DNA from: Bacteroidota bacterium
GTDB taxonomy: Bacteria; Bacteroidota; Bacteroidia; B-17B0; Aurantibacillaceae
Length of the DNA stretch: 64,000 bases
Reading direction: 5' to 3'
Assembly (NCBI GenBank): GCA_018267475.1
Contig: JAFDYI010000028.1
Location: forward strand, 1-64,000
The notes under the pieces were generated by a model. The model did no database searches, was not told where the DNA came from, and was given only the letters and a program-made list of their open reading frames with translations. Numbering within the stretch: the stretch's first letter is position 1; each line of letters starts with the position of its first letter. The translations under genes and the position numbers were made by a program. Shown here piece by piece: positions 1 through 64,000 of the stretch.

Positions 1-2082
1 CAGGTTAGCTCCTGTAGCGGAAGTGCTCCACGTATAGGTGTTGGCACCGGAAGCCGTAAGTACTCCGGAGGTACCGCTGCATACGTTGGCGTTGCTTACC
101 GTTACTGTAGGATTGGTGATGACCGATACCGTGGCTACCGCCGAGGCCGTGCAGGTGCCGTTAGCCCCTACTACCGTATAATTGGTGGTGCTGGTAGGTA
201 AAACCGTTACGGTGCTGATGCTGCCTCCTGTACTCCAGGTATAACTACTCGCCCCACTCGCCGTTAGCACTACTTTTGTGTTGGAACATATTACGCTGTT
301 TGTTACCGCTACTGTGGGGGTGGTAATAACCGTTACAAGAGCTACGGCCGAATTAGTACAAGTGCCCGTGGTACCCACAACCGTATAAGAAGTAGTGGAA
401 GGTACATTATCGGTAACGCTAGAACCGGAAGTGGCACTTAGACCGGGGGCAGGTGTCCAGGTATAGCTTGTAGCGCCCGAAGCTAAAAGCCCCACACTAG
501 CATTAGCACACACCGTTGGCGAATTAACCGCCACCGTTATGGCACCTGTTTGAGCTACCGTTACTGTTTTTGTAATAGTACAGTTGTTATTATCTGTAAG
601 GACTAAGGTGTAAGTTCCCGGCGACAAGCCACTAGGGCTTTTCGTGGTAGAAGTAAAGGCGCCCGGCCCGCTCCACGCATACGTGTAAGGAGCGGTTCCA
701 CCCCCTGGCGTGTTGGTAATAGAACCCATGCCGGCACAAGTAGCATTAGTAGGCACTAAGTTAGCTGTTAGAGGAGCAGGCTGCACTACCGTAATAGTAG
801 CCGATGCGGCACATAAATTTTTATCGGTTACCGTAACGGTATAAGTGCCTGCAGGTACGTTAGGAAATGAATTACTGGTTCCTGATGAAACGGTGTTTGT
901 GGCAGAAGCCGCTCCCGTCCAAGTGAACACATAAGGATTTTGAGCGCCTGCCCCTCCTGTAATAGCATTAGCCGTCATAGCACCGGTGGTACCTCCGTTG
1001 CACAATACGCTGGTAGAGGTTACCGTAGGAGGACAACAACCTTGTACCGCACTAAAATTGGTGGTAGGATCATTAGCGCAAGCTGTATTTGTCCATGAAC
1101 CCGACTCTCCATCACTAGTGGTGTGAAAATGAACAGACAAATCTGCTCCTGGATTGCATGTATTCCCTACTGTTAAACTTACACAAAAAATCCATGTGCT
1201 AGCAGTTATACTTGCTGTATTGCAGTCGTCGCCATAGTTGTTTGAAGGATCTCCATCCATATCTAAATCAAAATAAAAACCCGGTCCATAATTTACCCCA
1301 CTTACTCCTACTTCTCCAGTTGGCATCCATAACCATTGCCCTGATCCAGAACAAGGTGGTGGTGGAGTCCCTGCGGTAAGACTTGCTGCGTTCCACCCTG
1401 ATCCAAAGCTTACTTCTACCCCATGCAACCAATTAACATTTATTATGTTCCAACCTGTAACTTGATAACAAAACTGTACTGTTTGTCCTGGCTGATACAT
1501 ACCGTTTACTGGCAAGGGAGTTACGGTCAAAGAAGATGCGGTGTTACATTCTGCACAGTCCTGCCATGCGTAAGCGGATAAATTAAAATTTCCCGTTTGC
1601 CCCGTGTTTCCTGACAATTGTATATAATAGGTGGCGCCTGCACTCATACCAGCCACGGTAAGAGTAGCAGTGCCCGCAGCAGTACCTACAGTACAGCCCC
1701 TACCTACTAAGCCTGCACAAGTTCCTTGCCACAAAGCCATGTTAGGGGTAAACGAAGCACCCGATATAGAAAGGGTAACTTGTGCCCCATTAGGAGGGCA
1801 CACAAAAGAATACCATACATCGTTAGCCGGCTGCGCCATATTTCCTCCCGCCCCTGAGCAACTTGTTAGCGAGGTATAAGGATTCTCTGGGGTAGCACCA
1901 TTAAGTGTACCGGGTACTGTTGTTGTTGTGCCTTTTTTGGTACCGGTAGTAGCCGCTCCGCAAGAAGCAGGGTTTCCTAAAGTGCCTAAACTAATAGCGC
2001 CGCTGCAATTATCGTTTGATGGTTGAGCCAAAAGCAGATGTCCCACCAAAACGAACCCGGCAAATAGTATTTTTTTTATCAT
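1..2082 (-). CDS. Large secreted repeat protein with SprB-like and Ig-like modules (3' end outside window)
   Basis: The frame opens at an ATG (2080-2082) and stays open for 694 codons to the window edge, so only the N-terminal part is present. The first 20 residues, MIKKILFAGFVLVGHLLLAQ, are a clear signal peptide, followed by NDNCSGAI, a start common in secreted Bacteroidota proteins. Residues to about 165 look like a pre-peptidase-type beta domain. From about 340 there are SprB-like modules (GTYTVTVTD, GTYTLVLTD), then shorter Ig-like modules of about 75 residues with ASGATSYTW-type cores. Thr, Ser, Gly and Ala dominate. By analogy with proteins of this shape it is probably exported by T9SS and displayed on the surface or released, but the expected sorting domain lies outside the window. 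Adhesion is a guess. A polymorphic repeat-rich cell-surface role is equally possible. Confidence 0.85.
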   Translation of the reverse strand, partial: MIKKILFAGFVLVGHLLLAQPSNDNCSGAISLGTLGNPASCGAATTGTKKGTTTTVPGTLNGATPENPYTSLTSCSGAGGNMAQPANDVWYSFVCPPNGAQVTLSISGASFTPNMALWQGTCAGLVGRGCTVGTAAGTATLTVAGMSAGATYYIQLSGNTGQTGNFNLSAYAWQDCAECNTASSLTVTPLPVNGMYQPGQTVQFCYQVTGWNIINVNWLHGVEVSFGSGWNAASLTAGTPPPPCSGSGQWLWMPTGEVGVSGVNYGPGFYFDLDMDGDPSNNYGDDCNTASITASTWIFCVSLTVGNTCNPGADLSVHFHTTSDGESGSWTNTACANDPTTNFSAVQGCCPPTVTSTSVLCNGGTTGAMTANAITGGAGAQNPYVFTWTGAASATNTVSSGTSNSFPNVPAGTYTVTVTDKNLCAASATITVVQPAPLTANLVPTNATCAGMGSITNTPGGGTAPYTYAWSGPGAFTSTTKSPSGLSPGTYTLVLTDNNNCTITKTVTVAQTGAITVAVNSPTVCANASVGLLASGATSYTWTPAPGLSATSGSSVTDNVPSTTSYTVVGTTGTCTNSAVALVTVITTPTVAVTNSVICSNTKVVLTASGASSYTWSTGGSISTVTVLPTSTTNYTVVGANGTCTASAVATVSVITNPTVTVSNANVCSGTSGVLTASGANTYTWSTSATGANL

Positions 2083-2103
2083 GTGTTTGTTTTGTAAAAA
2101 AGA

Positions 2104-2469
2104 TTAATGAAACTTTCCCTTTGGCTTGTATAAAGCATACAAAGTGCCATCATCTAAAATGCGCATAGAAGGCAACGAAAAATCTTTTGGAAACTCCTCG
2201 GGATAGTTAGCCGGATTCACCTGAAAACCATTGGTAAACAAGGTTTTTGCCGACAGCATGGTGCACGTAAAACCGTTCTCAAATTTTAAAACCACATCTT
2301 TGCTTTTTAGTCGGTAATTTTCCATATTGGCTTTTTCAATTTGCTGTATGTAATACGCCTCTTTTTCGGGGTGGTTATTATTAGCAATTGTAAAACTTTT
2401 GGGTATGGTTTGGCTCATACCAAGCGATGCCCATAAGGCAAACAAAGGGATAAAAATATGTTTTTTCAT
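2104..2469 (-). CDS. Small secreted protein of unknown function
   Basis: A 121-residue product that I do not recognise. Residues 1-19 (MKKHIFIPLFALWASLGMS) form a signal peptide with a likely cut before Gln20, so the mature protein of about 100 residues is periplasmic or outer-membrane facing. There is no lipobox Cys. The mature part has one Cys (FTCTM) and a charged N-terminal half (EKEAYYIQQIEKANMENYRLKSK) that looks helical. The promoter-like TACCTTTA lies only 4 bases before the ATG, so the transcript may be leaderless. It is 21 bases from the start of the large secreted protein and lies upstream of it on the same strand, so the two could be co-transcribed. Function unknown. Confidence 0.7.
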   Translation of the reverse strand: MKKHIFIPLFALWASLGMSQTIPKSFTIANNNHPEKEAYYIQQIEKANMENYRLKSKDVVLKFENGFTCTMLSAKTLFTNGFQVNPANYPEEFPKDFSLPSMRILDDGTLYALYKPKGKFH

Positions 2470-2473
2470 AGCT

Positions 2474-2481
2474 TAAAGGTA
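2474..2481 (-). promoter_or_regulatory. Candidate -7 element TACCTTTA
   Basis: The minus strand reads TACCTTTA, one base off the Bacteroidota TAnnTTTG element, with only AGCT between it and the ATG of the small secreted protein. No clear -33 TTTG was found. Confidence 0.4.
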
Positions 2482-2681
2482 CCTACTATTAGGTATAGCA
2501 ATTCTGAAGAAAATGTTATGAATTGTTAATGAAATCTTAAAAAGGATAAATACTTGTTTTTCATCGACCAAGTCGTTTAAAAAACGATGAAGCACATCAG
2601 TATATTTTGCTTTTTGTTGAAAACCTGTTTATTTCTCTTATTAAACAAGCGTTTTATGCTGTTTTACAAGTTTTTGATGCA

Positions 2682-4025
2682 TTAAAACTGCATATACACA
2701 AAGCGACTACCCGAAACAAATACACCCCAAATAACGATAAGGAACAATAAGGTTATCAAAAAAACATAATTTATTTCGTTTTGAGCAACAAAATGCATGA
2801 TTCTTTTTTCAAAAAGCAGGTAAGAGAGGGCAAGCAAAAGGGTAATAAAAAAATTAAAATAATCGTGCAGGGTACCACCGGAAGCAAGAGGTGCCCAAAA
2901 ATCTTTTAACCAATGAACAGGGATTGCTTTTTTTACGTCAAGCAACTGCACTACGAAAAAAGAATAATGGGTATAATCGGGATTTCTAAAAAAAAGCAAA
3001 GCCACAGAAAACAACACAAAAATACAGACTTTTGAAAACGCATATTCCTTTTTAAAAAAAAGAAACTCTGCTATGTAAAACAAGGCAAACAAAAAAGCGC
3101 TGATAAAAAAGCCGGACTTTAATCCGTTAAAAAAAGCCATTCCGACAAAAACAACAAACACACTCAATACCTGCGTTGTTGTTTTTTGTATTTTTTTTCG
3201 GTTAAAAAAGGAATAACACGGAATAAATAAAAATTGCCAAAGCCAATTAGTAAGGCTTGCGTGCCAACTTTTCCAAAAATGCGCCCATGTTTTTTGAGAA
3301 AAAGGGTTAAAAAAGTTTTCGGGTAAAGAAATGCCCCATAAAGCAGAAGCGCCTATGGCTATATCGCAGTAACCAGAAAAATCAAAATACAACTGCAAGC
3401 TGTACAAACAGGCCCCTGCCACAAGAGTAAGCATTGGGTAAGCATCTTGAAAGTCTAAAACAGAGCTCACATACAAGGACAGGCTTTCTGCCAATACTAC
3501 CTTTTTAAAAAGCCCTAATAACATCCGATTCAAAGCCGTTATTTTTGCTGTGCTTTTGGGTTCTTTTATATCTTCTTGCACCTGTTGCAAAGCGCTAATA
3601 GGCCCCATAAAAAACTTAGGCACGTACAAAGTTGCTGCTACATAATAAAAGAAAGAAATGGCGCCTGCTTTACGCTCATAATACCTGGTAAAGTTATATG
3701 CTATGCACTGCAAAGCTAAATAGCTGAGGCCAAACAAAAACCAATTAGGGCTTTGCTTTAACACATACCCTCCTTCATAAAAACGATACATAAAAAGAGC
3801 TGTTATATTAAACAACACGCTAAAAACCAACATCGTTTTATTTTGTGATACATGCTTAGCAAAAAAATAATTAACCCCTGCTAAAACGGAAGCCGCAAGC
3901 AAAGAAAGCGGACTAAAAATAAAAATAACGAGCGTACTTAAAAAAAGCAATACCCTAGTACGCCGCTTTAAAGGCGCCAACAAAAAACCTAAAAATCCGA
4001 AACCTATGAGAAGCAGCAGAAGCAT
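2682..4025 (-). CDS. MBOAT-family O-acyltransferase-like membrane protein with His-to-Asn change at the usual active site
   Basis: This 447-residue, strongly hydrophobic protein has about ten or more membrane segments. It carries the MBOAT signature of AlgI/DltB/PatI-type enzymes: the core FSGYCDIAIG near 216-225 and FWKSWHASLTNWLWQFLFIP near 250-269, including His255. MBOAT enzymes of this type acylate extracellular polysaccharides or teichoic acids using acyl groups passed through the membrane. The second motif, normally a WHG with the invariant catalytic His, reads FFNGLKSG, placing Asn at residue 300. The protein may therefore be inactive, altered in chemistry, or a transporter-like relative. 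It starts 3 bases after the dapF stop, so it is co-transcribed with dapF. I saw no SGNH or alginate-type partner nearby. Family assignment is firm, activity uncertain. Confidence 0.8.
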   Translation of the reverse strand: MLLLLLIGFGFLGFLLAPLKRRTRVLLFLSTLVIFIFSPLSLLAASVLAGVNYFFAKHVSQNKTMLVFSVLFNITALFMYRFYEGGYVLKQSPNWFLFGLSYLALQCIAYNFTRYYERKAGAISFFYYVAATLYVPKFFMGPISALQQVQEDIKEPKSTAKITALNRMLLGLFKKVVLAESLSLYVSSVLDFQDAYPMLTLVAGACLYSLQLYFDFSGYCDIAIGASALWGISLPENFFNPFSQKTWAHFWKSWHASLTNWLWQFLFIPCYSFFNRKKIQKTTTQVLSVFVVFVGMAFFNGLKSGFFISAFLFALFYIAEFLFFKKEYAFSKVCIFVLFSVALLFFRNPDYTHYSFFVVQLLDVKKAIPVHWLKDFWAPLASGGTLHDYFNFFITLLLALSYLLFEKRIMHFVAQNEINYVFLITLLFLIVIWGVFVSGSRFVYMQF

Positions 4026-4028
4026 AGA

Positions 4029-4811
4029 CTAAGAAATAAGGTAGCTTCCTTCGAATACAAAAACAGCAGGGCCTCTTAGCCAAATATCAGTAAAAGAGCC
4101 GTCGGATAGCGGAGTATAATGCACCTCTAAAACACCTCCTAAGGTTTTAACAAGACAAGTATTTTTTTGTTGAGGGTTGATACCGGCGTGTACTAAAGCA
4201 GCAGCCGTTACCCCTGTGCCGCAAGAAAGCGTTTCGTTTTCTACTCCACGCTCGTAAGTGCGCACAAACAAAGCATCACCTTCTTGTTGAATAAAATTAA
4301 CGTTGGTGCCGTTTATGCTTCTAAAAGGTGCTGCATTTCGTATTTTTTTTCCTTCTTCAAAAACAGGGTACTGCGCCACCTCGTTTACCACCTTTACCAC
4401 ATGAGGCGAGCCGGTATTCACAAAAAAATAACCGGTGTGTGTTTCTATTTTAGGTACGTCATTCATTTTTAAAGAAACCCATTCTCCCTTTATAGAAGAG
4501 GTATGCACTCCATCGCTGGCTTCAAAGTGCGCTTGCTCTTTAATAATGCCTAAGCTATGGGCAAAAGCAGTGATGCACCGGCCTCCGTTTCCGCAAAGGG
4601 TGCTGGGGTTGCCATCGCTGTTGTAATACACCATTTTAAAGTCGCCGTGCATACTGTTTTCAAGTAAGATAAAACCGTCTGCCCCAATACCAAAATTACG
4701 ATGACACATTTGCTTTATCTGCGAGCTGCTTACATCTACTTTCTGATTTCTGTTATCCACCAAAATAAAATCATTGCCACAACCTTGATATTTATAAAAA
4801 TGTATTTTCAT
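4029..4811 (-). CDS. dapF: Diaminopimelate epimerase
   Basis: DapF interconverts LL- and meso-diaminopimelate, the last step before lysine and a source of the peptidoglycan crosslinking residue; it is cytoplasmic. The 260-residue length is normal. Both catalytic cysteines are visible: Cys73 in the TLCGNGGRC motif and Cys197 in ETLSCGTGVTA. The N-terminal FYKYQGCGNDF is also typical. The start is fixed by that N-terminus and by the promoter element TACCTTTG ending 4 bases before the ATG. It is followed after 3 bases by the MBOAT gene. It is divergent from a saccharopine dehydrogenase 193 bases away, so lysine synthesis and probable lysine breakdown genes face away from each other. Confidence 0.97.
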   Translation of the reverse strand: MKIHFYKYQGCGNDFILVDNRNQKVDVSSSQIKQMCHRNFGIGADGFILLENSMHGDFKMVYYNSDGNPSTLCGNGGRCITAFAHSLGIIKEQAHFEASDGVHTSSIKGEWVSLKMNDVPKIETHTGYFFVNTGSPHVVKVVNEVAQYPVFEEGKKIRNAAPFRSINGTNVNFIQQEGDALFVRTYERGVENETLSCGTGVTAAALVHAGINPQQKNTCLVKTLGGVLEVHYTPLSDGSFTDIWLRGPAVFVFEGSYLIS

Positions 4812-4815
4812 TGCA

Positions 4816-4823
4816 CAAAGGTA
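4816..4823 (-). promoter_or_regulatory. -7 promoter element of dapF (TACCTTTG)
   Basis: A perfect TAnnTTTG on the minus strand, 4 bases from the dapF ATG. If transcription starts at the usual distance, the mRNA is leaderless or nearly so. Confidence 0.6.
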
Positions 4824-4901
4824 CGCTATATTTTAAAGGGCAGCTCATTTGCTCTTTTTATCTGAAACAAGATAGCATTCCGCTTCTTCATAAAATTAAA
4901 C

Positions 4902-4909
4902 TACTTTTG
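4902..4909 (+). promoter_or_regulatory. -7 promoter element of the saccharopine dehydrogenase gene (TACTTTTG)
   Basis: A perfect TAnnTTTG on the plus strand in the dapF/saccharopine dehydrogenase divergent gap. It would give a leader of roughly 90 bases before the ATG at 5005. Confidence 0.45.
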
Positions 4910-5004
4910 CAGGCAATTGTTTTCTTCTGAAAGAACCTTGTTTTACCAAAAGGAAAATACGAATAATGAAGGGAGTTGATGTTGCACGACTATAAAAAAA
5001 TAAT

Positions 5005-6339
5005 ATGAAAAGAATTTTAGTAATCGGGGCTGGGCGCTCTACCGTTTCGCTTATCGAATACCTGCTACAACAAGCCGCTAAAAACAACTGGCATCTTACC
5101 GTTGCCGATATGGATTTGCGCTTAGCCGAAAGCAAGACAAAAGGCCATGCGCAAGCACAAGCCATTTCTTTGGATATAACGAACCCTGAGCAGCGAAAAA
5201 AAGAAATTAATAAAGCTGATTTCGTCGTTTCTATGCTGCCCGCCTTTATGCACACCGAGATAGTAAAAGATTGCGTAGCTGCTGGTAAACACGTGGCTAC
5301 TGCCAGCTATGTATCACCCGAAATGCTCAGTCTAGATGATGAAGCAAAGAAAAAAAACATCTTATTGCTAAACGAATGCGGCTTGGATCCGGGTATAGAC
5401 CACGCATCGGCTATGAAAATAATTGATGAAATACAAAAACAAGGTGGAGAAATAACTTCTTTCAAATCTTACTGCGGCGGACTGGTAGCCCCCGAAAGCA
5501 ACGACAACCCCTGGGGGTATAAGTTTAGTTGGAACCCCAGAAATGTAGTAGTGGCAGGGCAAGCTACGGCTCAATATCTGGATAAAGGGCAAACAAAATA
5601 CATTCCTTACAACCGCATTTTCACCCAAATTGATGTGATTGATGTAGAAGGCATCAAATACGATGCCTATGCCAACCGCGACTCATTAAACTATATAGAC
5701 GCCTACAAATTACAAGGCGCACAAACCGTTTTACGCGGCACACTAAGGCAAGTAGGCTACTGTCGTGCTTGGAACATCTTAGTAAAATTAGGGCTTACCG
5801 ATGATAGTTTTGTTATTAAAAACACACAAAACAAAACCTATACCCAATTGCTGCAATCTTTTTTACCGGATAAACACCATTCGGTAAAACAAAACTTGCT
5901 TGCCTTTATAGGAAGCGAAGCCGATGCAAGCTCCATTGAAAAAATAGATTGGTTAGGCTTTTTTAATGATGAAAAAATAGAAATGGAACAAGGCACACCG
6001 GCTCAACTGCTCCAACATCTTTTAGAAAAAAAATGGAAGTTGCAAGAGCACGACAAAGACTTGGTAGTGATGCAACACCTGTTTGAAATAAACAACAGCA
6101 AAAACCCCAGCTTACCCAAAAAAATAACCTCATCATTAGTAGTAACCGGAAGCGACCAACACCACACCGCTATGGCAAAAACAGTAGGCTTACCTTTAGC
6201 TATTACCATTAAGAATTTTTTAACCGGAAAAATTGATTTAAACGGAGTACAAATTCCTACTTGTAAAAAAATATACGAACCTTTATTGCAAGAATTAGAA
6301 ACACATCAAATTATTTTCAAAGAACATTTTTTTTCTTAA
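5005..6339 (+). CDS. Saccharopine dehydrogenase family protein
   Basis: This 444-residue cytoplasmic enzyme has an N-terminal Rossmann fold (ILVIGAGRS, residues 4-12; acidic residue after the second strand in VADMD) and the long C-terminal saccharopine-dehydrogenase domain. The motifs LLNECGLDPGIDH and YCGGL fit the Lys9-type, glutamate-forming branch. Such enzymes oxidise saccharopine to alpha-aminoadipate semialdehyde and glutamate in lysine catabolism. Some relatives act on carboxynorspermidine, so the substrate is inferred, but length and motifs favour saccharopine. The partner lysine-ketoglutarate reductase is not in the window. The ATG at 5005 opens directly onto the nucleotide-binding strand. 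The MATE gene follows after 6 bases. Confidence 0.9.
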   Translation: MKRILVIGAGRSTVSLIEYLLQQAAKNNWHLTVADMDLRLAESKTKGHAQAQAISLDITNPEQRKKEINKADFVVSMLPAFMHTEIVKDCVAAGKHVATASYVSPEMLSLDDEAKKKNILLLNECGLDPGIDHASAMKIIDEIQKQGGEITSFKSYCGGLVAPESNDNPWGYKFSWNPRNVVVAGQATAQYLDKGQTKYIPYNRIFTQIDVIDVEGIKYDAYANRDSLNYIDAYKLQGAQTVLRGTLRQVGYCRAWNILVKLGLTDDSFVIKNTQNKTYTQLLQSFLPDKHHSVKQNLLAFIGSEADASSIEKIDWLGFFNDEKIEMEQGTPAQLLQHLLEKKWKLQEHDKDLVVMQHLFEINNSKNPSLPKKITSSLVVTGSDQHHTAMAKTVGLPLAITIKNFLTGKIDLNGVQIPTCKKIYEPLLQELETHQIIFKEHFFS

Positions 6340-6345
6340 CACACC

Positions 6346-7689
6346 TTGACTTTTAAACAACACGCAAAAGCAACCGCACTTCTATCCTTACCCATTATCA
6401 TCAGCCAAGTAGGTCATATTGTTACCACTATGGCTGATAATATTTTTTTGGGATTCATAGGTATTGAACAGCAAGCGGCCGGTATTTTATCCGGAAATGT
6501 ATTTACCTTACTATTAGTATTTGCTATTGGTATGTCGCAAGGTTTAACCCCCTTAATAGCCGAAGCACACGTTACCAACAAACTAAAAGAAAAAGCTTCG
6601 CTGCTAAAAAACTCCTTATTTCTTAACTTCCTAACAAGCCTCCTTTTAGTTGGCGCAGCCGAAATTTTTATTGCCAACATACACCTGCTTCATCAGCCGG
6701 AAGACGTAGTGCAGCTATCCAAACCTTTTATTCGAGTAATTGCTTTTTCGTTAATACCGGTTACTATTTTTTTTACTTTCAAACAATATGCCGAAGGACT
6801 TAGCAACACCAAAGCGTCTATGTACATCAGCATTAGCGGCAACATACTTAACATTGTACTCAACTACGGCCTTATATACGGCAAAGGAGGCTTGCCTGCT
6901 CTAGGATATATGGGGGCTGCCTGGGCTACCTTTTGGGCGCGTATGTTTATGGCCTTATCTTTTGTATTGTATGTGGTAATGCAAAAAAACATGAAAGAAG
7001 TGCTGCGTCCTTTTTTCCAAGAAAAAATAAACCAACTCATTTTTAAAAATCTTTTTTCAATAGGAATAGGCCCTGCTATGCAATACTTTTTTGAAACTGC
7101 CGCTTTTGCCTCGGCGGGTATCATGGCCGGGTGGATAGGGAAGATAACCCTAGACGCGCACGGAATTGCTCTTAGCTTAGCTGCTTTTACCTATATGTTT
7201 ACAGGGGGCATCAGCAGTGCCGCTTCTATACGAGTGGCTAATTTTAAAGGGCTGAACGACTGGGATAACATTAAAAAAGCAGGCAACGTAGGTTTTTCTT
7301 TATCGGTATTTGTTATGCTGCTTTTTGCTCTGTTACTTATAGGTACCCGCGATGTTATTCCCTCCTTTTTTAATTCGCACAGCGAAGTAGTTGATACTTC
7401 TGCCTCACTGCTTTTAGTGGCTGCCTTATTTCAGCTTTTTGACGGAGTACAGATTACAGGATTGGGCGTACTGCGTGGCTTGAGCGATGTAAAAATACCC
7501 ACTCTTATTGCTCTTACAGCCTACTGGGGCATTGCGCTTCCTACGGCCTATTATCTAGGCTTTACTAAGCAAAACGGCATTCACGGTATTTGGTACGGAC
7601 TTACCGCCGGGCTTGTTTTTGCAGCCGCTACCTTGTACACGCGGTTTCAGTACCTCATTAAAAAAAATATAATCAAAAAATATTCATAA
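6346..7689 (+). CDS. MATE family efflux transporter
   Basis: A 447-residue inner-membrane protein with about twelve hydrophobic segments in two similar halves, the length and pattern of MATE/NorM sodium- or proton-driven multidrug exporters. Typical segments include LPIIISQVGHIVTTMADNIF at the first helix and the GLSNTKASMYISI region of the first half. It starts with TTG at 6346, six bases after the preceding stop. The first ATG (6430) would cut into the first helix, so TTG is the better start. It is probably co-transcribed with the saccharopine dehydrogenase gene. The substrate cannot be read from the sequence. Confidence 0.9.
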   Translation: MTFKQHAKATALLSLPIIISQVGHIVTTMADNIFLGFIGIEQQAAGILSGNVFTLLLVFAIGMSQGLTPLIAEAHVTNKLKEKASLLKNSLFLNFLTSLLLVGAAEIFIANIHLLHQPEDVVQLSKPFIRVIAFSLIPVTIFFTFKQYAEGLSNTKASMYISISGNILNIVLNYGLIYGKGGLPALGYMGAAWATFWARMFMALSFVLYVVMQKNMKEVLRPFFQEKINQLIFKNLFSIGIGPAMQYFFETAAFASAGIMAGWIGKITLDAHGIALSLAAFTYMFTGGISSAASIRVANFKGLNDWDNIKKAGNVGFSLSVFVMLLFALLLIGTRDVIPSFFNSHSEVVDTSASLLLVAALFQLFDGVQITGLGVLRGLSDVKIPTLIALTAYWGIALPTAYYLGFTKQNGIHGIWYGLTAGLVFAAATLYTRFQYLIKKNIIKKYS

Positions 7690-7779
7690 AAGAACAAACG
7701 TAACAAGCTCATTAACAATCTCTTATTAAATAATAATAGAAACTCGTCGAAAACAACATGGTATGTGTTTCAATAATTT

Positions 7780-7787
7780 TACCTTTG
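7780..7787 (+). promoter_or_regulatory. -7 promoter element of panD (TACCTTTG)
   Basis: A perfect TAnnTTTG 7 bases before the panD ATG, implying a very short or absent 5' leader for the panD group. Confidence 0.55.
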
Positions 7788-7794
7788 CCCAGTT

Positions 7795-8148
7795 ATGGAA
7801 ATTAACGTATTAAAATCAAAACTACACTTAGTAACGGTTACGCAAGCCGAGTTAGACTACATTGGCAGCATTACTATAGACGAAAATCTTATGGATGCCG
7901 CTAACCTTATTGAAAACGAGCAGGTACACGTACTCAACAAAAACAATGGGGAGCGCTTAATTACCTATGTTATAAAAGGGGCAAGAGGTTCGGGTGTTAT
8001 TTGCATGAATGGGCCGGCAGCCTTACGCATAAAAAAAGGCGATGTAGTCATTGTTGTTTCGTATGCTGCTATGAGTTTTGAAAAAGCTAAAACATTTAAG
8101 CCTTGGGTTGTTTTTCCGGATACCGCTACCAATACTTTAAAAAAATAA
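7795..8148 (+). CDS. panD: Aspartate 1-decarboxylase
   Basis: PanD decarboxylates aspartate to beta-alanine for pantothenate and coenzyme A. It is made as a zymogen that cuts itself between Gly and Ser to create a pyruvoyl cofactor. That site is visible as Gly24-Ser25 in YIGSITID. Lys9 near the N-terminus and the [15 protein letters not shown] loop also match. The length of 117 residues is normal. Genes downstream on the same strand (membrane flippase-like protein, RfaE2-type enzyme) are only 12 bases and less apart, so panD probably leads a four-gene unit. Its pathway partner coaBC lies about 20 kb away. Confidence 0.97.
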
Positions 8149-8160
8149 AAAGCATCTTGC

Positions 8161-9192
8161 TTGAACGCCAAAGTAAAATCCATATTGCAGTTCATTTTAT
8201 TTGTAGCAATAGGCGCAGGTTTGGTGTGGCTTTCTATACACAACATACCCGAAAGCGATATTGAAGCTACTAAGCAATCATTTAAAAACGCCGACTATAC
8301 TTTTGTTAGCCTTTCGGTAGCTATAAGCATGTTGGCGCACGTACTGCGTGCTTGGCGTTGGAATTTGCTTATGGAACCCTTAGGGCACCGTATCTCTTTT
8401 AAAAATTCTTTTGCAGCCGTAATGGTGGGCTATGTAGTAAACTACGCGGTGCCACGTGCCGGCGAGTTAAGCCGCTGCGGCATTGCTGCCAAGTACGAAA
8501 AAATACCTTTTGCTGCTGCCTTAGGCACCGTGATAACCGAGCGCATTGTAGATGTGCTTTTGCTGCTCTTTCTTTTTTGTATCACCTTAGCGGTTCAATT
8601 CAAAGAGTTAATAGGGCTCACCAACTTATATGTATTACACCCTTTAACATCAAAGCTATCAGGCCTTTGTGAAAACAAGCTATATATCATTGCTTTTGTA
8701 ACAGCCATTTTTATTTTAATAGGTATTTTATGGATATTAAAAAACAAAATAAAAGCGTTGCTATCTGGAAAAATAGGAGGCTTACTAAAAAATTTTTCTG
8801 AAGGCTTGCAGTCTGTAAAAAAGCTAAAAAAACCCTACTTGTTTATTTTTCAAAGTTTGCTTATTTGGTTTTTTTATTTTTTAAGTTTGTACCTATGCTT
8901 TTATTGTTTTTCAGCAACAGCTACGCTGGGAGTAAAAACAGCCTTATCGGTTTTGCTGTTTGGAACGCTGGGCGTTATGATTAGTCCCGGAGGAGTAGGT
9001 GCCTACCAGCTTATCTGCACCCAGGTTTTAGTTTTTTACGGCGTAATAAACTCGGTTGCTATTGCCTTTCCTTGGATTACCTGGGGCTCTCAGCTTATCG
9101 CTATCCTTATTATCGGTGGATTGTGCTTCCTACTTTTACCTATTTTAAATAAAAACAACAATGATAAGCTATCAGGAAATTATAACACGTAA
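8161..9192 (+). CDS. Flippase-like integral membrane protein (lysylphosphatidylglycerol synthase transmembrane-region family)
   Basis: This 343-residue protein has eight or so membrane helices and matches the UPF0104/LPG_synthase_TM family. Tell-tale pieces are [14 protein letters not shown] after the second helix, [14 protein letters not shown] near residue 97, and SPGGVGAYQ in the C-terminal half. In MprF this region flips a charged lipid. Stand-alone versions are thought to move lipids across the inner membrane, but their substrates are mostly unknown. The start is TTG at 8161, 12 bases after panD; no better ATG precedes the first helix. The 3' end overlaps the next gene by 32 bases, suggesting coupled translation. 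Confidence 0.85.
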
Positions 9193-9655
9193 AATTTTTT
9201 CTACTGAAAAAATAAAGCTACAAGCATACGCCTGGCAAGTGTTCGGGAAAAAAATTGTATTTACCAACGGTTGTTTCGACATTTTGCATCAAGGACATGT
9301 AGATTATTTATGTAAAGCCCGCGATATGGGCGATTTATTAATTGTAGGCCTTAATACCGACGCCTCTGTAAAAAAACAAAACAAAGCGCCCAACCGCCCT
9401 ATAAACGAAGAAAATACACGAGCCTTTATTATAGCCAGCTTAGGGTTTGTAGATGCGGTAGTGCTATTTGATGAAGACACGCCTTATCAACTCATAAAAA
9501 CGATAGAGCCCGATGTGTTAGTAAAAGGGGCTGACTATAAAGCAGAAGAAATTGTAGGATATGATATTGTAAAAGCACGCGGAGGCACCGTAGCTACCAT
9601 AGCCCTTACTGAAGGCTTTTCTACCACCTTACTTATTGAAAAAGCAAAAAAGTAA
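9161..9655 (+). CDS. RfaE2-type ADP-heptose/glycerol cytidylyltransferase-family nucleotidyltransferase
   Basis: A 164-residue cytoplasmic nucleotidyltransferase of the RfaE2/HldE C-terminal type. Visible motifs are [17 protein letters not shown] (the HxGH nucleotide-binding site) and [10 protein letters not shown], the counterpart of the ISSTxxI motif. The [10 protein letters not shown] stretch is typical of RfaE2. The family transfers AMP to D-glycero-D-manno-heptose 1-phosphate for lipopolysaccharide core. The free-standing form, without the kinase domain, is usual in Bacteroidota. It overlaps the upstream membrane gene by 32 bases. The kinase and phosphatase partners are not in this window. 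Confidence 0.9.
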
Positions 9656-9665
9656 CCGATAGAAA

Positions 9666-10235
9666 ATGGATACCGTGCAGCATACCATTTTTCATCAAAA
9701 AGATATTATAGCACAGCCTTTGTTACAAGGTTATTACGAAAAATGCGCTTTTCATTCTTGCGATTTTTCTTCTTATAATTTTTCAGGATTTACCTTTGTT
9801 GATTGTACCTTTACGGATTGTAATCTCAGCTTGGTCGCGCTAAGCAAAACATCTTTTCAAAACGTTGTTTTTAAAAACTGTAAAATGCTGGGACTGCGTT
9901 TTGACTCTTGCAACACGTTTGCACTTTCTTTTTCGTTCGAAGGCTGTACGCTTACTCATTCTTCTTTTTACAAAACAAAAATAAAAAAAACCATTTTTAA
10001 AAATACGCAACTGCAAGAAGTTGATTTTACCGAATGTGATGCCTCTGATTCTGTTTTTGATAATTGCGACTTATCACTGGCTGTTTTTGATTTTTCTACT
10101 ATGGAAAAGGTTGATTTTAGTGGCGCGTGGGGCTACTCCATCAATCCCGAAAAAAACAAAATAAAAAAAGCCGTATTTTCTCAAGCAGGCTTAGCAGGAC
10201 TTTTACACCAACACGACATTAAGATAATTCCTTAA
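9666..10235 (+). CDS. Pentapeptide-repeat protein
   Basis: A 189-residue protein built from consecutive five-residue repeats of the A(D/N)LxF kind in degenerate form: FVDCTFTDCNLSLVALSKTS, VVFKNCKMLGLRF and VDFTECDASDSVF. Such repeats fold as a right-handed square helix. The protein is unusually Cys-rich for the family, with Cys in the DC/NC/EC corner positions. It has no signal peptide, so it is cytoplasmic. Some relatives (Qnr, MfpA) mimic DNA and protect gyrase, but most have no known role, and nothing here proves gyrase binding. It follows the RfaE2-type gene by 10 bases and closes the panD transcription unit at a strong terminator. Confidence 0.85.
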   Translation: MDTVQHTIFHQKDIIAQPLLQGYYEKCAFHSCDFSSYNFSGFTFVDCTFTDCNLSLVALSKTSFQNVVFKNCKMLGLRFDSCNTFALSFSFEGCTLTHSSFYKTKIKKTIFKNTQLQEVDFTECDASDSVFDNCDLSLAVFDFSTMEKVDFSGAWGYSINPEKNKIKKAVFSQAGLAGLLHQHDIKIIP

Positions 10236-10298
10236 CCTCTTTTTTGTAATACATTGTATCCTAAATGGGCTGCTCGTTTCTATTGCTTAATGCATTAA

Positions 10299-10328
10299 AA
10301 AAAGGCGGCCTTAAAAGGTCGCCTTTTT
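10299..10328. terminator. Bidirectional rho-independent terminator
   Basis: AAAAAGGCGGCC pairs with GGTCGCCTTTTT (12 bp, one G-U) around a small loop. An A-tract on the left and a T-tract on the right let it work both ways. It sits between two convergent genes, the pentapeptide-repeat gene and the FG-GAP gene. Confidence 0.85.
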
Positions 10329-10355
10329 GCTTTTTTATTTGGCAGTTACTCTTCT

Positions 10356-13073
10356 CTATTCCTTCATAAACCGCAGGTAGGCGCTTCCTACCACTATCAT
10401 ATATATACCCGGCGTGTAGCGACTAATATCTATCCATGTTTTTGTGTCTCTTACATTCATAACCTCTACTGCCTGTCCTATAGAGTTGTATATAGCAACA
10501 CTGCCTATTTCTTTCGTGCTTTGCAACATTATTTGGTTCGTAGCCGGATTAGGATATACCGATATATCATTTTTGTTTTGAGCAAACTGCTCTATTCCGG
10601 TGCAATTATAAACAGTTATGTGCGCAGTATCCTTGTTCATGCAACCATTGGTATCCATGCCTACTACACTATATGTAATATTAACCGTAGGCGATACAGA
10701 TACGCTTGCCGATGCCGTTGGCGACATAGAAAAGCTGGAAGGAGCCGTCCACGTATAGGTGGCTGCGCCACTAGCCGTTAATACCTCTGTGCTTCCCGCG
10801 CATAAGGTAGGAGTAGCACTTACAGAAAGAGTTGGCAGAGGATGTATGCCTACACTCACAGTAGCTGTGTTCATACAGCCGTTAAGGTCGGTACCCGTTA
10901 CGCTGTACGTAGTTACCACGGTAGGCGTTATACTTACGCTGGCTCCCACTTGCCCGGTACTCCATGTATAGGTGTGTGCTCCGCTTGCGTTTAGCATATC
11001 CATACTGTTGTAGCAAGCAATAGGCAGCGAGGCATTAGCCGATATAGTAGGAAGTGGGCTGTTACTTACCGTAACCGTTTTGAGTATTTGGTTAGAAAGA
11101 CAGCCTAAGCTATTTGTCCCCACCACCATATACAAAGTAGTAACAGTAGGGCTTACTACAATAGAAGGAGTTGTGGCAGTGGTGTTCCATATATAATGCG
11201 TTACATTTCCGCTGGCAGTAAGGGTAGTAGTATTTCCCATACACAATATGGTATCAGCGCTTACGCTAATAACGGGGCTCACAAACACAGGTGCATTGCT
11301 TCCGGTAGTTACAGCGCCGGGCGCCACCCAGTTAGAAACACTGCCTGCTAAAGAAAAACTCGTTAAAGTAAGGTTATGTCCATTCCCTGAAGAATCGATC
11401 GCTGTAGTAACACTTGGATTGCGCGCATCAGCAAAGCCCTCGTTTAACTTATAGTAGGCTAATAAATTATTGCGAGGCATAGGCAGTTCGCCCACCATGT
11501 TGTTTTGTATTTCGCCTTGGCACAAAGCCCTTCCCCAAAAACGTACCTCGTCTATACTTCCGTTAAAATTTTCGGAGCCCATTTGATTAGCCCCTATAAC
11601 AAAAGAACCTGCAGGCACATTGGGTACAACGGTGTTACTAGTAAGCGTATAAGGCATACCGGCTACATACAAAGTCCAAGTGCCTCCATTACAAACGGCC
11701 GTTACGTTTTGCCAAGTTCCGGCAGTAAGGGTAGCATTAGATTGCATAATGGCATTACCACCCAAAACAACTGCCAACTGATTAGAAGATGCGTTATTCA
11801 CAAAAATAGCATACCCCGAGCTTCCGGTATTTCCATTTACTACAATCATTTGATTCATTCCTGTAGATCCTGCCCAATTTACAAAAGCGCCAAAGCTAAG
11901 GTTGTTGGTTAAATTACTAAAAGAAGCTACAGAGGCCGAGTTATTGGTCGTTCCATTAAAATTCAAAGCGGCTCCCGGTATCACACATTGTATAATGGTA
12001 GAAACGCTGTTATCTCCAAAATTAGCCGTAGCTATATCGGGCTTCCCATCGCTATTAAAATCAGCCGATAGTACGGAGGTAGGGCTAATTTCTACATTGT
12101 AATTGATGGCTGCTCCAAAAGTACCGCTTCCTATATTTAACAGAAGAGACACATTGTCGCCTCCGTTGTTGGCTATAGCTAAATCGGGTTTGCCATCTAA
12201 ATTAAAATCGGCCGAGGTTGCCGCTGATGGGTTGTTTCCTGCTGCATAGTTTAGGGCCGAGCCAAAAGCCCCGGCACCTGCATTGAGCAATACCGAAACG
12301 CTATCGTTGCCAAAATTAGCAGTAGCCAAATCAGGCTTGCCGTCGCCATTGTAATCAGCGGTGGTTACCGACTCGGGATTTCCGCCTGTACCAAAGTTAG
12401 CAGCCGCGCCAAAAGTGCCGCCGCTACCACTGTTTAGCAATACCGATACGTTAGCACTTCCGTAATTAGCTATTGCCAAATCAAGATGCCCGTCGTTATT
12501 AAAATCAGCGGATGTCAAAGAGTACGGGTTGGTGCCTACCCCATAATTAGCAGGCGAACCAAAAGTGCCGGTACCGCTATTTAAAAACACGGAAACAGTA
12601 GCCGAGCTATAATTAGCGGTTGCCAAATCAGCTTTACCATCTCCATTAAAATCGGCGGCAACAATACCATAAGCGCCCGAACCGATGCTGTAATTAGTAG
12701 CAGTGCCTAAGGCGCCCCCACCAATACCTAACAGCACAGAAACATTATTGTCTATATAATTAACTACGGCCACATCGGGCATACCATCGCTATTAAAATC
12801 GGCAGAGCAAAGCGCCATAGGGCGGTTTCCTACGCTATAACTGGTGGGAGTTCCTAAGGCTCCGCTGCTGTTGCCTAGCAAAACAGATACGCTATTGGCA
12901 CTAAAATTAGCTGCGGCTACATCAGGATTTCCATCTCCGTTAAAATCGGCAGAAACACTGGATATGGCTCCACTGGCTACGGTGTAATTAGTGGTAGGGC
13001 TAAAGCATATTTGTGCTTTTTCTTGCAGGCTTGATATTAAAAAAGCGGCTGCGATACATACTGTTTTTTTCAT
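10356..13073 (-). CDS. T9SS-exported FG-GAP/LamG protein with type A sorting domain
   Basis: A 905-residue exported protein. Residues 1-21 are a signal peptide (MKKTVCIAAAFLISSLQEKA). About seven FG-GAP/VCBS-like repeats follow to about residue 365, each with a DFNGDGKPD-type calcium-binding loop and an SVLLNxGxGxFG strand, a beta-propeller arrangement. A LamG/concanavalin-like domain covers about 370-570 (GSIDEVRFWGRAL). Three Ig-like modules with TASGAATYTW cores cover about 600-830. The last 70 residues are a T9SS type A sorting domain beginning VYPNPATNQIML. Such proteins are secreted and anchored or released, with adhesion or glycan binding suspected. No catalytic motif is visible. Adjacent DNA repeats of about 180 bases encode the propeller blades. 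Confidence 0.92.
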   Translation of the reverse strand: MKKTVCIAAAFLISSLQEKAQICFSPTTNYTVASGAISSVSADFNGDGNPDVAAANFSANSVSVLLGNSSGALGTPTSYSVGNRPMALCSADFNSDGMPDVAVVNYIDNNVSVLLGIGGGALGTATNYSIGSGAYGIVAADFNGDGKADLATANYSSATVSVFLNSGTGTFGSPANYGVGTNPYSLTSADFNNDGHLDLAIANYGSANVSVLLNSGSGGTFGAAANFGTGGNPESVTTADYNGDGKPDLATANFGNDSVSVLLNAGAGAFGSALNYAAGNNPSAATSADFNLDGKPDLAIANNGGDNVSLLLNIGSGTFGAAINYNVEISPTSVLSADFNSDGKPDIATANFGDNSVSTIIQCVIPGAALNFNGTTNNSASVASFSNLTNNLSFGAFVNWAGSTGMNQMIVVNGNTGSSGYAIFVNNASSNQLAVVLGGNAIMQSNATLTAGTWQNVTAVCNGGTWTLYVAGMPYTLTSNTVVPNVPAGSFVIGANQMGSENFNGSIDEVRFWGRALCQGEIQNNMVGELPMPRNNLLAYYKLNEGFADARNPSVTTAIDSSGNGHNLTLTSFSLAGSVSNWVAPGAVTTGSNAPVFVSPVISVSADTILCMGNTTTLTASGNVTHYIWNTTATTPSIVVSPTVTTLYMVVGTNSLGCLSNQILKTVTVSNSPLPTISANASLPIACYNSMDMLNASGAHTYTWSTGQVGASVSITPTVVTTYSVTGTDLNGCMNTATVSVGIHPLPTLSVSATPTLCAGSTEVLTASGAATYTWTAPSSFSMSPTASASVSVSPTVNITYSVVGMDTNGCMNKDTAHITVYNCTGIEQFAQNKNDISVYPNPATNQIMLQSTKEIGSVAIYNSIGQAVEVMNVRDTKTWIDISRYTPGIYMIVVGSAYLRFMKE

Positions 13074-13189
13074 ACTTACTTTTTTATGTTAAACAAAATT
13101 AAATGGCTTCCTCATCTGTGATGATGCAAAAATGTTAAAGTTTAATTCTTTACTGTTAAATAATGTTATAGAAAAAACACGTTGATTTT

Positions 13190-13209
13190 ACTGCTTTTCT
13201 TAAAGCAGT
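13190..13209 (-). other. Short perfect stem-loop 3' of the DUF58 gene
   Basis: ACTGCTTT and AAAGCAGT form an 8-bp stem around TCTT, immediately after the DUF58 stop on the minus strand. No T-tract follows on that strand, so it may be a 3' stabilising hairpin rather than a terminator. Confidence 0.4.
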
Positions 13210-13214
13210 TGCCG

Positions 13215-14147
13215 CTAAAGCATAGCAGCGCGTTTTATTAGGTAAGAAGAAAGTACTTTATCAAAGCCCTCAGCTATATCGGCAGCAATGAAATCTATTT
13301 TATATTGCCCGCATTTATTTTTTAATTGCTGCAGATAAGCTGTCATGTGTTGTACATAATGCTCTTTTGCCTGCTGTGGGTTTAATTTTATTTCTTCCCC
13401 GTTTTCCATATCTATGAAGTGATGCGGGCGGTTTTCAAAATCAAAATCCAATTCACTTTTTTTATCGTGCACATGAAACAAAAGCACTTCGTGTTTTTTG
13501 TGTTTTAAGTGCTGCAAAGCCGAGAATAGTTTCTCTTCTTTTTCACCGTCTTCAAACATATCGCTAAAAATAATGATGAGCGAGCGTTTGTGGGTAATAT
13601 CCGCTATTTGATCGAGCAGGCTGCCGGCAAGGGTAGTTGTTTTTTGCTGCGGATTATATTGTTGTTGTAGTTTTTCTAACTCGTGAAACAGCATTTTTTT
13701 TTGTGCGGGGGTAGCACGCGCCGGCGCATGAAACTGTAGTGTATTTGCAAAAACACTTAAGCCTACCGCATCGCGTTGTCTAAGCAACAGCTCGGCAAGG
13801 GCAGCCACGCTTTGTATAGAAAAGTTCAGTTTATGGTGTTGCTCTTCGGGCTTTTTTCCTGCTTCTACGGGATAGTACATAGAAGAAGATGCGTCTAGCA
13901 CCAACTGGCAGCGCAAATTAGTTTCTTCTTCATAACGCTTTACAAAAAGCTTATCGCTGCGTCCATACAGTTTCCAATCGATGTGCTTCGTACTCTCTCC
14001 GGGGTTGTATAGCCGATGTTCGGCAAACTCTACCGAAAAACCATGAAAAGGGCTTTTATGCAGCCCGGTTATAAAGCCCTCTACTACCTGCCTGGCAAGC
14101 AACTCAAGCGCCGAATACTTTTGAATATATTGTGGATGGAGCAGCAT
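13215..14147 (-). CDS. DUF58 domain-containing protein
   Basis: A 310-residue cytoplasmic protein of the DUF58 family. The family signature GFSVEFAEHRLYNPGES, followed by IDWKLYGRSDKLFVKRYEEE, lies at about residues 37-76. A von Willebrand A-like fold follows, with a MIDAS-like DASSSMYYP at about 88-96 and a second conserved strand at LIIIFSDMFEDG. DUF58 genes normally sit beside a MoxR-type AAA ATPase and VWA/BatA proteins. None is present here, so it is an orphan member. A role with a MoxR chaperone encoded elsewhere is inferred. A TATTTTTG promoter element lies about 40 bases upstream. Confidence 0.9.
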   Translation of the reverse strand: MLLHPQYIQKYSALELLARQVVEGFITGLHKSPFHGFSVEFAEHRLYNPGESTKHIDWKLYGRSDKLFVKRYEEETNLRCQLVLDASSSMYYPVEAGKKPEEQHHKLNFSIQSVAALAELLLRQRDAVGLSVFANTLQFHAPARATPAQKKMLFHELEKLQQQYNPQQKTTTLAGSLLDQIADITHKRSLIIIFSDMFEDGEKEEKLFSALQHLKHKKHEVLLFHVHDKKSELDFDFENRPHHFIDMENGEEIKLNPQQAKEHYVQHMTAYLQQLKNKCGQYKIDFIAADIAEGFDKVLSSYLIKRAAML

Positions 14148-14188
14148 TAAAAAAACTAAAACATCAAAAAAAACATTTAGCTATGCTA

Positions 14189-14196
14189 CAAAAATA
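14189..14196 (-). promoter_or_regulatory. -7 promoter element of the DUF58 gene (TATTTTTG)
   Basis: A perfect TAnnTTTG on the minus strand, 41 bases before the DUF58 ATG. Confidence 0.4.
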
Positions 14197-14208
14197 GTGT
14201 ATTTTTTT

Positions 14209-14265
14209 GCTATCCGCGGTATTTTAGAGTTCCTACCTTGGTGGGATAGTGTCGCGGCTTTTTTT
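14209..14265 (+). other. Structured intergenic element followed by a T-tract
   Basis: GCTATCC (14209) can pair with GGATAGT (14244), and a nested CCTAC-CTTG-GTGGG hairpin sits inside. Alternatively CCGCG can pair with CGCGG (14253). Seven T residues follow. It has the shape of a terminator but no plus-strand gene precedes it, so it may end a small RNA. Evidence is structural only. Confidence 0.3.
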
Positions 14266-14337
14266 AGTTATGTCAAAAAATTAGACCAACTCCCTATCTT
14301 TTAAGACTAAAAACAAACGGAGCTACCAGTATTTCCC

Positions 14338-14345
14338 TATTTTTG
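14338..14345 (+). promoter_or_regulatory. -7 promoter element of the patatin gene (TATTTTTG)
   Basis: A perfect TAnnTTTG on the plus strand, 18 bases before the patatin ATG. Confidence 0.5.
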
Positions 14346-14363
14346 ACGAATTAGAAAAAAAAT

Positions 14364-15395
14364 ATGAGTTTACCATCTAAAAACAAGCACGTAGCTTTAG
14401 CCTTACAAGGGGGCGGTGCACACGGCGCTTTTACCTGGGGCGTTTTAGACCGCCTTTTGGAAGAAGAACACATTATAGCCGACGCTATGTGCGGCACCAG
14501 TGCCGGAGCCGTTAATGCGGTAGTGTGTGCCTATGGCCTGCATAAAGGAGGGCCGGCTAAAGCCAAAGAGCTTTTAGAAAAACTATGGCGTATGATATCA
14601 AATTCCGGTGGTTTTAAGCCTTCTGTGTTTGATACCTACTGGGGTAACGGCGACATTTACAACTCGCCCAGCTATGCCTGGTTTAATGTAATGACTCAGT
14701 TTATGTCGCCCTACAATTTTAACCCACTAAACTACAACCCCCTCAGCGATATTCTTACCAGTTTAGTTGATTTTGAAGACTTGCAACATTATCGCGGCAA
14801 AAAAATTTTTATTTGTGCTACCAACGTAAAAACCAATAGGGCCAAAATTTTTAGCAACAAAGAACTTACCGTACAAAGTGTGTTAGCCTCTGCCTGCCTA
14901 CCTTTATTGTTTCAAGCAGTTGAAATAGACGGAGAGTATTATTGGGATGGGGGCTATATGGGTAACCCGCCTATTTTTCCGCTCATAACCGGCACCGACG
15001 TGCACGATGTGGTGCTCATCAAAATAAATTCTATCAATATAAAGTCCGTTCCTACTTCGGCTCGGGATATTGCAGACCGGGTAAACGAAATTAGTTTTAA
15101 CAGTTCGCTCATCAACGAGATGAAACTGATTCACTACCGTAATGAATTGCTTCGCAACGGCATTTTAAAAACCGACGAAAAAATAAACAGAGAAATTTTT
15201 ATTCACACCATTTCAGGGTACGATACGCTGGGGCAGATGCATTATTCCAGCAAGATGAATACCTCCTGGGAGTTTCTATCAAAACTAAAACAAAAAGGGC
15301 GCGAAACGGCCGACAAATGGCTAAACAACGAGTTTGAATTAGTAGGTTCTAAATCTACTTTTGATGTAGAAGAGCATTTCTTTGAAAAGTTTTAA
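14364..15395 (+). CDS. Patatin-like phospholipase
   Basis: A 343-residue patatin-family serine lipid acyl hydrolase with the Ser-Asp dyad. The oxyanion loop is LQGGGAHGAF (14-23), the nucleophile elbow GTSAG places Ser46, and the partner is Asp195 in the DGG motif of YYWDGGYMGNPP. All key residues are present, so it should be active, most likely deacylating phospholipids. No signal peptide is evident, so it is cytoplasmic or on the inner face of the membrane, as in RssA/YchK relatives. It is followed after 22 bases by the putative porin on the same strand. The substrate is unknown. Confidence 0.92.
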   Translation: MSLPSKNKHVALALQGGGAHGAFTWGVLDRLLEEEHIIADAMCGTSAGAVNAVVCAYGLHKGGPAKAKELLEKLWRMISNSGGFKPSVFDTYWGNGDIYNSPSYAWFNVMTQFMSPYNFNPLNYNPLSDILTSLVDFEDLQHYRGKKIFICATNVKTNRAKIFSNKELTVQSVLASACLPLLFQAVEIDGEYYWDGGYMGNPPIFPLITGTDVHDVVLIKINSINIKSVPTSARDIADRVNEISFNSSLINEMKLIHYRNELLRNGILKTDEKINREIFIHTISGYDTLGQMHYSSKMNTSWEFLSKLKQKGRETADKWLNNEFELVGSKSTFDVEEHFFEKF

Positions 15396-15417
15396 CTTCG
15401 CGGTTTAATTTACAACT

Positions 15418-17277
15418 ATGCTAAAGCACCTTGGGTGTTCTATTTTCTTATTATGCAGTTTTTTTGCCGCAGCACAAAAGCTTAAACTCAGCTCATCTCC
15501 GGTTGATAGCACTTTTTACACCTACGCTACGCGTACCCAGCAATTATTAGGCCTTAGCAGCAATTCTAAAGCTACCGATACCACCCTTGATAATATAAAT
15601 AATTACTATCAAACAGGGGTATTGGGCAATATGGGGCTTCCCTCCTACTCGCTTTTGGCGCAGGCGCCCCAGCACGGTACCGCCAGTTTTTTTAGTTGGA
15701 ATAAATTAAACAACAGAAATGATTTAATAACCGAAGACGACCCTCTTTACTTTAATACTGCCCGCGTATATACCAAGGTAACCGCCCTTATGGGACAAAA
15801 ACAAGAACAGTTTTTGAAATTAGTGCATGTGCAAAAAATAAAAAAAGTAAACGTCTCGCTGCTTTTTAATCGTTATTCATGCACCGGGTTTTACCTGCAA
15901 CAACAAAGTTTGGTTACTAACCTGCTGTTATCATCTAACTACAAAACCACTAACGGCCGCTGGGGCTACCATTTTTATTTTTTATACAACAAATTAAAAT
16001 ACCAAACCAACGATGGTGTACATGCTGCCGACAGCCTTTCTTACTATGCGTTGCAAAATAAAAACATGTATCCCTTTGTCCCTTTCTTTGCATCAAGCAA
16101 CCCCACCCAAGGGGCGCGGCAAAACCTACGCACCGCCAGCATCTCGTTTAATACCTTTTATCGTTTAAACAAAAACGATTCCGGTGCCACCAATCACTAT
16201 TTAGTGTACGAAGGAAACTATCAAACCAACTATTTGCTTTATATAGACGAAACACAAGATAGCTTAATGCCCGGAAATGGACACTACCAACCTCAAAGCG
16301 ACAGAAGCAGCCACGACTCTACCGGATGCCGCCTGCTTACCAACAGTATGCTTTACAAATTAAGCTTAGCCCAAGGCAAATTGGTACTGTATGGAGGCTA
16401 TAAATTGGAAGCTATAAAATACCACCAACATTATATTGATACTATAGGAAAAAACCAAGTGCTAAAAGGCGGCTTGGCACTTAATACAGAGAAGCATTTG
16501 CTATACGCTTCTGCCGATTATAATTTTTGGGGATTAAACAAAAGCAATTACGTTATAGATGCTCGCTACAGCTATTTTTTAAATAAAAATTTTACCATTG
16601 AGGCAACAGGAAACATACAAAGCAGGACGCCTAACTTTAATTTATTGGCTTATGAGGGCAATCGTTTTTGGTGGAAAAACAATTTTAGTCCTGCGCAAGT
16701 ACAAGATGTCGGCCTTACCCTATCCAGCAATAAGTATAAATTTTATGTAGGCGTATTTAGTATGATGCAACAACATCAAATTTATTTAGATACGAATGCT
16801 TTACCTACGCAATATGCCGGGAACACCAATATTACTCGCTTTTTTGTAAATAAAAATATAAGTCTGTTCCGCAACCATTTGCATTTTAATAATACGGCGA
16901 ACTACCAACTTATATCCAACGAAAAAATCATACGCTTGCCCCACTTATATACCCTACACCAATTATATTACGAGGGAAAACTGTTTAAGAAAAATTTATG
17001 GCTGCAAATAGGAGCGCAAGCCCGATATATTTCAAGTTTTATGGCTAGTGCGTATGCACCCGCTACCAACCAGTTCTATCTGCAAAATAATACCTATTGT
17101 GGCAATTATTTGTTTGTAGATGTATTTGTAAATTTTGCTATTGGACCGGTAAAGTTTTTTGTTTTGGCGCAACACATCAATCAAGGGTTTATGGCAACTA
17201 ACTATATATTAGCGCCCAACTATCCCATGCCTGATAGGGCTTTTAAAGTAGGTTTGATATGGAACCTATTTAATTAA
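15418..17277 (+). CDS. Putative outer-membrane porin (Porin_10-like)
   Basis: A 619-residue protein with a signal peptide (MLKHLGCSIFLLCSFFAAAQ) followed by a long run of alternating amphipathic strands ending in an aromatic C-terminal strand, FKVGLIWNLFN, as expected of an outer-membrane beta barrel. The early pattern with YYQTGVLGNMGLP and NTARVYTKV resembles the Bacteroidota 'putative porin' family (Porin_10). Family assignment rests on these features, not a search. The substrate is unknown. It follows the patatin gene closely and may share its transcript. No plug or TonB box is visible, which argues against a TonB-dependent receptor. Confidence 0.8.
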   Translation: MLKHLGCSIFLLCSFFAAAQKLKLSSSPVDSTFYTYATRTQQLLGLSSNSKATDTTLDNINNYYQTGVLGNMGLPSYSLLAQAPQHGTASFFSWNKLNNRNDLITEDDPLYFNTARVYTKVTALMGQKQEQFLKLVHVQKIKKVNVSLLFNRYSCTGFYLQQQSLVTNLLLSSNYKTTNGRWGYHFYFLYNKLKYQTNDGVHAADSLSYYALQNKNMYPFVPFFASSNPTQGARQNLRTASISFNTFYRLNKNDSGATNHYLVYEGNYQTNYLLYIDETQDSLMPGNGHYQPQSDRSSHDSTGCRLLTNSMLYKLSLAQGKLVLYGGYKLEAIKYHQHYIDTIGKNQVLKGGLALNTEKHLLYASADYNFWGLNKSNYVIDARYSYFLNKNFTIEATGNIQSRTPNFNLLAYEGNRFWWKNNFSPAQVQDVGLTLSSNKYKFYVGVFSMMQQHQIYLDTNALPTQYAGNTNITRFFVNKNISLFRNHLHFNNTANYQLISNEKIIRLPHLYTLHQLYYEGKLFKKNLWLQIGAQARYISSFMASAYAPATNQFYLQNNTYCGNYLFVDVFVNFAIGPVKFFVLAQHINQGFMATNYILAPNYPMPDRAFKVGLIWNLFN

Positions 17278-17343
17278 AAAACACATTCTGGGTTGAGCCT
17301 TTTGCTAAAAAAAGTTCATTCTAAACAAAACAGTTTCGTTAAA

Positions 17344-19080
17344 TCACGATTCCTTTGCAACAGGTTTACTCAGCTTTTCTAAGAAAGAGCGTACCAGTGC
17401 TTGCTTCTTTTTCCAATCATCAATTTTAGCTTTTTCGGCAGCAATTTTATTTTCCAACTCAATCATCATCGGGTTTTTTGTTTTAGCGTGTTTAAAAAAG
17501 CCCATGTTGTTTTCATACACATTTGCCTGTTGCTGAATTTCATTTATTTGTTTTTTAATAAAATCGTTTTCCTTCATTAGCAGGTCTTTGGGGTTGTCAG
17601 AGTTTTCAAAACGTTCTAATTTCAATTTGTATTTAATCAATTGTTTTTCGTTTTCGTTGCCCGATAAGGCTCCGTACAGCTCTTCTATTTTATTAAAAAA
17701 AGCATCGTTTAAGCGTTTGCGTTCTGCTTGCGGCACCAAACCTGTTTCGTACCATTGCTTAGTCATTTTTTTTAGTTCGTTGCTGTCTGCCTCAGCATTA
17801 CCTGTAAGACTAAAAGCCAATAGATTTTGAATAAGAATTTCTTTTTGTTGCACATTACCTTCCAGTTCAGCATTTTGAGCCGCAAACTGCATGCGCTTTG
17901 CTTCAAAAAAGTGGTTGCACAACTCACGAAAACGTTCATACATTTTATGTTCGTCTTTTGGGTGCGCATTAGGCAGTTGTTTCCATCGTTGCTGTAACTG
18001 AATAATTTTTTCAGATGTTTTTTGCCAGTCGGTACTATCTTTTAAAACACTCGCTTCGTCAATTAGTTTTTGTTTCTTTTCTTTTGCTTGATTATATCGT
18101 TCTTTCGCTTGTTCATAGAAATCTTTTTTTTGCTCAAAAAAGGCATCGCACACCCCTCTAAATTGTTTCCATACTTCGTCGCCCAATTCTTTTTCGGTGT
18201 GCCCTGCTTCTTTGTACTCTTCTTGTACTTCTAATAGGGCTTTTGTTTGTTGCTCCCATTCTTTTTCGTTGCGTGAGGTGGAAGCGGTTATTTGCTTTGC
18301 TTTTTCAACTAGTTGTTTTTTTACATCTAAATTTTTTACAAGATGTTCTTTTTGATTAGCATAATGATCTTGTATTTTTTGAGTTATCTGCTCAGTTGCT
18401 TTTTTATACAAGTCACGCATTTCTGCCCATTTTTCTTGGGGTACAGCACCTGTTTTTTCCCAATCGCGACGATATTGTTTTATGTTTCTTTCTACTTCTT
18501 TGATATTTTCGGAGCTACGTAATTTTTCTATTTTTTCTAAAAGAAGTTCTTTTACTTCCAAGTTTTTCTTAAAATCAACCTCTTGCGATTCTTTATACAA
18601 ACTCACACCGTGATAAAAAATATCTACAGCTCGGTTATACTCGGTAGTAAGGTCTTGTCTTTTTGCTAAGGGTACATTACCTGTTTCTTTGTATTTGGCT
18701 TGTAATTCGTGAAACTTTTTTATAGCACCGCTTATGTTGGCTTCTAGTTTCGCTAAATCGTTTATATCACGAATAATGTCGATTTTTACTTGCCAATTCT
18801 TTTCTTGTTCTTGTTTTATTTTATCGTCGTGTTGTTTTTTTTGTTGACGAAATTTTTCGAATAAAGATATAATGGTTTCATCTTCTTTTGATTTTGTATA
18901 GATGAAATCTCTAGCTCTTCCCCCCTCGTCCACAAAGGTTTGTTTGGCTGTTTCCATTTCTTTTTCAAAAGCGTTTTCGTACTCGCGTTGAATGTTTTTT
19001 ATTTGTGGTACAGCAGCACTTATGTCGTCTTGTTGCAAAAGAGCTTGCAGTTTGGTAATGATTTCGGTTTTCATCTTCAA
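17344..19080 (-). CDS. DUF349 repeat protein
   Basis: A 578-residue, highly charged and almost wholly helical cytoplasmic protein. It contains at least five DUF349 units of about 70-75 residues, each marked by a W-x(6-8)-G-x-V-P...K-x-x-x-D/Y segment: TGNVPLAKRQDL, TGAVPQEKWAEMRDLY, AGHTEKELGDEVW, LPNAHPKDEHKMYERF and TGLVPQAERKRLNDAFF. The N-terminal 130 residues and the C-terminal 70 residues are coiled-coil-like. The molecular role of DUF349 proteins is not established as far as I know. It lies between the porin (convergent, no terminator seen) and ffh. The ATG at 19080 was chosen; codon 3 is a second Met. Confidence 0.92.
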   Translation of the reverse strand: MKMKTEIITKLQALLQQDDISAAVPQIKNIQREYENAFEKEMETAKQTFVDEGGRARDFIYTKSKEDETIISLFEKFRQQKKQHDDKIKQEQEKNWQVKIDIIRDINDLAKLEANISGAIKKFHELQAKYKETGNVPLAKRQDLTTEYNRAVDIFYHGVSLYKESQEVDFKKNLEVKELLLEKIEKLRSSENIKEVERNIKQYRRDWEKTGAVPQEKWAEMRDLYKKATEQITQKIQDHYANQKEHLVKNLDVKKQLVEKAKQITASTSRNEKEWEQQTKALLEVQEEYKEAGHTEKELGDEVWKQFRGVCDAFFEQKKDFYEQAKERYNQAKEKKQKLIDEASVLKDSTDWQKTSEKIIQLQQRWKQLPNAHPKDEHKMYERFRELCNHFFEAKRMQFAAQNAELEGNVQQKEILIQNLLAFSLTGNAEADSNELKKMTKQWYETGLVPQAERKRLNDAFFNKIEELYGALSGNENEKQLIKYKLKLERFENSDNPKDLLMKENDFIKKQINEIQQQANVYENNMGFFKHAKTKNPMMIELENKIAAEKAKIDDWKKKQALVRSFLEKLSKPVAKES

Positions 19081-19163
19081 TACAATTTCGTTGCTAAAGA
19101 TACTAAAAATAAAAATACATGGGGCGGTTTGGTAGGGAAAAATACGCGATGCTAAGATGCGTT

Positions 19164-20501
19164 TTACATACCCGGCATTTTTGGCATTGATTTCATCAGT
19201 TTTGCCATTCCGTTTTTATCTTGCATCAAGCGCATTATTTTTCGGGTTTCTTCAAATTGCTTTAACAGCTTGTTTAATTCCTGGATAGAGCGCCCACTAC
19301 CTTTGGCAATACGGGCTCTTCTACTTCCGTTTAACAATTCGGGCTTTTCGCGCTCGGTAGGTGTCATTGATTGTATGATGGCTTCAATGTGTTTAAAAGA
19401 ATCGTCGCTTATATCCACCTCTTTTATAGCCTTGCCTACGCCGGGTATCATGCCCATAAGGTCTTTCATATTACCCATTTTTTTTATTTGATTTATCTGG
19501 CTTAAAAAGTCATTAAAATCAAATTTGTTTTGAGCAATTTTTTTAGAAAGTTTTCGAGCTTCTTCTTCGTTGTATTGTTCTTGGGCGCGTTCTACCAGCG
19601 TTACCACATCACCCATACCCAAAATGCGGTCGGCCATACGGTTGGGGTGAAACACATCAATAGCTTCCATTTTTTCGCCGGTACCTATAAATTTAATCGG
19701 TTTGTTTACTACCGTTTTTATGGATAGAGCAGCTCCTCCACGCGTATCGCCATCTAACTTGGTCAGTACTACGCCATCAAAATTCAATCGGTCGTTAAAG
19801 GCCTTAGCTGTATTTACAGCGTCTTGCCCCGTCATGCTATCTACTACAAATAGAATTTCGTTGGGTTTAATTTCTTTTTTTAAGGCGGCTATTTCGTTCA
19901 TCATCGTTTCATCAACGGCCAGTCGTCCAGCTGTATCTATGATTACCACGGTGTTTCCGTTTTCTTTGGCTAGCTGAATGCCTTTTTTTGCAATGGCAAT
20001 AGGGTCTTTACTTTCTTTATCTGAAAACACTTCTACTCCAATTTGCTCGCCTAATACATGTAGCTGGTCGATAGCAGCGGGGCGGTACACATCGGCCGCA
20101 ATAAGTAACGGTTTTTTGCCACGTTTGGTTTTAAGATGGTGGGCTAATTTTCCGGAAAAGGTAGTTTTTCCTGAGCCTTGCAAGCCGCTCATCAACACAA
20201 TAGTTGGGTTGCTTTCTATTTTTATATCGGCCGATTCGCCTCCCATAAGCTGGGTAAGCTCGTCGTGCGTTATTTTTATAAGTAACTGACTGGGAGAAAT
20301 AGCCGTAAGCACGTGTTGGCCTAATGCTTTTTCTTTTATGGTGTCGGTAAATTGTTTGGCTACCTTGTAGTTTACGTCGGCATCTAATAGTGCTTTTCTA
20401 ACCTCTTTTAATGTTTCTGCAACATTTATTTCGGTAATTTTTCCTTGCCCTTTTAAAACTTTAAAAGCACGTTCTAGTTTATCGCTTAAATTATCAAACA
20501 T
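19164..20501 (-). CDS. ffh: Signal recognition particle protein Ffh
   Basis: Ffh binds the SRP RNA and the signal sequences of nascent inner-membrane proteins and docks with FtsY through paired GTPases. The 445 residues show an N domain, the GTPase P-loop GLQGSGKTTFSGKLA near 105, DTAGR and TKLDGDTRGGAA, and the Met-rich M domain with SRRARIAKGSGRS for RNA binding. The tail MAKLMKSMPKMPGM is typical. A TACTTTTG promoter element lies 16 bases upstream of the ATG. Expected in every bacterium; nothing unusual. Confidence 0.98.
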   Translation of the reverse strand: MFDNLSDKLERAFKVLKGQGKITEINVAETLKEVRKALLDADVNYKVAKQFTDTIKEKALGQHVLTAISPSQLLIKITHDELTQLMGGESADIKIESNPTIVLMSGLQGSGKTTFSGKLAHHLKTKRGKKPLLIAADVYRPAAIDQLHVLGEQIGVEVFSDKESKDPIAIAKKGIQLAKENGNTVVIIDTAGRLAVDETMMNEIAALKKEIKPNEILFVVDSMTGQDAVNTAKAFNDRLNFDGVVLTKLDGDTRGGAALSIKTVVNKPIKFIGTGEKMEAIDVFHPNRMADRILGMGDVVTLVERAQEQYNEEEARKLSKKIAQNKFDFNDFLSQINQIKKMGNMKDLMGMIPGVGKAIKEVDISDDSFKHIEAIIQSMTPTEREKPELLNGSRRARIAKGSGRSIQELNKLLKQFEETRKIMRLMQDKNGMAKLMKSMPKMPGM

Positions 20502-20517
20502 AGTAGCTATTTTTATG

Positions 20518-20525
20518 CAAAAGTA
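20518..20525 (-). promoter_or_regulatory. -7 promoter element of ffh (TACTTTTG)
   Basis: A perfect TAnnTTTG on the minus strand, 16 bases before the ffh ATG, so ffh has its own promoter separate from kynU. Confidence 0.5.
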
Positions 20526-20593
20526 ATCAATAAACGCTACTTCATTACAAACATTTTTTGTAATTCTTTGTTGTTCGAATTTCTAATTCATTT

Positions 20594-21874
20594 TTATTGT
20601 TCTTTTGCGCATAAGTGCAGGAGTATTTGCCCGAACTGAAACACATCTTCAAACGAATTATAAAGGGGTACCGGGGCTAAACGTATCACATCGGGTTCGC
20701 GCCAATCGGCAATAACGCCATGGCTTGTAAGTTTATTAAAAAGGTCTTTGCCACGCCCATGGGCAATAACTGAAAGCTGGCAACTTCTTGCGGGAGCTGG
20801 CGGCGTTATGATTTCAAAATGCTGATTAGCGGTTTGGGTAAGGCTATCGATTTCTTTTACAATAAACTCTAAGTAAGACGTTAGTTGCTGGCTTTTTTTT
20901 GTAAGCGCATCTATGCCCGCTTCATCAAAAATATCAAGTGAGGCTTTGTATGCCGCCATAGATAATACGGGGGCGTTGCTTAGTTGCCATCGTTCGGCAG
21001 TAGGTATAGGCATAAATTCCGGCTGCATTTTAAAACGGGTTTCTTTATCGTGCCCCCACCAACCGGCAAGTAAAGGTAATTCCAAATTGTGCAAGTGTTT
21101 TTGATGCACAAAGGCTCCGGCCACGCTACCCGGCCCTGCATTAAGATACTTATAACTGCACCAACAAGCAAAATCAACTTGCCAATCGTGCAGGTGCAAA
21201 GCTATGTTTCCGGCGGCATGTGCCAAATCAAAACCGCAGTATGCGCCTGCATCATGAGCTGCTTTTGTAATGGTTTTCATGTCCAACACGGCGCCGCTGT
21301 AATAGTTGATGCCGCCAAAAAGTACTAAGGCTAGTTCGTTTTTGTGTTGGTTAATAGTTTCTAAAATATCTTCGGTGCGTATGCTTTTTTCTCCGGGGCG
21401 CGGTGCTATTTCTATCAGCGATTCTTTATAATTGAATCCGTGAAGTTTTATTTGTGATTGCAGTGCGTACAAATCAGACGGAAAGGCTTTGGCCTCGCAA
21501 ATAATTTTGTGGCGCTGTGAAGTAGGCCGGTAAAAAGAAATCATAAGCAAGTGTAGGTTTACCGTAAGTTGATTCATCATCACTACTTCTTGCGGCAAGG
21601 CTCCCACTATTTTTGCCGTTTTATCGGTAAGAATTTCGTGGTATGAAAACCAAGGGTTGCGTGCATGAAAATGCCCTTCTACCCCATAGGTAGCCCAATC
21701 TTCCAGCTCATTTAAAATATAATCTTGTGTTTTTTTGGGTTGTAGGCCTAATGAGTTTCCGGTAAAATACAAAACGGGTTTTCCATTGATGCGCGGAAAA
21801 TAAAATTGCTCGCGAAATCTTTTTAATTCATCGGCCGCATCTTGTTTTTGTGCGTATTCTAAAGAATTGTGCAT
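20594..21874 (-). CDS. kynU: Kynureninase
   Basis: A fold-type I PLP enzyme that splits kynurenine to anthranilate and alanine, or 3-hydroxykynurenine to 3-hydroxyanthranilate, in tryptophan breakdown or de novo NAD synthesis. The 426 residues fit the family. The sequence has YFTGNSLGLQPK near 36-47 and FDLAHAAGN (PLP Asp). It also has CSYKYLNAGPGS with the Schiff-base lysine at Lys242. No tryptophan dioxygenase or kynurenine monooxygenase is in the window, so the physiological direction is unknown. It lies between lysS and ffh on the same strand with no close coupling. Confidence 0.95.
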   Translation of the reverse strand: MHNSLEYAQKQDAADELKRFREQFYFPRINGKPVLYFTGNSLGLQPKKTQDYILNELEDWATYGVEGHFHARNPWFSYHEILTDKTAKIVGALPQEVVMMNQLTVNLHLLMISFYRPTSQRHKIICEAKAFPSDLYALQSQIKLHGFNYKESLIEIAPRPGEKSIRTEDILETINQHKNELALVLFGGINYYSGAVLDMKTITKAAHDAGAYCGFDLAHAAGNIALHLHDWQVDFACWCSYKYLNAGPGSVAGAFVHQKHLHNLELPLLAGWWGHDKETRFKMQPEFMPIPTAERWQLSNAPVLSMAAYKASLDIFDEAGIDALTKKSQQLTSYLEFIVKEIDSLTQTANQHFEIITPPAPARSCQLSVIAHGRGKDLFNKLTSHGVIADWREPDVIRLAPVPLYNSFEDVFQFGQILLHLCAKEQ

Positions 21875-21909
21875 GGCGTTAAAAAAGTAAGTTTAAAAAA
21901 GAGAGGCAG

Positions 21910-23445
21910 CTATTTTGTTTCTGTGCGAGGGTTTGTTTCCGGGTTTTCCGGCTTCATTTGCGGAAAAAACAACACTTCTTGTATAGAGGTATTGTTGGTT
22001 AGTAGCATGGTAAGCCTATCAATACCGATGCCGATACCTGCCGTGGGCGGCATGGCGTATTCCAGCGCTCTAAGAAAATCTTGGTCTATGTACATGGCTT
22101 CGTCATCGCCACGCTCTTGTAATTTTGCTTGCTCTTCAAAGCGCTCGCGCTGCTCTATGGGGTCGTTAAGCTCGGTATAAGCGTTCGCAATTTCTTTTCC
22201 GTTTATCATGAGTTCAAAACGCTCTACTAAGCCACTGGTGGCTCTATGTTTTTTAGTAAGCGGACTCATCTCTACCGGATAATCGGTAATAAAAGTAGGT
22301 TGAATGTAGTGTCCCTCGCATTTAGTTCCAAAAATCTCGTCAATCAATTTTCCTTTACCCATGCTTGGGGTTGTTTCTATATGAAGTTGTTTGCAGGCCG
22401 CACGCAACTCGTCTTCATTCATATTGCTGATGTCTATGCCGGTATGCTCTTTTATAGCTTCATACATGGTCATTCGCTTAAAGGGGGCTTTGAAATCAAT
22501 TTGTTTTTCGCCTACGGTAATAAGGGTTGTGCCGTACAAATCCATGGTTACTTTTTCCAATAGGTTTTCGGTAAAAGTCATCATCCAATTATAGTCTTTG
22601 TAAGCCACATAAAACTCCAACACGGTAAACTCCGGGTTGTGTGTTCTATCCATACCTTCGTTTCTAAAGTCTTTTGCAAATTCAAACACACCGTCAAATC
22701 CGCCTACAATCAAACGTTTTAGGTACAATTCATTAGCAATGCGCAGATACAAAGGGATGTCCAGCGCGTTGTGATGCGTAATAAAAGGGCGGGCTGTAGC
22801 GCCGCCGGGTATGCTTTGTAAAATGGGAGTTTCTACTTCCAACAAGCCCTGATTGGTTAGCGTAGTCCGAATCGAGTTAATAATTTGACTGCGTTTTACA
22901 AAAGTATCTTTTACGTTGGCGTTTATGATTAAATCAACATAACGTTGGCGGTAACGAAACTCGGCATCGCTTACTACATCGTGCGCTACGCCGCTTTCAT
23001 CTGTTTTTACGATAGGTAGGGGCCGTAGGGCTTTTGATAATAATTTGATACCTGTAACATGTATGGATATTTCGCCTACTTTGGTGGTAAATACATAGCC
23101 GGTAAGCCCAATAATGTCGCCTATGTCTAATAGTTTTTTCCAAACGGTATCGTATAATGTTTTGTCTTCTCCCGGGCAAATCTCATCTCGTTTTATATAA
23201 AACTGGATACGACCTGTAGCATCTTGTATTTCGGCAAAGGCTGCTTTACCCATATCACGTACTCCCATCAGGCGCCCGGCAATAGAAATATCTTTATAGT
23301 TCAGCTTATCGCGTTCGTAATTTTCTTTTATATCGGCGGTGGTAACGTTTATTTTAAACTCTTCGGGTGGATAGGGGTTGATGCCTAAGTTTTGTAGCTC
23401 TGTCAATTTGTGGCGACGGGTAATTTCTTGTTCGGTTAATTCCAT
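21910..23445 (-). CDS. lysS: Lysyl-tRNA synthetase, class II
   Basis: Charges tRNA-Lys with lysine in the cytoplasm. From the ATG at 23445 it has 511 residues, the usual class II LysRS length, with an N-terminal OB-fold (GRLMGVRDMGKAAFAEIQD) and class II motifs 2 (FRNEGMDRTHNPEFT) and 3 (GIGIGIDRLTMLL). The frame is open upstream to a TTG at 23469. That codon lies inside the TATATTTG promoter element, so the ATG is preferred. The last 15 residues are a short family-variable tail. Confidence 0.97.
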   Translation of the reverse strand: MELTEQEITRRHKLTELQNLGINPYPPEEFKINVTTADIKENYERDKLNYKDISIAGRLMGVRDMGKAAFAEIQDATGRIQFYIKRDEICPGEDKTLYDTVWKKLLDIGDIIGLTGYVFTTKVGEISIHVTGIKLLSKALRPLPIVKTDESGVAHDVVSDAEFRYRQRYVDLIINANVKDTFVKRSQIINSIRTTLTNQGLLEVETPILQSIPGGATARPFITHHNALDIPLYLRIANELYLKRLIVGGFDGVFEFAKDFRNEGMDRTHNPEFTVLEFYVAYKDYNWMMTFTENLLEKVTMDLYGTTLITVGEKQIDFKAPFKRMTMYEAIKEHTGIDISNMNEDELRAACKQLHIETTPSMGKGKLIDEIFGTKCEGHYIQPTFITDYPVEMSPLTKKHRATSGLVERFELMINGKEIANAYTELNDPIEQRERFEEQAKLQERGDDEAMYIDQDFLRALEYAMPPTAGIGIGIDRLTMLLTNNTSIQEVLFFPQMKPENPETNPRTETK

Positions 23446-23466
23446 GTTTTTTTGTAAAAATTGGAG

Positions 23467-23474
23467 CAAATATA
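23467..23474 (-). promoter_or_regulatory. -7 promoter element of lysS (TATATTTG)
   Basis: A perfect TAnnTTTG on the minus strand, 21 bases before the ATG at 23445. It excludes the alternative TTG start at 23469. Confidence 0.55.
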
Positions 23475-23564
23475 CTAATTAGCCTCATGCTATCTCGGCC
23501 AAGTTATTAAGAGGTTTTTAAACTGCTGAAAAATAAAATAGTTTGTTCTTTAGCACGAAGACAT

Positions 23565-23599
23565 AAAAAAAGCTGCCTGAATAAAGGGCAGCTTTTTTT
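23565..23599 (-). terminator. Rho-independent terminator after metK
   Basis: An AAAAAAGCTGCC / GGGCAGCTTTTTT hairpin with a T-tract, between the metK stop and the lysS promoter. Confidence 0.85.
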
Positions 23600-23614
23600 G
23601 AAGATAAAATGGCT

Positions 23615-24868
23615 TTATTTTAGTTTGAAAGCGGTTTTTACTTTGGCCACATAATCTAGTTTTTCCCAAGTAAACAATTCTACTTTTACTGATTTTGTTT
23701 TGCCATCAGGTGCTTTAAATGTTTTGGTTACCACTTCGTGCTTGCGCCCCATGTGCCCGTAGGCTGCGGTTTCGCTGTATATAGGGTTGCGTAGTTTTAA
23801 TCGTTGTTCAATAAAGTAAGGGCGCATATCAAACACTTTTTCTACTATTTGAGCTATTTGGCCGTCGTGCATATTTACTTTAGCTGTTCCGTAGGTGTTA
23901 ATGTATATGCCCATAGGCTTAGCTACACCAATAGCGTATGATACCTGCACTAATACTTCGCTGCAAACACCTGCTGCCACTAAGTTTTTAGCTATGTGTC
24001 GGGTAGCATAAGCGGCGCTTCTGTCCACCTTGCTGGGGTCTTTACCCGAAAAAGCACCGCCGCCATGCGCTCCTTTGCCGCCGTAGGTATCTACAATAAT
24101 TTTACGACCGGTAAGGCCGGTATCGCCGTGTGGCCCACCAATTACAAATTTACCGGTAGGGTTGATGTGATAATTGATTTTATTATTGAAAAAGTGTGCG
24201 TATTTGGGGTAGTTTTTCTTTACTCTTGGGATTAAAATTTCAACAATATCTTTTTTAATTTTAGCTTGCATGCTGGCTTCGCTGCCAAAATCATCGTGCT
24301 GGGTAGATACCACAATAGCATCAATACGTACGGGTTTGTTATTATCGTCATACTCCAAGGTTACTTGACTTTTGGCATCGGGACGCAGGTATTTTATTTG
24401 TTTGTTTTCTCTACGCAAGGCGGCTAATTCTAACAATATAGCGTGCGCCAAGTCAAGGGCTAAGGGCATGTAGTTTGCAGTTTCGTTGGTGGCATATCCA
24501 AACATCATACCTTGGTCGCCGGCGCCTTGTTCTTCTTTTTTCTTACGATCTACTCCTTGATTAATGTCGGCCGATTGCTCGTGTATAGCAGATAAGATAC
24601 CGCAAGAATTGGCTTCAAACATATATTCTGACTTGGTATATCCTATTTTACGGATTACACCGCGAGCAATTTCTTGCACGTCTAAATAGGCTTTTGATTT
24701 TACTTCGCCGGCAAGCACTACCTGCCCGGTAGTAACCAACGTTTCGCAAGCTACTTTGCTTTGAGGGTCAAAGGCCAAAAAATGATCTATAAGTGCGTCT
24801 GAAATTTGATCGGCCACTTTATCGGGGTGCCCTTCGCTTACCGATTCTGATGTGAATAAATATCCCAT
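23615..24868 (-). CDS. metK: S-adenosylmethionine synthetase
   Basis: Makes S-adenosylmethionine from ATP and methionine. The 417 residues contain [13 protein letters not shown] at the N-terminus, [10 protein letters not shown] near 120, and the P-loop-like [18 protein letters not shown], all diagnostic. It is slightly longer than the E. coli enzyme (384), as is common in Bacteroidota. No SAM riboswitch fold was seen in the 80 bases upstream. The gene ends at a strong terminator and probably follows purS on the same strand. It would supply the methyl donor for the methyltransferase of the polyketide cluster, but there is no genetic link. Confidence 0.98.
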
Positions 24869-24948
24869 ACTGTTTTTGTAATTGATTGTTTTTTTTTAGT
24901 GATTTAATGCGGCGTTAAAAATACATATTAACTTTTAACTAGGAAATA

Positions 24949-25203
24949 CTATTTTGTTTCGTGTAGTTTAAATTCGTAAAATTCCATAATAGGGTTGCAC
25001 AATAGTTTTTTGCAAGCTTCATCTACTTTGCTGTGCGCGGTTTCTTTTGAGGCCGCTTCTATTTCTAAAGAAATGTGTTTGCCAATGCGCACGTTGCCTA
25101 TCTCTGATAAGTTTAGGTTTTTCATGCTTCCGGTAACGGCTTTTCCTTGCGGGTCTAATAATGCTTTTAGAGGCATTACATCTATTTCGGCTATAAATTT
25201 CAT
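24949..25203 (-). CDS. purS: Phosphoribosylformylglycinamidine synthase subunit PurS
   Basis: PurS is the small bridging subunit of the three-part FGAM synthase, joining the glutaminase PurQ to the synthetase PurL in purine synthesis. The 84-residue length is right. The pattern V-x-P-L-K-A-L-L-D-P-Q-G-K-A-V followed by GNVRIGKHISLEI is typical. PurQ is encoded separately near 44.4-45.1 kb, so this organism uses the Bacillus-type split enzyme. Its purL should be the short form, outside the window. A TATATTTG promoter lies 34 bases upstream. Confidence 0.93.
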   Translation of the reverse strand: MKFIAEIDVMPLKALLDPQGKAVTGSMKNLNLSEIGNVRIGKHISLEIEAASKETAHSKVDEACKKLLCNPIMEFYEFKLHETK

Positions 25204-25237
25204 AGGGGGTAACTATTTATTTGTTTTTAATGGTGCG

Positions 25238-25245
25238 CAAATATA
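25238..25245 (-). promoter_or_regulatory. -7 promoter element of purS (TATATTTG)
   Basis: A perfect TAnnTTTG on the minus strand, in the gap between pssA and purS. Confidence 0.5.
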
Positions 25246-25263
25246 CAGATTAGCTTATCGTTT

Positions 25264-25995
25264 TTATTGATTTTTTGTAATAAAGTTATGCGCCACGCTA
25301 AATACGATATAAAGTAAAATAATGAAAGATATGGCGGCCTGCTGCCACATAAGCAATAAAATTATGGAAAAGAATAAAAACAGATAACGGGTTGCATTTT
25401 CTTTCCACAAAAAGTTTTTAAATTTTAAAGAAAACATAGGCAAAGGGGCTATTAAAAGAAACGAAAAAAGAACGCATAAAAACAACAAAACGCTTACCGA
25501 CATTGAGGTCATAATATACATTTTTATAGCGCTTGGAGCCGAGGCCGCCAGCAGAGGTAAGGCGCAAAAAAACAGAGCGTTAGCAGGAGTAGGCAAGCCT
25601 ATAAAAGAGTGCGTTTGGCGGCTGTCGTTATTAAAACGAGCTAAGCGGAGGGCGGAAAAAACGGGTATCACAAAGGCGCTATATTGAATGTAGGGAACGT
25701 TGCTTAAAGGGTCTGCGGTATTGGTGGTAGAAATTTGTATAAGCAAATACATAACCACGCCGGGCACTACACCAAAAGTTACCATATCGGCTAAGCTGTC
25801 TAAGTCTTTTCCTATGGGCGAAGCAGCTTTTAGCAGGCGGGCAGCAAAGCCATCTAAAAAATCGAATACAGCGGCAATACCCACCCAGTAAGCAGCCCAA
25901 ATTAAATCGCCTTCGAAGGCTTGTACTAAAGCCAAGCAGCCGCAAAACAAGTTGGAGCAGGTAAGTATATTGGGTATGTGTTTGAAAATTTTCAT
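25264..25995 (-). CDS. pssA: CDP-diacylglycerol--serine O-phosphatidyltransferase
   Basis: Inner-membrane enzyme that makes phosphatidylserine, the precursor of phosphatidylethanolamine. The 243 residues hold about seven membrane segments and the CDP-alcohol phosphotransferase motif with the order DG-x2-AR-x8-G-x3-D-x3-D, starting at DGFAAR near residue 48 and ending at DSLAD. The opening HIPNILTCSNLFCGCLA is typical of the Bacillus-type PssA. It could in principle act on another CDP-alcohol acceptor, but length and N-terminus favour serine. It is preceded by a terminator from siaC. Confidence 0.93.
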   Translation of the reverse strand: MKIFKHIPNILTCSNLFCGCLALVQAFEGDLIWAAYWVGIAAVFDFLDGFAARLLKAASPIGKDLDSLADMVTFGVVPGVVMYLLIQISTTNTADPLSNVPYIQYSAFVIPVFSALRLARFNNDSRQTHSFIGLPTPANALFFCALPLLAASAPSAIKMYIMTSMSVSVLLFLCVLFSFLLIAPLPMFSLKFKNFLWKENATRYLFLFFSIILLLMWQQAAISFIILLYIVFSVAHNFITKNQ

Positions 25996-26041
25996 TTGCC
26001 TTGGGTATTTTGGTAAAGGTAATTACTTGGTACCGTTTTGT

Positions 26042-26092
26042 TTAAAAAAAAGAAAACACCTAACCACAATTTTTGCGATTAAGTGTTTCTTA
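26042..26092 (-). terminator. Terminator after siaC
   Basis: On the minus strand AAGAAACACTTAA can pair with TTAGGTGTTTTCTT (one bulge, G-U pairs), followed by a run of T. It separates the siaBC unit from pssA. Confidence 0.6.
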
Positions 26093-26115
26093 TTATAAAA
26101 GGGCATAAAGGCCAA

Positions 26116-26496
26116 TTACTCAGCTACTTGTACCATTTTAAAAGGTACGCTAATGATAGCTTGATAGTCTTCGCCGGCTTCCAACATATCTTCGTCATCT
26201 TCTTCGTAGTACCAGTTAATAGCGATAGAGCTGCCTCCTTTATGAATGGTTTCTAACTTTTTGAAAATATCTAAAATACATTTAGAAGAACTGGTATTAA
26301 AGTATTCTAATTGCACGTTTACGGTTGTATTGGCTTTGGGGCTGGCGCCGTATTTATCCAACAAATCGGTAACGGGTTTGTAAAACTCTATTGAGTTTTC
26401 TGGAATAGAACGCCCTCTTATCTCTAGCAAGCCAGCGGCTAAATCAAAGTTTACGGCCGGTGTTTTTGGGGTTCCTTCAATGTTATATTTTTCCAT
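26116..26496 (-). CDS. SiaC family regulatory phosphoprotein (DUF1987)
   Basis: A 126-residue cytoplasmic protein of the SiaC family. In Pseudomonas aeruginosa SiaC is phosphorylated on a threonine by SiaB, dephosphorylated by SiaA, and activates the diguanylate cyclase SiaD when unphosphorylated. The matching motif LEYFNTSSSKCIL is present, with Thr68 at the known phosphosite position. The N-terminal TPKTPAVNFD and the acidic WYYEEDDEDM are also typical. The kinase gene siaB lies 41 bases upstream on the same strand. No SiaA phosphatase or SiaD cyclase is present in the window, so the output differs or is encoded elsewhere. Confidence 0.9.
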   Translation of the reverse strand: MEKYNIEGTPKTPAVNFDLAAGLLEIRGRSIPENSIEFYKPVTDLLDKYGASPKANTTVNVQLEYFNTSSSKCILDIFKKLETIHKGGSSIAINWYYEEDDEDMLEAGEDYQAIISVPFKMVQVAE

Positions 26497-26537
26497 AATT
26501 GTGTGTATTTTATTTGTTTTTGTATTTATTTGCTGTT

Positions 26538-27095
26538 TTAGTTGCTGTTTAAAGTTACTTTTATATTTAGGCTAAAAAAAGAAACTTTGTCATTTATAGG
26601 TTGAAACGAATAGCCTAGTTTTTGCCCTGTTTTTCGGGCTATATCTACCATGCCTAAGCCGCCACCGCCTTTTAAAGACATTTCTCCGTTATTTAATATC
26701 TGTTTGTAATACTCTTTTAAGCCTTCTTTATCTAAGGCGTTTACTTCGTCCAAACGTTGTTTCAACCCGGATATGTTTTCGTTTAATATATAGTTACCGG
26801 TAATCACATTGTAGGCATTGCTTAATCTGCCTATCATAAAAATAGCGGAGCGTGAGGGCTCGCCTTCGGCGGCAGGGGGGGCATCATCCATGTGGTGGTA
26901 CAGGTTTTGCAGGCACTCTACCAACACATTATATACTTTCTTTTTTGTTTTGTTGTCTTCTTGCAAATTATCCATTTTGCTTTCCATTATTTGCAAAACA
27001 GAGGTAAGCAAATCCGATGTAATATCGCCTTTAAAAGAGAGCAGTATGTTATTACGCTCCATTTTATCATAAAAATCAAACAAATCTAAGCTCAT
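26538..27095 (-). CDS. SiaB family protein kinase
   Basis: A 185-residue cytoplasmic GHKL-like protein kinase of the SiaB family (DUF6272). An N-box-like LVECLQNLYHH is at about 58-68 and a G-box-like GGGLGMVDIARKTG near 142-155. Family knowledge: SiaB phosphorylates SiaC. The adjacent siaC gene carries the expected Thr68, so the pair is very likely functional. Its promoter region is special: a 10-bp inverted repeat brackets a TATTTTTG element just upstream. A short direct repeat TTGCTGTTT occurs at the 3' end. Confidence 0.88.
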   Translation of the reverse strand: MSLDLFDFYDKMERNNILLSFKGDITSDLLTSVLQIMESKMDNLQEDNKTKKKVYNVLVECLQNLYHHMDDAPPAAEGEPSRSAIFMIGRLSNAYNVITGNYILNENISGLKQRLDEVNALDKEGLKEYYKQILNNGEMSLKGGGGLGMVDIARKTGQKLGYSFQPINDKVSFFSLNIKVTLNSN

Positions 27096-27099
27096 ACAC

Positions 27100-27145
27100 G
27101 TTGTAAAGTCCGAACAAAAATAATAATAAGTTTAAACTTTACAAC
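27100..27145 (-). promoter_or_regulatory. siaB promoter bracketed by a 10-bp inverted repeat and a 12-bp palindrome
   Basis: On the minus strand GTTGTAAAGT (27145-27136) and ACTTTACAAC (27109-27100) are perfect inverted repeats separated by 26 bases. Between them lies the -7 element TATTTTTG (27122-27115). A 12-bp palindrome AAGTTTAAACTT (27139-27128) overlaps the left arm. A GTTG at the -33 position with 19-base spacing falls inside that arm. The arrangement suggests an operator or loop. Confidence 0.5.
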
Positions 27146-27187
27146 ATTTTTTTGTTTTTATTTTCTTGCCTCCTAAATACATTTATT

Positions 27188-28093
27188 CTAAGGCGATGTT
27201 ATTTTAGAATAGATCGTTGTGTTGGCGGGGTCTATGGTGCCCAATAATTGTATCAATTTATTTTTTTCGTCGGTATTGGTAGAACCTTGAAAAATACTTA
27301 CAATTTCTTGGTTCTTGGCTTCAAAAAAAGACTGCACGTTATAGGAGCCGGGGCGGTTGTTGTGCACTTCTAAAATTTTATTTAGGGCTTCAAAAACTTT
27401 AGCTCTGCCTTTATCCACATCGTCGTACATTTGGTCTAAGCCTTGGCGGTGGTACATATACACGCATTGCCTAAGGGGTTCAAACATAGGGCTTACGATA
27501 TTGTCCACAAACACAAAGCGGTTTTTAAAGTTGTTATCAGAGGCGTGCCACCCCGATTCAGCGGCTGACTGTGCGTTGTTTACTACTGTTTGCGCATTGC
27601 GCCACAGCTCGGTACCTCCTAAGGGGGCAAAGCTGTCGTAATCCATAGCTAAAGCTACATAAGCATAATAGGCTAGCACCGAGGTAAGGTTGTTGTCAAA
27701 TCCTTGTAAATTAAAAATCATGGGCTGCCCCATGGAGTAGGGAAACTGAAAGGCCTTATCTTGCATATCTAAAATAGTAGTTCTGATGCCGGCTTTAAAA
27801 ATAGGGCGGCTTACCACCAATTGTATCGTACCTTGATATACGCCGCCGCCCAAATCGGTAGAAACGGTAATGTTGATATCACAATCTATTTTTTCTTGGT
27901 TTTCATATTTGTCTTTAGTAAAGCGGTATCCGTTCATAAAATCGTTTACCTGCTGCTGCATGGTGGTAAAAATAAGTTTGTTATCGGCGCCTGATAGCTG
28001 GGTTGCATTTACAAGCACCTGACAATTAAACTCTTGAGAAAAAGCCGCCATAGAGAACAGCATAAAAGCAAGGAAAACTCCTTTTTTCTTCAT
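27188..28093 (-). CDS. porD: PorD-like T9SS-associated protein (DUF4835)
   Basis: A 301-residue periplasmic or envelope protein of the DUF4835/PorD family, linked to type IX secretion in Porphyromonas and gliding Bacteroidota; its exact task is unclear. A signal peptide MKKKGVFLAFMLFSMAAFSQ precedes EFNCQVLVNATQL, the family's usual mature start. The strongest family blocks are YFxxYA-like LAYYAYVALAMDYDSFAPLGG and GWHASDNNFKNRF. The ATG at 28093 gives the best signal peptide. An alternative ATG at 28105 overlaps the coaBC stop as ATGA, so translation is coupled either way. The order bamD-rpoZ-coaBC-porD is conserved in the phylum. Confidence 0.88.
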   Translation of the reverse strand: MKKKGVFLAFMLFSMAAFSQEFNCQVLVNATQLSGADNKLIFTTMQQQVNDFMNGYRFTKDKYENQEKIDCDINITVSTDLGGGVYQGTIQLVVSRPIFKAGIRTTILDMQDKAFQFPYSMGQPMIFNLQGFDNNLTSVLAYYAYVALAMDYDSFAPLGGTELWRNAQTVVNNAQSAAESGWHASDNNFKNRFVFVDNIVSPMFEPLRQCVYMYHRQGLDQMYDDVDKGRAKVFEALNKILEVHNNRPGSYNVQSFFEAKNQEIVSIFQGSTNTDEKNKLIQLLGTIDPANTTIYSKITSP

Positions 28094-28101
28094 GTATAAA
28101 A

Positions 28102-29298
28102 TCATTTTTGTTTTAAATAATTAAAGGTAAAAGTAACAATATCTTTAGCGGCATCGTCTTTACTTTTTAGGTCAAAGGCTTGGGTATGCTCTTTTTTATC
28201 TATAATGGTAATTTTGTTGGTATTGGTGGCAAAACCCGCACCTGCATCTTGCAAGGAGTTGGCTACTATAAAATCTAAATTTTTAGATCTTATTTTTTCT
28301 TTCGCGTATTCCAATACGTTTTGGGTTTCTAAAGCAAAGCCTATTAGGCACTGCTTCTTTTTTTGTTTACCCAATTCTAAAAGAATATCGGTTGTTTTGG
28401 TTAGCCGTAAGTTTAGCTCGCTTTCTTTCTTTTTTATTTTTTGTGTTTGGTATTCAGCTGCTTTGTAATCGGCCACGGCAGCGGCCATAATGGCTATGTC
28501 GCAGGTTTTAAAAAGCTCGGTGCAATGTTCGTACATCTCGTTTGCGCTTTCTACTCTAATGCATCTTACGTTAGCATGGGGTGCTAAATGGCTGGGGCCT
28601 AATACAAGGGTAACTTCGGCGCCTTGCAGGGCAAACTGATTGGCTAAGGCTATGCCCATTTTTCCGGTAGAGCGATTTCCTATAAAGCGTACCGGGTCTA
28701 TCTCTTCAAAGGTGGGACCGGCGGTTATCAGCACTTTTTTTCCTTTAAAAGCGCCGGTATTTTCAAATCTTTTTTCTATAAAAGCAACAATAGTTTCGGG
28801 CTCTGCCATACGCCCTTCTCCTTGTAATCCACTGGCCAACTCGCCTGTTTCGGCAGGTATAAGCAGGTTGCCATAGCTTTGTACTTTTTGTAAATTATGC
28901 TGTGTGGTAGGGTGTTGGTACATATCAACATCCATGGCGGGGGCTATATACACTTTGCAGCGTGCCGAAAGGTAGGTGGCCAACAACAGGTTATCGCACA
29001 GGCCAAAGGCCATTTTGGATAAGGTATTGGCGGTGCAGGGGGCTATCACAAAAGCATCGGCCCACAGGCCTAAATGCACGTGATTGTTCCACTCGTTTTC
29101 CGTAGAAAAAAAAGCGCTTTCTACTTTGTTTTTGGAGAGTACTGAAAGCGTTTGCGGGGTAATAAATTGCTGGGCATCGGGCGTCATAAGCACACGTACC
29201 TCGGCTCCTTTTTTTACTAAAAGTCTAACCAAGGTAGCGGCTTTGTAAGCAGCTATGCCGGCGGTAACGCCTACTAGTATTTTTTTTCCTTGCAGCAT
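28102..29298 (-). CDS. coaBC: Bifunctional phosphopantothenoylcysteine decarboxylase/synthetase
   Basis: CoaBC joins cysteine to 4'-phosphopantothenate (CoaB) and decarboxylates the product (CoaC) in coenzyme A synthesis. The N-terminal flavoprotein half begins MLQGKKILVGVTAGIAAYKA, with His in NNHVHLGLW, substrate contacts in PAMDVDMYQHP and FMN contact in PCTANTLSKMA. The C-terminal CoaB half begins VLITAGPTFEEIDPVRFIGN. From the ATG at 29298 it has 398 residues, a usual length; the upstream in-frame TTG at 29307 lies in a T-tract and is less likely. It supports panD in the same pathway. The 3' end overlaps porD at ATGA. Confidence 0.97.
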   Translation of the reverse strand: MLQGKKILVGVTAGIAAYKAATLVRLLVKKGAEVRVLMTPDAQQFITPQTLSVLSKNKVESAFFSTENEWNNHVHLGLWADAFVIAPCTANTLSKMAFGLCDNLLLATYLSARCKVYIAPAMDVDMYQHPTTQHNLQKVQSYGNLLIPAETGELASGLQGEGRMAEPETIVAFIEKRFENTGAFKGKKVLITAGPTFEEIDPVRFIGNRSTGKMGIALANQFALQGAEVTLVLGPSHLAPHANVRCIRVESANEMYEHCTELFKTCDIAIMAAAVADYKAAEYQTQKIKKKESELNLRLTKTTDILLELGKQKKKQCLIGFALETQNVLEYAKEKIRSKNLDFIVANSLQDAGAGFATNTNKITIIDKKEHTQAFDLKSKDDAAKDIVTFTFNYLKQK

Positions 29299-29307
29299 AA
29301 AAAACAA

Positions 29308-29335
29308 AGGGCAGCCTGCTGATGCTTACTGCCCT
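29308..29335 (-). other. Terminator-like stem-loop between rpoZ and coaBC
   Basis: AGGGCAG and CTGCCCT form a 7-bp stem with a 14-base loop. On the minus strand a T-rich run leads directly into the coaBC ATG. It may attenuate readthrough or tune coaBC translation. Confidence 0.45.
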
Positions 29336-29361
29336 GTAAAAACGTATTACGTAACTAATTA

Positions 29362-29688
29362 TTATGCTTTTTCGTCGCTGGTATTGCGATAATAAATTTT
29401 ATCGTCTAAAAATTCGCTTACGGCAATAAGAGTGGGTTTGGGTAGTTTTTCATAAAATTTAGATACTTCTATTTGCTCGCGGTTTTCAAAAATTTCTTCC
29501 AAATTATCCGAATGAGATTTAAAATCATCTAATTTTTCGTGTAATTCTTCTTTCATCTGCAAAGCAACCTGATTGGCACGGCGACTAATAATAGTTACAG
29601 CTTCGTAGATGTTGCCTGTTTTTTCGTCAAACTGACGAATGTCGCGCGTTACGGTGCTAGGCTCTGCTTTTACGGTTTTAAAATCCAT
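29362..29688 (-). CDS. rpoZ: RNA polymerase omega-like subunit (RpoZ, Bacteroidota type)
   Basis: A 108-residue protein at the position where Bacteroidota encode their RNA polymerase omega subunit, between bamD and coaBC. The core matches omega's helix: ETGNIYEAVTIISRRANQVAL, in which residues NIYEAVTIISRRANQ are the usual omega signature. The rest is acidic and helical. Omega stabilises the beta' subunit. It starts 2 bases after the bamD stop. Recognition is by motif and conserved neighbours. Confidence 0.85.
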   Translation of the reverse strand: MDFKTVKAEPSTVTRDIRQFDEKTGNIYEAVTIISRRANQVALQMKEELHEKLDDFKSHSDNLEEIFENREQIEVSKFYEKLPKPTLIAVSEFLDDKIYYRNTSDEKA

Positions 29689-29690
29689 GT

Positions 29691-30506
29691 TTATTTTAGT
29701 TTAGGTTTTTCGTTTAATATCCGGTTACACTCTTTATAAATGCTTTCCGCTTCGTTTATAAATTTGCTTTTAGGGTACAAATCTACAAATTTTAAATAAT
29801 TTACCATAGATTTTTCTAATCTTTCTACTTTTTTGGCTTCTATGCTGTTTTTTCCCAACAAATAATACGATTTTACGATTAAAAACTGCATTTCATCGCT
29901 TTTGGGCGATTCGCCATAATCTTTCAAAAAATTTTCGCAGGCGGGTATGGCCGCTTTCCAGTCTTCTCTAAAAAAGTAGGCTTTGGTAATTTCGTACTCT
30001 TTTCGCTCTAGCTTGGCTCTTAATTTATCCACCAATATGTTGCAGGTGTCAATGCGGCTGCTTTGCGGGTATTCATTAACAAAATTCTGCATTTCTTGTA
30101 TGGCATTTTTGGTGTCGCTTTGGTCTAACGAGTATTTTGGGGAGCTCAAATAGTAGCAATAAGCATTCATAAAAGCACACTCTTCGGCATGGGCGCTAGC
30201 CGGAAAGGTGCGTACAAAGGTTCTAAAATGAAAACCAGCCAAGGCATAATCAGTGAGGTAATAATGGCAATAGGCGTAATAGTAATACACCAATTCGGAG
30301 CGCTCGGTTCCTTTAAAAACCGGAATTAGTTCCTCAAACAAGGCCTCGGCCGAGGTATAGTTTGTTTTTTCATAGTATTCTACGGCTTTTGTATATTTAA
30401 GCTCGTAATCCGAGCTTTTTGAAATTTTATTGAAACTCTCTTTACACGAAGCAAAAAAAACAGCTACCAACAGAGAAAAAATAAAATTTGAAAAATACCG
30501 ATTCAT
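29691..30506 (-). CDS. bamD: Outer membrane protein assembly factor BamD
   Basis: A lipoprotein of the BAM complex that inserts beta barrels into the outer membrane; the porin, FadL-like and T9SS barrel proteins depend on it. The 271 residues begin with a lipoprotein signal (LLVAVFFASC, Cys21), then TPR-like helix pairs, with YEKTNYTSAEALFEELIPVF and YYYAYCHYYLTDYALAGFHF typical of BamD repeats. The SRIDTCNILVDKLRAKLERK segment matches the family's third unit. A TACCTTTG promoter element lies 12 bases upstream and is back to back with the divergent gene's promoter. Confidence 0.93.
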   Translation of the reverse strand: MNRYFSNFIFSLLVAVFFASCKESFNKISKSSDYELKYTKAVEYYEKTNYTSAEALFEELIPVFKGTERSELVYYYYAYCHYYLTDYALAGFHFRTFVRTFPASAHAEECAFMNAYCYYLSSPKYSLDQSDTKNAIQEMQNFVNEYPQSSRIDTCNILVDKLRAKLERKEYEITKAYFFREDWKAAIPACENFLKDYGESPKSDEMQFLIVKSYYLLGKNSIEAKKVERLEKSMVNYLKFVDLYPKSKFINEAESIYKECNRILNEKPKLK

Positions 30507-30518
30507 AAATTAAGTTTG
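30487..30518 (+). promoter_or_regulatory. Promoter of the small unknown gene and rdgB (TTTG / TAAGTTTG)
   Basis: A -33 TTTG (30487-30490) and a -7 TAAGTTTG (30511-30518) are separated by 20 bases, the Bacteroidota spacing. The ATG follows 13 bases later. Confidence 0.65.
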
Positions 30519-30526
30519 CAAAGGTA
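30519..30526 (-). promoter_or_regulatory. -7 promoter element of bamD (TACCTTTG)
   Basis: A perfect TAnnTTTG on the minus strand immediately abutting the plus-strand -7 element, 12 bases before the bamD ATG. The two transcripts must start across each other. Confidence 0.6.
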
Positions 30527-30531
30527 TTAAA

Positions 30532-30993
30532 ATGGAAGAAATAACCATACACTTGCTAAAAGGCTTTTGCCATTTATTTTTTGGCGATAGCCCGCTACGC
30601 GCCGAAACCTTGTTTGGTAAACCCGATGAAATAGAAGAGCTGACCGACGAGTTGTTAGGAGAAAAAAGTACGGTATATCATTATTTCTCTAATGGGTTTT
30701 CGTTGTTTTTTTCGCATCATACACAAAAAGCGCTCAACTGTGTAGAGGTAGATAATAAAGAAGCCCTCTTACTGGGGCAAAAAATTTTTTCTTTTTCAGA
30801 AGATCAGATAAAAGTATTTTTTAAACAACAATCCTTTCCTTTAAGCGAAACCGAGCAGCACCCATGGGGTGAAAAACGCCTAAGCTTTGATGAGGCCTTT
30901 GCCGATTTATACTTTGAAAAAGGGAAACTGGTATCCATCAATTTTTGCGCCCCCCACTACCACAACGCCATAAACCCTTTGAACTTAAATTAA
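30532..30993 (+). CDS. Hypothetical protein upstream of rdgB
   Basis: I do not recognise this 153-residue protein. It has no signal peptide or membrane segment and a balanced alpha/beta composition. The stretch ETLFGKPDEIEELTDELLGE, followed by a tyrosine/phenylalanine-rich strand set (YHYFSNGFSLFFSHH), resembles small proteins of the 'FGxPxE...W.Y...G' kind seen in immunity or housekeeping proteins of unknown role, but the likeness is weak. It starts 13 bases after a good promoter element, and the rdgB ATG follows its stop after 1 base, so the two are coupled. The context suggests a nucleotide-housekeeping accessory, which is only inference. Confidence 0.75.
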   Translation: MEEITIHLLKGFCHLFFGDSPLRAETLFGKPDEIEELTDELLGEKSTVYHYFSNGFSLFFSHHTQKALNCVEVDNKEALLLGQKIFSFSEDQIKVFFKQQSFPLSETEQHPWGEKRLSFDEAFADLYFEKGKLVSINFCAPHYHNAINPLNLN

Positions 30994-30994
30994 A

Positions 30995-31588
30995 ATGGAT
31001 CTGCTTTTTGCCACCCACAACGCACATAAAGTACAGGAGATAAAAATGCTGTTGCCCAAAAACGTAAACCTTGTTTCTTTACACGATTTGCAATATACTC
31101 AAGATATTGCCGAAACAGCTCATACCTTAAAAGAAAACGCACTGTTAAAAGCACAGCATGTTCATAAAAAATTTAATCTTAATTGCCTTGCCGATGATAG
31201 CGGCTTGGAAGTAGAGGCTCTAAACGGTGCGCCCGGCGTACATTCTGCCCGATACGCTGGCTTGCAAAAAAATGATGCTGATAATAATGCCAAACTGCTG
31301 CGCGAGTTACAAGATAAAAACAACAGAAACGCTTGTTTTAAAACCGTATTGGCTCTTATATTTGAAAGCAAAGAATATCTTTTTGAAGGAACCATACAAG
31401 GAACCATACTCCATGAAAAAAGAGGAGAACAAGGCTTTGGCTACGACCCTCTTTTTATGCCCCTAGGGCACGATAAAACATTTGCCGAAATGAGTGCTTT
31501 TGAAAAAAACAGCATCAGTCATAGAGCCTTGGCCGTTAAAAAATTAGTCCTTTTTTTTACAGATAAACTGAGTGCAGGGCGAATTTAA
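30995..31588 (+). CDS. rdgB: Non-canonical purine NTP pyrophosphatase (RdgB/HAM1)
   Basis: Hydrolyses dITP, dXTP and ITP to the monophosphates, keeping deaminated purines out of DNA and RNA. The 197 residues start with LLFATHNAHKVQEIKMLLP. Catalytic and metal residues lie in LADDSGLEVEALNGAPGVHS (Asp pair near 68-69) and the base-recognition end in FGYDPLFMP and SAFEKNSISHRALA. All motifs are intact. It is coupled to the unknown upstream gene with a 1-base gap. Confidence 0.97.
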   Translation: MDLLFATHNAHKVQEIKMLLPKNVNLVSLHDLQYTQDIAETAHTLKENALLKAQHVHKKFNLNCLADDSGLEVEALNGAPGVHSARYAGLQKNDADNNAKLLRELQDKNNRNACFKTVLALIFESKEYLFEGTIQGTILHEKRGEQGFGYDPLFMPLGHDKTFAEMSAFEKNSISHRALAVKKLVLFFTDKLSAGRI

Positions 31589-31681
31589 TGAGTTAAAAAA
31601 ATCATTTTTCAAACACATAATTTATTACAAATCATATTATTGGCTTATTTTTTATAAAGTTGTACTTTAAATAAAGCAGGG

Positions 31682-33466
31682 TTACGCTTTCAGTGCGTTA
31701 TCGTCTGAGTAAATTTGATTGTAAGCGGTTTTGTTGGCAGCTAAAATTATTTTTCTTTTTAAAGACAGTTTGGGTGTCATCTCGCCTTTTTCTACGCTCC
31801 ATTCGTGCGGTAACAATTCTATCTTTTTAATTTTTTCGTATTGCGCCAAGCTTTGATTGGTATTGTCTATCTCTTTTTCAATGCGTTCTCTCACTTGGCT
31901 ATTGCTTACAATATCTTCGTTATTTTGATAGGATATGTTGTGTTTGGCGCACCACTCTTTTACAAAAGGAAAGGCAGGCACCACAAAGGCCGCCGGAAAT
32001 TTTTCGTTTTCGCCAATAACCATGGCTTGCTCTATAAAACGACTTTCTTTTAATTTATTTTCTATGTACTGAGGGGTAATGTATTTTCCTCCCGATGTTT
32101 TAAAAATTTCTTTTTTACGGTCGGTTATTTTTAAAAATTTTTGGTCTTCTATAATACCAATATCCCCGGTATGAAACCAACCTTCGCTGTCAATAGCTTC
32201 TTTGGTAAGAGCGGGTTGCTTGTAATAGCCTAGCATTACGTTAGGTCCTTTTACGCAAATTTCTCCATCTTCCGCTATTTTTACTTGCACGTTTTTTATA
32301 ACGGGGCCTACGGTTCCTATTTTTGTGTCGTACTCGTTGTATGTATTTACAGCAATAACGGGCGATGTTTCTGTAAGTCCGTATCCTTCCAATACTTTAA
32401 TTTGTGCTGCGTGAAAAACGCGTGCCAATCGGGGTTGTAGGGCAGATCCTCCTGAAGCAATGGCTACTACATTGCCTCCTAAAGCCTCGCGCCATTTATT
32501 AAAGATAAGTTTATTGGCTATGCTTAATTGAAACTCGTACCACCAGCCGTTGGCTCGGTGTTGTTCATAACGCAAACCTAAATTAAGCGCCCAAAAAAAC
32601 AAAGCTTTTTTTATACCCGTAAGGGCAGAGCCGGTGGCCACAATTTTTTCATATACTTTTTCCAGCAAGCGAGGTACGGTAACAAATATCTGAGGTTTTA
32701 CCTCTTTCAGGTTGGCCGCAATGGTATCTATACTTTCGGCGTAATAAATAGACATACCCTGGCTTACGTATAAGTAAGAAAGCATGCGCTCATACACGTG
32801 GTTAAGAGGTAAAAAGCTTAAAGCCCTCCACTCTTTTTTAAACGGGCACAGGGCAAAAGTACCCATGCAATTAGAAATAAAATTTTTATGCGAAAGCATA
32901 ACCCCTTTAGGGTTTCCGGTGGTGCCCGATGTATATATAATGGTGGCTAAATCATCGGGTTTTATGGCTGCTTTTTTCTCTTCTAACCATTTTTCTTGTG
33001 GATTTTTTTTACCTATCGCTACTAAATCATTAAGAGAGCGTACCCCTTCCAGTGTAGAGAACGTAAAAATTTCTTTTACAGACGAGCCTTGACAGGCTGT
33101 TTTTAATTTTTGATACAACTCCTCGCTTGAAACAAAAAAATACTGTATCTCTGCATCGCTTACAATGTAGTGCAAATCGTGCTCGCTAATGGTAGGATAT
33201 AAAGGCGTGTTGATGGCGCCCGTTTGCAAGCAGGCATAATCTACAAAAATCCACTCGGGGCGGTTGTTTGATATAAGCCCTATTTTATCGCCCGGCTTAA
33301 TGCCTAAATCAAGAAAAGCATAGCTTAAATAATTTACTGTATCTATAAATTCTTGTGTGCCGTATTTTCTCCACACGCCCTTTTCTTTAGCAGCTAAAGC
33401 ATCTTCTTTTAGCGGCATGGTTTTTAAATGGCTTAGTAAGTCAAATAATCTGAAATTTTCGTTCAT
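31682..33466 (-). CDS. Long-chain fatty acid--CoA ligase (AMP-forming)
   Basis: An adenylate-forming enzyme that activates fatty acids as acyl-CoA for breakdown or lipid synthesis. The core motifs are TIIYTSGTTGNPKGV (ATP site, about 190-204) and GYGLTETSPV, followed by the GWFHTGD hinge region and TDRKKEIFKTSGGKYI with the C-terminal lysine. The ATG at 33466 gives 594 residues and starts at MNENFRLFDLL, a usual FadD15-like opening. The frame stays open to 33517 but that adds a low-quality extension. The gene faces the nitronate monooxygenase across a 60-base divergent gap. The chain length used is not determinable. Confidence 0.93.
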   Translation of the reverse strand: MNENFRLFDLLSHLKTMPLKEDALAAKEKGVWRKYGTQEFIDTVNYLSYAFLDLGIKPGDKIGLISNNRPEWIFVDYACLQTGAINTPLYPTISEHDLHYIVSDAEIQYFFVSSEELYQKLKTACQGSSVKEIFTFSTLEGVRSLNDLVAIGKKNPQEKWLEEKKAAIKPDDLATIIYTSGTTGNPKGVMLSHKNFISNCMGTFALCPFKKEWRALSFLPLNHVYERMLSYLYVSQGMSIYYAESIDTIAANLKEVKPQIFVTVPRLLEKVYEKIVATGSALTGIKKALFFWALNLGLRYEQHRANGWWYEFQLSIANKLIFNKWREALGGNVVAIASGGSALQPRLARVFHAAQIKVLEGYGLTETSPVIAVNTYNEYDTKIGTVGPVIKNVQVKIAEDGEICVKGPNVMLGYYKQPALTKEAIDSEGWFHTGDIGIIEDQKFLKITDRKKEIFKTSGGKYITPQYIENKLKESRFIEQAMVIGENEKFPAAFVVPAFPFVKEWCAKHNISYQNNEDIVSNSQVRERIEKEIDNTNQSLAQYEKIKKIELLPHEWSVEKGEMTPKLSLKRKIILAANKTAYNQIYSDDNALKA

Positions 33467-33498
33467 AGTTTTGTTATTATGCTTGCATAAAAATACTA

Positions 33499-33506
33499 TA
33501 TATTTG
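33499..33506 (+). promoter_or_regulatory. -7 promoter element of the nitronate monooxygenase cassette (TATATTTG)
   Basis: A perfect TAnnTTTG 20 bases before the ATG at 33527, driving the three-gene plus-strand cassette. Confidence 0.5.
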
Positions 33507-33526
33507 TCATAATTCAAAAGAAAAAA

Positions 33527-34522
33527 ATGTTGGATAAAAAAACCACTGATTTATTGCATATACAATGGCCCATTATTATGGCGCCTATGTTTTTAGTAAC
33601 GAACGAGGCTATGCTGCAAGCCGCTATGCAAGCGGGTATTATGGGGGTATTGCCCTCGCTTAACTACAGAAAAGAAGGCGAATTGGAATCTTTATTAAAA
33701 AAATTAACAGAATATAAAACAAAAACCACCGGAAATTTTGGTGTCAATTTAATTGTACAACAATCAAACCCGCTGTACCACAAACATTTGAAAACGTGTA
33801 TAGAGCAACGGGTACCCTTCTTTATTACTTCTTTAGGAAGCCCAAAAGAGGTGATACAAGAGGCGCACTCTTACGGTGCTCAGGTTTTTTGTGATGTTAC
33901 CAACATGGCTCATGCAAAAAAATGCTACGAACTAAACTGCGATGGCTTTATTGCCGTGGGACAGGGCGCCGGAGGGCACGCAGGGCCTAACCCTTTGCAG
34001 GTGCTTATTCCTTCTTTAAAAACTCATTTTCCGGATAAGCCTATTATAGCTGCCGGAGGCATTGTTAGCGGCGCGGGCTTGCTAAGCGTGCAAGCGTTAG
34101 GAGCATCGGGCGTATCTATTGGCACCCGTTTTATAGCCAGTACCGAGTGCGAAGTAAATAAAGACTACAAAAATGCGATTGTTCAATTTGGCATGGATAA
34201 TATCGTGATGACCGAAAAACTATCGGGCACGCCTTGCACTATTATTGATACCCCAGCGGCTAAAAAAATGGGTTATACGCAAAACTGGATAGAACGTTTG
34301 TTGAGTAAAAATGCAAAAACCAAAAAGTATTTCAAAATGTTGGTACAAGTGCGAGGCATGAAAAAACTAGAGCAATCGTTGCTGCCCAACAACTACCTCA
34401 CCCTTTGGTGCGCCGGAAAATCGGTAGAATTGATACACGAAATAAAACCTATAACAACTATCGTATCCGACATAGAAAAAGAATATAAAGAAGCCCTTTA
34501 CTTATTGTGTAAGCAAGAATAA
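33527..34522 (+). CDS. Nitronate monooxygenase family protein
   Basis: A 331-residue FMN-dependent TIM barrel of the nitronate monooxygenase (2-nitropropane dioxygenase) family. The opening PIIMAPMFLVTNEAMLQAA and the phosphate loop PIIAAGGIVSG are typical. GQGAGGHAGPNPL holds the conserved His of the family. It oxidises alkyl nitronates such as propionate-3-nitronate, a plant and fungal toxin; some relatives are enoyl-ACP reductases (FabK), but the GGHAG pattern favours the monooxygenase. It leads a tight cassette of three genes with 11-base gaps. Confidence 0.9.
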   Translation: MLDKKTTDLLHIQWPIIMAPMFLVTNEAMLQAAMQAGIMGVLPSLNYRKEGELESLLKKLTEYKTKTTGNFGVNLIVQQSNPLYHKHLKTCIEQRVPFFITSLGSPKEVIQEAHSYGAQVFCDVTNMAHAKKCYELNCDGFIAVGQGAGGHAGPNPLQVLIPSLKTHFPDKPIIAAGGIVSGAGLLSVQALGASGVSIGTRFIASTECEVNKDYKNAIVQFGMDNIVMTEKLSGTPCTIIDTPAAKKMGYTQNWIERLLSKNAKTKKYFKMLVQVRGMKKLEQSLLPNNYLTLWCAGKSVELIHEIKPITTIVSDIEKEYKEALYLLCKQE

Positions 34523-34533
34523 AATACGCGAAA

Positions 34534-35379
34534 ATGGAAGAAAGAAAACATCAAAAAGAAAAAGCAGAAAAACTGCATCAACTTCATACAGAAAAAGAGC
34601 TTTTAATTTTGCCCAATGTATGGAATGTGTTGGGAGCTAAACTGTTGGTTGATACCGGTTACCAAGCGGTAGCTACGGCAAGCGCAGCCATAGCCTACAG
34701 CAACGGCTATCAAGATGGGGAAAAAATACCTTTTTCTTCTTTGCTATCTATTATAAAAAACATGGTTGATGCGGTAAACGTGCCTCTTACCGCCGATATT
34801 GAAAGCGGCTACGCCGATACCGACGAGCATTTATGTCAAAATATGAAGGCGTTGATAGAAGCCGGTGTTTGCGGTATTAACATAGAAGATACATGCAAAA
34901 AAACGCAAACCCTATATGATATAAAAACACAGTGCCGCAGAATACAACTAATAGCAAAAACGGCAAAAGAAATGCAGGTGCCTTTATTTATCAATGCAAG
35001 AGCCGATGTGTTGTTGTATCAAGATGTATTTACAAGTAAAGAGGTGCAAACAGCCGAGCTTATACAAAGGGCCTTGGCATACCAAGAGGCAGGGGCTCAT
35101 TGTTTTTTTCCGATAGCATTAAAACAAAAACAAGAAATAGAAACCATAACCAGGCAACTAAAAATGCCCGTAAACATCTTGGCTCTTCCCGGTATTCCGG
35201 ATATAAAAACACTGAAAGAGATAGGGGTAGCGCGGCTAAGTTTAGGGCCGGGTTATTTAAAAATAGCCATACAAGCTATGAAAACCTTAGCAGAAAAATT
35301 AAGACAACAAGAGGGATTGGACAGCGTGCTAGGAAACAACATTACCTCTGATTATTTAAAAACATTGATAAACCATTAA
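34534..35379 (+). CDS. Isocitrate lyase/PEP mutase family protein
   Basis: A 281-residue TIM-barrel enzyme of the ICL/PEPM superfamily. The family pattern is present: FILPNVWNxxGA-like LLILPNVWNVLGAKLL, TADIESGYA with metal-binding Asp88/Glu90, and GINIEDTCKK with Glu118-Asp119. The KKCGH catalytic loop of isocitrate and methylisocitrate lyases is missing, so it is not an ordinary lyase of that kind. Relatives act on oxaloacetate, phosphonopyruvate or dimethylmalate; the substrate here is unknown. It lies 11 bases after the nitronate monooxygenase and 11 before the AhpD-like gene, which suggests a shared pathway. Confidence 0.88.
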   Translation: MEERKHQKEKAEKLHQLHTEKELLILPNVWNVLGAKLLVDTGYQAVATASAAIAYSNGYQDGEKIPFSSLLSIIKNMVDAVNVPLTADIESGYADTDEHLCQNMKALIEAGVCGINIEDTCKKTQTLYDIKTQCRRIQLIAKTAKEMQVPLFINARADVLLYQDVFTSKEVQTAELIQRALAYQEAGAHCFFPIALKQKQEIETITRQLKMPVNILALPGIPDIKTLKEIGVARLSLGPGYLKIAIQAMKTLAEKLRQQEGLDSVLGNNITSDYLKTLINH

Positions 35380-35390
35380 AAAATACCGCT

Positions 35391-35834
35391 ATGAGTACGA
35401 AACGCATTTCTATAAAAGATTTAGAGCCGGGTGCCTACCAAGCTATGATGGCACTTGAAAACTATGGAAAAAGCTGCTTGCTAAGCCCCATACAAAAAGA
35501 GCTGATTAAGATGCGTGCCTCTCAAATAAACGGCTGCGCTTATTGTTTGGATATGCACACCGAAGATGCGCTTGCTTTAGGCGAAAGCCATAGAAGAATT
35601 ATGGCTCTTTCGGTTTGGCACGAGTCGCACTTGTTTTCTAAAGAAGAACGAGTGCTGCTTCAGCTAACAGAAGAAATAACCTGTATATCCCAAAAAGGGC
35701 TTACAGAGGGAACATATCAAGAAGCCATTAAAACATTTTCCGAAAAAATAACAGCGCAAATAATCATGCTGGTAATTACCATAAACGCCTGGAATCGCAT
35801 AGCTGTTTCTACTAAATTGATATATAAAGAATAA
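35391..35834 (+). CDS. Carboxymuconolactone decarboxylase (AhpD-like) family protein
   Basis: A 147-residue helical protein with the AhpD-type redox motif CxxCxxxH: Cys49, Cys52 and His56 in GCAYCLDMHTEDAL. This identifies a peroxidase/disulfide reductase-like member rather than a true decarboxylase. Such proteins form hexamers and reduce hydroperoxides or partner proteins. The gene closes the cassette with nitronate monooxygenase and the PEP-mutase relative; peroxide made by the monooxygenase would be a natural substrate, but this is inferred. Confidence 0.88.
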   Translation: MSTKRISIKDLEPGAYQAMMALENYGKSCLLSPIQKELIKMRASQINGCAYCLDMHTEDALALGESHRRIMALSVWHESHLFSKEERVLLQLTEEITCISQKGLTEGTYQEAIKTFSEKITAQIIMLVITINAWNRIAVSTKLIYKE

Positions 35835-35853
35835 ACTCAAACCAATAGTTTCG

Positions 35854-36813
35854 TTAATGAGGCATCGGGCGTTTTTTAATAATACCACCCTTAGTATCCT
35901 TTACCTTATTCATCACTATAAAGGCATGCGGGTCTATTTTTTCTATTTCGGTTTTTATTTTATTTATTTCTAGTCGGGTAACTACGGTGTACACAATATC
36001 TATTTCTTTCCTTTCGCCTCGCTTGCCATATCCACGTTTGCCATTATACACGGTAACGCCGCGCCCCATTTGCAGACTTATCATCTCGCGTATTTCTTCG
36101 CTGTGCGGCGATATGATAGTAAGGCTCATATACTCGTTAATACCTTCTACCACAAAATCAAGTGTTTTTGAAGCAACCCAATACGTAATCATAGAATACA
36201 GAGCAACTTCTATGCCTAAAAAGTAAGCCGCCACCGAAAAAATAAGTATGTTTATAGCTATAACAATATCGCCCATGCTGGCGCCTGTTTTTTGACTTAA
36301 AAAAATAGCCAATACTTCAGTTCCATCAATAACGGCACTGCCTCTTACGGCAAAGCCAATGCCGGCACCTAAGAAGAAACCACCAAACACCGCCACCAAC
36401 AAATTATCGTCGGTGATATTAGGAAAATGTACAAAAGCCAAACAAGCCGAAAGGCCGGCAATAGCCAAAGCCGTTTTAACAGCAAAGTGCTTGCCTACTA
36501 CTATATAGCCCAAAACAATAAAAGGCAGATTGATGCACATAATCAAATAATGTAGCGGAATACCCGTAAGTGTAGCCACCAGCAGTGAGATGCCGGTAAC
36601 GCCTCCATCAATAAAATGATTGGTAAGCAAAAAGCCTTTAAACCCGAAAGAAGCAGAACCAATGCCTATGAGTATCAGTATGGTGTCTTTTACGTTTCTT
36701 TTAACCAGTATCTTAAAATTTTTATAGGCGCGAGCTAATTCATATTTAGAGTAGGAAGGCTTCTTCATTTTTCTTGCTACCCGAAGTACTATTTTTTTAA
36801 AAAGAAAATTCAC
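35854..36813 (-). CDS. YitT family membrane protein (DUF161/DUF2179)
   Basis: A 319-residue inner-membrane protein. After a basic N-terminus it has about five membrane helices including GIGSASFGFKGFLL and a glycine-rich FLGAGIGFAVRGSAVIDG, matching DUF161, then the cytoplasmic DUF2179 domain (YTVVTRLEINKIKTEIEKID). The family is widespread and its role is not established as far as I know; transport or ligand sensing has been suggested. It is convergent with the AhpD-like gene and precedes the thioesterase on the other side. Confidence 0.9.
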   Translation of the reverse strand: MNFLFKKIVLRVARKMKKPSYSKYELARAYKNFKILVKRNVKDTILILIGIGSASFGFKGFLLTNHFIDGGVTGISLLVATLTGIPLHYLIMCINLPFIVLGYIVVGKHFAVKTALAIAGLSACLAFVHFPNITDDNLLVAVFGGFFLGAGIGFAVRGSAVIDGTEVLAIFLSQKTGASMGDIVIAINILIFSVAAYFLGIEVALYSMITYWVASKTLDFVVEGINEYMSLTIISPHSEEIREMISLQMGRGVTVYNGKRGYGKRGERKEIDIVYTVVTRLEINKIKTEIEKIDPHAFIVMNKVKDTKGGIIKKRPMPH

Positions 36814-36842
36814 CTACGCAAGATACAAAAATAGATTGAAAC

Positions 36843-37277
36843 TTATTTCATTTTTTGCTTCCATTCTTCGGGTATTTCTATGCTTTGCTGCGTTTGGTAG
36901 TTCATACATACCATTATAGAGGTGGCTGCTGCGCAAATATGTTCTTGTCCGTTTTTATAGCTTAGTAAAAAATGCGCTACTTCAAAACTTTTGCTGCCTG
37001 TTTTAGCTATCCGCACCCAAGCCTTAACCTCGTCGCGCAGGTAAACGGGTTTTATATAATCAATGCTGGTGTGCGCAATAATCAAGCCCCGTTCGTACCA
37101 ACTATTGGTTTCGCCTATCAACTCATCAAAAAAACAGGTGCGGGCTAATTCAAAATAAGATAAAATGGTAGCATTGTTTACATGCCCCATTTTATCTATG
37201 TCAGCAAAACGAATTTGTATAGGAGTGGCGTACGAAAAAAGAGAAGAGTCAAATTGGGGTACCTTGTATTTGGGCAT
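36843..37277 (-). CDS. Acyl-CoA thioesterase (hotdog fold)
   Basis: A 144-residue 4HBT-type thioesterase that hydrolyses acyl-CoA. The diagnostic FADIDKMGHVNNATILSYF, with the catalytic Asp28 in the DxDxxGHVNN pattern, lies near the N-terminus. The single hotdog domain and length match YbgC/4-hydroxybenzoyl-CoA thioesterase relatives. The substrate is unknown. Its ATG overlaps the stop of the PNGase F-like gene by one base (TAATG), so the two are translationally coupled although their functions are unrelated. Confidence 0.9.
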   Translation of the reverse strand: MPKYKVPQFDSSLFSYATPIQIRFADIDKMGHVNNATILSYFELARTCFFDELIGETNSWYERGLIIAHTSIDYIKPVYLRDEVKAWVRIAKTGSKSFEVAHFLLSYKNGQEHICAAATSIMVCMNYQTQQSIEIPEEWKQKMK

Positions 37278-39271
37278 TATTTCACTATAATCATACGGGT
37301 ATGCAGCTGGGTGGTAGCATCTTTGTATCTAACGGTATATACACCGTTGCTTAGTCCGTTTAGTTTTATATTGCTATCCAATCCCTCTGCTTTTTGGCTT
37401 AGCACCATTCGGCCTTGTGCATCGTATATCTCAAAAGTACCACTAGCGCTATTCATACCGTTTAGACTAATAGTAACATTATCTTGCGCCGGGTTGGGGT
37501 AGGCACTCATGGTAAACAGGTTTTCTTTTCCTTTTAATTGTTCAATACCGGTAATGCTGTTGCTGGTAGTAAAATTTTGAATAAACTGGCAACCAAAATC
37601 GTTGTTGTAAGTACCTGAATATACATAGCCATTCATTGGAACTAGTATTGGACTGCCTAATTTTTTTACATAGAAATAACCGGCAGTAATACCATAGCTT
37701 GGGTTTTGGTCCCACACCCACCAATGCAAGCCATCGCAGCTTTCGTCATTTATGGTAAGTTGGTAAAACTGATTAGGAGCCAACGTTATTGTATCTACAT
37801 ACAATTTGCTGGTAGAATCGTTGGTAAGAGAAGCTACTACGTTGCCTCGCATATCGGTAATTTGCCAAGTAGTTTCGCTGGGGAAACCGGCTCCTATATT
37901 ACCTCCTGCCCCTTCGGTGTTGGTTTGCATAGTAAAAACCAGCTTAGTGGGCCACACAGGTGCTACATAAAAGGTTGATTGCATAGCGTTGTTAGTAAGG
38001 TCTTGGTCGGGAGCACCGTTTACGGCGGTTATTTGAACATTGAAGTACTGCGCACCGGTAGCGCCGTGTATAGATAAGTTGGTAAGGGCGGTTAAAGAAT
38101 CTAATTGAATGAGGGTGTCTTGCAGGGGTTGTAAGGTTCCGTTCCAAGTAAAGGTGCTGGCAGCCGAATCTTTTACATTATAACTAAAAGCAATGGAGTT
38201 GATAACAGAGCTTCCAGTATTTTTTACACGCACAGAAGGAAAACTGTTGGAGGGATTTTCTCTAAAGTAGTTTACATCGTTGTTGGGTGCTATTATATTA
38301 TTTAAAGAAGCATCAACTGTATGATTAAAATTACCGTAATACAGCACTTGTCCGCCTACGGCGTAATTACCATAATTGCTGGTAGCCATATAAGGGTCAA
38401 AAGCTAAGGCTAAGGAGTAGGTGGTGCTGGGCGCCATGCTGCTACCCAAGTGGTGCGTGTAGGTATTTACGGCATCGCCGGGGCACCAATTACCTCGGTT
38501 GTATATCCAAGTGCCGCCCTGTGCATACAGCTCATTTAGCCCGCAGTTAGAGCGCCAAATAACATTAGAGCCTGCCACGCTGTTGTTTAGTGATAGCGAA
38601 TAGCTGTGCGCAGCAAATTCGCAGCATTGGTTATTGTCTGAACCATGCCCGGTAATGGTAAGGTGTGCTTCGGCTGAAACCGTGTTGGCCGGTGCTGTAA
38701 ATTGTTTGGCAGGCAGATGGTTTGCAATAGGGTCGGCCGAGTTGCCATAAGTAAAAGAGCCTCTCCACAAAGGGCTAAAACCATATACATTGCGCGGAGG
38801 GGTACCTTGTATAAAAGCAAATTTTACATTGGCTGTAAAACCTCCCGAATAACCTGAATAAAAAATGCGAATAGTAGCCGAGTCTTGTAATAAGTTGTAA
38901 TAGTCGGTTACATCAAATATATAGGGCTGTTTCCACGAACTGGTAAAGCGCGGGGTGCCAGTAGTAGCAAAAGGAGTGATAAAGCGGCTTAACTCCGCGG
39001 TATCTCCGGTTTTGGTCATTACGTAATTGGTAACGGTGTAATCCCACTGGTGGCAGTAGGTGGAACCAGAAGGGCAGGCGTACTCGCCCAAGGTAAAATA
39101 CATCAGTATTTTTCTGTATGTAAGGCTTCCGTTAGGAAAGGCTACTGCCGTATCAAAGTTGTTGTAATAGTTCAGTTTTACATTGTTGGCCTGTATCCAT
39201 GTCGTATCACCGGGGTTGGCTTGGGTTACCGTGCTAAAGGCTAAAGCTAGAGCAAGTATGGCTTTTTTCAT
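37277..39271 (-). CDS. Secreted PNGase F-like protein with T9SS type A sorting domain
   Basis: A 664-residue exported protein: signal peptide (MKKAILALALAFSTVTQA), then the peptide-N-glycosidase F two-domain fold at about 40-290, with CHQWDYTV (Asp77) and QCCEFAAHS (Glu218), plus GNWCPGDA. Linker strands lead to a T9SS sorting domain from about 585 (YPNPAQDNVTIS). PNGase F removes N-glycans from proteins through Asp60, Glu118 and Glu206. From memory of the known enzyme, Asp77 and Glu218 match Asp60 and Glu206, whereas the Glu118 region here reads FYSGYSGG with no Glu. Glycosidase activity is therefore uncertain. The Cys-rich loop CPSGSTYC is also typical. Confidence 0.85.
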   Translation of the reverse strand: MKKAILALALAFSTVTQANPGDTTWIQANNVKLNYYNNFDTAVAFPNGSLTYRKILMYFTLGEYACPSGSTYCHQWDYTVTNYVMTKTGDTAELSRFITPFATTGTPRFTSSWKQPYIFDVTDYYNLLQDSATIRIFYSGYSGGFTANVKFAFIQGTPPRNVYGFSPLWRGSFTYGNSADPIANHLPAKQFTAPANTVSAEAHLTITGHGSDNNQCCEFAAHSYSLSLNNSVAGSNVIWRSNCGLNELYAQGGTWIYNRGNWCPGDAVNTYTHHLGSSMAPSTTYSLALAFDPYMATSNYGNYAVGGQVLYYGNFNHTVDASLNNIIAPNNDVNYFRENPSNSFPSVRVKNTGSSVINSIAFSYNVKDSAASTFTWNGTLQPLQDTLIQLDSLTALTNLSIHGATGAQYFNVQITAVNGAPDQDLTNNAMQSTFYVAPVWPTKLVFTMQTNTEGAGGNIGAGFPSETTWQITDMRGNVVASLTNDSTSKLYVDTITLAPNQFYQLTINDESCDGLHWWVWDQNPSYGITAGYFYVKKLGSPILVPMNGYVYSGTYNNDFGCQFIQNFTTSNSITGIEQLKGKENLFTMSAYPNPAQDNVTISLNGMNSASGTFEIYDAQGRMVLSQKAEGLDSNIKLNGLSNGVYTVRYKDATTQLHTRMIIVK

Positions 39272-39434
39272 TTTTTAGATGTATTAAAATTATCAGACAA
39301 AAATAAAAGTCAAACCGGTAGTAAAAAAGAGTTTTTAGACTAAACGCAGTTTTTACCGACGAATTTTTACCCAACCTGTGTTACTAAATTTAGGAATCAA
39401 TGCCTGGAATTGCCACCTTTTAGTGGACATTTTT

Positions 39435-41045
39435 TTAATTAAACTTAATACCCAAAGTAGCTGTAATATACATAGTATTGTATTTAAGGCTAGAGGCTTG
39501 TACATACATGGGGTCTATTACATAGTATTGTTCTTTCCAGGTGGTATAGGCAAAACCTAAATCTAAATATACGGCGTGGGCGCTTCTAAAACCAATACCT
39601 CCGGTAAACGAGTTGCGCACCGAGTTGCCATTCAGTACATTGCCAAAAGGCGAGCCGTAGCTGGCAAAACCCGCACGAAAAACAATAGGACGTATATTCA
39701 ACTCTACCCCTGCTTTTAAATTAGCAGTACCGCCGTATTTAGTTTGTATTATTGGGTTTACCTGTGTGTTTAAATAGTTTGTTTGGTCGCTAAAGCGGGC
39801 GTGTGCATAATTTACATACTCGCCATCAAGGCTAAAAGCCATTACTTTGCCTAGTATATAGGACACGCTTAGCCCTACATGCCCGGGGGTGGTTAGGTGG
39901 TAATTGCTTACACCCGGCGCCGAGCTGGCTGTAGCGGTATTGGTATAGCCACTGCTGGTAGAAAATGTAGTGTCATAAGTTACGTTCATCGTGTTTTGGT
40001 AATTATCGGTCATGCTATAAAAAGTAGGACTTTGTGCATACAAGCCTATGCGTACTCCCGCATCTAATCGATAAATGGCGCCTCCTCTTAGGGTTACTCC
40101 TACTCCACTGGTAGAAATGTATTCTTGATATTGCAAATTATTCCAGTAGCGGTCTTCGTTTTTATAATCTGTTTCGCTGTATGTAGATTGGTAGTTGTAT
40201 TTTAAAAGAGGCATGCCTATACCGCCACCTACGTACAACTTATCACTAAAGCTATGAGCTAAAGCAAGAGCAAGCTCCCCTATCCTACCTGATGATTGTA
40301 TGCTTTTAGTTTGTTGCACACCCATTTTGGGTACATAAGCCGGCTCTCCCACGTAAGAAGTGCAGGTGCTGTTAGTATCGTAATTGGTAGTGCCCGGATA
40401 TACGGGTATTACCACTCCTGTATTATAGCCCAAGCCTTCATAAAACTGGTGTGCGCCTTGCCCTAACGCATTACCTGTATAGCCATTGGCTGCGCTGGCC
40501 ATGCTGTTCATAATAGAACTTCCGGGGGGGGCATAGCCATTGATGCTGGTATGTATATTAAAATCGGCTATACGGTTGTAGTTCATACCAAAGGCCCAAC
40601 GGTGCGTGGGAGGTATTATTTTTTTTTGCGGAGCGTTGTTGTTATGACTGCCCGGCCCGTATCGGCCGTTGCTGTTGTTATTTTGAGGTTGTTGATAGTA
40701 ATTGGTTTGTTTGGATACCCACGCTGCTACAAAGCCTATGTTGGAAAGATTAAATTTTCCAGAGAAATCGGAAGCATTAGTCCCATAATGGGTGGCATTT
40801 TCGCTCTGCAAATTGACGCCGGGGGTAAGGATAAACTCGCCCTTATGATAAATGGCAATACCCGCCGGGTTGTTGTTGATACACGATAAATTTCCACCCA
40901 AAGAACCAAAGGCTCCTCCCATACTCATATAGCGAGCATCGCCATAAAAAGAGGTTTGAGAGTAGCGCATGGCATCTACATCGTTTTGTGCCTGTGCGCA
41001 TACGGCATGTAACAAAACTGCTGTTACGAAAATTTTCCCTTTCAT
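39435..41045 (-). CDS. OmpP1/FadL-family outer-membrane protein
   Basis: A 536-residue outer-membrane barrel of the FadL/TodX hydrophobic-transport family, from the ATG at 41045; ATG 41057 is also in frame. The signal peptide ends at VCAQAQ. The N-terminal plug motif MSMGGAFGSLGGNLSCINNNP, of which NPAG is the conserved NPA element, and repeated aromatic-girdle strands follow, ending in ITATLGIKFN with a terminal aromatic. FadL proteins carry long-chain fatty acids or other hydrophobic compounds. It follows the Gly/Met/Tyr-rich lipoprotein gene by about 20 to 30 bases, so the two probably form one unit. Confidence 0.9.
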   Translation of the reverse strand: MKGKIFVTAVLLHAVCAQAQNDVDAMRYSQTSFYGDARYMSMGGAFGSLGGNLSCINNNPAGIAIYHKGEFILTPGVNLQSENATHYGTNASDFSGKFNLSNIGFVAAWVSKQTNYYQQPQNNNSNGRYGPGSHNNNAPQKKIIPPTHRWAFGMNYNRIADFNIHTSINGYAPPGSSIMNSMASAANGYTGNALGQGAHQFYEGLGYNTGVVIPVYPGTTNYDTNSTCTSYVGEPAYVPKMGVQQTKSIQSSGRIGELALALAHSFSDKLYVGGGIGMPLLKYNYQSTYSETDYKNEDRYWNNLQYQEYISTSGVGVTLRGGAIYRLDAGVRIGLYAQSPTFYSMTDNYQNTMNVTYDTTFSTSSGYTNTATASSAPGVSNYHLTTPGHVGLSVSYILGKVMAFSLDGEYVNYAHARFSDQTNYLNTQVNPIIQTKYGGTANLKAGVELNIRPIVFRAGFASYGSPFGNVLNGNSVRNSFTGGIGFRSAHAVYLDLGFAYTTWKEQYYVIDPMYVQASSLKYNTMYITATLGIKFN

Positions 41046-41076
41046 ATAATTCTTCACAATGTTTTAATAAATAGAT

Positions 41077-42822
41077 CTATGGCCTTCTAAACCCACCGCC
41101 GCCGCCACGAGGTTCGCTAAAACCGCCGCCACCACCAAAACCACCACCGCGAGGCTCGCTAAAACCACCGCCGTTAAAATTGCTTTCCATACGTGGGGTA
41201 GAAAAATTATTTTCAAAACGGGGTTGTTGAGGTGCGGGGGCCGAGTAGTTATTATCGTTACCGCTGTTGTACCAACGCGATGGGCGTGGTGCTTGTTGTT
41301 GTTCAAACTGCTGCTGGTTAAACTGTTGTTGTGGCCTTTCAGGGGCGGGATTGTAGTTGTAGTTGGGGCGTCCCATGTTTTGGTTTTGGTCTGAAAAATT
41401 ATTTTCGTAACGAGGTCTTCCCATTCCTGCATTTCCTCCATTATTATACCCTTGATTGGGTACATTATTTTCATAACGCGGGCGCCCCATGCCTCCATTA
41501 CCTTCGTTATCATACACCGGCACGTTGTTGTAATTATTTAACCTAGGCGGATTGGGGTGATAGTATTCATTATTACGTACCCCGTTATTCCCCATATTAG
41601 GGTTAAACGTATTGTTGCGAGGCATATTCATAGAGCCTGTTTCGTACGAAGACGGATTAAAGGTGCTCATTTTTACTTCTTGAATTTTCACCATATTTTC
41701 TTTAGGAATAGGAGCCTCGCTAAAGCGGTGTATGCTGGTAGGTGCAGCGGCTAAAACCGATAAGTTAGGATCGACACCGTGTGGGTTTACAGGCGAAGCG
41801 CCGCCGCCGGTACCTCCGTTAATTCCAGGGGTTTCTCGATGTCCTATACCGCGTGGGCCACTAACCAAAGGGCCGGTGCCCGTGCCGGAACCGTTGCTCC
41901 CAGTAGTATTGGTTCTGGGGCCGTAATAGGTATTGGTGCTGTTGTAATCATAAGGGTTGTAATAGCCGCCCCCGCCGTACATAGAACTGTAATAGCCCGA
42001 GTAGTAGCCATTCATATAGCCCATATTATACATACCCATACCATATCCCATTCCATAACCCATGCCGTAGCCCATTCCATAAGGGTTGTACATGCCCATT
42101 CCATAACCCATACCTCCCATTCCGTAGCCCATCATGCCGTAAGGGTTGTACATGCCGTAACCCATTCCATATCCCATGCCGTAGCCCATACCCATGCCTC
42201 CCATGCCGTAATACGGGTTGTAGTACGAACTGTAAAAAGCAGATGAGGGCGAATAAAAGCCTCCGCCATAGCCCATGCCCATACCTCCGTTGTAATAATT
42301 ATTGTACATATTGTAGCTGTTATAGCCCATGCCGTAGCCTCCCATACCATAATTACCCATGCCATAATTATTATAGCTGTTGTAATAATTACTGGGGTAG
42401 CTGTTGTAAATGCTATTCCCATACGAGTTTGGATTGCCGCTATACGTATATTGATTGGTATAATAGCTGTCGTAATAACCCGTTCCGTATATAGGGCGTT
42501 GAAAACGATTAACACGAGCCGCATAAGCATTGTCGTAATAATCGTCGTAATTAAATTGCGGTGAACGATAATTGGGGTTCATGCTATCCGCATGGGTGGC
42601 AGCAATTCTTCCCGAATTAGAATTATAATAATTTTGCTGTTGATTTTGGTTTTGTTGCCCACCGCTTTGTTGTTGCGCATAATCAGCACGTGTAGTAGGG
42701 CGTGGATCTTTAGGGTTAAAATACACATCATCGGTCCCGTTTGAGGCTAAGCTGTTAAAGCTAGTGCGGCAACTCATCAATGCTAAAGAAGCAACTGCCG
42801 ACATTAAAAATACTTTTTTCAT
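41077..42822 (-). CDS. Gly/Met/Tyr-rich low-complexity lipoprotein
   Basis: A 581-residue protein that I cannot assign to a family. MKKVFLMSAVASLALMSC ends in a lipobox (L-M-S-C, Cys18), so it is a lipoprotein. Residues about 50-150 are Asn/Tyr/Gln-rich. About 150-300 hold tandem GYGMGMG-type repeats rich in Gly, Tyr, Met and Asn. About 320-360 is a Gly/Ser/Thr-rich linker, and from about 400 to the end there are repeats of the N-x-G/M-G-RPRYENNF type with a Gly/Pro/Phe-rich tail. Such composition suggests a disordered, adhesive or sticky surface protein. Because proteins with repeats of this kind are seldom well studied, the function is open. It precedes the FadL-like gene. Confidence 0.75.
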   Translation of the reverse strand: MKKVFLMSAVASLALMSCRTSFNSLASNGTDDVYFNPKDPRPTTRADYAQQQSGGQQNQNQQQNYYNSNSGRIAATHADSMNPNYRSPQFNYDDYYDNAYAARVNRFQRPIYGTGYYDSYYTNQYTYSGNPNSYGNSIYNSYPSNYYNSYNNYGMGNYGMGGYGMGYNSYNMYNNYYNGGMGMGYGGGFYSPSSAFYSSYYNPYYGMGGMGMGYGMGYGMGYGMYNPYGMMGYGMGGMGYGMGMYNPYGMGYGMGYGMGYGMGMYNMGYMNGYYSGYYSSMYGGGGYYNPYDYNSTNTYYGPRTNTTGSNGSGTGTGPLVSGPRGIGHRETPGINGGTGGGASPVNPHGVDPNLSVLAAAPTSIHRFSEAPIPKENMVKIQEVKMSTFNPSSYETGSMNMPRNNTFNPNMGNNGVRNNEYYHPNPPRLNNYNNVPVYDNEGNGGMGRPRYENNVPNQGYNNGGNAGMGRPRYENNFSDQNQNMGRPNYNYNPAPERPQQQFNQQQFEQQQAPRPSRWYNSGNDNNYSAPAPQQPRFENNFSTPRMESNFNGGGFSEPRGGGFGGGGGFSEPRGGGGGFRRP

Positions 42823-42849
42823 AGTGTGAAGTATTAAAGTTTTAAATTC

Positions 42850-42857
42850 TATTTTTG
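42850..42857 (+). promoter_or_regulatory. -7 promoter element of proS (TATTTTTG)
   Basis: A perfect TAnnTTTG on the plus strand in the divergent gap between the lipoprotein gene and proS, 68 bases before the ATG. Confidence 0.45.
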
Positions 42858-42925
42858 TGCCGTAGAATTATTTAAAACGTAAAACTACAAAAACTATTCC
42901 AAAATAAAATTCTTTAACACTATTT

Positions 42926-44392
42926 ATGAGTAAAGACCTAACCAAACGAGCAGACGACTTTAGCAAATGGTACAACGATATTGTAGCAAAAGCAGGACTG
43001 GCCGAGCACAGCGCCGTACGAGGCTGTATGGTAATAAAACCCAGCGGATACGCCATTTGGGAAAAAATGCAGCAAACTTTAGACAAAATGTTTAAAGACA
43101 CCGGGCACGTAAACGCTTATTTTCCGCTTTTTATACCCAAAAGTTTTTTTAGTAAAGAAGCCAGCCACGTAGATGGTTTTGCCAAAGAGTGTGCCGTGGT
43201 TACCCACTATCGCCTAAAGAATGCCGATGGCGAAATTGTAGTGGACCCGGAAGCCAAATTAGAAGAAGAACTGATTGTGCGCCCCACCTCAGAAACCATT
43301 ATCTGGAACACCTACAGAGGCTGGGTACAATCCTACCGCGACCTACCCATTTTAGTAAACCAATGGGCCAACGTAGTGCGCTGGGAAATGCGCACGCGCT
43401 TATTTTTACGCACAGCCGAGTTTTTATGGCAAGAAGGTCATACCGCGCACGCAAGCGCACAAGAAGCCATTGAAGAAACCGAGCGCATGCTCGATGTATA
43501 TGCACACTTTGCCGAAAACTACATGGCGATGCCTGTGGTAAAAGGAAAAAAAACACCCAACGAGCGTTTTGCCGGAGCCCTTGATACCTATTGCATAGAA
43601 GCCATGCTGCAAGATGGCAAAGCCCTGCAAGCAGGCACCTCGCACTTTTTAGGACAAAACTTTGCCAAAGCCTTTGATGTGAAATTTGCCGCCAAAGATG
43701 GCGCATTAGATTATGTATGGGCCAGTTCGTGGGGCGTTTCTACCCGCTTAATGGGCGCCCTTATAATGAGTCATAGCGATGATAATGGCTTGGTAATTCC
43801 ACCCAAATTAGCGCCTACGCAGGTAGTAATAGTGCCTATATACAAAGGCGACGAAGGCTTAGCTAAAATAAACGAAGCCGTTGCCCCCATCAAACAAAAA
43901 CTAGAAGCAAAAGGCATTTCGGTAAAATACGACAACCGCGACAGCCAGCGCCCAGGCTGGAAATTTGCCGAATACGAGATGCAAGGCGTACCCGTACGCA
44001 TAGCCATTGGCGAGCGCGACCTGCAAAGCCTAACCGTAGAGGTAGCCCGCCGCGACGAACTAAGCAAACAAGTGATGCCTATAGAAGGTTTAGAACAGGC
44101 AATTGAAAAACTGCTAACCGACATACAAAACAATTTATTTAAAAAAGCCTTGGAGCGTAGAGAAAAAACAACCCACACCGTTCATACTTTTGATGAGTTT
44201 AAACAGGCTTTAGAAAAAGGAGGTTTTGTATCGGCACACTGGGACGGAACCCCCGAAACCGAACAAAAAATAAAAGAAGAAACAAAAGCAACCATACGCT
44301 GCATTCCGCTAAATAACAAGCAAGAAAGCGGGACTTGTGTGTATAGCGGCAAAGCCTCTACACAACGTGTGTTGTTTGCTATAGCCTACTAA
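42926..44392 (+). CDS. proS: Prolyl-tRNA synthetase (short, archaeal/eukaryotic type)
   Basis: Charges tRNA-Pro. At 488 residues it is the short ProRS form without the bacterial editing insertion, usual in Bacteroidota. Class II motifs are visible: motif 2 region at [20 protein letters not shown], motif 3 at [15 protein letters not shown], and the anticodon-binding domain after [11 protein letters not shown]. The C-terminal extension [20 protein letters not shown] ending in IAY is normal for this type. Its stop overlaps the convergent purQ stop by 4 bases. Confidence 0.97.
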
Positions 44393-45084
44393 TTTTTGCC
44401 CCAGTTGGCAATAAGCGAGTGGAATAAAAGCAAGCCATCTTCATTAAACAGCTCGGCATCGGCAGCACGCTCGGGGTGCGGCATCATACCGAAAACATTT
44501 TTAGCAGCATTGCACACACCGGCTATATTCTCTAAAGAACCATTGGGATTGGCTTCTTCAGCCGATTCCGCGTTTTCGTTGCAATATGAAAAAATAATTT
44601 GATTGTTTTTTTTCAATGCAGTTATTGTTTTTTCGTCGGCGTAATAGCGGCCTTCGCCATGAGCAATCGGAATTTTTAATGCTTTTTCCGGGCGCACATC
44701 TCTAGTAAGAGCGGTTTCATTAGTACCGGTTTTTATATATACATTTTTGCACACAAACTTACGATGGCTGTTGTGCAACAAAGCACCGGGTAACAAGCCC
44801 GCCTCGCACAAAATCTGAAAACCGTTGCACACACCCAACAAAAAACCACCTTTAGCGGCATGCTCATTTACCTTCTCCATAATAGGAGAAAAACGGGCTA
44901 TAGCTCCTGAGCGCAAATAATCACCGTAAGAAAAACCACCCGGCAATACTAAAGCATCGCAGCCTTGCAAATCGGTATCCTTATGCCAAAGTTTAACGGT
45001 TTCTTGTTTTAGCTTATCGCGAAGCACATACACCATGTCTTCATCGCAGTTAGAACCGGGAAATACCACTACTCCAAATTTCAT
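44389..45084 (-). CDS. purQ: Phosphoribosylformylglycinamidine synthase subunit PurQ
   Basis: The glutaminase subunit of the split FGAM synthase: it releases ammonia from glutamine for purine synthesis. The 231 residues are a class I glutamine amidotransferase with the opening [15 protein letters not shown], the nucleophile Cys in [19 protein letters not shown], and the triad's His-Glu in [18 protein letters not shown] is also diagnostic. PurS, its small partner, is encoded about 20 kb away. The stop overlaps proS convergently. Confidence 0.97.
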
Positions 45085-45110
45085 ATATCTGATTTATTTG
45101 TTTTTTTAAT

Positions 45111-45153
45111 AAGTAACCCAGCTATCTGTTGTTTTGATAAAATGGGATTACTT
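45111..45153. other. Inverted repeat upstream of purQ
   Basis: AAGTAACCCA (45111-45120) and TGGGATTACTT (45143-45153) pair with one bulge across a 22-base loop, in the gap between DUF6427 and purQ. A plus-strand T-tract follows, but no plus gene needs a terminator here. It could be a purQ leader structure. Confidence 0.3.
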
Positions 45154-45164
45154 CTTTTTTTTAT

Positions 45165-46142
45165 TTATATTAATTTTGCTTGCTGCAATACGTTCATAAC
45201 AAAAGCAGCTATAAACAACCACAACAAAAGTTCGACAAAAATACGGCTTTTTGCGTTGCCCACATACATTCCGATAAAAACACTTAAAGCCGGTACCGAA
45301 AGCCAAGCCAAAAAGGGCGAATGATTTTCGGTAAAAACCCAAGAAAATACACTAAAAAGCAGCAACCACATAAAAATAAGCAAGGTTTTTCTGGTTTTTA
45401 CATTGTTTGAAATCGGGTTCATTATCCAATACAAAAGCGTAAAAAACAAAAAAAGTGCCAGCACCGAGTAGCCTACCGGGTTTTCGATAATAAGCGTGCT
45501 GAAAGAAACGTATTGAAAGGTTGTATAAACACTTTTTATAACCGACAACGTATTTTTATTAAACAAAAACAAAAGGCTGGCATAAATAAAAAAGGGCAAC
45601 AGCACACCGATTGCAGATAACAGCCACTCGCGCCAGGAAAATATCCTAAAAATAAGCAAACAAAAGGCCAGTAACGCTAAAAAAATAAAGTAGGGAGGAT
45701 ATAGCAAAGCCGATAGCGATAGAAAAAAGGCACCATCAAAAATAAGCGCAAGGGCTGCATTTTTTTTATACGTAGAGAAGAAACACCACAAAGCAGCTGT
45801 GAAAAAAAGTTGAGCAAAAAGCATTGGATGCAGCGGGTTTTGCAACAGCGCATAACTCCAAAAAACACTAGCCAATAAAGCCGCCGTATGATTGTTTTTA
45901 TCGCATACCTCTTGCTGGGTAAGCAGTAAATCAAAAAAAAGCACGTTGAGCATAAGCAACAACACGCCCGCTATTTTTACAAAAAAATGATTGGGCACCG
46001 TTTCAAAAAAAGGGTACAACAAGCTATTCTCAAAAACAGAAGCATTAAAACTAAAGCTTACAGCAACAAAACCAACAAAAAAAGCAAACAACAACAGGTA
46101 CAAATAAGCAGTATAACTATTTATTTTAAAAAAACGAAGCAT
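45165..46142 (-). CDS. DUF6427 family integral membrane protein
   Basis: A 325-residue inner-membrane protein made almost entirely of about ten hydrophobic helices. The opening MLRFFKINSYTAYLYLLLFA and the internal NPLHPMLFAQLFF and SWREWLLSAIGVLLPFFIYA match DUF6427, a Bacteroidota family of unknown role. It has no signal peptide other than the first helix and no known catalytic motif. It is divergent from the small protein gene at 46191, and the two probably form the usual neighbour pair in this phylum. Its ATG is 18 bases from the plus-strand -7 element at 46160, so the two promoters overlap. Confidence 0.85.
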   Translation of the reverse strand: MLRFFKINSYTAYLYLLLFAFFVGFVAVSFSFNASVFENSLLYPFFETVPNHFFVKIAGVLLLMLNVLFFDLLLTQQEVCDKNNHTAALLASVFWSYALLQNPLHPMLFAQLFFTAALWCFFSTYKKNAALALIFDGAFFLSLSALLYPPYFIFLALLAFCLLIFRIFSWREWLLSAIGVLLPFFIYASLLFLFNKNTLSVIKSVYTTFQYVSFSTLIIENPVGYSVLALFLFFTLLYWIMNPISNNVKTRKTLLIFMWLLLFSVFSWVFTENHSPFLAWLSVPALSVFIGMYVGNAKSRIFVELLLWLFIAAFVMNVLQQAKLI

Positions 46143-46159
46143 AGGATAAAAAAAAAGTA

Positions 46160-46167
46160 TAAATTTG
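46160..46167 (+). promoter_or_regulatory. -7 promoter element of the small membrane protein gene (TAAATTTG)
   Basis: A perfect TAnnTTTG on the plus strand, 23 bases before the ATG at 46191. It shows that the open frame upstream of that ATG is not the start. Confidence 0.55.
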
Positions 46168-46190
46168 CAGCAAAACTAATTAAAATAGCA

Positions 46191-46376
46191 ATGACTTGGA
46201 CAGCATTTTGGTACGGAATAGCAGGCTTTTTTCAGTTCTGCTTTAAAATAATCAGAAAATTATTTGAAGTCCCTAACGTTATGGTATGGGTACTTTTAAT
46301 TTGCTTATTGGCCTTTTGGACGCTTCAGTTGCGCAAACACCGCAAGCAAGCGGATAAAGACGGCACACACATTTAA
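46191..46376 (+). CDS. Small single-pass membrane protein
   Basis: A 61-residue protein: an amphipathic N-terminus (MTWTAFWYGIAGFFQFCFK), a membrane helix around VMVWVLLICLLAFWTLQL, and a basic, His-containing tail (RKHRKQADKDG). I chose the ATG at 46191 because the promoter element TAAATTTG lies just upstream, although the frame is open to 45987. It resembles the small tail-anchored membrane proteins found next to DUF6427 genes in this phylum, possibly DUF6341, but the match is weak. Function unknown. Confidence 0.65.
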   Translation: MTWTAFWYGIAGFFQFCFKIIRKLFEVPNVMVWVLLICLLAFWTLQLRKHRKQADKDGTHI

Positions 46377-46405
46377 GTAAAAAATACTTTTCTTACCTGT
46401 TTTAC

Positions 46406-46445
46406 GAAAAAGCATTGCCGCTTGAGGTAGTGCTTTTTCTTTTTT
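46406..46445 (+). terminator. Strong rho-independent terminator
   Basis: GAAAAAGCATTGCC pairs with GGTAGTGCTTTTTC (14 bp, two G-U) around a 6-base loop, followed by six T. It ends the 46191 gene and isolates the his operon. The rest of 46446-46560 shows nothing I can name. Confidence 0.85.
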
Positions 46446-46562
46446 ATCAGACAATAAACGTATTTTTTGGTGGAAGTGCCTCCATCGGTTTTTGTTATAC
46501 CCCCTACTTTGCTATCAATAAATGGGCTGGAATACGTTGCTTTAAAAAAACATCATTTATTT

Positions 46563-46592
46563 TTTGCTATAAATAAAATTTACATACATTTG
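46563..46592 (+). promoter_or_regulatory. Promoter of the histidine operon (TTTG / TACATTTG)
   Basis: TTTG at 46563-46566 and TACATTTG at 46585-46592 are separated by 18 bases, slightly short of the usual Bacteroidota spacing. Transcription would begin near 46599, just before the leader peptide ATG at 46607. Confidence 0.65.
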
Positions 46593-46606
46593 CAGGCGAA
46601 AAAGAA

Positions 46607-46669
46607 ATGTACAATCAATTGCATCATACACATCATTACCATACTTGCACTCAAGCGAGCCGAAGATGA
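46607..46669 (+). CDS. hisL: Histidine operon leader peptide
   Basis: A 20-codon frame, MYNQLHHTHHYHTCTQASRR, with five His codons within seven (residues 6, 7, 9, 10, 12), ends in TGA. It lies directly after a consensus promoter and before a terminator and the hisG gene. This is the architecture of a translation-dependent attenuator: ribosome stalling at the His codons when charged tRNA-His is scarce would leave 46649-46657 free for antitermination. The same peptide-codon segment carries that antiterminator strand (Thr-Gln-Ala codons). It is well below the size an ORF finder reports. The peptide itself is not expected to have a function. Confidence 0.85.
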   Translation: MYNQLHHTHHYHTCTQASRR

Positions 46670-46726
46670 TATGATGTAAATCAACCAATATCGAATCCCG
46701 TTTGAGTAAATCAAGCGGGATTTTTT
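46619..46726 (+). promoter_or_regulatory. his attenuator: terminator with mutually exclusive antiterminator
   Basis: Three pairings are visible. The terminator stem AATCCCGTTTGA (46694-46705) pairs with TCAAGCGGGATT (46711-46722), 12 bp with one G-U and a 5-base loop, then T residues to 46726. The antiterminator ACTCAAGCG (46649-46657, inside the leader ORF) pairs with CGTTTGAGT (46699-46707), 9 bp, disrupting the terminator. TTGCATCAT (46619-46627) pairs with ATGATGTAA (46671-46679), and ATCAT (46632-46636) with ATGAT (46666-46670), closing over the His codons. Stalling at the His codons favours antitermination; a ribosome finishing at 46669 covers 46649-46657 and allows termination. Confidence 0.8.
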
Positions 46727-46737
46727 CTTTAAAACCC

Positions 46738-46783
46738 TTTTGGTTTACTCAAATTAAAAACAAAACAAATGAGTAAACTAAAA
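46738..46783 (+). promoter_or_regulatory. Hairpin that would bury the hisG start codon
   Basis: TTTTGGTTTACTCA (46738-46751) is complementary to TGAGTAAACTAAAA (46770-46783), 14 bp with one G-U, enclosing an 18-base A-rich loop that ends at the A of the hisG ATG. The same 46739-46753 strand can alternatively pair with 46701-46715 in the terminator region. A translational switch is inferred, not proven. Confidence 0.5.
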
Positions 46784-47626
46784 ATAGCCATTCAAAAGAA
46801 TGGGAGATTAAGCGAAAACTCGCTAGAGCTATTGAAAAATTGTGGAATTATTTTTCAAAATGGAGGAGGAAAACTAATTGCCGAAGCTCACAACTTCCCA
46901 ATAGAAATACTGTTTCTAAGGGACGACGATATTCCTCAATATGTGGAGCAAGGAATTGCCGATGTGGGAATTATTGGCGAAAATGTGTTGGTTGAAAGTC
47001 AAAAAACAATTCCTGTTGTTGAAAAATTAGGTTTTTCTACCTGCCGTTTGAGTTTGGCTATCCCAAAAAACATTACTTATTCAGGATTAACGTATTTCAA
47101 CAACAAGCGTGTCGCCACATCTTATCCCAATATCTTATCCCATTTTTTTCAATCTCAAAAAATCAACGCGAGCATTGAAGTGATATCGGGAAGCGTGGAG
47201 ATTGCCACAGGGGTTGGTTTAGCCGATGCTATTTGTGATATTGTAAGCAGCGGAAGCACCTTGTTATCAAATGGATTGAAAGAAGTAGAAAAAGTTTTCT
47301 TTAGCCAAGCGGTGTTAGTGGCTAAGGCTCTTATGTCTCCAGAAAAACAAAACATATTAGAACGCTTAATCTTCCGAATTCGTGCGGTTCGTAGCGCAAA
47401 AGAAAACAAATACATTTTATTAAATGCGCCCAACAAAAAGCTAAAAAAAATACAAAAAATTTTACCCGGCATGAATAGCCCGACTATTTTGCCTTTAGCC
47501 CAAAAAGGTTGGAGTAGCCTACACTCTGTTATTCGTGAGGATACCTTTTGGGACGTAATTGATGAATTAAAATTAGCCGGTGCTGAAGGAATTTTAATCA
47601 TTCCTATAGAGAAGATGATTGTATAG
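46769..47626 (+). CDS. hisG: ATP phosphoribosyltransferase (long form)
   Basis: Commits ATP and PRPP to histidine synthesis; the usual feedback target of histidine. The 285 residues include the long-form catalytic domains (IQKNGRLSENSLELL opening; PRPP-binding ATGVGLADAICDIVSSGSTL) and a C-terminal PII-like regulatory domain from about 210, so HisZ is not needed. Its start lies within a predicted hairpin and 43 bases after the attenuator's T-tract. It is the first structural gene of the operon. Confidence 0.97.
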   Translation: MSKLKIAIQKNGRLSENSLELLKNCGIIFQNGGGKLIAEAHNFPIEILFLRDDDIPQYVEQGIADVGIIGENVLVESQKTIPVVEKLGFSTCRLSLAIPKNITYSGLTYFNNKRVATSYPNILSHFFQSQKINASIEVISGSVEIATGVGLADAICDIVSSGSTLLSNGLKEVEKVFFSQAVLVAKALMSPEKQNILERLIFRIRAVRSAKENKYILLNAPNKKLKKIQKILPGMNSPTILPLAQKGWSSLHSVIREDTFWDVIDELKLAGAEGILIIPIEKMIV

Positions 47627-47651
47627 AAAAATGTATTTTATAAAAAACAAA

Positions 47652-48941
47652 ATGAAAAAAATAATAAAACCACCCACTGATGCTTGGGAAAATATATGCA
47701 GGCGGCCAACCCTTATTTCAGAACAATTGGACGATAAAGTACAGGCTATATTAAAAGAAGTAGCGCAATCAAAAGATGCCGCGCTTCGTCAATTCGCTTT
47801 GCAGTTTAATCAGGCTTCGCTAACCGAGTTAAAAGTTAGTGAATCGGAAATGGAAGAGGCAAGACAACAAATAACAGATGAATTGAAACAGGCAATACAA
47901 GTGGCTGCCGTTAATATTGAACGCTTTCACACAACTCAAAAAACGAGTGAAGAAAAAGTGGAAACAACACCCGGCGTTATTTGCTGGAGAAAAGCGGTAG
48001 CTATTGAAACAGTAGGATTGTACATTCCCGGAGGCTCAGCCCCTTTATTTTCAACCATTTTAATGCTAGCAATACCCGCTAAAATTGCCGGGTGCAAACA
48101 AATTGTATTATGCACACCGTGTGGCGAAAACGGAAAAATAAATCCTGTAGTTTTATTTACAGCTTCTTATTTAGGGATTACCGAAATTTATAAAGTAGGC
48201 GGCGCTCAAGCCATTGCCGCAATGGCTTATGGGACAGAGAGCATTAAAAAAGTAGATAAAATTTTTGGACCCGGCAATCAATTTGTAACCAAGGCAAAAG
48301 AATTGGTACAAAAATCAGGAATGGCCATTGATTTACCCGCCGGGCCGAGCGAAGTTTTAATTTTAGCGGATAGTCAAGCCGATGCTGATTTTGTAGCTGC
48401 CGACTTGCTTTCGCAGGCAGAACACGGCCCTGATAGCCAAGTAGTTCTTGTTACAAACGATATGCGTTTGATTGACCACGTAACTATTGCTTTAGCGAAA
48501 CAATTAAAAACATTACCCAGACAACTAATGGCTCAAAAAGCCTTAGAAAATAGTTTTGTTGTTTATTTTGAAAGTATTGAAGAGTGTATTGAGTTTAGCA
48601 ATGTATATGCTCCCGAGCACTTAATTTTAGCGATACAAAATGCCGATAGCTTGGTAAATGCTGTTCAAAATGCGGGCTCTGTTTTCTTAGGCAACTATTC
48701 GTGCGAAAGCGCCGGGGATTACGCCAGTGGAACCAATCACACCTTGCCAACAAATGGCTATGCACGCAGTTACAGCGGTGTTTCTTTAGATAGTTTTACG
48801 AAAAAAATCACTTTTCAAAAGTTGTCTTCCGAAGGAATTTTGAATTTAGGGCCAACCATTGAGTTAATGGCAGAGGCGGAACAATTATGGGCTCATAAAA
48901 ATGCCGTTACCATTCGTTTAAATAAATTAAAAAACAAGTAA
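47652..48941 (+). CDS. hisD: Histidinol dehydrogenase
   Basis: The last enzyme of histidine synthesis: a Zn and NAD dehydrogenase that oxidises histidinol twice to histidine. From ATG 47652 it has 429 residues, the usual length, opening MKKIIKPPTDAW. The family pattern is complete: VGLYIPGGSAPLFSTILMLA, GGAQAIAAMAYGTESI, KIFGPGNQFVTKAK, and the Zn ligand region LLSQAEHGPDSQV. The frame is open to 47619 but those 11 extra codons overlap hisG. It follows hisG by 25 bases. Confidence 0.97.
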   Translation: MKKIIKPPTDAWENICRRPTLISEQLDDKVQAILKEVAQSKDAALRQFALQFNQASLTELKVSESEMEEARQQITDELKQAIQVAAVNIERFHTTQKTSEEKVETTPGVICWRKAVAIETVGLYIPGGSAPLFSTILMLAIPAKIAGCKQIVLCTPCGENGKINPVVLFTASYLGITEIYKVGGAQAIAAMAYGTESIKKVDKIFGPGNQFVTKAKELVQKSGMAIDLPAGPSEVLILADSQADADFVAADLLSQAEHGPDSQVVLVTNDMRLIDHVTIALAKQLKTLPRQLMAQKALENSFVVYFESIEECIEFSNVYAPEHLILAIQNADSLVNAVQNAGSVFLGNYSCESAGDYASGTNHTLPTNGYARSYSGVSLDSFTKKITFQKLSSEGILNLGPTIELMAEAEQLWAHKNAVTIRLNKLKNK

Positions 48942-48942
48942 G

Positions 48943-49968
48943 ATGATTCAAAATTTAGTTCGTAAAAACATAGTAAACCTTCAGCCGTACTCAAGTGCAA
49001 GGGAAGATTTTACCGGTTCAGAAGGCGTTTTTTTAGATGCAAACGAAAATCCTTTTGGAACGTACAACCGCTATCCGGATCCATATCAAAAACAATTAAA
49101 AGAAAAATTAGCACAGATAAAGGGTTGCCAAGCCAGTCAAATTTTTATTGGAAACGGCAGCGATGAGGTGATTGATTTAGCCTTTCGTATTTTTTGTAAT
49201 CCAAAAAAAGACAAAGCCTTAATTTTTACTCCAACGTATGGAATGTATGAGGTTTCGGCCAATATCAACGAAGTAGAATTAATTAAAGTTCCTTTAACGG
49301 TAGATTTTCAGTTGGATATGATGGCCCTAAAACCGCATTTATCAGATGAATCTATCAAAGTACTATTTCTGTGCTCCCCTAATAATCCAACGGGCAATAG
49401 CATTCCGATAACAGAGATAGAATATATTCTGAAAAATTTTAAAGGAGTGGTTGTTTTAGACGAAGCGTATATTGATTTTTCCCAACAAGATTCTTTTTTA
49501 AGTCGATTAGATGAATTTCAAAACTTAATCATCAGTCAGACCTTAAGCAAAGCCTGGGGCTTAGCCGGCTTGCGTTTAGGATTGGCATTTATGAACGCAG
49601 AAATTTTACATTTTTACAACAAAGTAAAAGCGCCTTATAACGTTAGTACAATCAATCAAGAAACTGCCCTGCAAGCATTATGTAATTATTCTGATTTTAA
49701 ATACAAAGTAGCCCTAATCATAGAGGAACGCACCAAATTGATTCAGCTATTAGAAACGGTACCGATCATTCTGAAAATATACCCAACAGATGCTAATTTT
49801 ATCTTAATAAAAGTGCATGATGCTAACGAATTGTATCAAAAACTGGTGCGCGAACAAGTGATTGTTCGCAACCGAAATTCAGTAATTAAAAACACCTTAC
49901 GCATTACGGTAGGGACAAAAGAAGAGAACGAAAAACTAATAAAATTTTTTAACCATTACAGCAAATAA
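48943..49968 (+). CDS. hisC: Histidinol-phosphate aminotransferase
   Basis: A fold-type I PLP enzyme that transfers the amino group to imidazole acetol phosphate. The 341 residues have DANENPFGTYNRYPDPYQ at about 33-50 and CSPNNPTGN near 140. The Schiff-base lysine is in SQTLSKAWGLAGLRLG. Final strands match HisC. It starts 1 base after hisD. Its relatives also act on other aromatic amino donors, but the operon context settles histidine. Confidence 0.97.
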   Translation: MIQNLVRKNIVNLQPYSSAREDFTGSEGVFLDANENPFGTYNRYPDPYQKQLKEKLAQIKGCQASQIFIGNGSDEVIDLAFRIFCNPKKDKALIFTPTYGMYEVSANINEVELIKVPLTVDFQLDMMALKPHLSDESIKVLFLCSPNNPTGNSIPITEIEYILKNFKGVVVLDEAYIDFSQQDSFLSRLDEFQNLIISQTLSKAWGLAGLRLGLAFMNAEILHFYNKVKAPYNVSTINQETALQALCNYSDFKYKVALIIEERTKLIQLLETVPIILKIYPTDANFILIKVHDANELYQKLVREQVIVRNRNSVIKNTLRITVGTKEENEKLIKFFNHYSK

Positions 49969-49971
49969 AAA

Positions 49972-51066
49972 ATGAAAAAGAAAGTGTTATTTATTGACCG
50001 TGACGGAACCTTAATCGTGGAACCGCCTATTGATTTTCAGGTGGATAGTTTGGATAAATTGGAATTTTATCCGGGTGTTTTTCAAAATTTAGCGCAAATA
50101 GTAAAAGAGCTGGATTATGAATTGGTAATCGTAACAAATCAAGATGGGTTAGGCACCGATTCTTTTCCCGAAGATGCGTTTTGGCCGGCTCACAATAAAA
50201 TGTTGCAAGCATTCAAAAATGAAGGGATTGAATTTTCGGATATTTTAATTGATCGTTCGTTTGAACGAGAAAATAAGCCAACACGAAAACCCAATATTGG
50301 CATGATGGGGAAATACATTCATGGAAACTATGATTTAGCAAATTCGTATGTGATTGGCGACCGTAAAACAGACGTGCAATTAGCAACTAATTTGGGCGCA
50401 AAGGCAATACTCATCAGCGATGAAGCTATGAGCAGTGCTGCCTTAACAACAAAAAACTGGAATGAAATTTTTCAATTCTTAAAAGCAGCCCCGCGAATTG
50501 GATCAGCAAAACGCATAACAAAAGAAACCGATGTTTTTGTGGAAGTAAATTTAGATGGATGCGGACAAAGTTTTTTAAGTACCGGCATTCCGTTTTTTGA
50601 CCACATGTTACAGCAAATAGCTAAACACAGCAATATAGATTTAACCATTCGTGTAAAAGGCGATTTAGAAATAGATGAGCACCACACTATTGAAGATACG
50701 GCTTTGGCATTAGGCGATGCTTTTTTACAAGCATTGGGAACAAAAAAAGCTATTGAGCGCTACGGTTTTTTACTACCAATGGACGATTGTTTAGCACAAG
50801 TTGCTATTGATTTTGGCGGCCGTCCATGGCTGGTTTGGGAAGCTGATTTTACACGAGAAAAAATAGGCGATATGCCCACCGAAATGTTTATTCATTTTTT
50901 CAAATCATTTTCCGACCAAGCAAAATGCAACCTAAACATAAAAGCCGAAGGAGAAAACGAGCACCACAAGATTGAGGCTATTTTTAAAGCTTTCGCTAAA
51001 GCCATTCGAATGGCTATAAATAAAACAAATAATTACTCTTTGCCAAGCACAAAAGGGGTTCTTTAA
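49972..51066 (+). CDS. hisB: Bifunctional histidinol phosphatase / imidazoleglycerol-phosphate dehydratase
   Basis: A fused enzyme of 364 residues. Residues about 1-165 are a HAD phosphatase ([13 protein letters not shown]; second Asp in the DRD motif) that makes histidinol. Residues 180 to the end are the manganese dehydratase with [17 protein letters not shown] and [16 protein letters not shown], repeated in [19 protein letters not shown]. The two-domain form is usual in enterics and Bacteroidota. It follows hisC by 3 bases. Confidence 0.97.
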
Positions 51067-51085
51067 ATTCTAACCATTATATTAA

Positions 51086-51664
51086 ATGATTGCCATATTA
51101 AAATACAATGCCGGAAATGCAACATCGGTAGCTAATGCAATTAAAAAGATAGGCTACGAAGTGCTTATTACAGACCATAAAGAAGCGTTGCAAAAAGCAG
51201 ATAAAGTAATTTTTCCCGGGGCGGGTGAAGCTCGTTCAGCTATGAATTATTTAAACAAAACAGGTTTAGACCAAATAATTATTTCCTTAACGCAGCCCGT
51301 ATTGGGAATTTGTTTAGGCATGCAATTATTATGTTCGCATTCGGAAGAGCGCAATACACCTTGTTTGGGTATTTTTCCAGCAAAGGTGCGATTATTCCCT
51401 CCCAAAGATATTGTCCCTCATACCGGTTGGAACACTTTATCAAATACGGACGGAGTACTTTTTAAGGATTTGCAAAAAGAAAGCGATTGTTATTTTGTGC
51501 ACAGTTATTACGCGGAATTATGCGAGAACACAGTAGCAACATGCGATTATATTTTGCCCTATAGTGTTGCCTTGCAAAAAGACAATTTCTACGCAGTTCA
51601 GTTTCACCCAGAAAAGTCTGGAAGTGTAGGAATGAAAATTTTACAAAACTTTTTAGCATTATGA
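51086..51664 (+). CDS. hisH: Imidazole glycerol phosphate synthase subunit HisH
   Basis: The glutaminase partner of HisF. The 192 residues have the class I GATase triad: nucleophile Cys in GICLGMQLL, and His-Glu in VQFHPEKSG. The preceding [12 protein letters not shown] is the oxyanion loop. The stop overlaps the hisA start as ATGA, giving coupled translation. Confidence 0.97.
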
Positions 51665-52374
51665 GAATTATACCTGCAATAGATATTATAGATGGGAAGT
51701 GTGTCCGCCTATCCAAAGGAGATTATTCCACCCAGAAAACATACAATGAAAACCCATTAGAGGTGGCTATGCAGTTTGAAGATAACGGAATTCAGTATCT
51801 GCATTTAGTTGATTTAGATGGGGCAAAGTCGAAACAAATAGTAAACTATAAAACATTAGAGTTACTAGCATCAAAAACAAATTTAATTATTGATTTTGGA
51901 GGTGGTGTTAAGTCGCAAAAAGAGGTGCTGCTTGCTTTGAGTGCCGGAGCAAATCAAGTAACGGTTGGCAGTGTTGCGGCTCAAAGCCCCGAATTGGCAA
52001 CAGAATGGTTAAAGCAATTTGGTTCTGATAAAATAATATTAGGCGCAGATTGTAAAAACCGAAAAATTGCTACCAACGGTTGGCTTGAAAAGAGTTCGTT
52101 AGATGTGATTGATTTTATTCAATCGTTTGAGGCAAAACAAGCTCAGTATGCCATCGTTACGGATATTGAAAAAGACGGAATGTTGCAAGGGCCTTCTGTT
52201 TCTTTGTATCGCGATATTTTGCGTAAAACAAGCATTCAGCTCATTGCTAGTGGCGGTATAACAACTATAGATGATGTTTTGTTGATGAAAGAAATAGGTT
52301 GCGAAGGAGTCATCATCGGTAAGGCTATTTACGAAGGAACCATTAAATTAAAAGAATTGAGCACATTATGTTAA
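51661..52374 (+). CDS. hisA: ProFAR isomerase HisA
   Basis: A 237-residue (beta/alpha)8 barrel that isomerises ProFAR to PRFAR. The catalytic Asp near the N-terminus is in [18 protein letters not shown], and IDFGGGVKS and LIASGGITT form the phosphate loops. [12 protein letters not shown] holds the second catalytic Asp region. It overlaps hisH by 4 bases and hisF by 7. Confidence 0.97.
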
Positions 52375-53120
52375 AAAAACGCATTATACCCTGTTTAGAT
52401 GTTAAAGATGGAAGAACTGTAAAAGGGGTTCATTTTGAGTCCATCAAAGATGCCGGGGATCCGATAGAATTAGCAAAACGCTATGCCGAAGAGGGCGCTG
52501 ATGAATTGGTTTTTTTAGACATTACGGCAACCTCAGAAAAACGGAAAACGATTACTGAATTGGTAACGAAAGTAGCCGCTGAAATAAACATTCCTTTTAC
52601 CGTTGGAGGAGGAATTAGTAGCTTAGAAGATGCTCAATCAATCATGCAAGCAGGGGCCGATAAAATCAGCATAAACACTTCTGCTATTTTAAATCCAAAA
52701 TTAATTGTGGAAATAGCGAATGAATTTGGAAGTCAATGCGTGGTATTGGCCATAGACACAAAATTGGTTGATGGAGAGTGGATGGTTTTCCGCAACGGAG
52801 GCAAAACGGCAACCTCATTAAAGGCAGTAGCTTGGGCAGCGGAAGGAGTTCGCTTAGGAGCAGGCGAAATTTTATTAACTTCTATGAACCACGACGGCAC
52901 AAAATCCGGCTTTGCTTTAGATATTACACAAGCCGTTTCAACATCGGTAAACGTTCCTGTAATCGCTTCCGGGGGCGCAGGGCTAAAGGAGCACTTTTTA
53001 GATGTTTTTAGTCAAACTAAAGCTACCGGAGCGTTGGCAGCCAGTGTGTTTCACTATCAGCAAATTACCATTAAAGATTTAAAAAAGTATTTAAAAGAAA
53101 ACAAAATTTCAATAAGATAA
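52368..53120 (+). CDS. hisF: Imidazole glycerol phosphate synthase subunit HisF
   Basis: The cyclase barrel that uses ammonia from HisH to form imidazole glycerol phosphate and AICAR. The 250 residues open with [19 protein letters not shown], with catalytic Asp11, and carry [15 protein letters not shown] and the second Asp in [12 protein letters not shown]. It overlaps hisA by 7 and hisIE by 1 base. Confidence 0.97.
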
Positions 53121-53704
53121 TGAACATCAATTTTACCAAAGGCGAAGGCTTAGTTCCTGTCATCATTCAAGACGAAACAAGCATGAAAATACTTATGTTG
53201 GGATACATGAACGAAGAAGCCTATCAACAAACTGTAGCAGAAAAAAAAGTAACCTTTTTTAGTCGTAGTAAAAACCGGTTGTGGACAAAAGGAGAAACAT
53301 CGGGTCATTTTTTATGGGTTCGAGATATTTGCTTAGATTGCGATAACGACACCCTGCTCATTACCGTAAAAGCAGATGGACCAACGTGCCACACAGGCGC
53401 GGTTTCTTGTTTTAACACAACATCTGACAAAGGATTTATTTATCAATTAGAGCGCACCATTCATCAGCGTATTGATGATGATGTAATAGATTCATACACA
53501 AACAGCTTGTACAAAAAGGGCATTAACAAAGTAGCTCAAAAAGTAGGTGAAGAAGCGGTAGAAGTAATCATTGAAGCAAAAGATAATAATAACGAGCTTT
53601 TTTTAAATGAGTCGGCAGATTTATTGTATCACTACTTAATTCTTCTAAAAGCAAAAGGATTTAGCCTAGAAGATGTAGAGGCTATTTTGAAAAAAAGAAC
53701 TTAA
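53120..53704 (+). CDS. hisIE: Bifunctional phosphoribosyl-AMP cyclohydrolase / phosphoribosyl-ATP pyrophosphatase
   Basis: Steps two and three of histidine synthesis in one protein of 194 residues. The HisI half has MLGYMNEEAYQQT and WTKGETSGH, plus the Zn cluster DCDNDTLL and GPTCHTGAVSCF. The HisE half has KVGEEAVEVIIEAK and ESADLLYHYLILL. The fusion is usual in Bacteroidota. It ends the his operon; the next gene starts 126 bases later after a small unknown region. Confidence 0.97.
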   Translation: MNINFTKGEGLVPVIIQDETSMKILMLGYMNEEAYQQTVAEKKVTFFSRSKNRLWTKGETSGHFLWVRDICLDCDNDTLLITVKADGPTCHTGAVSCFNTTSDKGFIYQLERTIHQRIDDDVIDSYTNSLYKKGINKVAQKVGEEAVEVIIEAKDNNNELFLNESADLLYHYLILLKAKGFSLEDVEAILKKRT

Positions 53705-53774
53705 AACACAACTAAAAAGGCACAAAACAGTCCTATTTTCCTCAAAAAACGTGTTTCCTGTAACCTTTTATCCC

Positions 53775-53795
53775 CTGCCCTACTCTAATGGGCAG
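53775..53795 (+). terminator. Weak stem-loop after the his operon
   Basis: CTGCCC (53775-53780) pairs with GGGCAG (53790-53795) over a 9-base loop, followed by a loose T-rich stretch (TATTTTTAT). A modest terminator at best, so readthrough into the polyketide cluster is possible. Confidence 0.45.
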
Positions 53796-53830
53796 TAAGA
53801 GGTATTTTTATAGCTTTAAGCAAACAAAAG

Positions 53831-54028
53831 ATGAACTTCAAAAAAGAAAAAAAAATATATAGCGCCAAAGTACCACAAGGAAACAGAGATAAAAGAAGTC
53901 CGCGGCGAAGCAGCAAAAGAAACAAAGCACTCGAAGAAAAGCGTGTAATAAAAAGCCTTTTTGAGTTTAATCTTATATATTGCGACTTAATGGTAAATAG
54001 GGTAATGAACGAAATAAATCAACTATAA
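53831..54028 (+). CDS. Small basic protein of unknown function upstream of the polyketide cluster
   Basis: A 65-residue frame, very rich in Lys and Arg (opening MNFKKEKKIYSAK; then NRDKRSPRRSSKRNKALEEK), with a slightly hydrophobic end LFEFNLIYCDLMV. I do not recognise it. It lies 17 bases before the UbiA gene on the same strand, so it could be the first gene of that unit. It could also be a chance frame. Ribosome association is suggested by the basic charge only. Confidence 0.4.
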   Translation: MNFKKEKKIYSAKVPQGNRDKRSPRRSSKRNKALEEKRVIKSLFEFNLIYCDLMVNRVMNEINQL

Positions 54029-54045
54029 AACCATTTTTATAAAAT

Positions 54046-54912
54046 ATGTTCGTAGATACAAATACCTTTAAATTATTGCGCATTCCTTTCTCATTTTTGC
54101 TGATGCCTTTATTTTTATTTGCTTTTAGCCAGGCAGAATCGATTCATTTACGCAGCGCACTATGGTCGTTTAGCATCATACATTTATTGGTATATCCTGC
54201 CAGCAACGGCTACAACAGTTATATAGACAGAGACGAAACACCTATAGGGGGCTTAGAAAAACCACCGCTGCCTACTACCAATTTATTTTTTGCTACCTTA
54301 TTTTTAGATATCTGTGCGCTCTTGCTTTCTTTTTTTTGTGTAAACAGGTTGTTTGCTTTATGTGTTTTGTTGTATATCATAGCGTCCAGGGCTTATAGCT
54401 CTAAACAAATACGTTTAAAAAAACATCCTTTTGCCGGTTTTTTTACGGTCGTTTTTTTTCAAGGAGCCTTTACTTTTTATATGTCATACATAGGTATTGC
54501 GGCATATCCTCTTGAATTAAATAAACTCAATATAATTTTACTGTTAGGCTGCTCTCTGCAAATAGCAGGTGCCTACCCGCTTACGCAAATATACCAACAT
54601 CAACAAGACCTAAAAGATGGGATAACAACCATCAGCTATAAATTGGGTTATGTCGGCACTTTTATTTTTACAGCCGGCATGTTTGTATTGTGCAATCTCT
54701 GTTATTTTCTGTACTTCAATAGCCTTAACTGGCTCTCCCCTTTTTATATCATACAACTGTTTTTTGCGCCCATTGTGGCATACTTTGCGTATTGGTTTTT
54801 TCTTGTTTTAAAGAACAAAAACGAAGCCAACTTCAAAAACACCATGCGTATGAATATAATAGCCGCAACCAGTATGAATATTTGTTTTACAAGCCTTTTC
54901 TTTATTAAATAG
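54046..54912 (+). CDS. UbiA-family prenyltransferase
   Basis: A 288-residue inner-membrane protein with about eight or nine helices and both Asp-rich UbiA sites. The first is NGYNSYIDRDE (Asn57, Asp61, Asp63); the second is YQHQQDLKDGITTIS near 183-197 (Asp188 and Asp191), close to the COQ2/UbiA pattern YxHQDxxDD. UbiA enzymes attach isoprenyl chains to aromatic acceptors. The stop abuts the next ATG (TAGATG) with no gap, so it is coupled to the polyketide synthase gene. The acceptor is probably the polyketide product, by inference. Confidence 0.9.
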   Translation: MFVDTNTFKLLRIPFSFLLMPLFLFAFSQAESIHLRSALWSFSIIHLLVYPASNGYNSYIDRDETPIGGLEKPPLPTTNLFFATLFLDICALLLSFFCVNRLFALCVLLYIIASRAYSSKQIRLKKHPFAGFFTVVFFQGAFTFYMSYIGIAAYPLELNKLNIILLLGCSLQIAGAYPLTQIYQHQQDLKDGITTISYKLGYVGTFIFTAGMFVLCNLCYFLYFNSLNWLSPFYIIQLFFAPIVAYFAYWFFLVLKNKNEANFKNTMRMNIIAATSMNICFTSLFFIK

Positions 54913-56001
54913 ATGAGTTATATCACCGCTATAGAAACTGCAGTGCCTTTATATGCACATTCGCAAGAAAGTTTTGTCCGCTTTTTATCTAATGCCACTA
55001 ATGATGATGCCGTAAAAAGAAAGATAAACATTATTGCAAAAAAAACGGGCATACAAGAACGATATTCGGTACTAAAAGATTACAGCTCGGCACCCGAAGA
55101 TTTTATTTTTTACGCTAAAAACAAGCACCTGGAGCCGCAGCCTTCACTTTCTGAAAGAATGACTGTCTTTAGAGAAGGAGCCTTACCCCTATCCTTACAG
55201 GCTGTAAAAAAAATAAAAAAAATAGACGAAATAAAAAAACAGATTAGTCACGTTATTACCGTTACCTGCACCGGACTTTTTGCGCCCGGTTTAGATGTAG
55301 ATTTAATTCATACCCTAAATCTTAACCCCGACATAAGTAGAATAGGCATCAACTTTATGGGTTGTAATGCCGCTATTCTGGCATTAAAACATGCTGATGC
55401 TATTTGCAAAAGCAACAGCGATGCCTTGGTGTTAATTGTTTGCACAGAATTATGCACGCTGCATTTTCAAAAAAAATATACCGACGATTATATTCTTTCT
55501 AATTTATTATTTGGTGATGGGGCGGCTGCTGTTTTAGTGAGTGGAAAAAAGCCGGAAAATCATTCTGATAAGATGCTGCAAATACAAACCTTCAATTCGC
55601 ACTTAGTGAAAAAAGGGTATGCTGATATGGCTTGGCAAACCAGTGAAAGCGGTTTTTTAATGAACCTTACCTCCTACGTTGCCTTACTTATAAAAGAAAA
55701 CATAAAAGGAGTATTTGAAAACCTACACATCAACCCTGAAAACATTAAGCATTGGGCTGTGCACCCCGGTGGAAAAAAAATAATAGACGACTTTTTTACC
55801 GCGTTAAATTTAGAAAATGAAAAGGCAAAGCACTCGTACGAAGTGCTAAAAAAGTACGGCAACATGTCCTCGCCAACAGTCTTATTTGTGCTTAAAGAAA
55901 TGCTACAACAAAACACGGGCGCCAACGCCGGAGAAACCGTTTTTGCCGCAGCCTTCGGGCCCGGTTTAAGCATAGAAACCATGCAAGCCGTTTATGCTTA
56001 A
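54913..56001 (+). CDS. Type III polyketide synthase
   Basis: A 362-residue chalcone/stilbene-synthase-like homodimeric enzyme that condenses a starter acyl-CoA with malonyl-CoA and cyclises the chain to a resorcinol, phloroglucinol or pyrone. The Cys-His-Asn triad is complete: Cys151 in NFMGCNAAILALK, His284 in WAVHPGGKKII and Asn317 in YGNMSSPTVLFVL. CTGLFAPGLD and FGDGAAAVLVSG are also typical. Starter and product cannot be read from this alone. Its 3' end overlaps the methyltransferase by 8 bases. Confidence 0.95.
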   Translation: MSYITAIETAVPLYAHSQESFVRFLSNATNDDAVKRKINIIAKKTGIQERYSVLKDYSSAPEDFIFYAKNKHLEPQPSLSERMTVFREGALPLSLQAVKKIKKIDEIKKQISHVITVTCTGLFAPGLDVDLIHTLNLNPDISRIGINFMGCNAAILALKHADAICKSNSDALVLIVCTELCTLHFQKKYTDDYILSNLLFGDGAAAVLVSGKKPENHSDKMLQIQTFNSHLVKKGYADMAWQTSESGFLMNLTSYVALLIKENIKGVFENLHINPENIKHWAVHPGGKKIIDDFFTALNLENEKAKHSYEVLKKYGNMSSPTVLFVLKEMLQQNTGANAGETVFAAAFGPGLSIETMQAVYA

Positions 56002-56677
56002 ACAGCGCAGCATACAAAAAGAATTATTAGATGCCGATGACATACCGGAGGCTGACTTATATCAAAACCTAAAAGAGCTTAATACCATCAACAAACTGTT
56101 AGGAGGCTACGGTATTACTTTTTCTGCTTTAAATAAAGTTTGTAAAAAAAACCAATCTTATACTTTAGTAGATATTGGCTGTGGGGGTGGGCACACGCTC
56201 AAACAAATTGATAATTGGGCAAAAAAAAATAACCAAAAAGTTACACTATACGGCATAGATATTAAATCGGTATGCATACAATATGCTAAAAAAAATGCGC
56301 CCCAACTCGGTTTTATTTGCGACGATTACAAAAACACTTTTTTACATCTGCCGCAAGCAAATATTATACACGCTTGCTTATTTTGTCATCACCTGCAAGA
56401 AGATGAGTTGATAAAACTGATACAATTTTGTTTAAGAAACAAAGCCACTCTTATCATCAACGACTTAGAACGAAACCCTTTTGCCTATTATGCTATAAAA
56501 ATACTTGCTCGCCTTTTTTCCAAATCATACTTAGTAAAAAACGACGCTCCTTTATCCGTAGCACGAGGGTTTAAAACCCATGAGTGGCACCTTATTTTAG
56601 AAAAAGCCGGAGCGAAACAATATTCTGTTACAAAAAAATGGGCTTTTAGACATGAAATACTCGTGCATGCAACATAA
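55994..56677 (+). CDS. SAM-dependent methyltransferase of the polyketide cluster
   Basis: A 227-residue class I methyltransferase. The SAM site is VDIGCGGGHTLKQI at about 54-67, with the acidic residue after the second strand in YGIDIKSV, and the motif IIHACLFCHHL follows. Methylation of a hydroxyl or ring carbon of the polyketide is likely. The srsB methyltransferase of Streptomyces, next to a type III PKS, methylates alkylresorcinols, a good parallel though not proof. It overlaps the PKS by 8 bases and the FAD gene by 26. Confidence 0.9.
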   Translation: MLKQRSIQKELLDADDIPEADLYQNLKELNTINKLLGGYGITFSALNKVCKKNQSYTLVDIGCGGGHTLKQIDNWAKKNNQKVTLYGIDIKSVCIQYAKKNAPQLGFICDDYKNTFLHLPQANIIHACLFCHHLQEDELIKLIQFCLRNKATLIINDLERNPFAYYAIKILARLFSKSYLVKNDAPLSVARGFKTHEWHLILEKAGAKQYSVTKKWAFRHEILVHAT

Positions 56678-57791
56678 AAACAAGTACCCTTGCGCTATAG
56701 TGGGCGGCGGCTTAGCCGGCCTGTGCTTGGCTATTCAATTGGCAGATAAAGGCATAAAGGTTGTTTTATTTGAAAAAAACACATTCCCCTTTCATAAAGT
56801 GTGCGGCGAATACATCTCTATGGAAAGCTGGGATTTTTTGTGTACAATGGGCTTACCACTTCAAGAACTAAACCTACCTAAGATAAACCAACTGGGCATA
56901 TCTTCTCAAAAAGGTTTTATGCTTAATACCCACTTACCTCTAGGCGGTTTTGGTATGAGTCGTTTTTCATTAGATAATTGCTTGTGCGAATTAGCTAAGA
57001 AAAAAGGAGTTGCTATATACGACAACTGTAAGGTTTTTGATGTAAAAAAAAACAATAAAAACGAGAGCGAGGTACACACTTCAAAAGGAATATATACAAC
57101 TCGTATTGTATGCGGTGCTTACGGAAAATACAGCCCTTCTTTTATGAAAGAAGAAAAAAACAAAAGTTTGAATTACATAGGTGTAAAATACCACATCAAC
57201 ACAAAAAAAATACCGGATAATAAAATAGAATTACACAACTTTAAAGGCGGATATTGCGGCATATCCAAAGTAGATAAAGAAACCCATTGCTTATGCTATC
57301 TGACAGACTCGACCAATTTAAAAAACAATGCCAACGACTTAAAAAAAATGGAACAAAACGTGCTGTATAAAAATCCTTTTTTAGAGTCGTATTTCACGCA
57401 AAGTACTTTTTTGTTTAATGCCCCTTTAATCATCAGCAACATCTATTTCACTAAAAAAAACACCTACCAAAACCCACTTTTTTTATTGGGCGATGCCGCA
57501 GGCTCTATTACACCCTTGTGTGGCAACGGTATGAGCATGGCTATGCGGGCTTCTAAAATAATGGCTTCCTTGCTGCCACAGTACTTTGACGGAGCATTTT
57601 CCGAAGAGGCTTTACAAAAACAATACCACGCACTTTGGAATCAAAATTTTAATACCCGAATTACAGCCGGGTATTACCTGCAATTTTTGTTTGGCAAAAA
57701 CAACACTACGCATTACGCCTTACAAGTATTAAACAAAACGCCTTACATTACTAAAAAAATAATTTCACTTACCCATGGCACTTCTTTCTAA
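56652..57791 (+). CDS. FAD-dependent oxidoreductase (geranylgeranyl-reductase-like)
   Basis: A 379-residue flavoprotein monooxygenase/reductase. The FAD fold begins CAIVGGGLAGLCLAIQLADK with the acidic FEKN end, and the second FAD contact is FLLGDAAGSITPLCGNGM near 277-294. The GYRK-like PHKVCGEYISMES is typical of the geranylgeranyl reductase branch. It may hydroxylate a phenol toward a quinone or reduce an isoprenyl chain. The ATG at 56652 overlaps the methyltransferase; an internal Met at 56667 is a second choice. Confidence 0.88.
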   Translation: MKYSCMQHKNKYPCAIVGGGLAGLCLAIQLADKGIKVVLFEKNTFPFHKVCGEYISMESWDFLCTMGLPLQELNLPKINQLGISSQKGFMLNTHLPLGGFGMSRFSLDNCLCELAKKKGVAIYDNCKVFDVKKNNKNESEVHTSKGIYTTRIVCGAYGKYSPSFMKEEKNKSLNYIGVKYHINTKKIPDNKIELHNFKGGYCGISKVDKETHCLCYLTDSTNLKNNANDLKKMEQNVLYKNPFLESYFTQSTFLFNAPLIISNIYFTKKNTYQNPLFLLGDAAGSITPLCGNGMSMAMRASKIMASLLPQYFDGAFSEEALQKQYHALWNQNFNTRITAGYYLQFLFGKNNTTHYALQVLNKTPYITKKIISLTHGTSF

Positions 57792-58326
57792 AAACAAGAT
57801 TATCTTTTTTTTTACACTTGCTTTGTTTCAACACATTTTGGCTCAAAACAAAGAATGGCTTGTTGTTTCATCTAACATTAATTTTAAAATAAAAAATGCC
57901 GGCATCTATGTTTCCGGCGTTTTTTCAGGCTTGCAAGCGCACATTCAGTTCGACTCTTCAAAAAGCTTTGATAACAAAATAGAAGCCAGTATTTCTGTAA
58001 ATACACTTAGCACTGGAAACTCCATGCGCGATAAACACTTAAAAAAAGAAGATTATTTCTTTACAGAAAAACACCCTACCATCAGCCTTGTTTCAACGGC
58101 CTTATCCAAACAAGCAAGCGGAACGTACAAAGGCTTTTTCATGCTAAGCATCAAAGACACACACCGACTTATCCCCATTTTGTTTTCTTTTTATGAGCGC
58201 GATAAAAAAGCCGTTTTTTCAAGCCATTTCACTCTCAATAGATTGGATTACGGCATAGGGAGTTCCAGCCTTATTTTATCCAATGAAGTAAGCGTTTGGG
58301 TAGAGCTAAACTGCATACCAAAATAA
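57775..58326 (+). CDS. YceI-family secreted lipid-binding-like protein
   Basis: A 183-residue exported protein: signal peptide MALLSKNKIIFFFTLALFQH, then the YceI lipocalin-like beta barrel with FKIKNAGIYVSGVFSGLQAH and the conserved SMRDKHLKKEDYFFTEKHP. YceI proteins bind polyisoprenoid lipids. Placement after UbiA, PKS, methyltransferase and FAD enzyme suggests it carries the prenylated product across the periplasm. It overlaps the FAD gene by 17 bases, the last gene of the cluster. Confidence 0.9.
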   Translation: MALLSKNKIIFFFTLALFQHILAQNKEWLVVSSNINFKIKNAGIYVSGVFSGLQAHIQFDSSKSFDNKIEASISVNTLSTGNSMRDKHLKKEDYFFTEKHPTISLVSTALSKQASGTYKGFFMLSIKDTHRLIPILFSFYERDKKAVFSSHFTLNRLDYGIGSSSLILSNEVSVWVELNCIPK

Positions 58327-58385
58327 AACGTATCTTTACCCGAATAATTGGCACTTTATTTGATTAACTCCTCTAAAAAACAAGT

Positions 58386-59492
58386 ATGAAAAAAATTGGA
58401 ACAACCTGTTTGCTATTAGCCGCTATAAATGTCTTTTCTCAAGGAAAAAGTTTTGTAATAAACGGTACTATAAAAAAAGTAAATGACAATGCCTATGTAT
58501 ATTTAAGCCACATTTACAACGAGCAAACCCAAATAGATTCGGCTCTTGTAAAAAACGAAAAATTTACCTTCAAAGGCAAAACACCCGAACCCAATATGTA
58601 TTGGATAACCCTGCATAAAAATGAAACCCCACAACTTATCTTTTTTGCAGATAATGCCCCTATTACCATTGCTGCTGACGCCGACTCTATGGCGCACGCA
58701 AAAATTAACGGCGGTACAACACAAAACGACTACAAACACTGGCTGGCTATGCAAGCCAAATACGCCGAAATGCGAAACGGCCTTATAACTCAGTACAACG
58801 GGCACATGCGCAGCAACAATCAAGAAGGAGCAAAAAAAGTAGTAGATACCGCAGGTATTGCCGAACGTGCTTACGAAAAAGGCATTTTAAAATTTATTAA
58901 AGAACACCCCCAATCAAACGTAAGCGCTTACGCTATTTACTCTGTAAATTTTGATTGGCCTAAGATGGACGAATACGAGGAAATGTACAACGTGCTTTCT
59001 CCGCAAGTAAAAGCCGGCAAATTTGGAAAATTAGCTCACGATAAAATAGAAGGCATGAAAATGAAAGACGCTACCGTAGGCGTTACCGCAGCCAATTTTT
59101 CTCAGCCCGATGTAAATGGAAAAATGGTATCGCTTAACTCCTACAAAGGAAAAGTAGTGTTGGTTGATTTTTGGGCAAGCTGGTGCGGCCCCTGTCGTGC
59201 TGAAAACCCCAATGTGGTAGCCGCTTACCAAAAATACCACCCAAAAGGTTTTGAAATTTTAGGCGTTTCCTTAGATCAAAATAAAGATAAATGGTTGCAA
59301 GCCATTAGCAACGACAACCTTACCTGGACACACATCAGCGACTTAAAAGGCTGGGGAAATGAAGCCGCAAAAAAATACGGCGTAACCTCTATCCCTTTTA
59401 ACGTGCTTATTGATAAAGAAGGGAAAATTATTGCAAAAGGCCTTAGAGGAAAGGCTTTGGACGATGAATTAGCCAAGATATTTGGAGAGTAA
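58386..59492 (+). CDS. Periplasmic thioredoxin-like protein with DUF4369 domain
   Basis: A 368-residue TlpA-type protein: signal peptide MKKIGTTCLLLAAINVFSQ, an N-terminal beta DUF4369 domain (FVINGTIKKVNDNAYVYLSH) to about 115, a helical linker, and a C-terminal AhpC/TSA thioredoxin fold with WCGPC (Cys267, Cys270) and the cis-Pro loop GVTSIPFNVLIDKEG. It reduces disulfides or hydroperoxides in the periplasm; the partner is unknown. It starts about 59 bases after the cluster, probably a separate gene. Confidence 0.9.
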   Translation: MKKIGTTCLLLAAINVFSQGKSFVINGTIKKVNDNAYVYLSHIYNEQTQIDSALVKNEKFTFKGKTPEPNMYWITLHKNETPQLIFFADNAPITIAADADSMAHAKINGGTTQNDYKHWLAMQAKYAEMRNGLITQYNGHMRSNNQEGAKKVVDTAGIAERAYEKGILKFIKEHPQSNVSAYAIYSVNFDWPKMDEYEEMYNVLSPQVKAGKFGKLAHDKIEGMKMKDATVGVTAANFSQPDVNGKMVSLNSYKGKVVLVDFWASWCGPCRAENPNVVAAYQKYHPKGFEILGVSLDQNKDKWLQAISNDNLTWTHISDLKGWGNEAAKKYGVTSIPFNVLIDKEGKIIAKGLRGKALDDELAKIFGE

Positions 59493-59551
59493 ACAGCTTT
59501 TTATAACCCAAAACATCATACCGTTTTTTATTAGATATTTGCAGCCTAAAA

Positions 59552-60439
59552 ATGACTGCCTCTAAAAATTATACTAAGTGGTTTATACTTTTTGCTTTAG
59601 CATTAGTATGGGGCAGTTCCTTTATTTTAATGAAACGAGGCTTAGAATCTTTTAGCAGCGTGCAAGTAGCTTCGCTACGAATTAGTTTAGCGGCTTTGTT
59701 TTTACTTCCTGTTTTAATAAAATACCGAAAAATAAATTTAAAAAAATACGGACTTGGCTTTTTGTTGGCAGGTGTGTTTGGCAATCTCATACCCGCTTTT
59801 TTATTTACCAAAGCCGAAACCGGCATCAGCAGCAGTTTGGCAGGCATGCTCAATGCTTTAACCCCTCTTTTTACTGTAGTAGTAGCGCGCCTCTTTTTTA
59901 AAGGAAAAACTTCTACTATGCAAATAGTAGGCGTTTTAACGGCTTTTATAGGAGCCTTATTTTTACTATCGGGTGATAAAAATGCTTCCGGTACAGACAA
60001 CCTACTCTATGCTTTTTATGTTATTTTAGCCACTATATGCTACGCCATCAGCGTAAACAGCATTAAGCATTTTTTAGACGATGTAAACTCTGTAGCCGCT
60101 TCGGCCTGGTATTTTGCTCTTACAGGCCCTATTGCTCTGTTTATCTTGTTTAATACTGATTTTCTTGAAGTCATGCAGCGCAATCCAAATGCGCTAAACA
60201 GTTTAGGATATGTTGCTATTTTGGGTATAATAGGCTCGGCGCTTTCTGTTATTTTCTTTAACTATTTAATCAAAGTATCTGGGGCGGTTTTTGCCTCATC
60301 CAGCACGTATTTAATACCTATTGTAGCTATTTTTTGGGGATTTTTTGACGGAGAGGTTATCACTATCATACAAATAGCTGCCATCTTTGTGATTTTAGGA
60401 GGGGTATGGCTTATCAATAAAAAAAAGGAAAAGAAGTAG
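59552..60439 (+). CDS. EamA/DMT-family transporter
   Basis: A 295-residue inner-membrane protein with ten predicted helices in two EamA repeats. The first begins LALVWGSSFILMKRGLESFS, and the second ends GGVWLINKKKEKK. ALTPLFTVVVARLFF and IFWGFFDGEVI are typical EamA helix ends. Such transporters export metabolites, amino acids or purines; the cargo is not readable. It is convergent with the secreted protease gene. Confidence 0.92.
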   Translation: MTASKNYTKWFILFALALVWGSSFILMKRGLESFSSVQVASLRISLAALFLLPVLIKYRKINLKKYGLGFLLAGVFGNLIPAFLFTKAETGISSSLAGMLNALTPLFTVVVARLFFKGKTSTMQIVGVLTAFIGALFLLSGDKNASGTDNLLYAFYVILATICYAISVNSIKHFLDDVNSVAASAWYFALTGPIALFILFNTDFLEVMQRNPNALNSLGYVAILGIIGSALSVIFFNYLIKVSGAVFASSSTYLIPIVAIFWGFFDGEVITIIQIAAIFVILGGVWLINKKKEKK

Positions 60440-60463
60440 CGTTTTTATATGCTGCTCTTTAAA

Positions 60464-62791
60464 CTACTGCACAATCATTTTTTTAGAAACACGCTGCCCA
60501 TCTATGCTTACTACCACATTATATATCCCTGCTTGATACGAGTTAGAAGCATTTAAAAGCACGATACTTTGCCCGGCAGCATACCGTTTATTTTCAAAAC
60601 CTTCTACCACTCTGCCCAACATATCACATACCTGCACGCTTACATTGTGTTGTTCGCTCAGGTTGATGCTAAGGTTGCTACCCGCTACCGATGGGTTAGG
60701 ATATAAATCTAATTCTGCATTTACAGAAGCTATCGTTGCAATACCACTGGAAACCGCATCATATATATTAATATCATCTAAGTATATATTGTTTCCTACT
60801 CCGTTTATATCAGCCATAAAATCCCATTTAAACAGCACACTCGTGTTAGAGGACAGGCTTGCTAAATTAACCGTGTAGGTAACAAAATCTGAAGAAGCAG
60901 GCATATAAGGCGTTGCCGAAATACCCGACGATAAGGACGCGCTGGTGCGTACCCATTTGGATATCCAGTTGTTGCCGCAATCGGTAGAGGTAAGCACTTG
61001 CAAATAATCGTTATTAGCAGCTGTTGTTTTCTTGTGGTAAGCAACTTTAAAAGAAAGCATTGGATTGGTAAGCTGTGTTAAATCATAGGATTTACTGGTT
61101 TGCAACACGCTTAGGTTTCCGTTAGCATTACTAAAATTATTTACCATACATGATTTAGCACCGGTTGCCGCTCCGTTACTGGTAACCGACCAATCAGCCC
61201 CATTAGAATTAGTATGCGAAACTTCCCAAACGGTAGATCCGGCTAATACGCAGTTTTCAAAGCCTTCGGTAAACGGAAGCACTCCGCCCGGCGCACTTAC
61301 CGAAAACAAAGTAGAAGATTGATTGTTTGAGGGATTAGCATCTACACCGGCATTGGGATTGCTGCTGTAACAAACCAATGTATGGGTGCCGGCCGTAGCC
61401 ACAAAAGAAGCTAAGCTAAGGGTGGCTTTTTGCCCTGTAATAAGGGTGCCACTCCAAGAAATAGATTGAACGGCTCCGTTATCTATGCTGTAGTTTATGT
61501 TGCAAGAAGTAAGGGTATCCGAACCAAAATTTTGCAACATCACTATCGGGGTAAAATTAGTGCTGCAATAAGAACCGGTTGGTTGGTTTACAGAAGAAAT
61601 ACCCGCATCTAAAGAGTAAGAAGCAATAGGCACAATACCGATAACGGCCTCATGCCCTACCGAAGGGTTAAAGCCGCCGTTAGTAGTTTGCAAGTTGCTT
61701 AATAAAAACCAGCCGTTATCAAAACCTCCCCAGCCCCAGTTCATGTGAAAAAAATTATTGGCATCATAACCATCGCACACCCAAGTATGCCCATCGTGTT
61801 GTACCGGGTCATCGCCCACATATTGTATAGGGCGCCCAATGTTTAAGTCGTTTTTTAAAAGGGCAAACCAGGCGCTGTCGGTGTAATTAGAACGGTACAA
61901 ACCTTGTATTGTATTAGGGTTGTATTTAAAATACTGTACATACGAATTTTGTGCACATACGGGGTTGTCGCCGGTAATAACCCAAGCACCACTTCCGCTG
62001 GGCGAATAATCCATATTTACACTTACACCGCAGTGATAATTTATTAAAGCCACATCGCTATTAGCCGATGTAACACTAAGCGGCATATTAGCCCAATTAT
62101 AAGTGGCTGCGCCGTAGTTGGCTGATAAGGTACCGTAGTTGTTTGAAAAACCACTGGAGCTGCAATCGCAATAGGAGCTAGAGCCTGTTCCTTGTGCCGG
62201 GTAACTCCAATAACGCATAATCTGCGCCATGGCGGTAGCTACACAGCCCGTTACCGAGTTGTGCGGGCACATAGCGTTGTAATAGGGCGATTGATTCCAA
62301 GTGGTTTGTACCAAAGGCGCTACGCTACTAGGGGCGCTGCCACCTGCAAAAGTGCGATACACAGAAGGTTTATTTTGTAGGTATTTTAGCCATAAAACGG
62401 CGTTTTCTCCGGAAGGAATTAGATTGTTTTTTTGAATAAAATCAATTTCTTTGCTGCGCGTACTAAGCCAATTGCTAATAGTAGTACCCGCCTCCGGAAC
62501 CACAAACCTGTTTGTTGTGGCATAGCCTATTACCGGCTGGGCAGCATCATCGGCTGATACAATAACAAAACCATCTCCCTCATTTACATTAAAAGCATAA
62601 TAGGCAGAAGCCCCCGCGCTTGTTAAACCAGTATAAACAAGGTTTAGCGTACGCAAACCTACTTGTGAATTTTGCGTATAAAAATTTTGAGCTACCCGTT
62701 GGGCCATTTTAGGGGCAACTGGTTTAGCGCTTGCCAAAGAGGTTAATAATACCGCGCCGGCGGCTAAGTATTTTGTTTTGTTTAATATCAT
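60464..62791 (-). CDS. Secreted C10-family cysteine peptidase (streptopain-like) with T9SS type A sorting domain
   Basis: A 775-residue exported protease from ATG 62791. It has a signal peptide, a Spi-type inhibitory propeptide (about 22-140), then the C10 peptidase fold with nucleophile Cys183 (TGCVATAMAQIMRYW) and catalytic His335 (GHTWVCDG), and NWGWGGFDNGW holding the active-site Trp. Two beta domains and a T9SS sorting domain (YPNPSVAGSNLSINLS) follow. The Cys-His pair is complete. The in-frame TTG at 62830 lies upstream of the -7 element, so the ATG at 62791 (or 62797) is preferred. Confidence 0.92.
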   Translation of the reverse strand: MILNKTKYLAAGAVLLTSLASAKPVAPKMAQRVAQNFYTQNSQVGLRTLNLVYTGLTSAGASAYYAFNVNEGDGFVIVSADDAAQPVIGYATTNRFVVPEAGTTISNWLSTRSKEIDFIQKNNLIPSGENAVLWLKYLQNKPSVYRTFAGGSAPSSVAPLVQTTWNQSPYYNAMCPHNSVTGCVATAMAQIMRYWSYPAQGTGSSSYCDCSSSGFSNNYGTLSANYGAATYNWANMPLSVTSANSDVALINYHCGVSVNMDYSPSGSGAWVITGDNPVCAQNSYVQYFKYNPNTIQGLYRSNYTDSAWFALLKNDLNIGRPIQYVGDDPVQHDGHTWVCDGYDANNFFHMNWGWGGFDNGWFLLSNLQTTNGGFNPSVGHEAVIGIVPIASYSLDAGISSVNQPTGSYCSTNFTPIVMLQNFGSDTLTSCNINYSIDNGAVQSISWSGTLITGQKATLSLASFVATAGTHTLVCYSSNPNAGVDANPSNNQSSTLFSVSAPGGVLPFTEGFENCVLAGSTVWEVSHTNSNGADWSVTSNGAATGAKSCMVNNFSNANGNLSVLQTSKSYDLTQLTNPMLSFKVAYHKKTTAANNDYLQVLTSTDCGNNWISKWVRTSASLSSGISATPYMPASSDFVTYTVNLASLSSNTSVLFKWDFMADINGVGNNIYLDDINIYDAVSSGIATIASVNAELDLYPNPSVAGSNLSINLSEQHNVSVQVCDMLGRVVEGFENKRYAAGQSIVLLNASNSYQAGIYNVVVSIDGQRVSKKMIVQ

Positions 62792-62809
62792 ACACATAAA
62801 GTAAAGCAC

Positions 62810-62817
62810 CAAATATA
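62810..62817 (-). promoter_or_regulatory. -7 promoter element of the C10 peptidase gene (TATATTTG)
   Basis: A perfect TAnnTTTG on the minus strand, 12 bases before ATG 62797 and 18 before 62791. It excludes the TTG start at 62830. Confidence 0.55.
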
Positions 62818-62847
62818 TAAAAAAGAACAAAAAAAAGAATACTTTGC

Positions 62848-62967
62848 ATGAAAATTTTAACCGCTGCTTTTTTTAGATTAACCGATATTTTTTTTGGCGG
62901 AAAGAAAACTTTTTGTATTATTGCACTTATTATTCATTTAAAAAAAACGGAGGAACGCATAGGATAA
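62848..62967 (+). CDS. Possible 39-residue small protein
   Basis: A short frame from ATG 62848: MKILTAAFFRLTDIFFGGKK, then a hydrophobic FCIIALIIHL and a charged end KKTEERIG. It lies in the divergent gap between the protease and the sigma factor genes. TACTTTG-like DNA precedes it. It may be chance; a small membrane peptide is the alternative. Confidence 0.2.
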   Translation: MKILTAAFFRLTDIFFGGKKTFCIIALIIHLKKTEERIG

Positions 62968-63014
62968 AACTTACTTTTTAGCATTAAGAACATTAAAAAC
63001 TAAAAGTAAAACCT

Positions 63015-63617
63015 ATGTCTATTCATCAGTTAGATGACAACCGTTTGGTAAAACAATACATTAAAGGAAACGAAGAAGCCTTGTCTGTTCTTGTGCAGCG
63101 CCACAAGCAAAAGGTGTATTATTGCATTTATCAATTAGTACGCAACCGCGAGCTTACCGAAGATTTTTTTCAGGATACTTTTGTAAAAGCAATTCAATCG
63201 CTAAAAAGCGGCTCCTATTATGAAGATGGAAAATTTGGGGCTTGGTTGCAACGCATAGCTAAAAATTTAGTGATAGATTATTTCAGAAAAAACAAGAAAA
63301 TGCCATTCGTATCGAACATGGTAAATGAAGATGGGGAAGAGGTAGATATTTTTGCTACGCTCAAACCCAACAACATATACGAAGATAAAAATTCGGAAGA
63401 AAAAAAATACATCCGCCAAACCATGAGGGCTTTGATACAAGAGCTGCCGTACGAGCAAAAAGAGGTTGTTATTATGCGCACCTACTACGATATGAGTTTT
63501 AAAGAAATATCCGAACTTACCAATGTCAGCATCAACACGGCTTTAGGGCGTATGCGCTACTCTATGATGAATTTAAAAAAAATGATGGAAGAGCGGCAAA
63601 TAGAAATTTCTTTGTAA
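63015..63617 (+). CDS. RNA polymerase sigma-70 family factor (ECF type)
   Basis: A 200-residue sigma factor: region 2 (ELTEDFFQDTFVKAIQSL; FGAWLQRIAKNLVIDYFRK) at about 20-95, a short acidic linker (NEDGEEVDIF), and region 4 (YEQKEVVIMRTYYDMSFKEI, SINTALGRMRYSM) at about 145-190. The length and lack of extra domains place it among ECF-like factors. No anti-sigma gene follows on this strand, so control must be elsewhere. Its own promoter is not clear. An expressed GGAGG lies 62 bases upstream of the ATG, too far to be its ribosome site. Confidence 0.95.
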   Translation: MSIHQLDDNRLVKQYIKGNEEALSVLVQRHKQKVYYCIYQLVRNRELTEDFFQDTFVKAIQSLKSGSYYEDGKFGAWLQRIAKNLVIDYFRKNKKMPFVSNMVNEDGEEVDIFATLKPNNIYEDKNSEEKKYIRQTMRALIQELPYEQKEVVIMRTYYDMSFKEISELTNVSINTALGRMRYSMMNLKKMMEERQIEISL

Positions 63618-63624
63618 ACAAGAA

Positions 63625-64000
63625 TTATTGCACCAAAATGGTTGTTTGAAAAAAAGCTTGATTGTTTTTTTTGTCGTTTACCTGCAAACTCAATAGTACC
63701 TTACCCGTTTCTACTTTCTCATCTAACAAAAAGAATATGGTATTGTTTTTATATTCGTACTCGGCTAAATGCCACTTTCCGTTTATAAATAATTTAAAAG
63801 TACCGATGCCGCTAAAATTATCGCTTACCTTAAAAACAAGAGTACTTCCTTTTTTATAGATGCCCTTTTTATGAAGAATTACATTGATTACGGGCGCTAC
63901 CGTATCTACCCCTACTTGATACAAACCAAAATTTTTAATAACCGCCTTGGCATAACCGCTATCATAAACAGCATCAATAAAATTTTTACTTTTCCCTTTT
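63625..64000 (-). CDS. C-terminal part of an M23-type peptidase (5' end outside window)
   Basis: A 125-codon open frame runs from a stop at 63625 to the window edge with no start, so only the C-terminal part is seen. It shows the segment SGYAKAVIKNFGLYQVGVDT leading to APVI, then VSDNFSGIGTFKLFINGKWH and EYEYKNNTIFFLLD. This is the beta domain that ends secreted M23 (LytM) metallopeptidases of Bacteroidota. The catalytic Zn motifs lie outside the window. Assignment is from this C-terminal pattern only. It is convergent with the sigma factor gene (7-base gap). Confidence 0.75.
   Translation of the reverse strand, partial: KGKSKNFIDAVYDSGYAKAVIKNFGLYQVGVDTVAPVINVILHKKGIYKKGSTLVFKVSDNFSGIGTFKLFINGKWHLAEYEYKNNTIFFLLDEKVETGKVLLSLQVNDKKNNQAFFQTTILVQ

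Follow-up and report, generated by a model that had tools for sequence, protein, structure and literature searches.

Background

Leader-peptide attenuation is a textbook principle from Escherichia coli, and the leader of the enteric his operon, hisL, carries seven His codons in a row. In bacilli, a His-codon leader has been described upstream of hisS/hisZ paralogues, in a 2010 paper according to which, its own bacilli case apart, such systems had been demonstrated in Proteobacteria and Actinobacteria alone (PMC2965389). Within the Bacteroidota, short ORFs reminiscent of leader peptides are known from Bacteroides thetaiotaomicron (PMC7366714), and a study on Flavobacterium psychrophilum reports hints of leader-peptide attenuation before amino-acid operons and, in Flavobacteriaceae, a structured and conserved 5' element ahead of hisG that has no Rfam match (PMC9723704). 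In the open literature, this brief notice is the nearest account for the phylum.

Here, a his operon leader is described from the window, the whole 64,000-nucleotide stretch of DNA that was analysed. Like enteric hisL (Rfam RF00514), it has a run of His codons in a short leader ORF, mutually exclusive RNA strands, and an intrinsic terminator before hisG in an operon for the cognate amino acid. Unlike hisL, its run is interrupted (5 His in 7 codons), its promoter is of the Bacteroidota type and is followed by a short A-rich 5' UTR, its antiterminator strand lies within the last third of the ORF, and its switch sequence classes vary among lineages; the RF00514 covariance model has no match to it, neither at the gathering threshold nor at E<=10. 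The bacilli leader is likewise a His-rich short ORF with a premature terminator, but it controls histidyl-tRNA synthetase-type genes in Firmicutes, whereas the window leader precedes the his operon (PMC2965389). The Flavobacteriaceae hisG element occupies the same position in the same phylum and is very probably the same element; the main text of that study gives no leader sequence, antiterminator, covariation, or range beyond the family (PMC9723704). The first-pass annotation of the window had called the element unannotated and had been unaware of a detailed account in the phylum. The former agrees with the lack of any Rfam, Pfam or NCBIfam match (for the 20-residue leader, a length at which HMMER has low power, in Pfam and NCBIfam); the latter holds in part, since PMC9723704 reports the clues and the hisG element, though no mechanistic detail.

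Leader region of the his operon

The leader and hairpin element lies directly upstream of a complete hisGDCBHAF(IE) operon, identified from ORFs and NCBIfam equivalog models, and the genes downstream are those for the biosynthesis of histidine, the leader's own amino acid. The features are as follows.

46563-46566, plus strand: TTTG, candidate -33 box (sequence; 18-nt spacer to TACATTTG)
46585-46592, plus strand: promoter -7 element TACATTTG (sequence; TAnnTTTG, common before leaders)
46607-46669, plus strand: leader ORF MYNQLHHTHHYHTCTQASRR, 20 sense codons (sequence, conservation)
46619-46680, plus strand: protector hairpin region, strands 1:2 (minimum-energy folds of this sequence only)
46622-46642, plus strand: regulatory His codons (CAT CAT ACA CAT CAT TAC CAT), putative ribosome stall sites
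46649-46657, plus strand: antiterminator strand 2, within the leader ORF (9-bp complementarity to 46699-46707; covariation)
46693-46723, plus strand: intrinsic terminator hairpin, strands 3:4 (13-bp stem, then U tract)
46699-46707, plus strand: switch strand 3, common to antiterminator and terminator
46721-46730, plus strand: terminator U tract TTTTTTCTTT, its first bases overlapping the hairpin 3' arm (sequence)
46769-47626, plus strand: hisG, first gene of the controlled operon (PF01634, TIGR00070)
47619-53704, plus strand: remaining operon, hisD, hisC, hisB, hisH, hisA, hisF and hisIE (ORFs, NCBIfam equivalog matches)

Direct reading bears out the promoter octamer and the 20-codon leader with five His in seven codons that the first-pass annotation had claimed, and the TTTG further upstream is presumably a match to the -33 consensus of Bacteroidota promoters. 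Since a separate terminator-like hairpin (46406-46439) lies upstream, the his promoter appears to begin its own transcription unit. The leader extends from an ATG at 46607-46609 to a TGA at 46667-46669, 99 nt before hisG, with His codons starting at 46622, 46625, 46631, 46634, and 46640 (codons 6, 7, 9, 10, and 12). The same pattern of His codons has 3 matches in the host's own genome compared with 4 for the reversed control pattern; the run alone is therefore no proof, and the weight rests on its position upstream of hisG and on conservation.

Between the leader and hisG is the intrinsic terminator, whose proposed 12-bp stem and T-tract were found as described (46694-46705 with 46711-46722, extended to 13 bp by 46693 with 46723, and followed by TTTTTTCTTT). 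The antiterminator pairs ACTCAAGCG (46649-46657) with CGTTTGAGT (46699-46707) over 9 bp at -12.9 kcal/mol, a complementarity with p = 0.005 against shuffles. It does use the terminator's CGTTTGA strand, as had been noted, at 46699-46705, and TCAAGCG occurs twice, at exactly 46651 and 46711. RNA 46599-46768 folds at -41.5 kcal/mol (z = -6.1), and none of 200 dinucleotide shuffles folds as well. The protector hairpin (1:2) appears in the fold of this sequence, with no consensus helix across 46 relatives. By folding energies the terminator is stronger than the antiterminator at equilibrium, so the switch has to be kinetic.

Conservation across Bacteroidota

Upstream regions of hisG were compared in about 200 genomes (relatives, a phylum-wide sample, and named genomes) spanning Flavobacteriales, Chitinophagaceae, Cytophagales-type families, Bacteroidales, and Saprospiraceae. 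In this sample, which is phylogenetically uneven and includes close relatives, a short ORF with at least 4 His in 8 codons is present in 167/200 hisG upstream regions (reverse strand 0, shuffles 0.8) and one with at least 5 in 113/200 (reverse strand 0, shuffles 0.0). No other amino acid has a comparable codon run on the coding strand of these 200 regions. Chance as the source of the run was rejected, as shuffles, the reverse strand, and other amino acids all fail to give it. Four loci of one family (f38) that were examined have no His run.

The switch was tested in the 169 loci with both a leader and a terminator-like hairpin, a few of the hairpins being dubious (e.g. L047, L057, L061). In 122 of them, a TAnnTTTG lies no more than 60 nt before the leader start, where shuffles expect 11.3. 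The stretch running from the His codons to the terminator was compared with the terminator 5' arm against dinucleotide shuffles, and strand 2:3 complementarity reached p<=0.05 in 132/169 loci (about 8 expected; median z -2.8); in almost every locus, strand 2 is located at or close to the leader stop codon. The strands fall into two main classes, class A, which includes this window (strand 2 CUCARGCGA, strand 3 CCGUYUGAG), and class B (GGUAAGCC and GGCUUACC, respectively), besides a small class C (GCCGG and CCCCGGC, respectively). Pairing across classes is poor: class A strand 2 pairs at -13.3 kcal/mol within its own class vs -7.8 kcal/mol with class B strand 3.

Covariation was examined in an alignment (A2) of 46 class A sequences. 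Pairs are kept in 94.8% of cells for the antiterminator and 95.1% for the terminator, compared with less than 58% for slid versions, although this figure favours the unslid version because the structure was read from one of the 46 sequences. The covariation scores, which depend less on that choice, exceed those of each of the 500 shuffles and of each slid version. Column 108, in strand 3, is C in one part of the alignment and U in the other, and its partners, column 51 in strand 2 and column 122 in strand 4, follow. Compensatory change is thus present in both rival pairings, with both sides changed in 16/46 sequences for pair 51-108 (2:3) and likewise for pair 108-122 (3:4). The association of A/G with T/C has p = 2e-14, uncorrected for relatedness, and the column-108 label needs about 4 changes on the HisG tree, so that a handful of events, not 16, underlie it. 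The two refuting conditions of the first-pass annotation that sequence comparison can address, lack of a His-codon run and lack of compensatory pairing in related genomes, were thus both decided in favour of the attenuator.

Proposed mechanism

Folding was modelled with and without a ribosome on the leader, with the ribosome edge assumed to lie 12 nt downstream of the first nucleotide of the codon in the A site. With the A site at His codons 6-10 and strand 4 not yet made, the 2:3 helix remains free to form (-15.0 kcal/mol). Strand 2 is already partly covered by a modelled ribosome at codon 12 (A site 46640), which would leave most of the sensing to codons 6-10; once the ribosome is at the stop codon, the terminator is the one helix that can form. 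Among relatives, the 2:3 helix forms before strand 4 in 128/132 loci with a ribosome at the first His codon, in 1/132 with one at the stop, and in 52/132 in untranslated RNA; these 132 loci are those chosen beforehand for significant 2:3 complementarity, and the stop-codon result largely follows in the model because strand 2 adjoins the stop. In silico, then, strand 2 is open while the ribosome is held at the early His codons and occluded once it has reached the stop codon.

The element is in all likelihood a ribosome-mediated transcription attenuator by which the his operon is adjusted to the supply of histidyl-tRNA. From its anatomy we infer the start site, ribosome behaviour, termination efficiency, and histidine response as follows. 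Transcription would start about 8-10 nt before the leader ATG. With ample charged tRNA-His, the ribosome would reach the stop codon and cover 46649-46657, and strands 3 and 4 would form the terminator before hisG. When histidine is scarce, the ribosome would stall at the first His codons and leave strand 2 free; this strand would pair with strand 3 while strand 4 is still unmade, and the polymerase would read through into hisG. If the leader is not translated, the 1:2 hairpin would hide strand 2, making termination the default.

Extended to the relatives, the sequence comparisons suggest that leader-peptide attenuation of histidine synthesis very probably runs through most of the Bacteroidota phylum; the statistics and covariation document it as a general and old device of this phylum. 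The classical model needs tight transcription-translation coupling, an assumption for Bacteroidota, in which most genes are without leading Shine-Dalgarno sites. The element would imply that coupling there is tight enough for classical attenuation, and offers a ready native reporter for measuring it. The alignments obtained could also seed an RNA family, as the element is absent from Rfam.

Leaders without a terminator and alternative readings

In three lineages, the His leader is retained but no terminator can be recognised. The first, family f25, includes most of L215-L244 together with L057, L060, L062, L064, L067, L081, and L082, and is suspected to be Sphingobacteriaceae. Its leaders have a His run, no strong intrinsic terminator, and two conserved hairpins at and after the leader stop: by reading the sequences, the first joins the last His/Arg codons to the stop-codon region, with CACC/GGTG alternating with CGCC/GGCG, and the second is of the GTTTC-TACGT-GAAGC type. 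The hisG start in this family is often TTG or GTG. In a second group (L032, L033, L038, L039, L150, L166, L185), which includes Pontibacter, Marivirga, and Marinigracilibium, the leader peptide ends in HHFHHSS or a variant, and the leader end together with the bases after it forms a hairpin, ATTCCTC-stop-GAGGAAT, that holds the stop codon in its loop and has no convincing terminator after it. Family f44 (L092, L096, L111, L117, L118) has leaders with many His codons and a likely start that is mostly GTG, followed by 60-80 nt of pyrimidine-rich, unstructured RNA with no terminator, and here a Rho-type output is conceivable. We tentatively suggest that the His-codon leader may be an ancestral Bacteroidota sensor, whose output would mostly be a terminator switch (with at least three unrelated switch sequences) and would be terminator-less in f25, the HHFHHSS group, and f44.

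Because some lineages have the leader and no terminator, another output must exist there, and the same could be asked of the window: leader translation might also act on hisG through Rho-dependent termination, mRNA decay, or translational coupling, with the terminator minor. For this locus that is very unlikely, since the window has a strong terminator with a U tract and a covarying antiterminator, and the 99 nt from the ORF stop to hisG are far for reinitiation.

Slightly less likely still is that the short ORF encodes a functional His-rich peptide, e.g. a metal-binding one, and that the hairpin is merely the terminator of that small gene. Such a peptide would fit a His-rich product that is conserved in kind and a terminator directly after it; however, in every locus examined the ORF comes before hisG, and it contains a strand 2 whose complementarity to the terminator 5' strand exceeds that of shuffles. 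The C terminus of the peptide, moreover, is QAS/QAR in class A, and many members of class B end in GKP/GRS. These endings differ by class because the end codons spell strand 2, and they shift in step with the terminator sequence; what they track is therefore the RNA pairing, which is conserved where the peptide is not, and the C terminus would be a by-product of the RNA.

Attenuation by a T-box, a protein (anti)terminator, or another ligand, with incidental His codons, is equally improbable, for although two mutually exclusive helices would suit any antitermination mechanism, the T-box covariance model has no match at the gathering threshold nor at E<=10, no other Rfam cis-regulatory family is found at its gathering threshold and none credible below it, and codons for His and no other amino acid are enriched in 167 of the 200 upstream regions.

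Operon history and genome context

The attenuator class follows the hisG tree: classes A and B need 7 and 5 changes, respectively, where shuffles need 33 and 36. An operon and attenuator that travel together would give this pattern. In the HisG tree, the window's protein falls with Cryomorpha, Kaistella, Paenimyroides, and Myroides (support 100/99). Another part of that tree holds most members of the host's family, along with one species placed in the host genus, and these have class B elements; two other congeners of the host are class A. The operon and attenuator (46607-47626; L001, L008, L011, L020), placed with Flavobacteriales, were likely transferred horizontally, and assembly or binning errors in the metagenome genomes may account for the odd placement.

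The host has the complete his operon, and its genome gives no match for ilvD, trpE, homoserine dehydrogenase, or prephenate dehydratase, the would-be carriers of other amino-acid attenuators; its sole Trp_syntA match is below the cut-off. From this gene content, the host is probably a histidine prototroph that depends on an outside supply of several other amino acids. Elsewhere in the window, a 581-aa ORF on the minus strand (41077-42822) has long GYGMGYGM-type repeats and a lipoprotein-like start, and a row of genes for a UbiA-type prenyltransferase, a type III polyketide synthase, and a methyltransferase lies downstream of the his operon (54046-56677).
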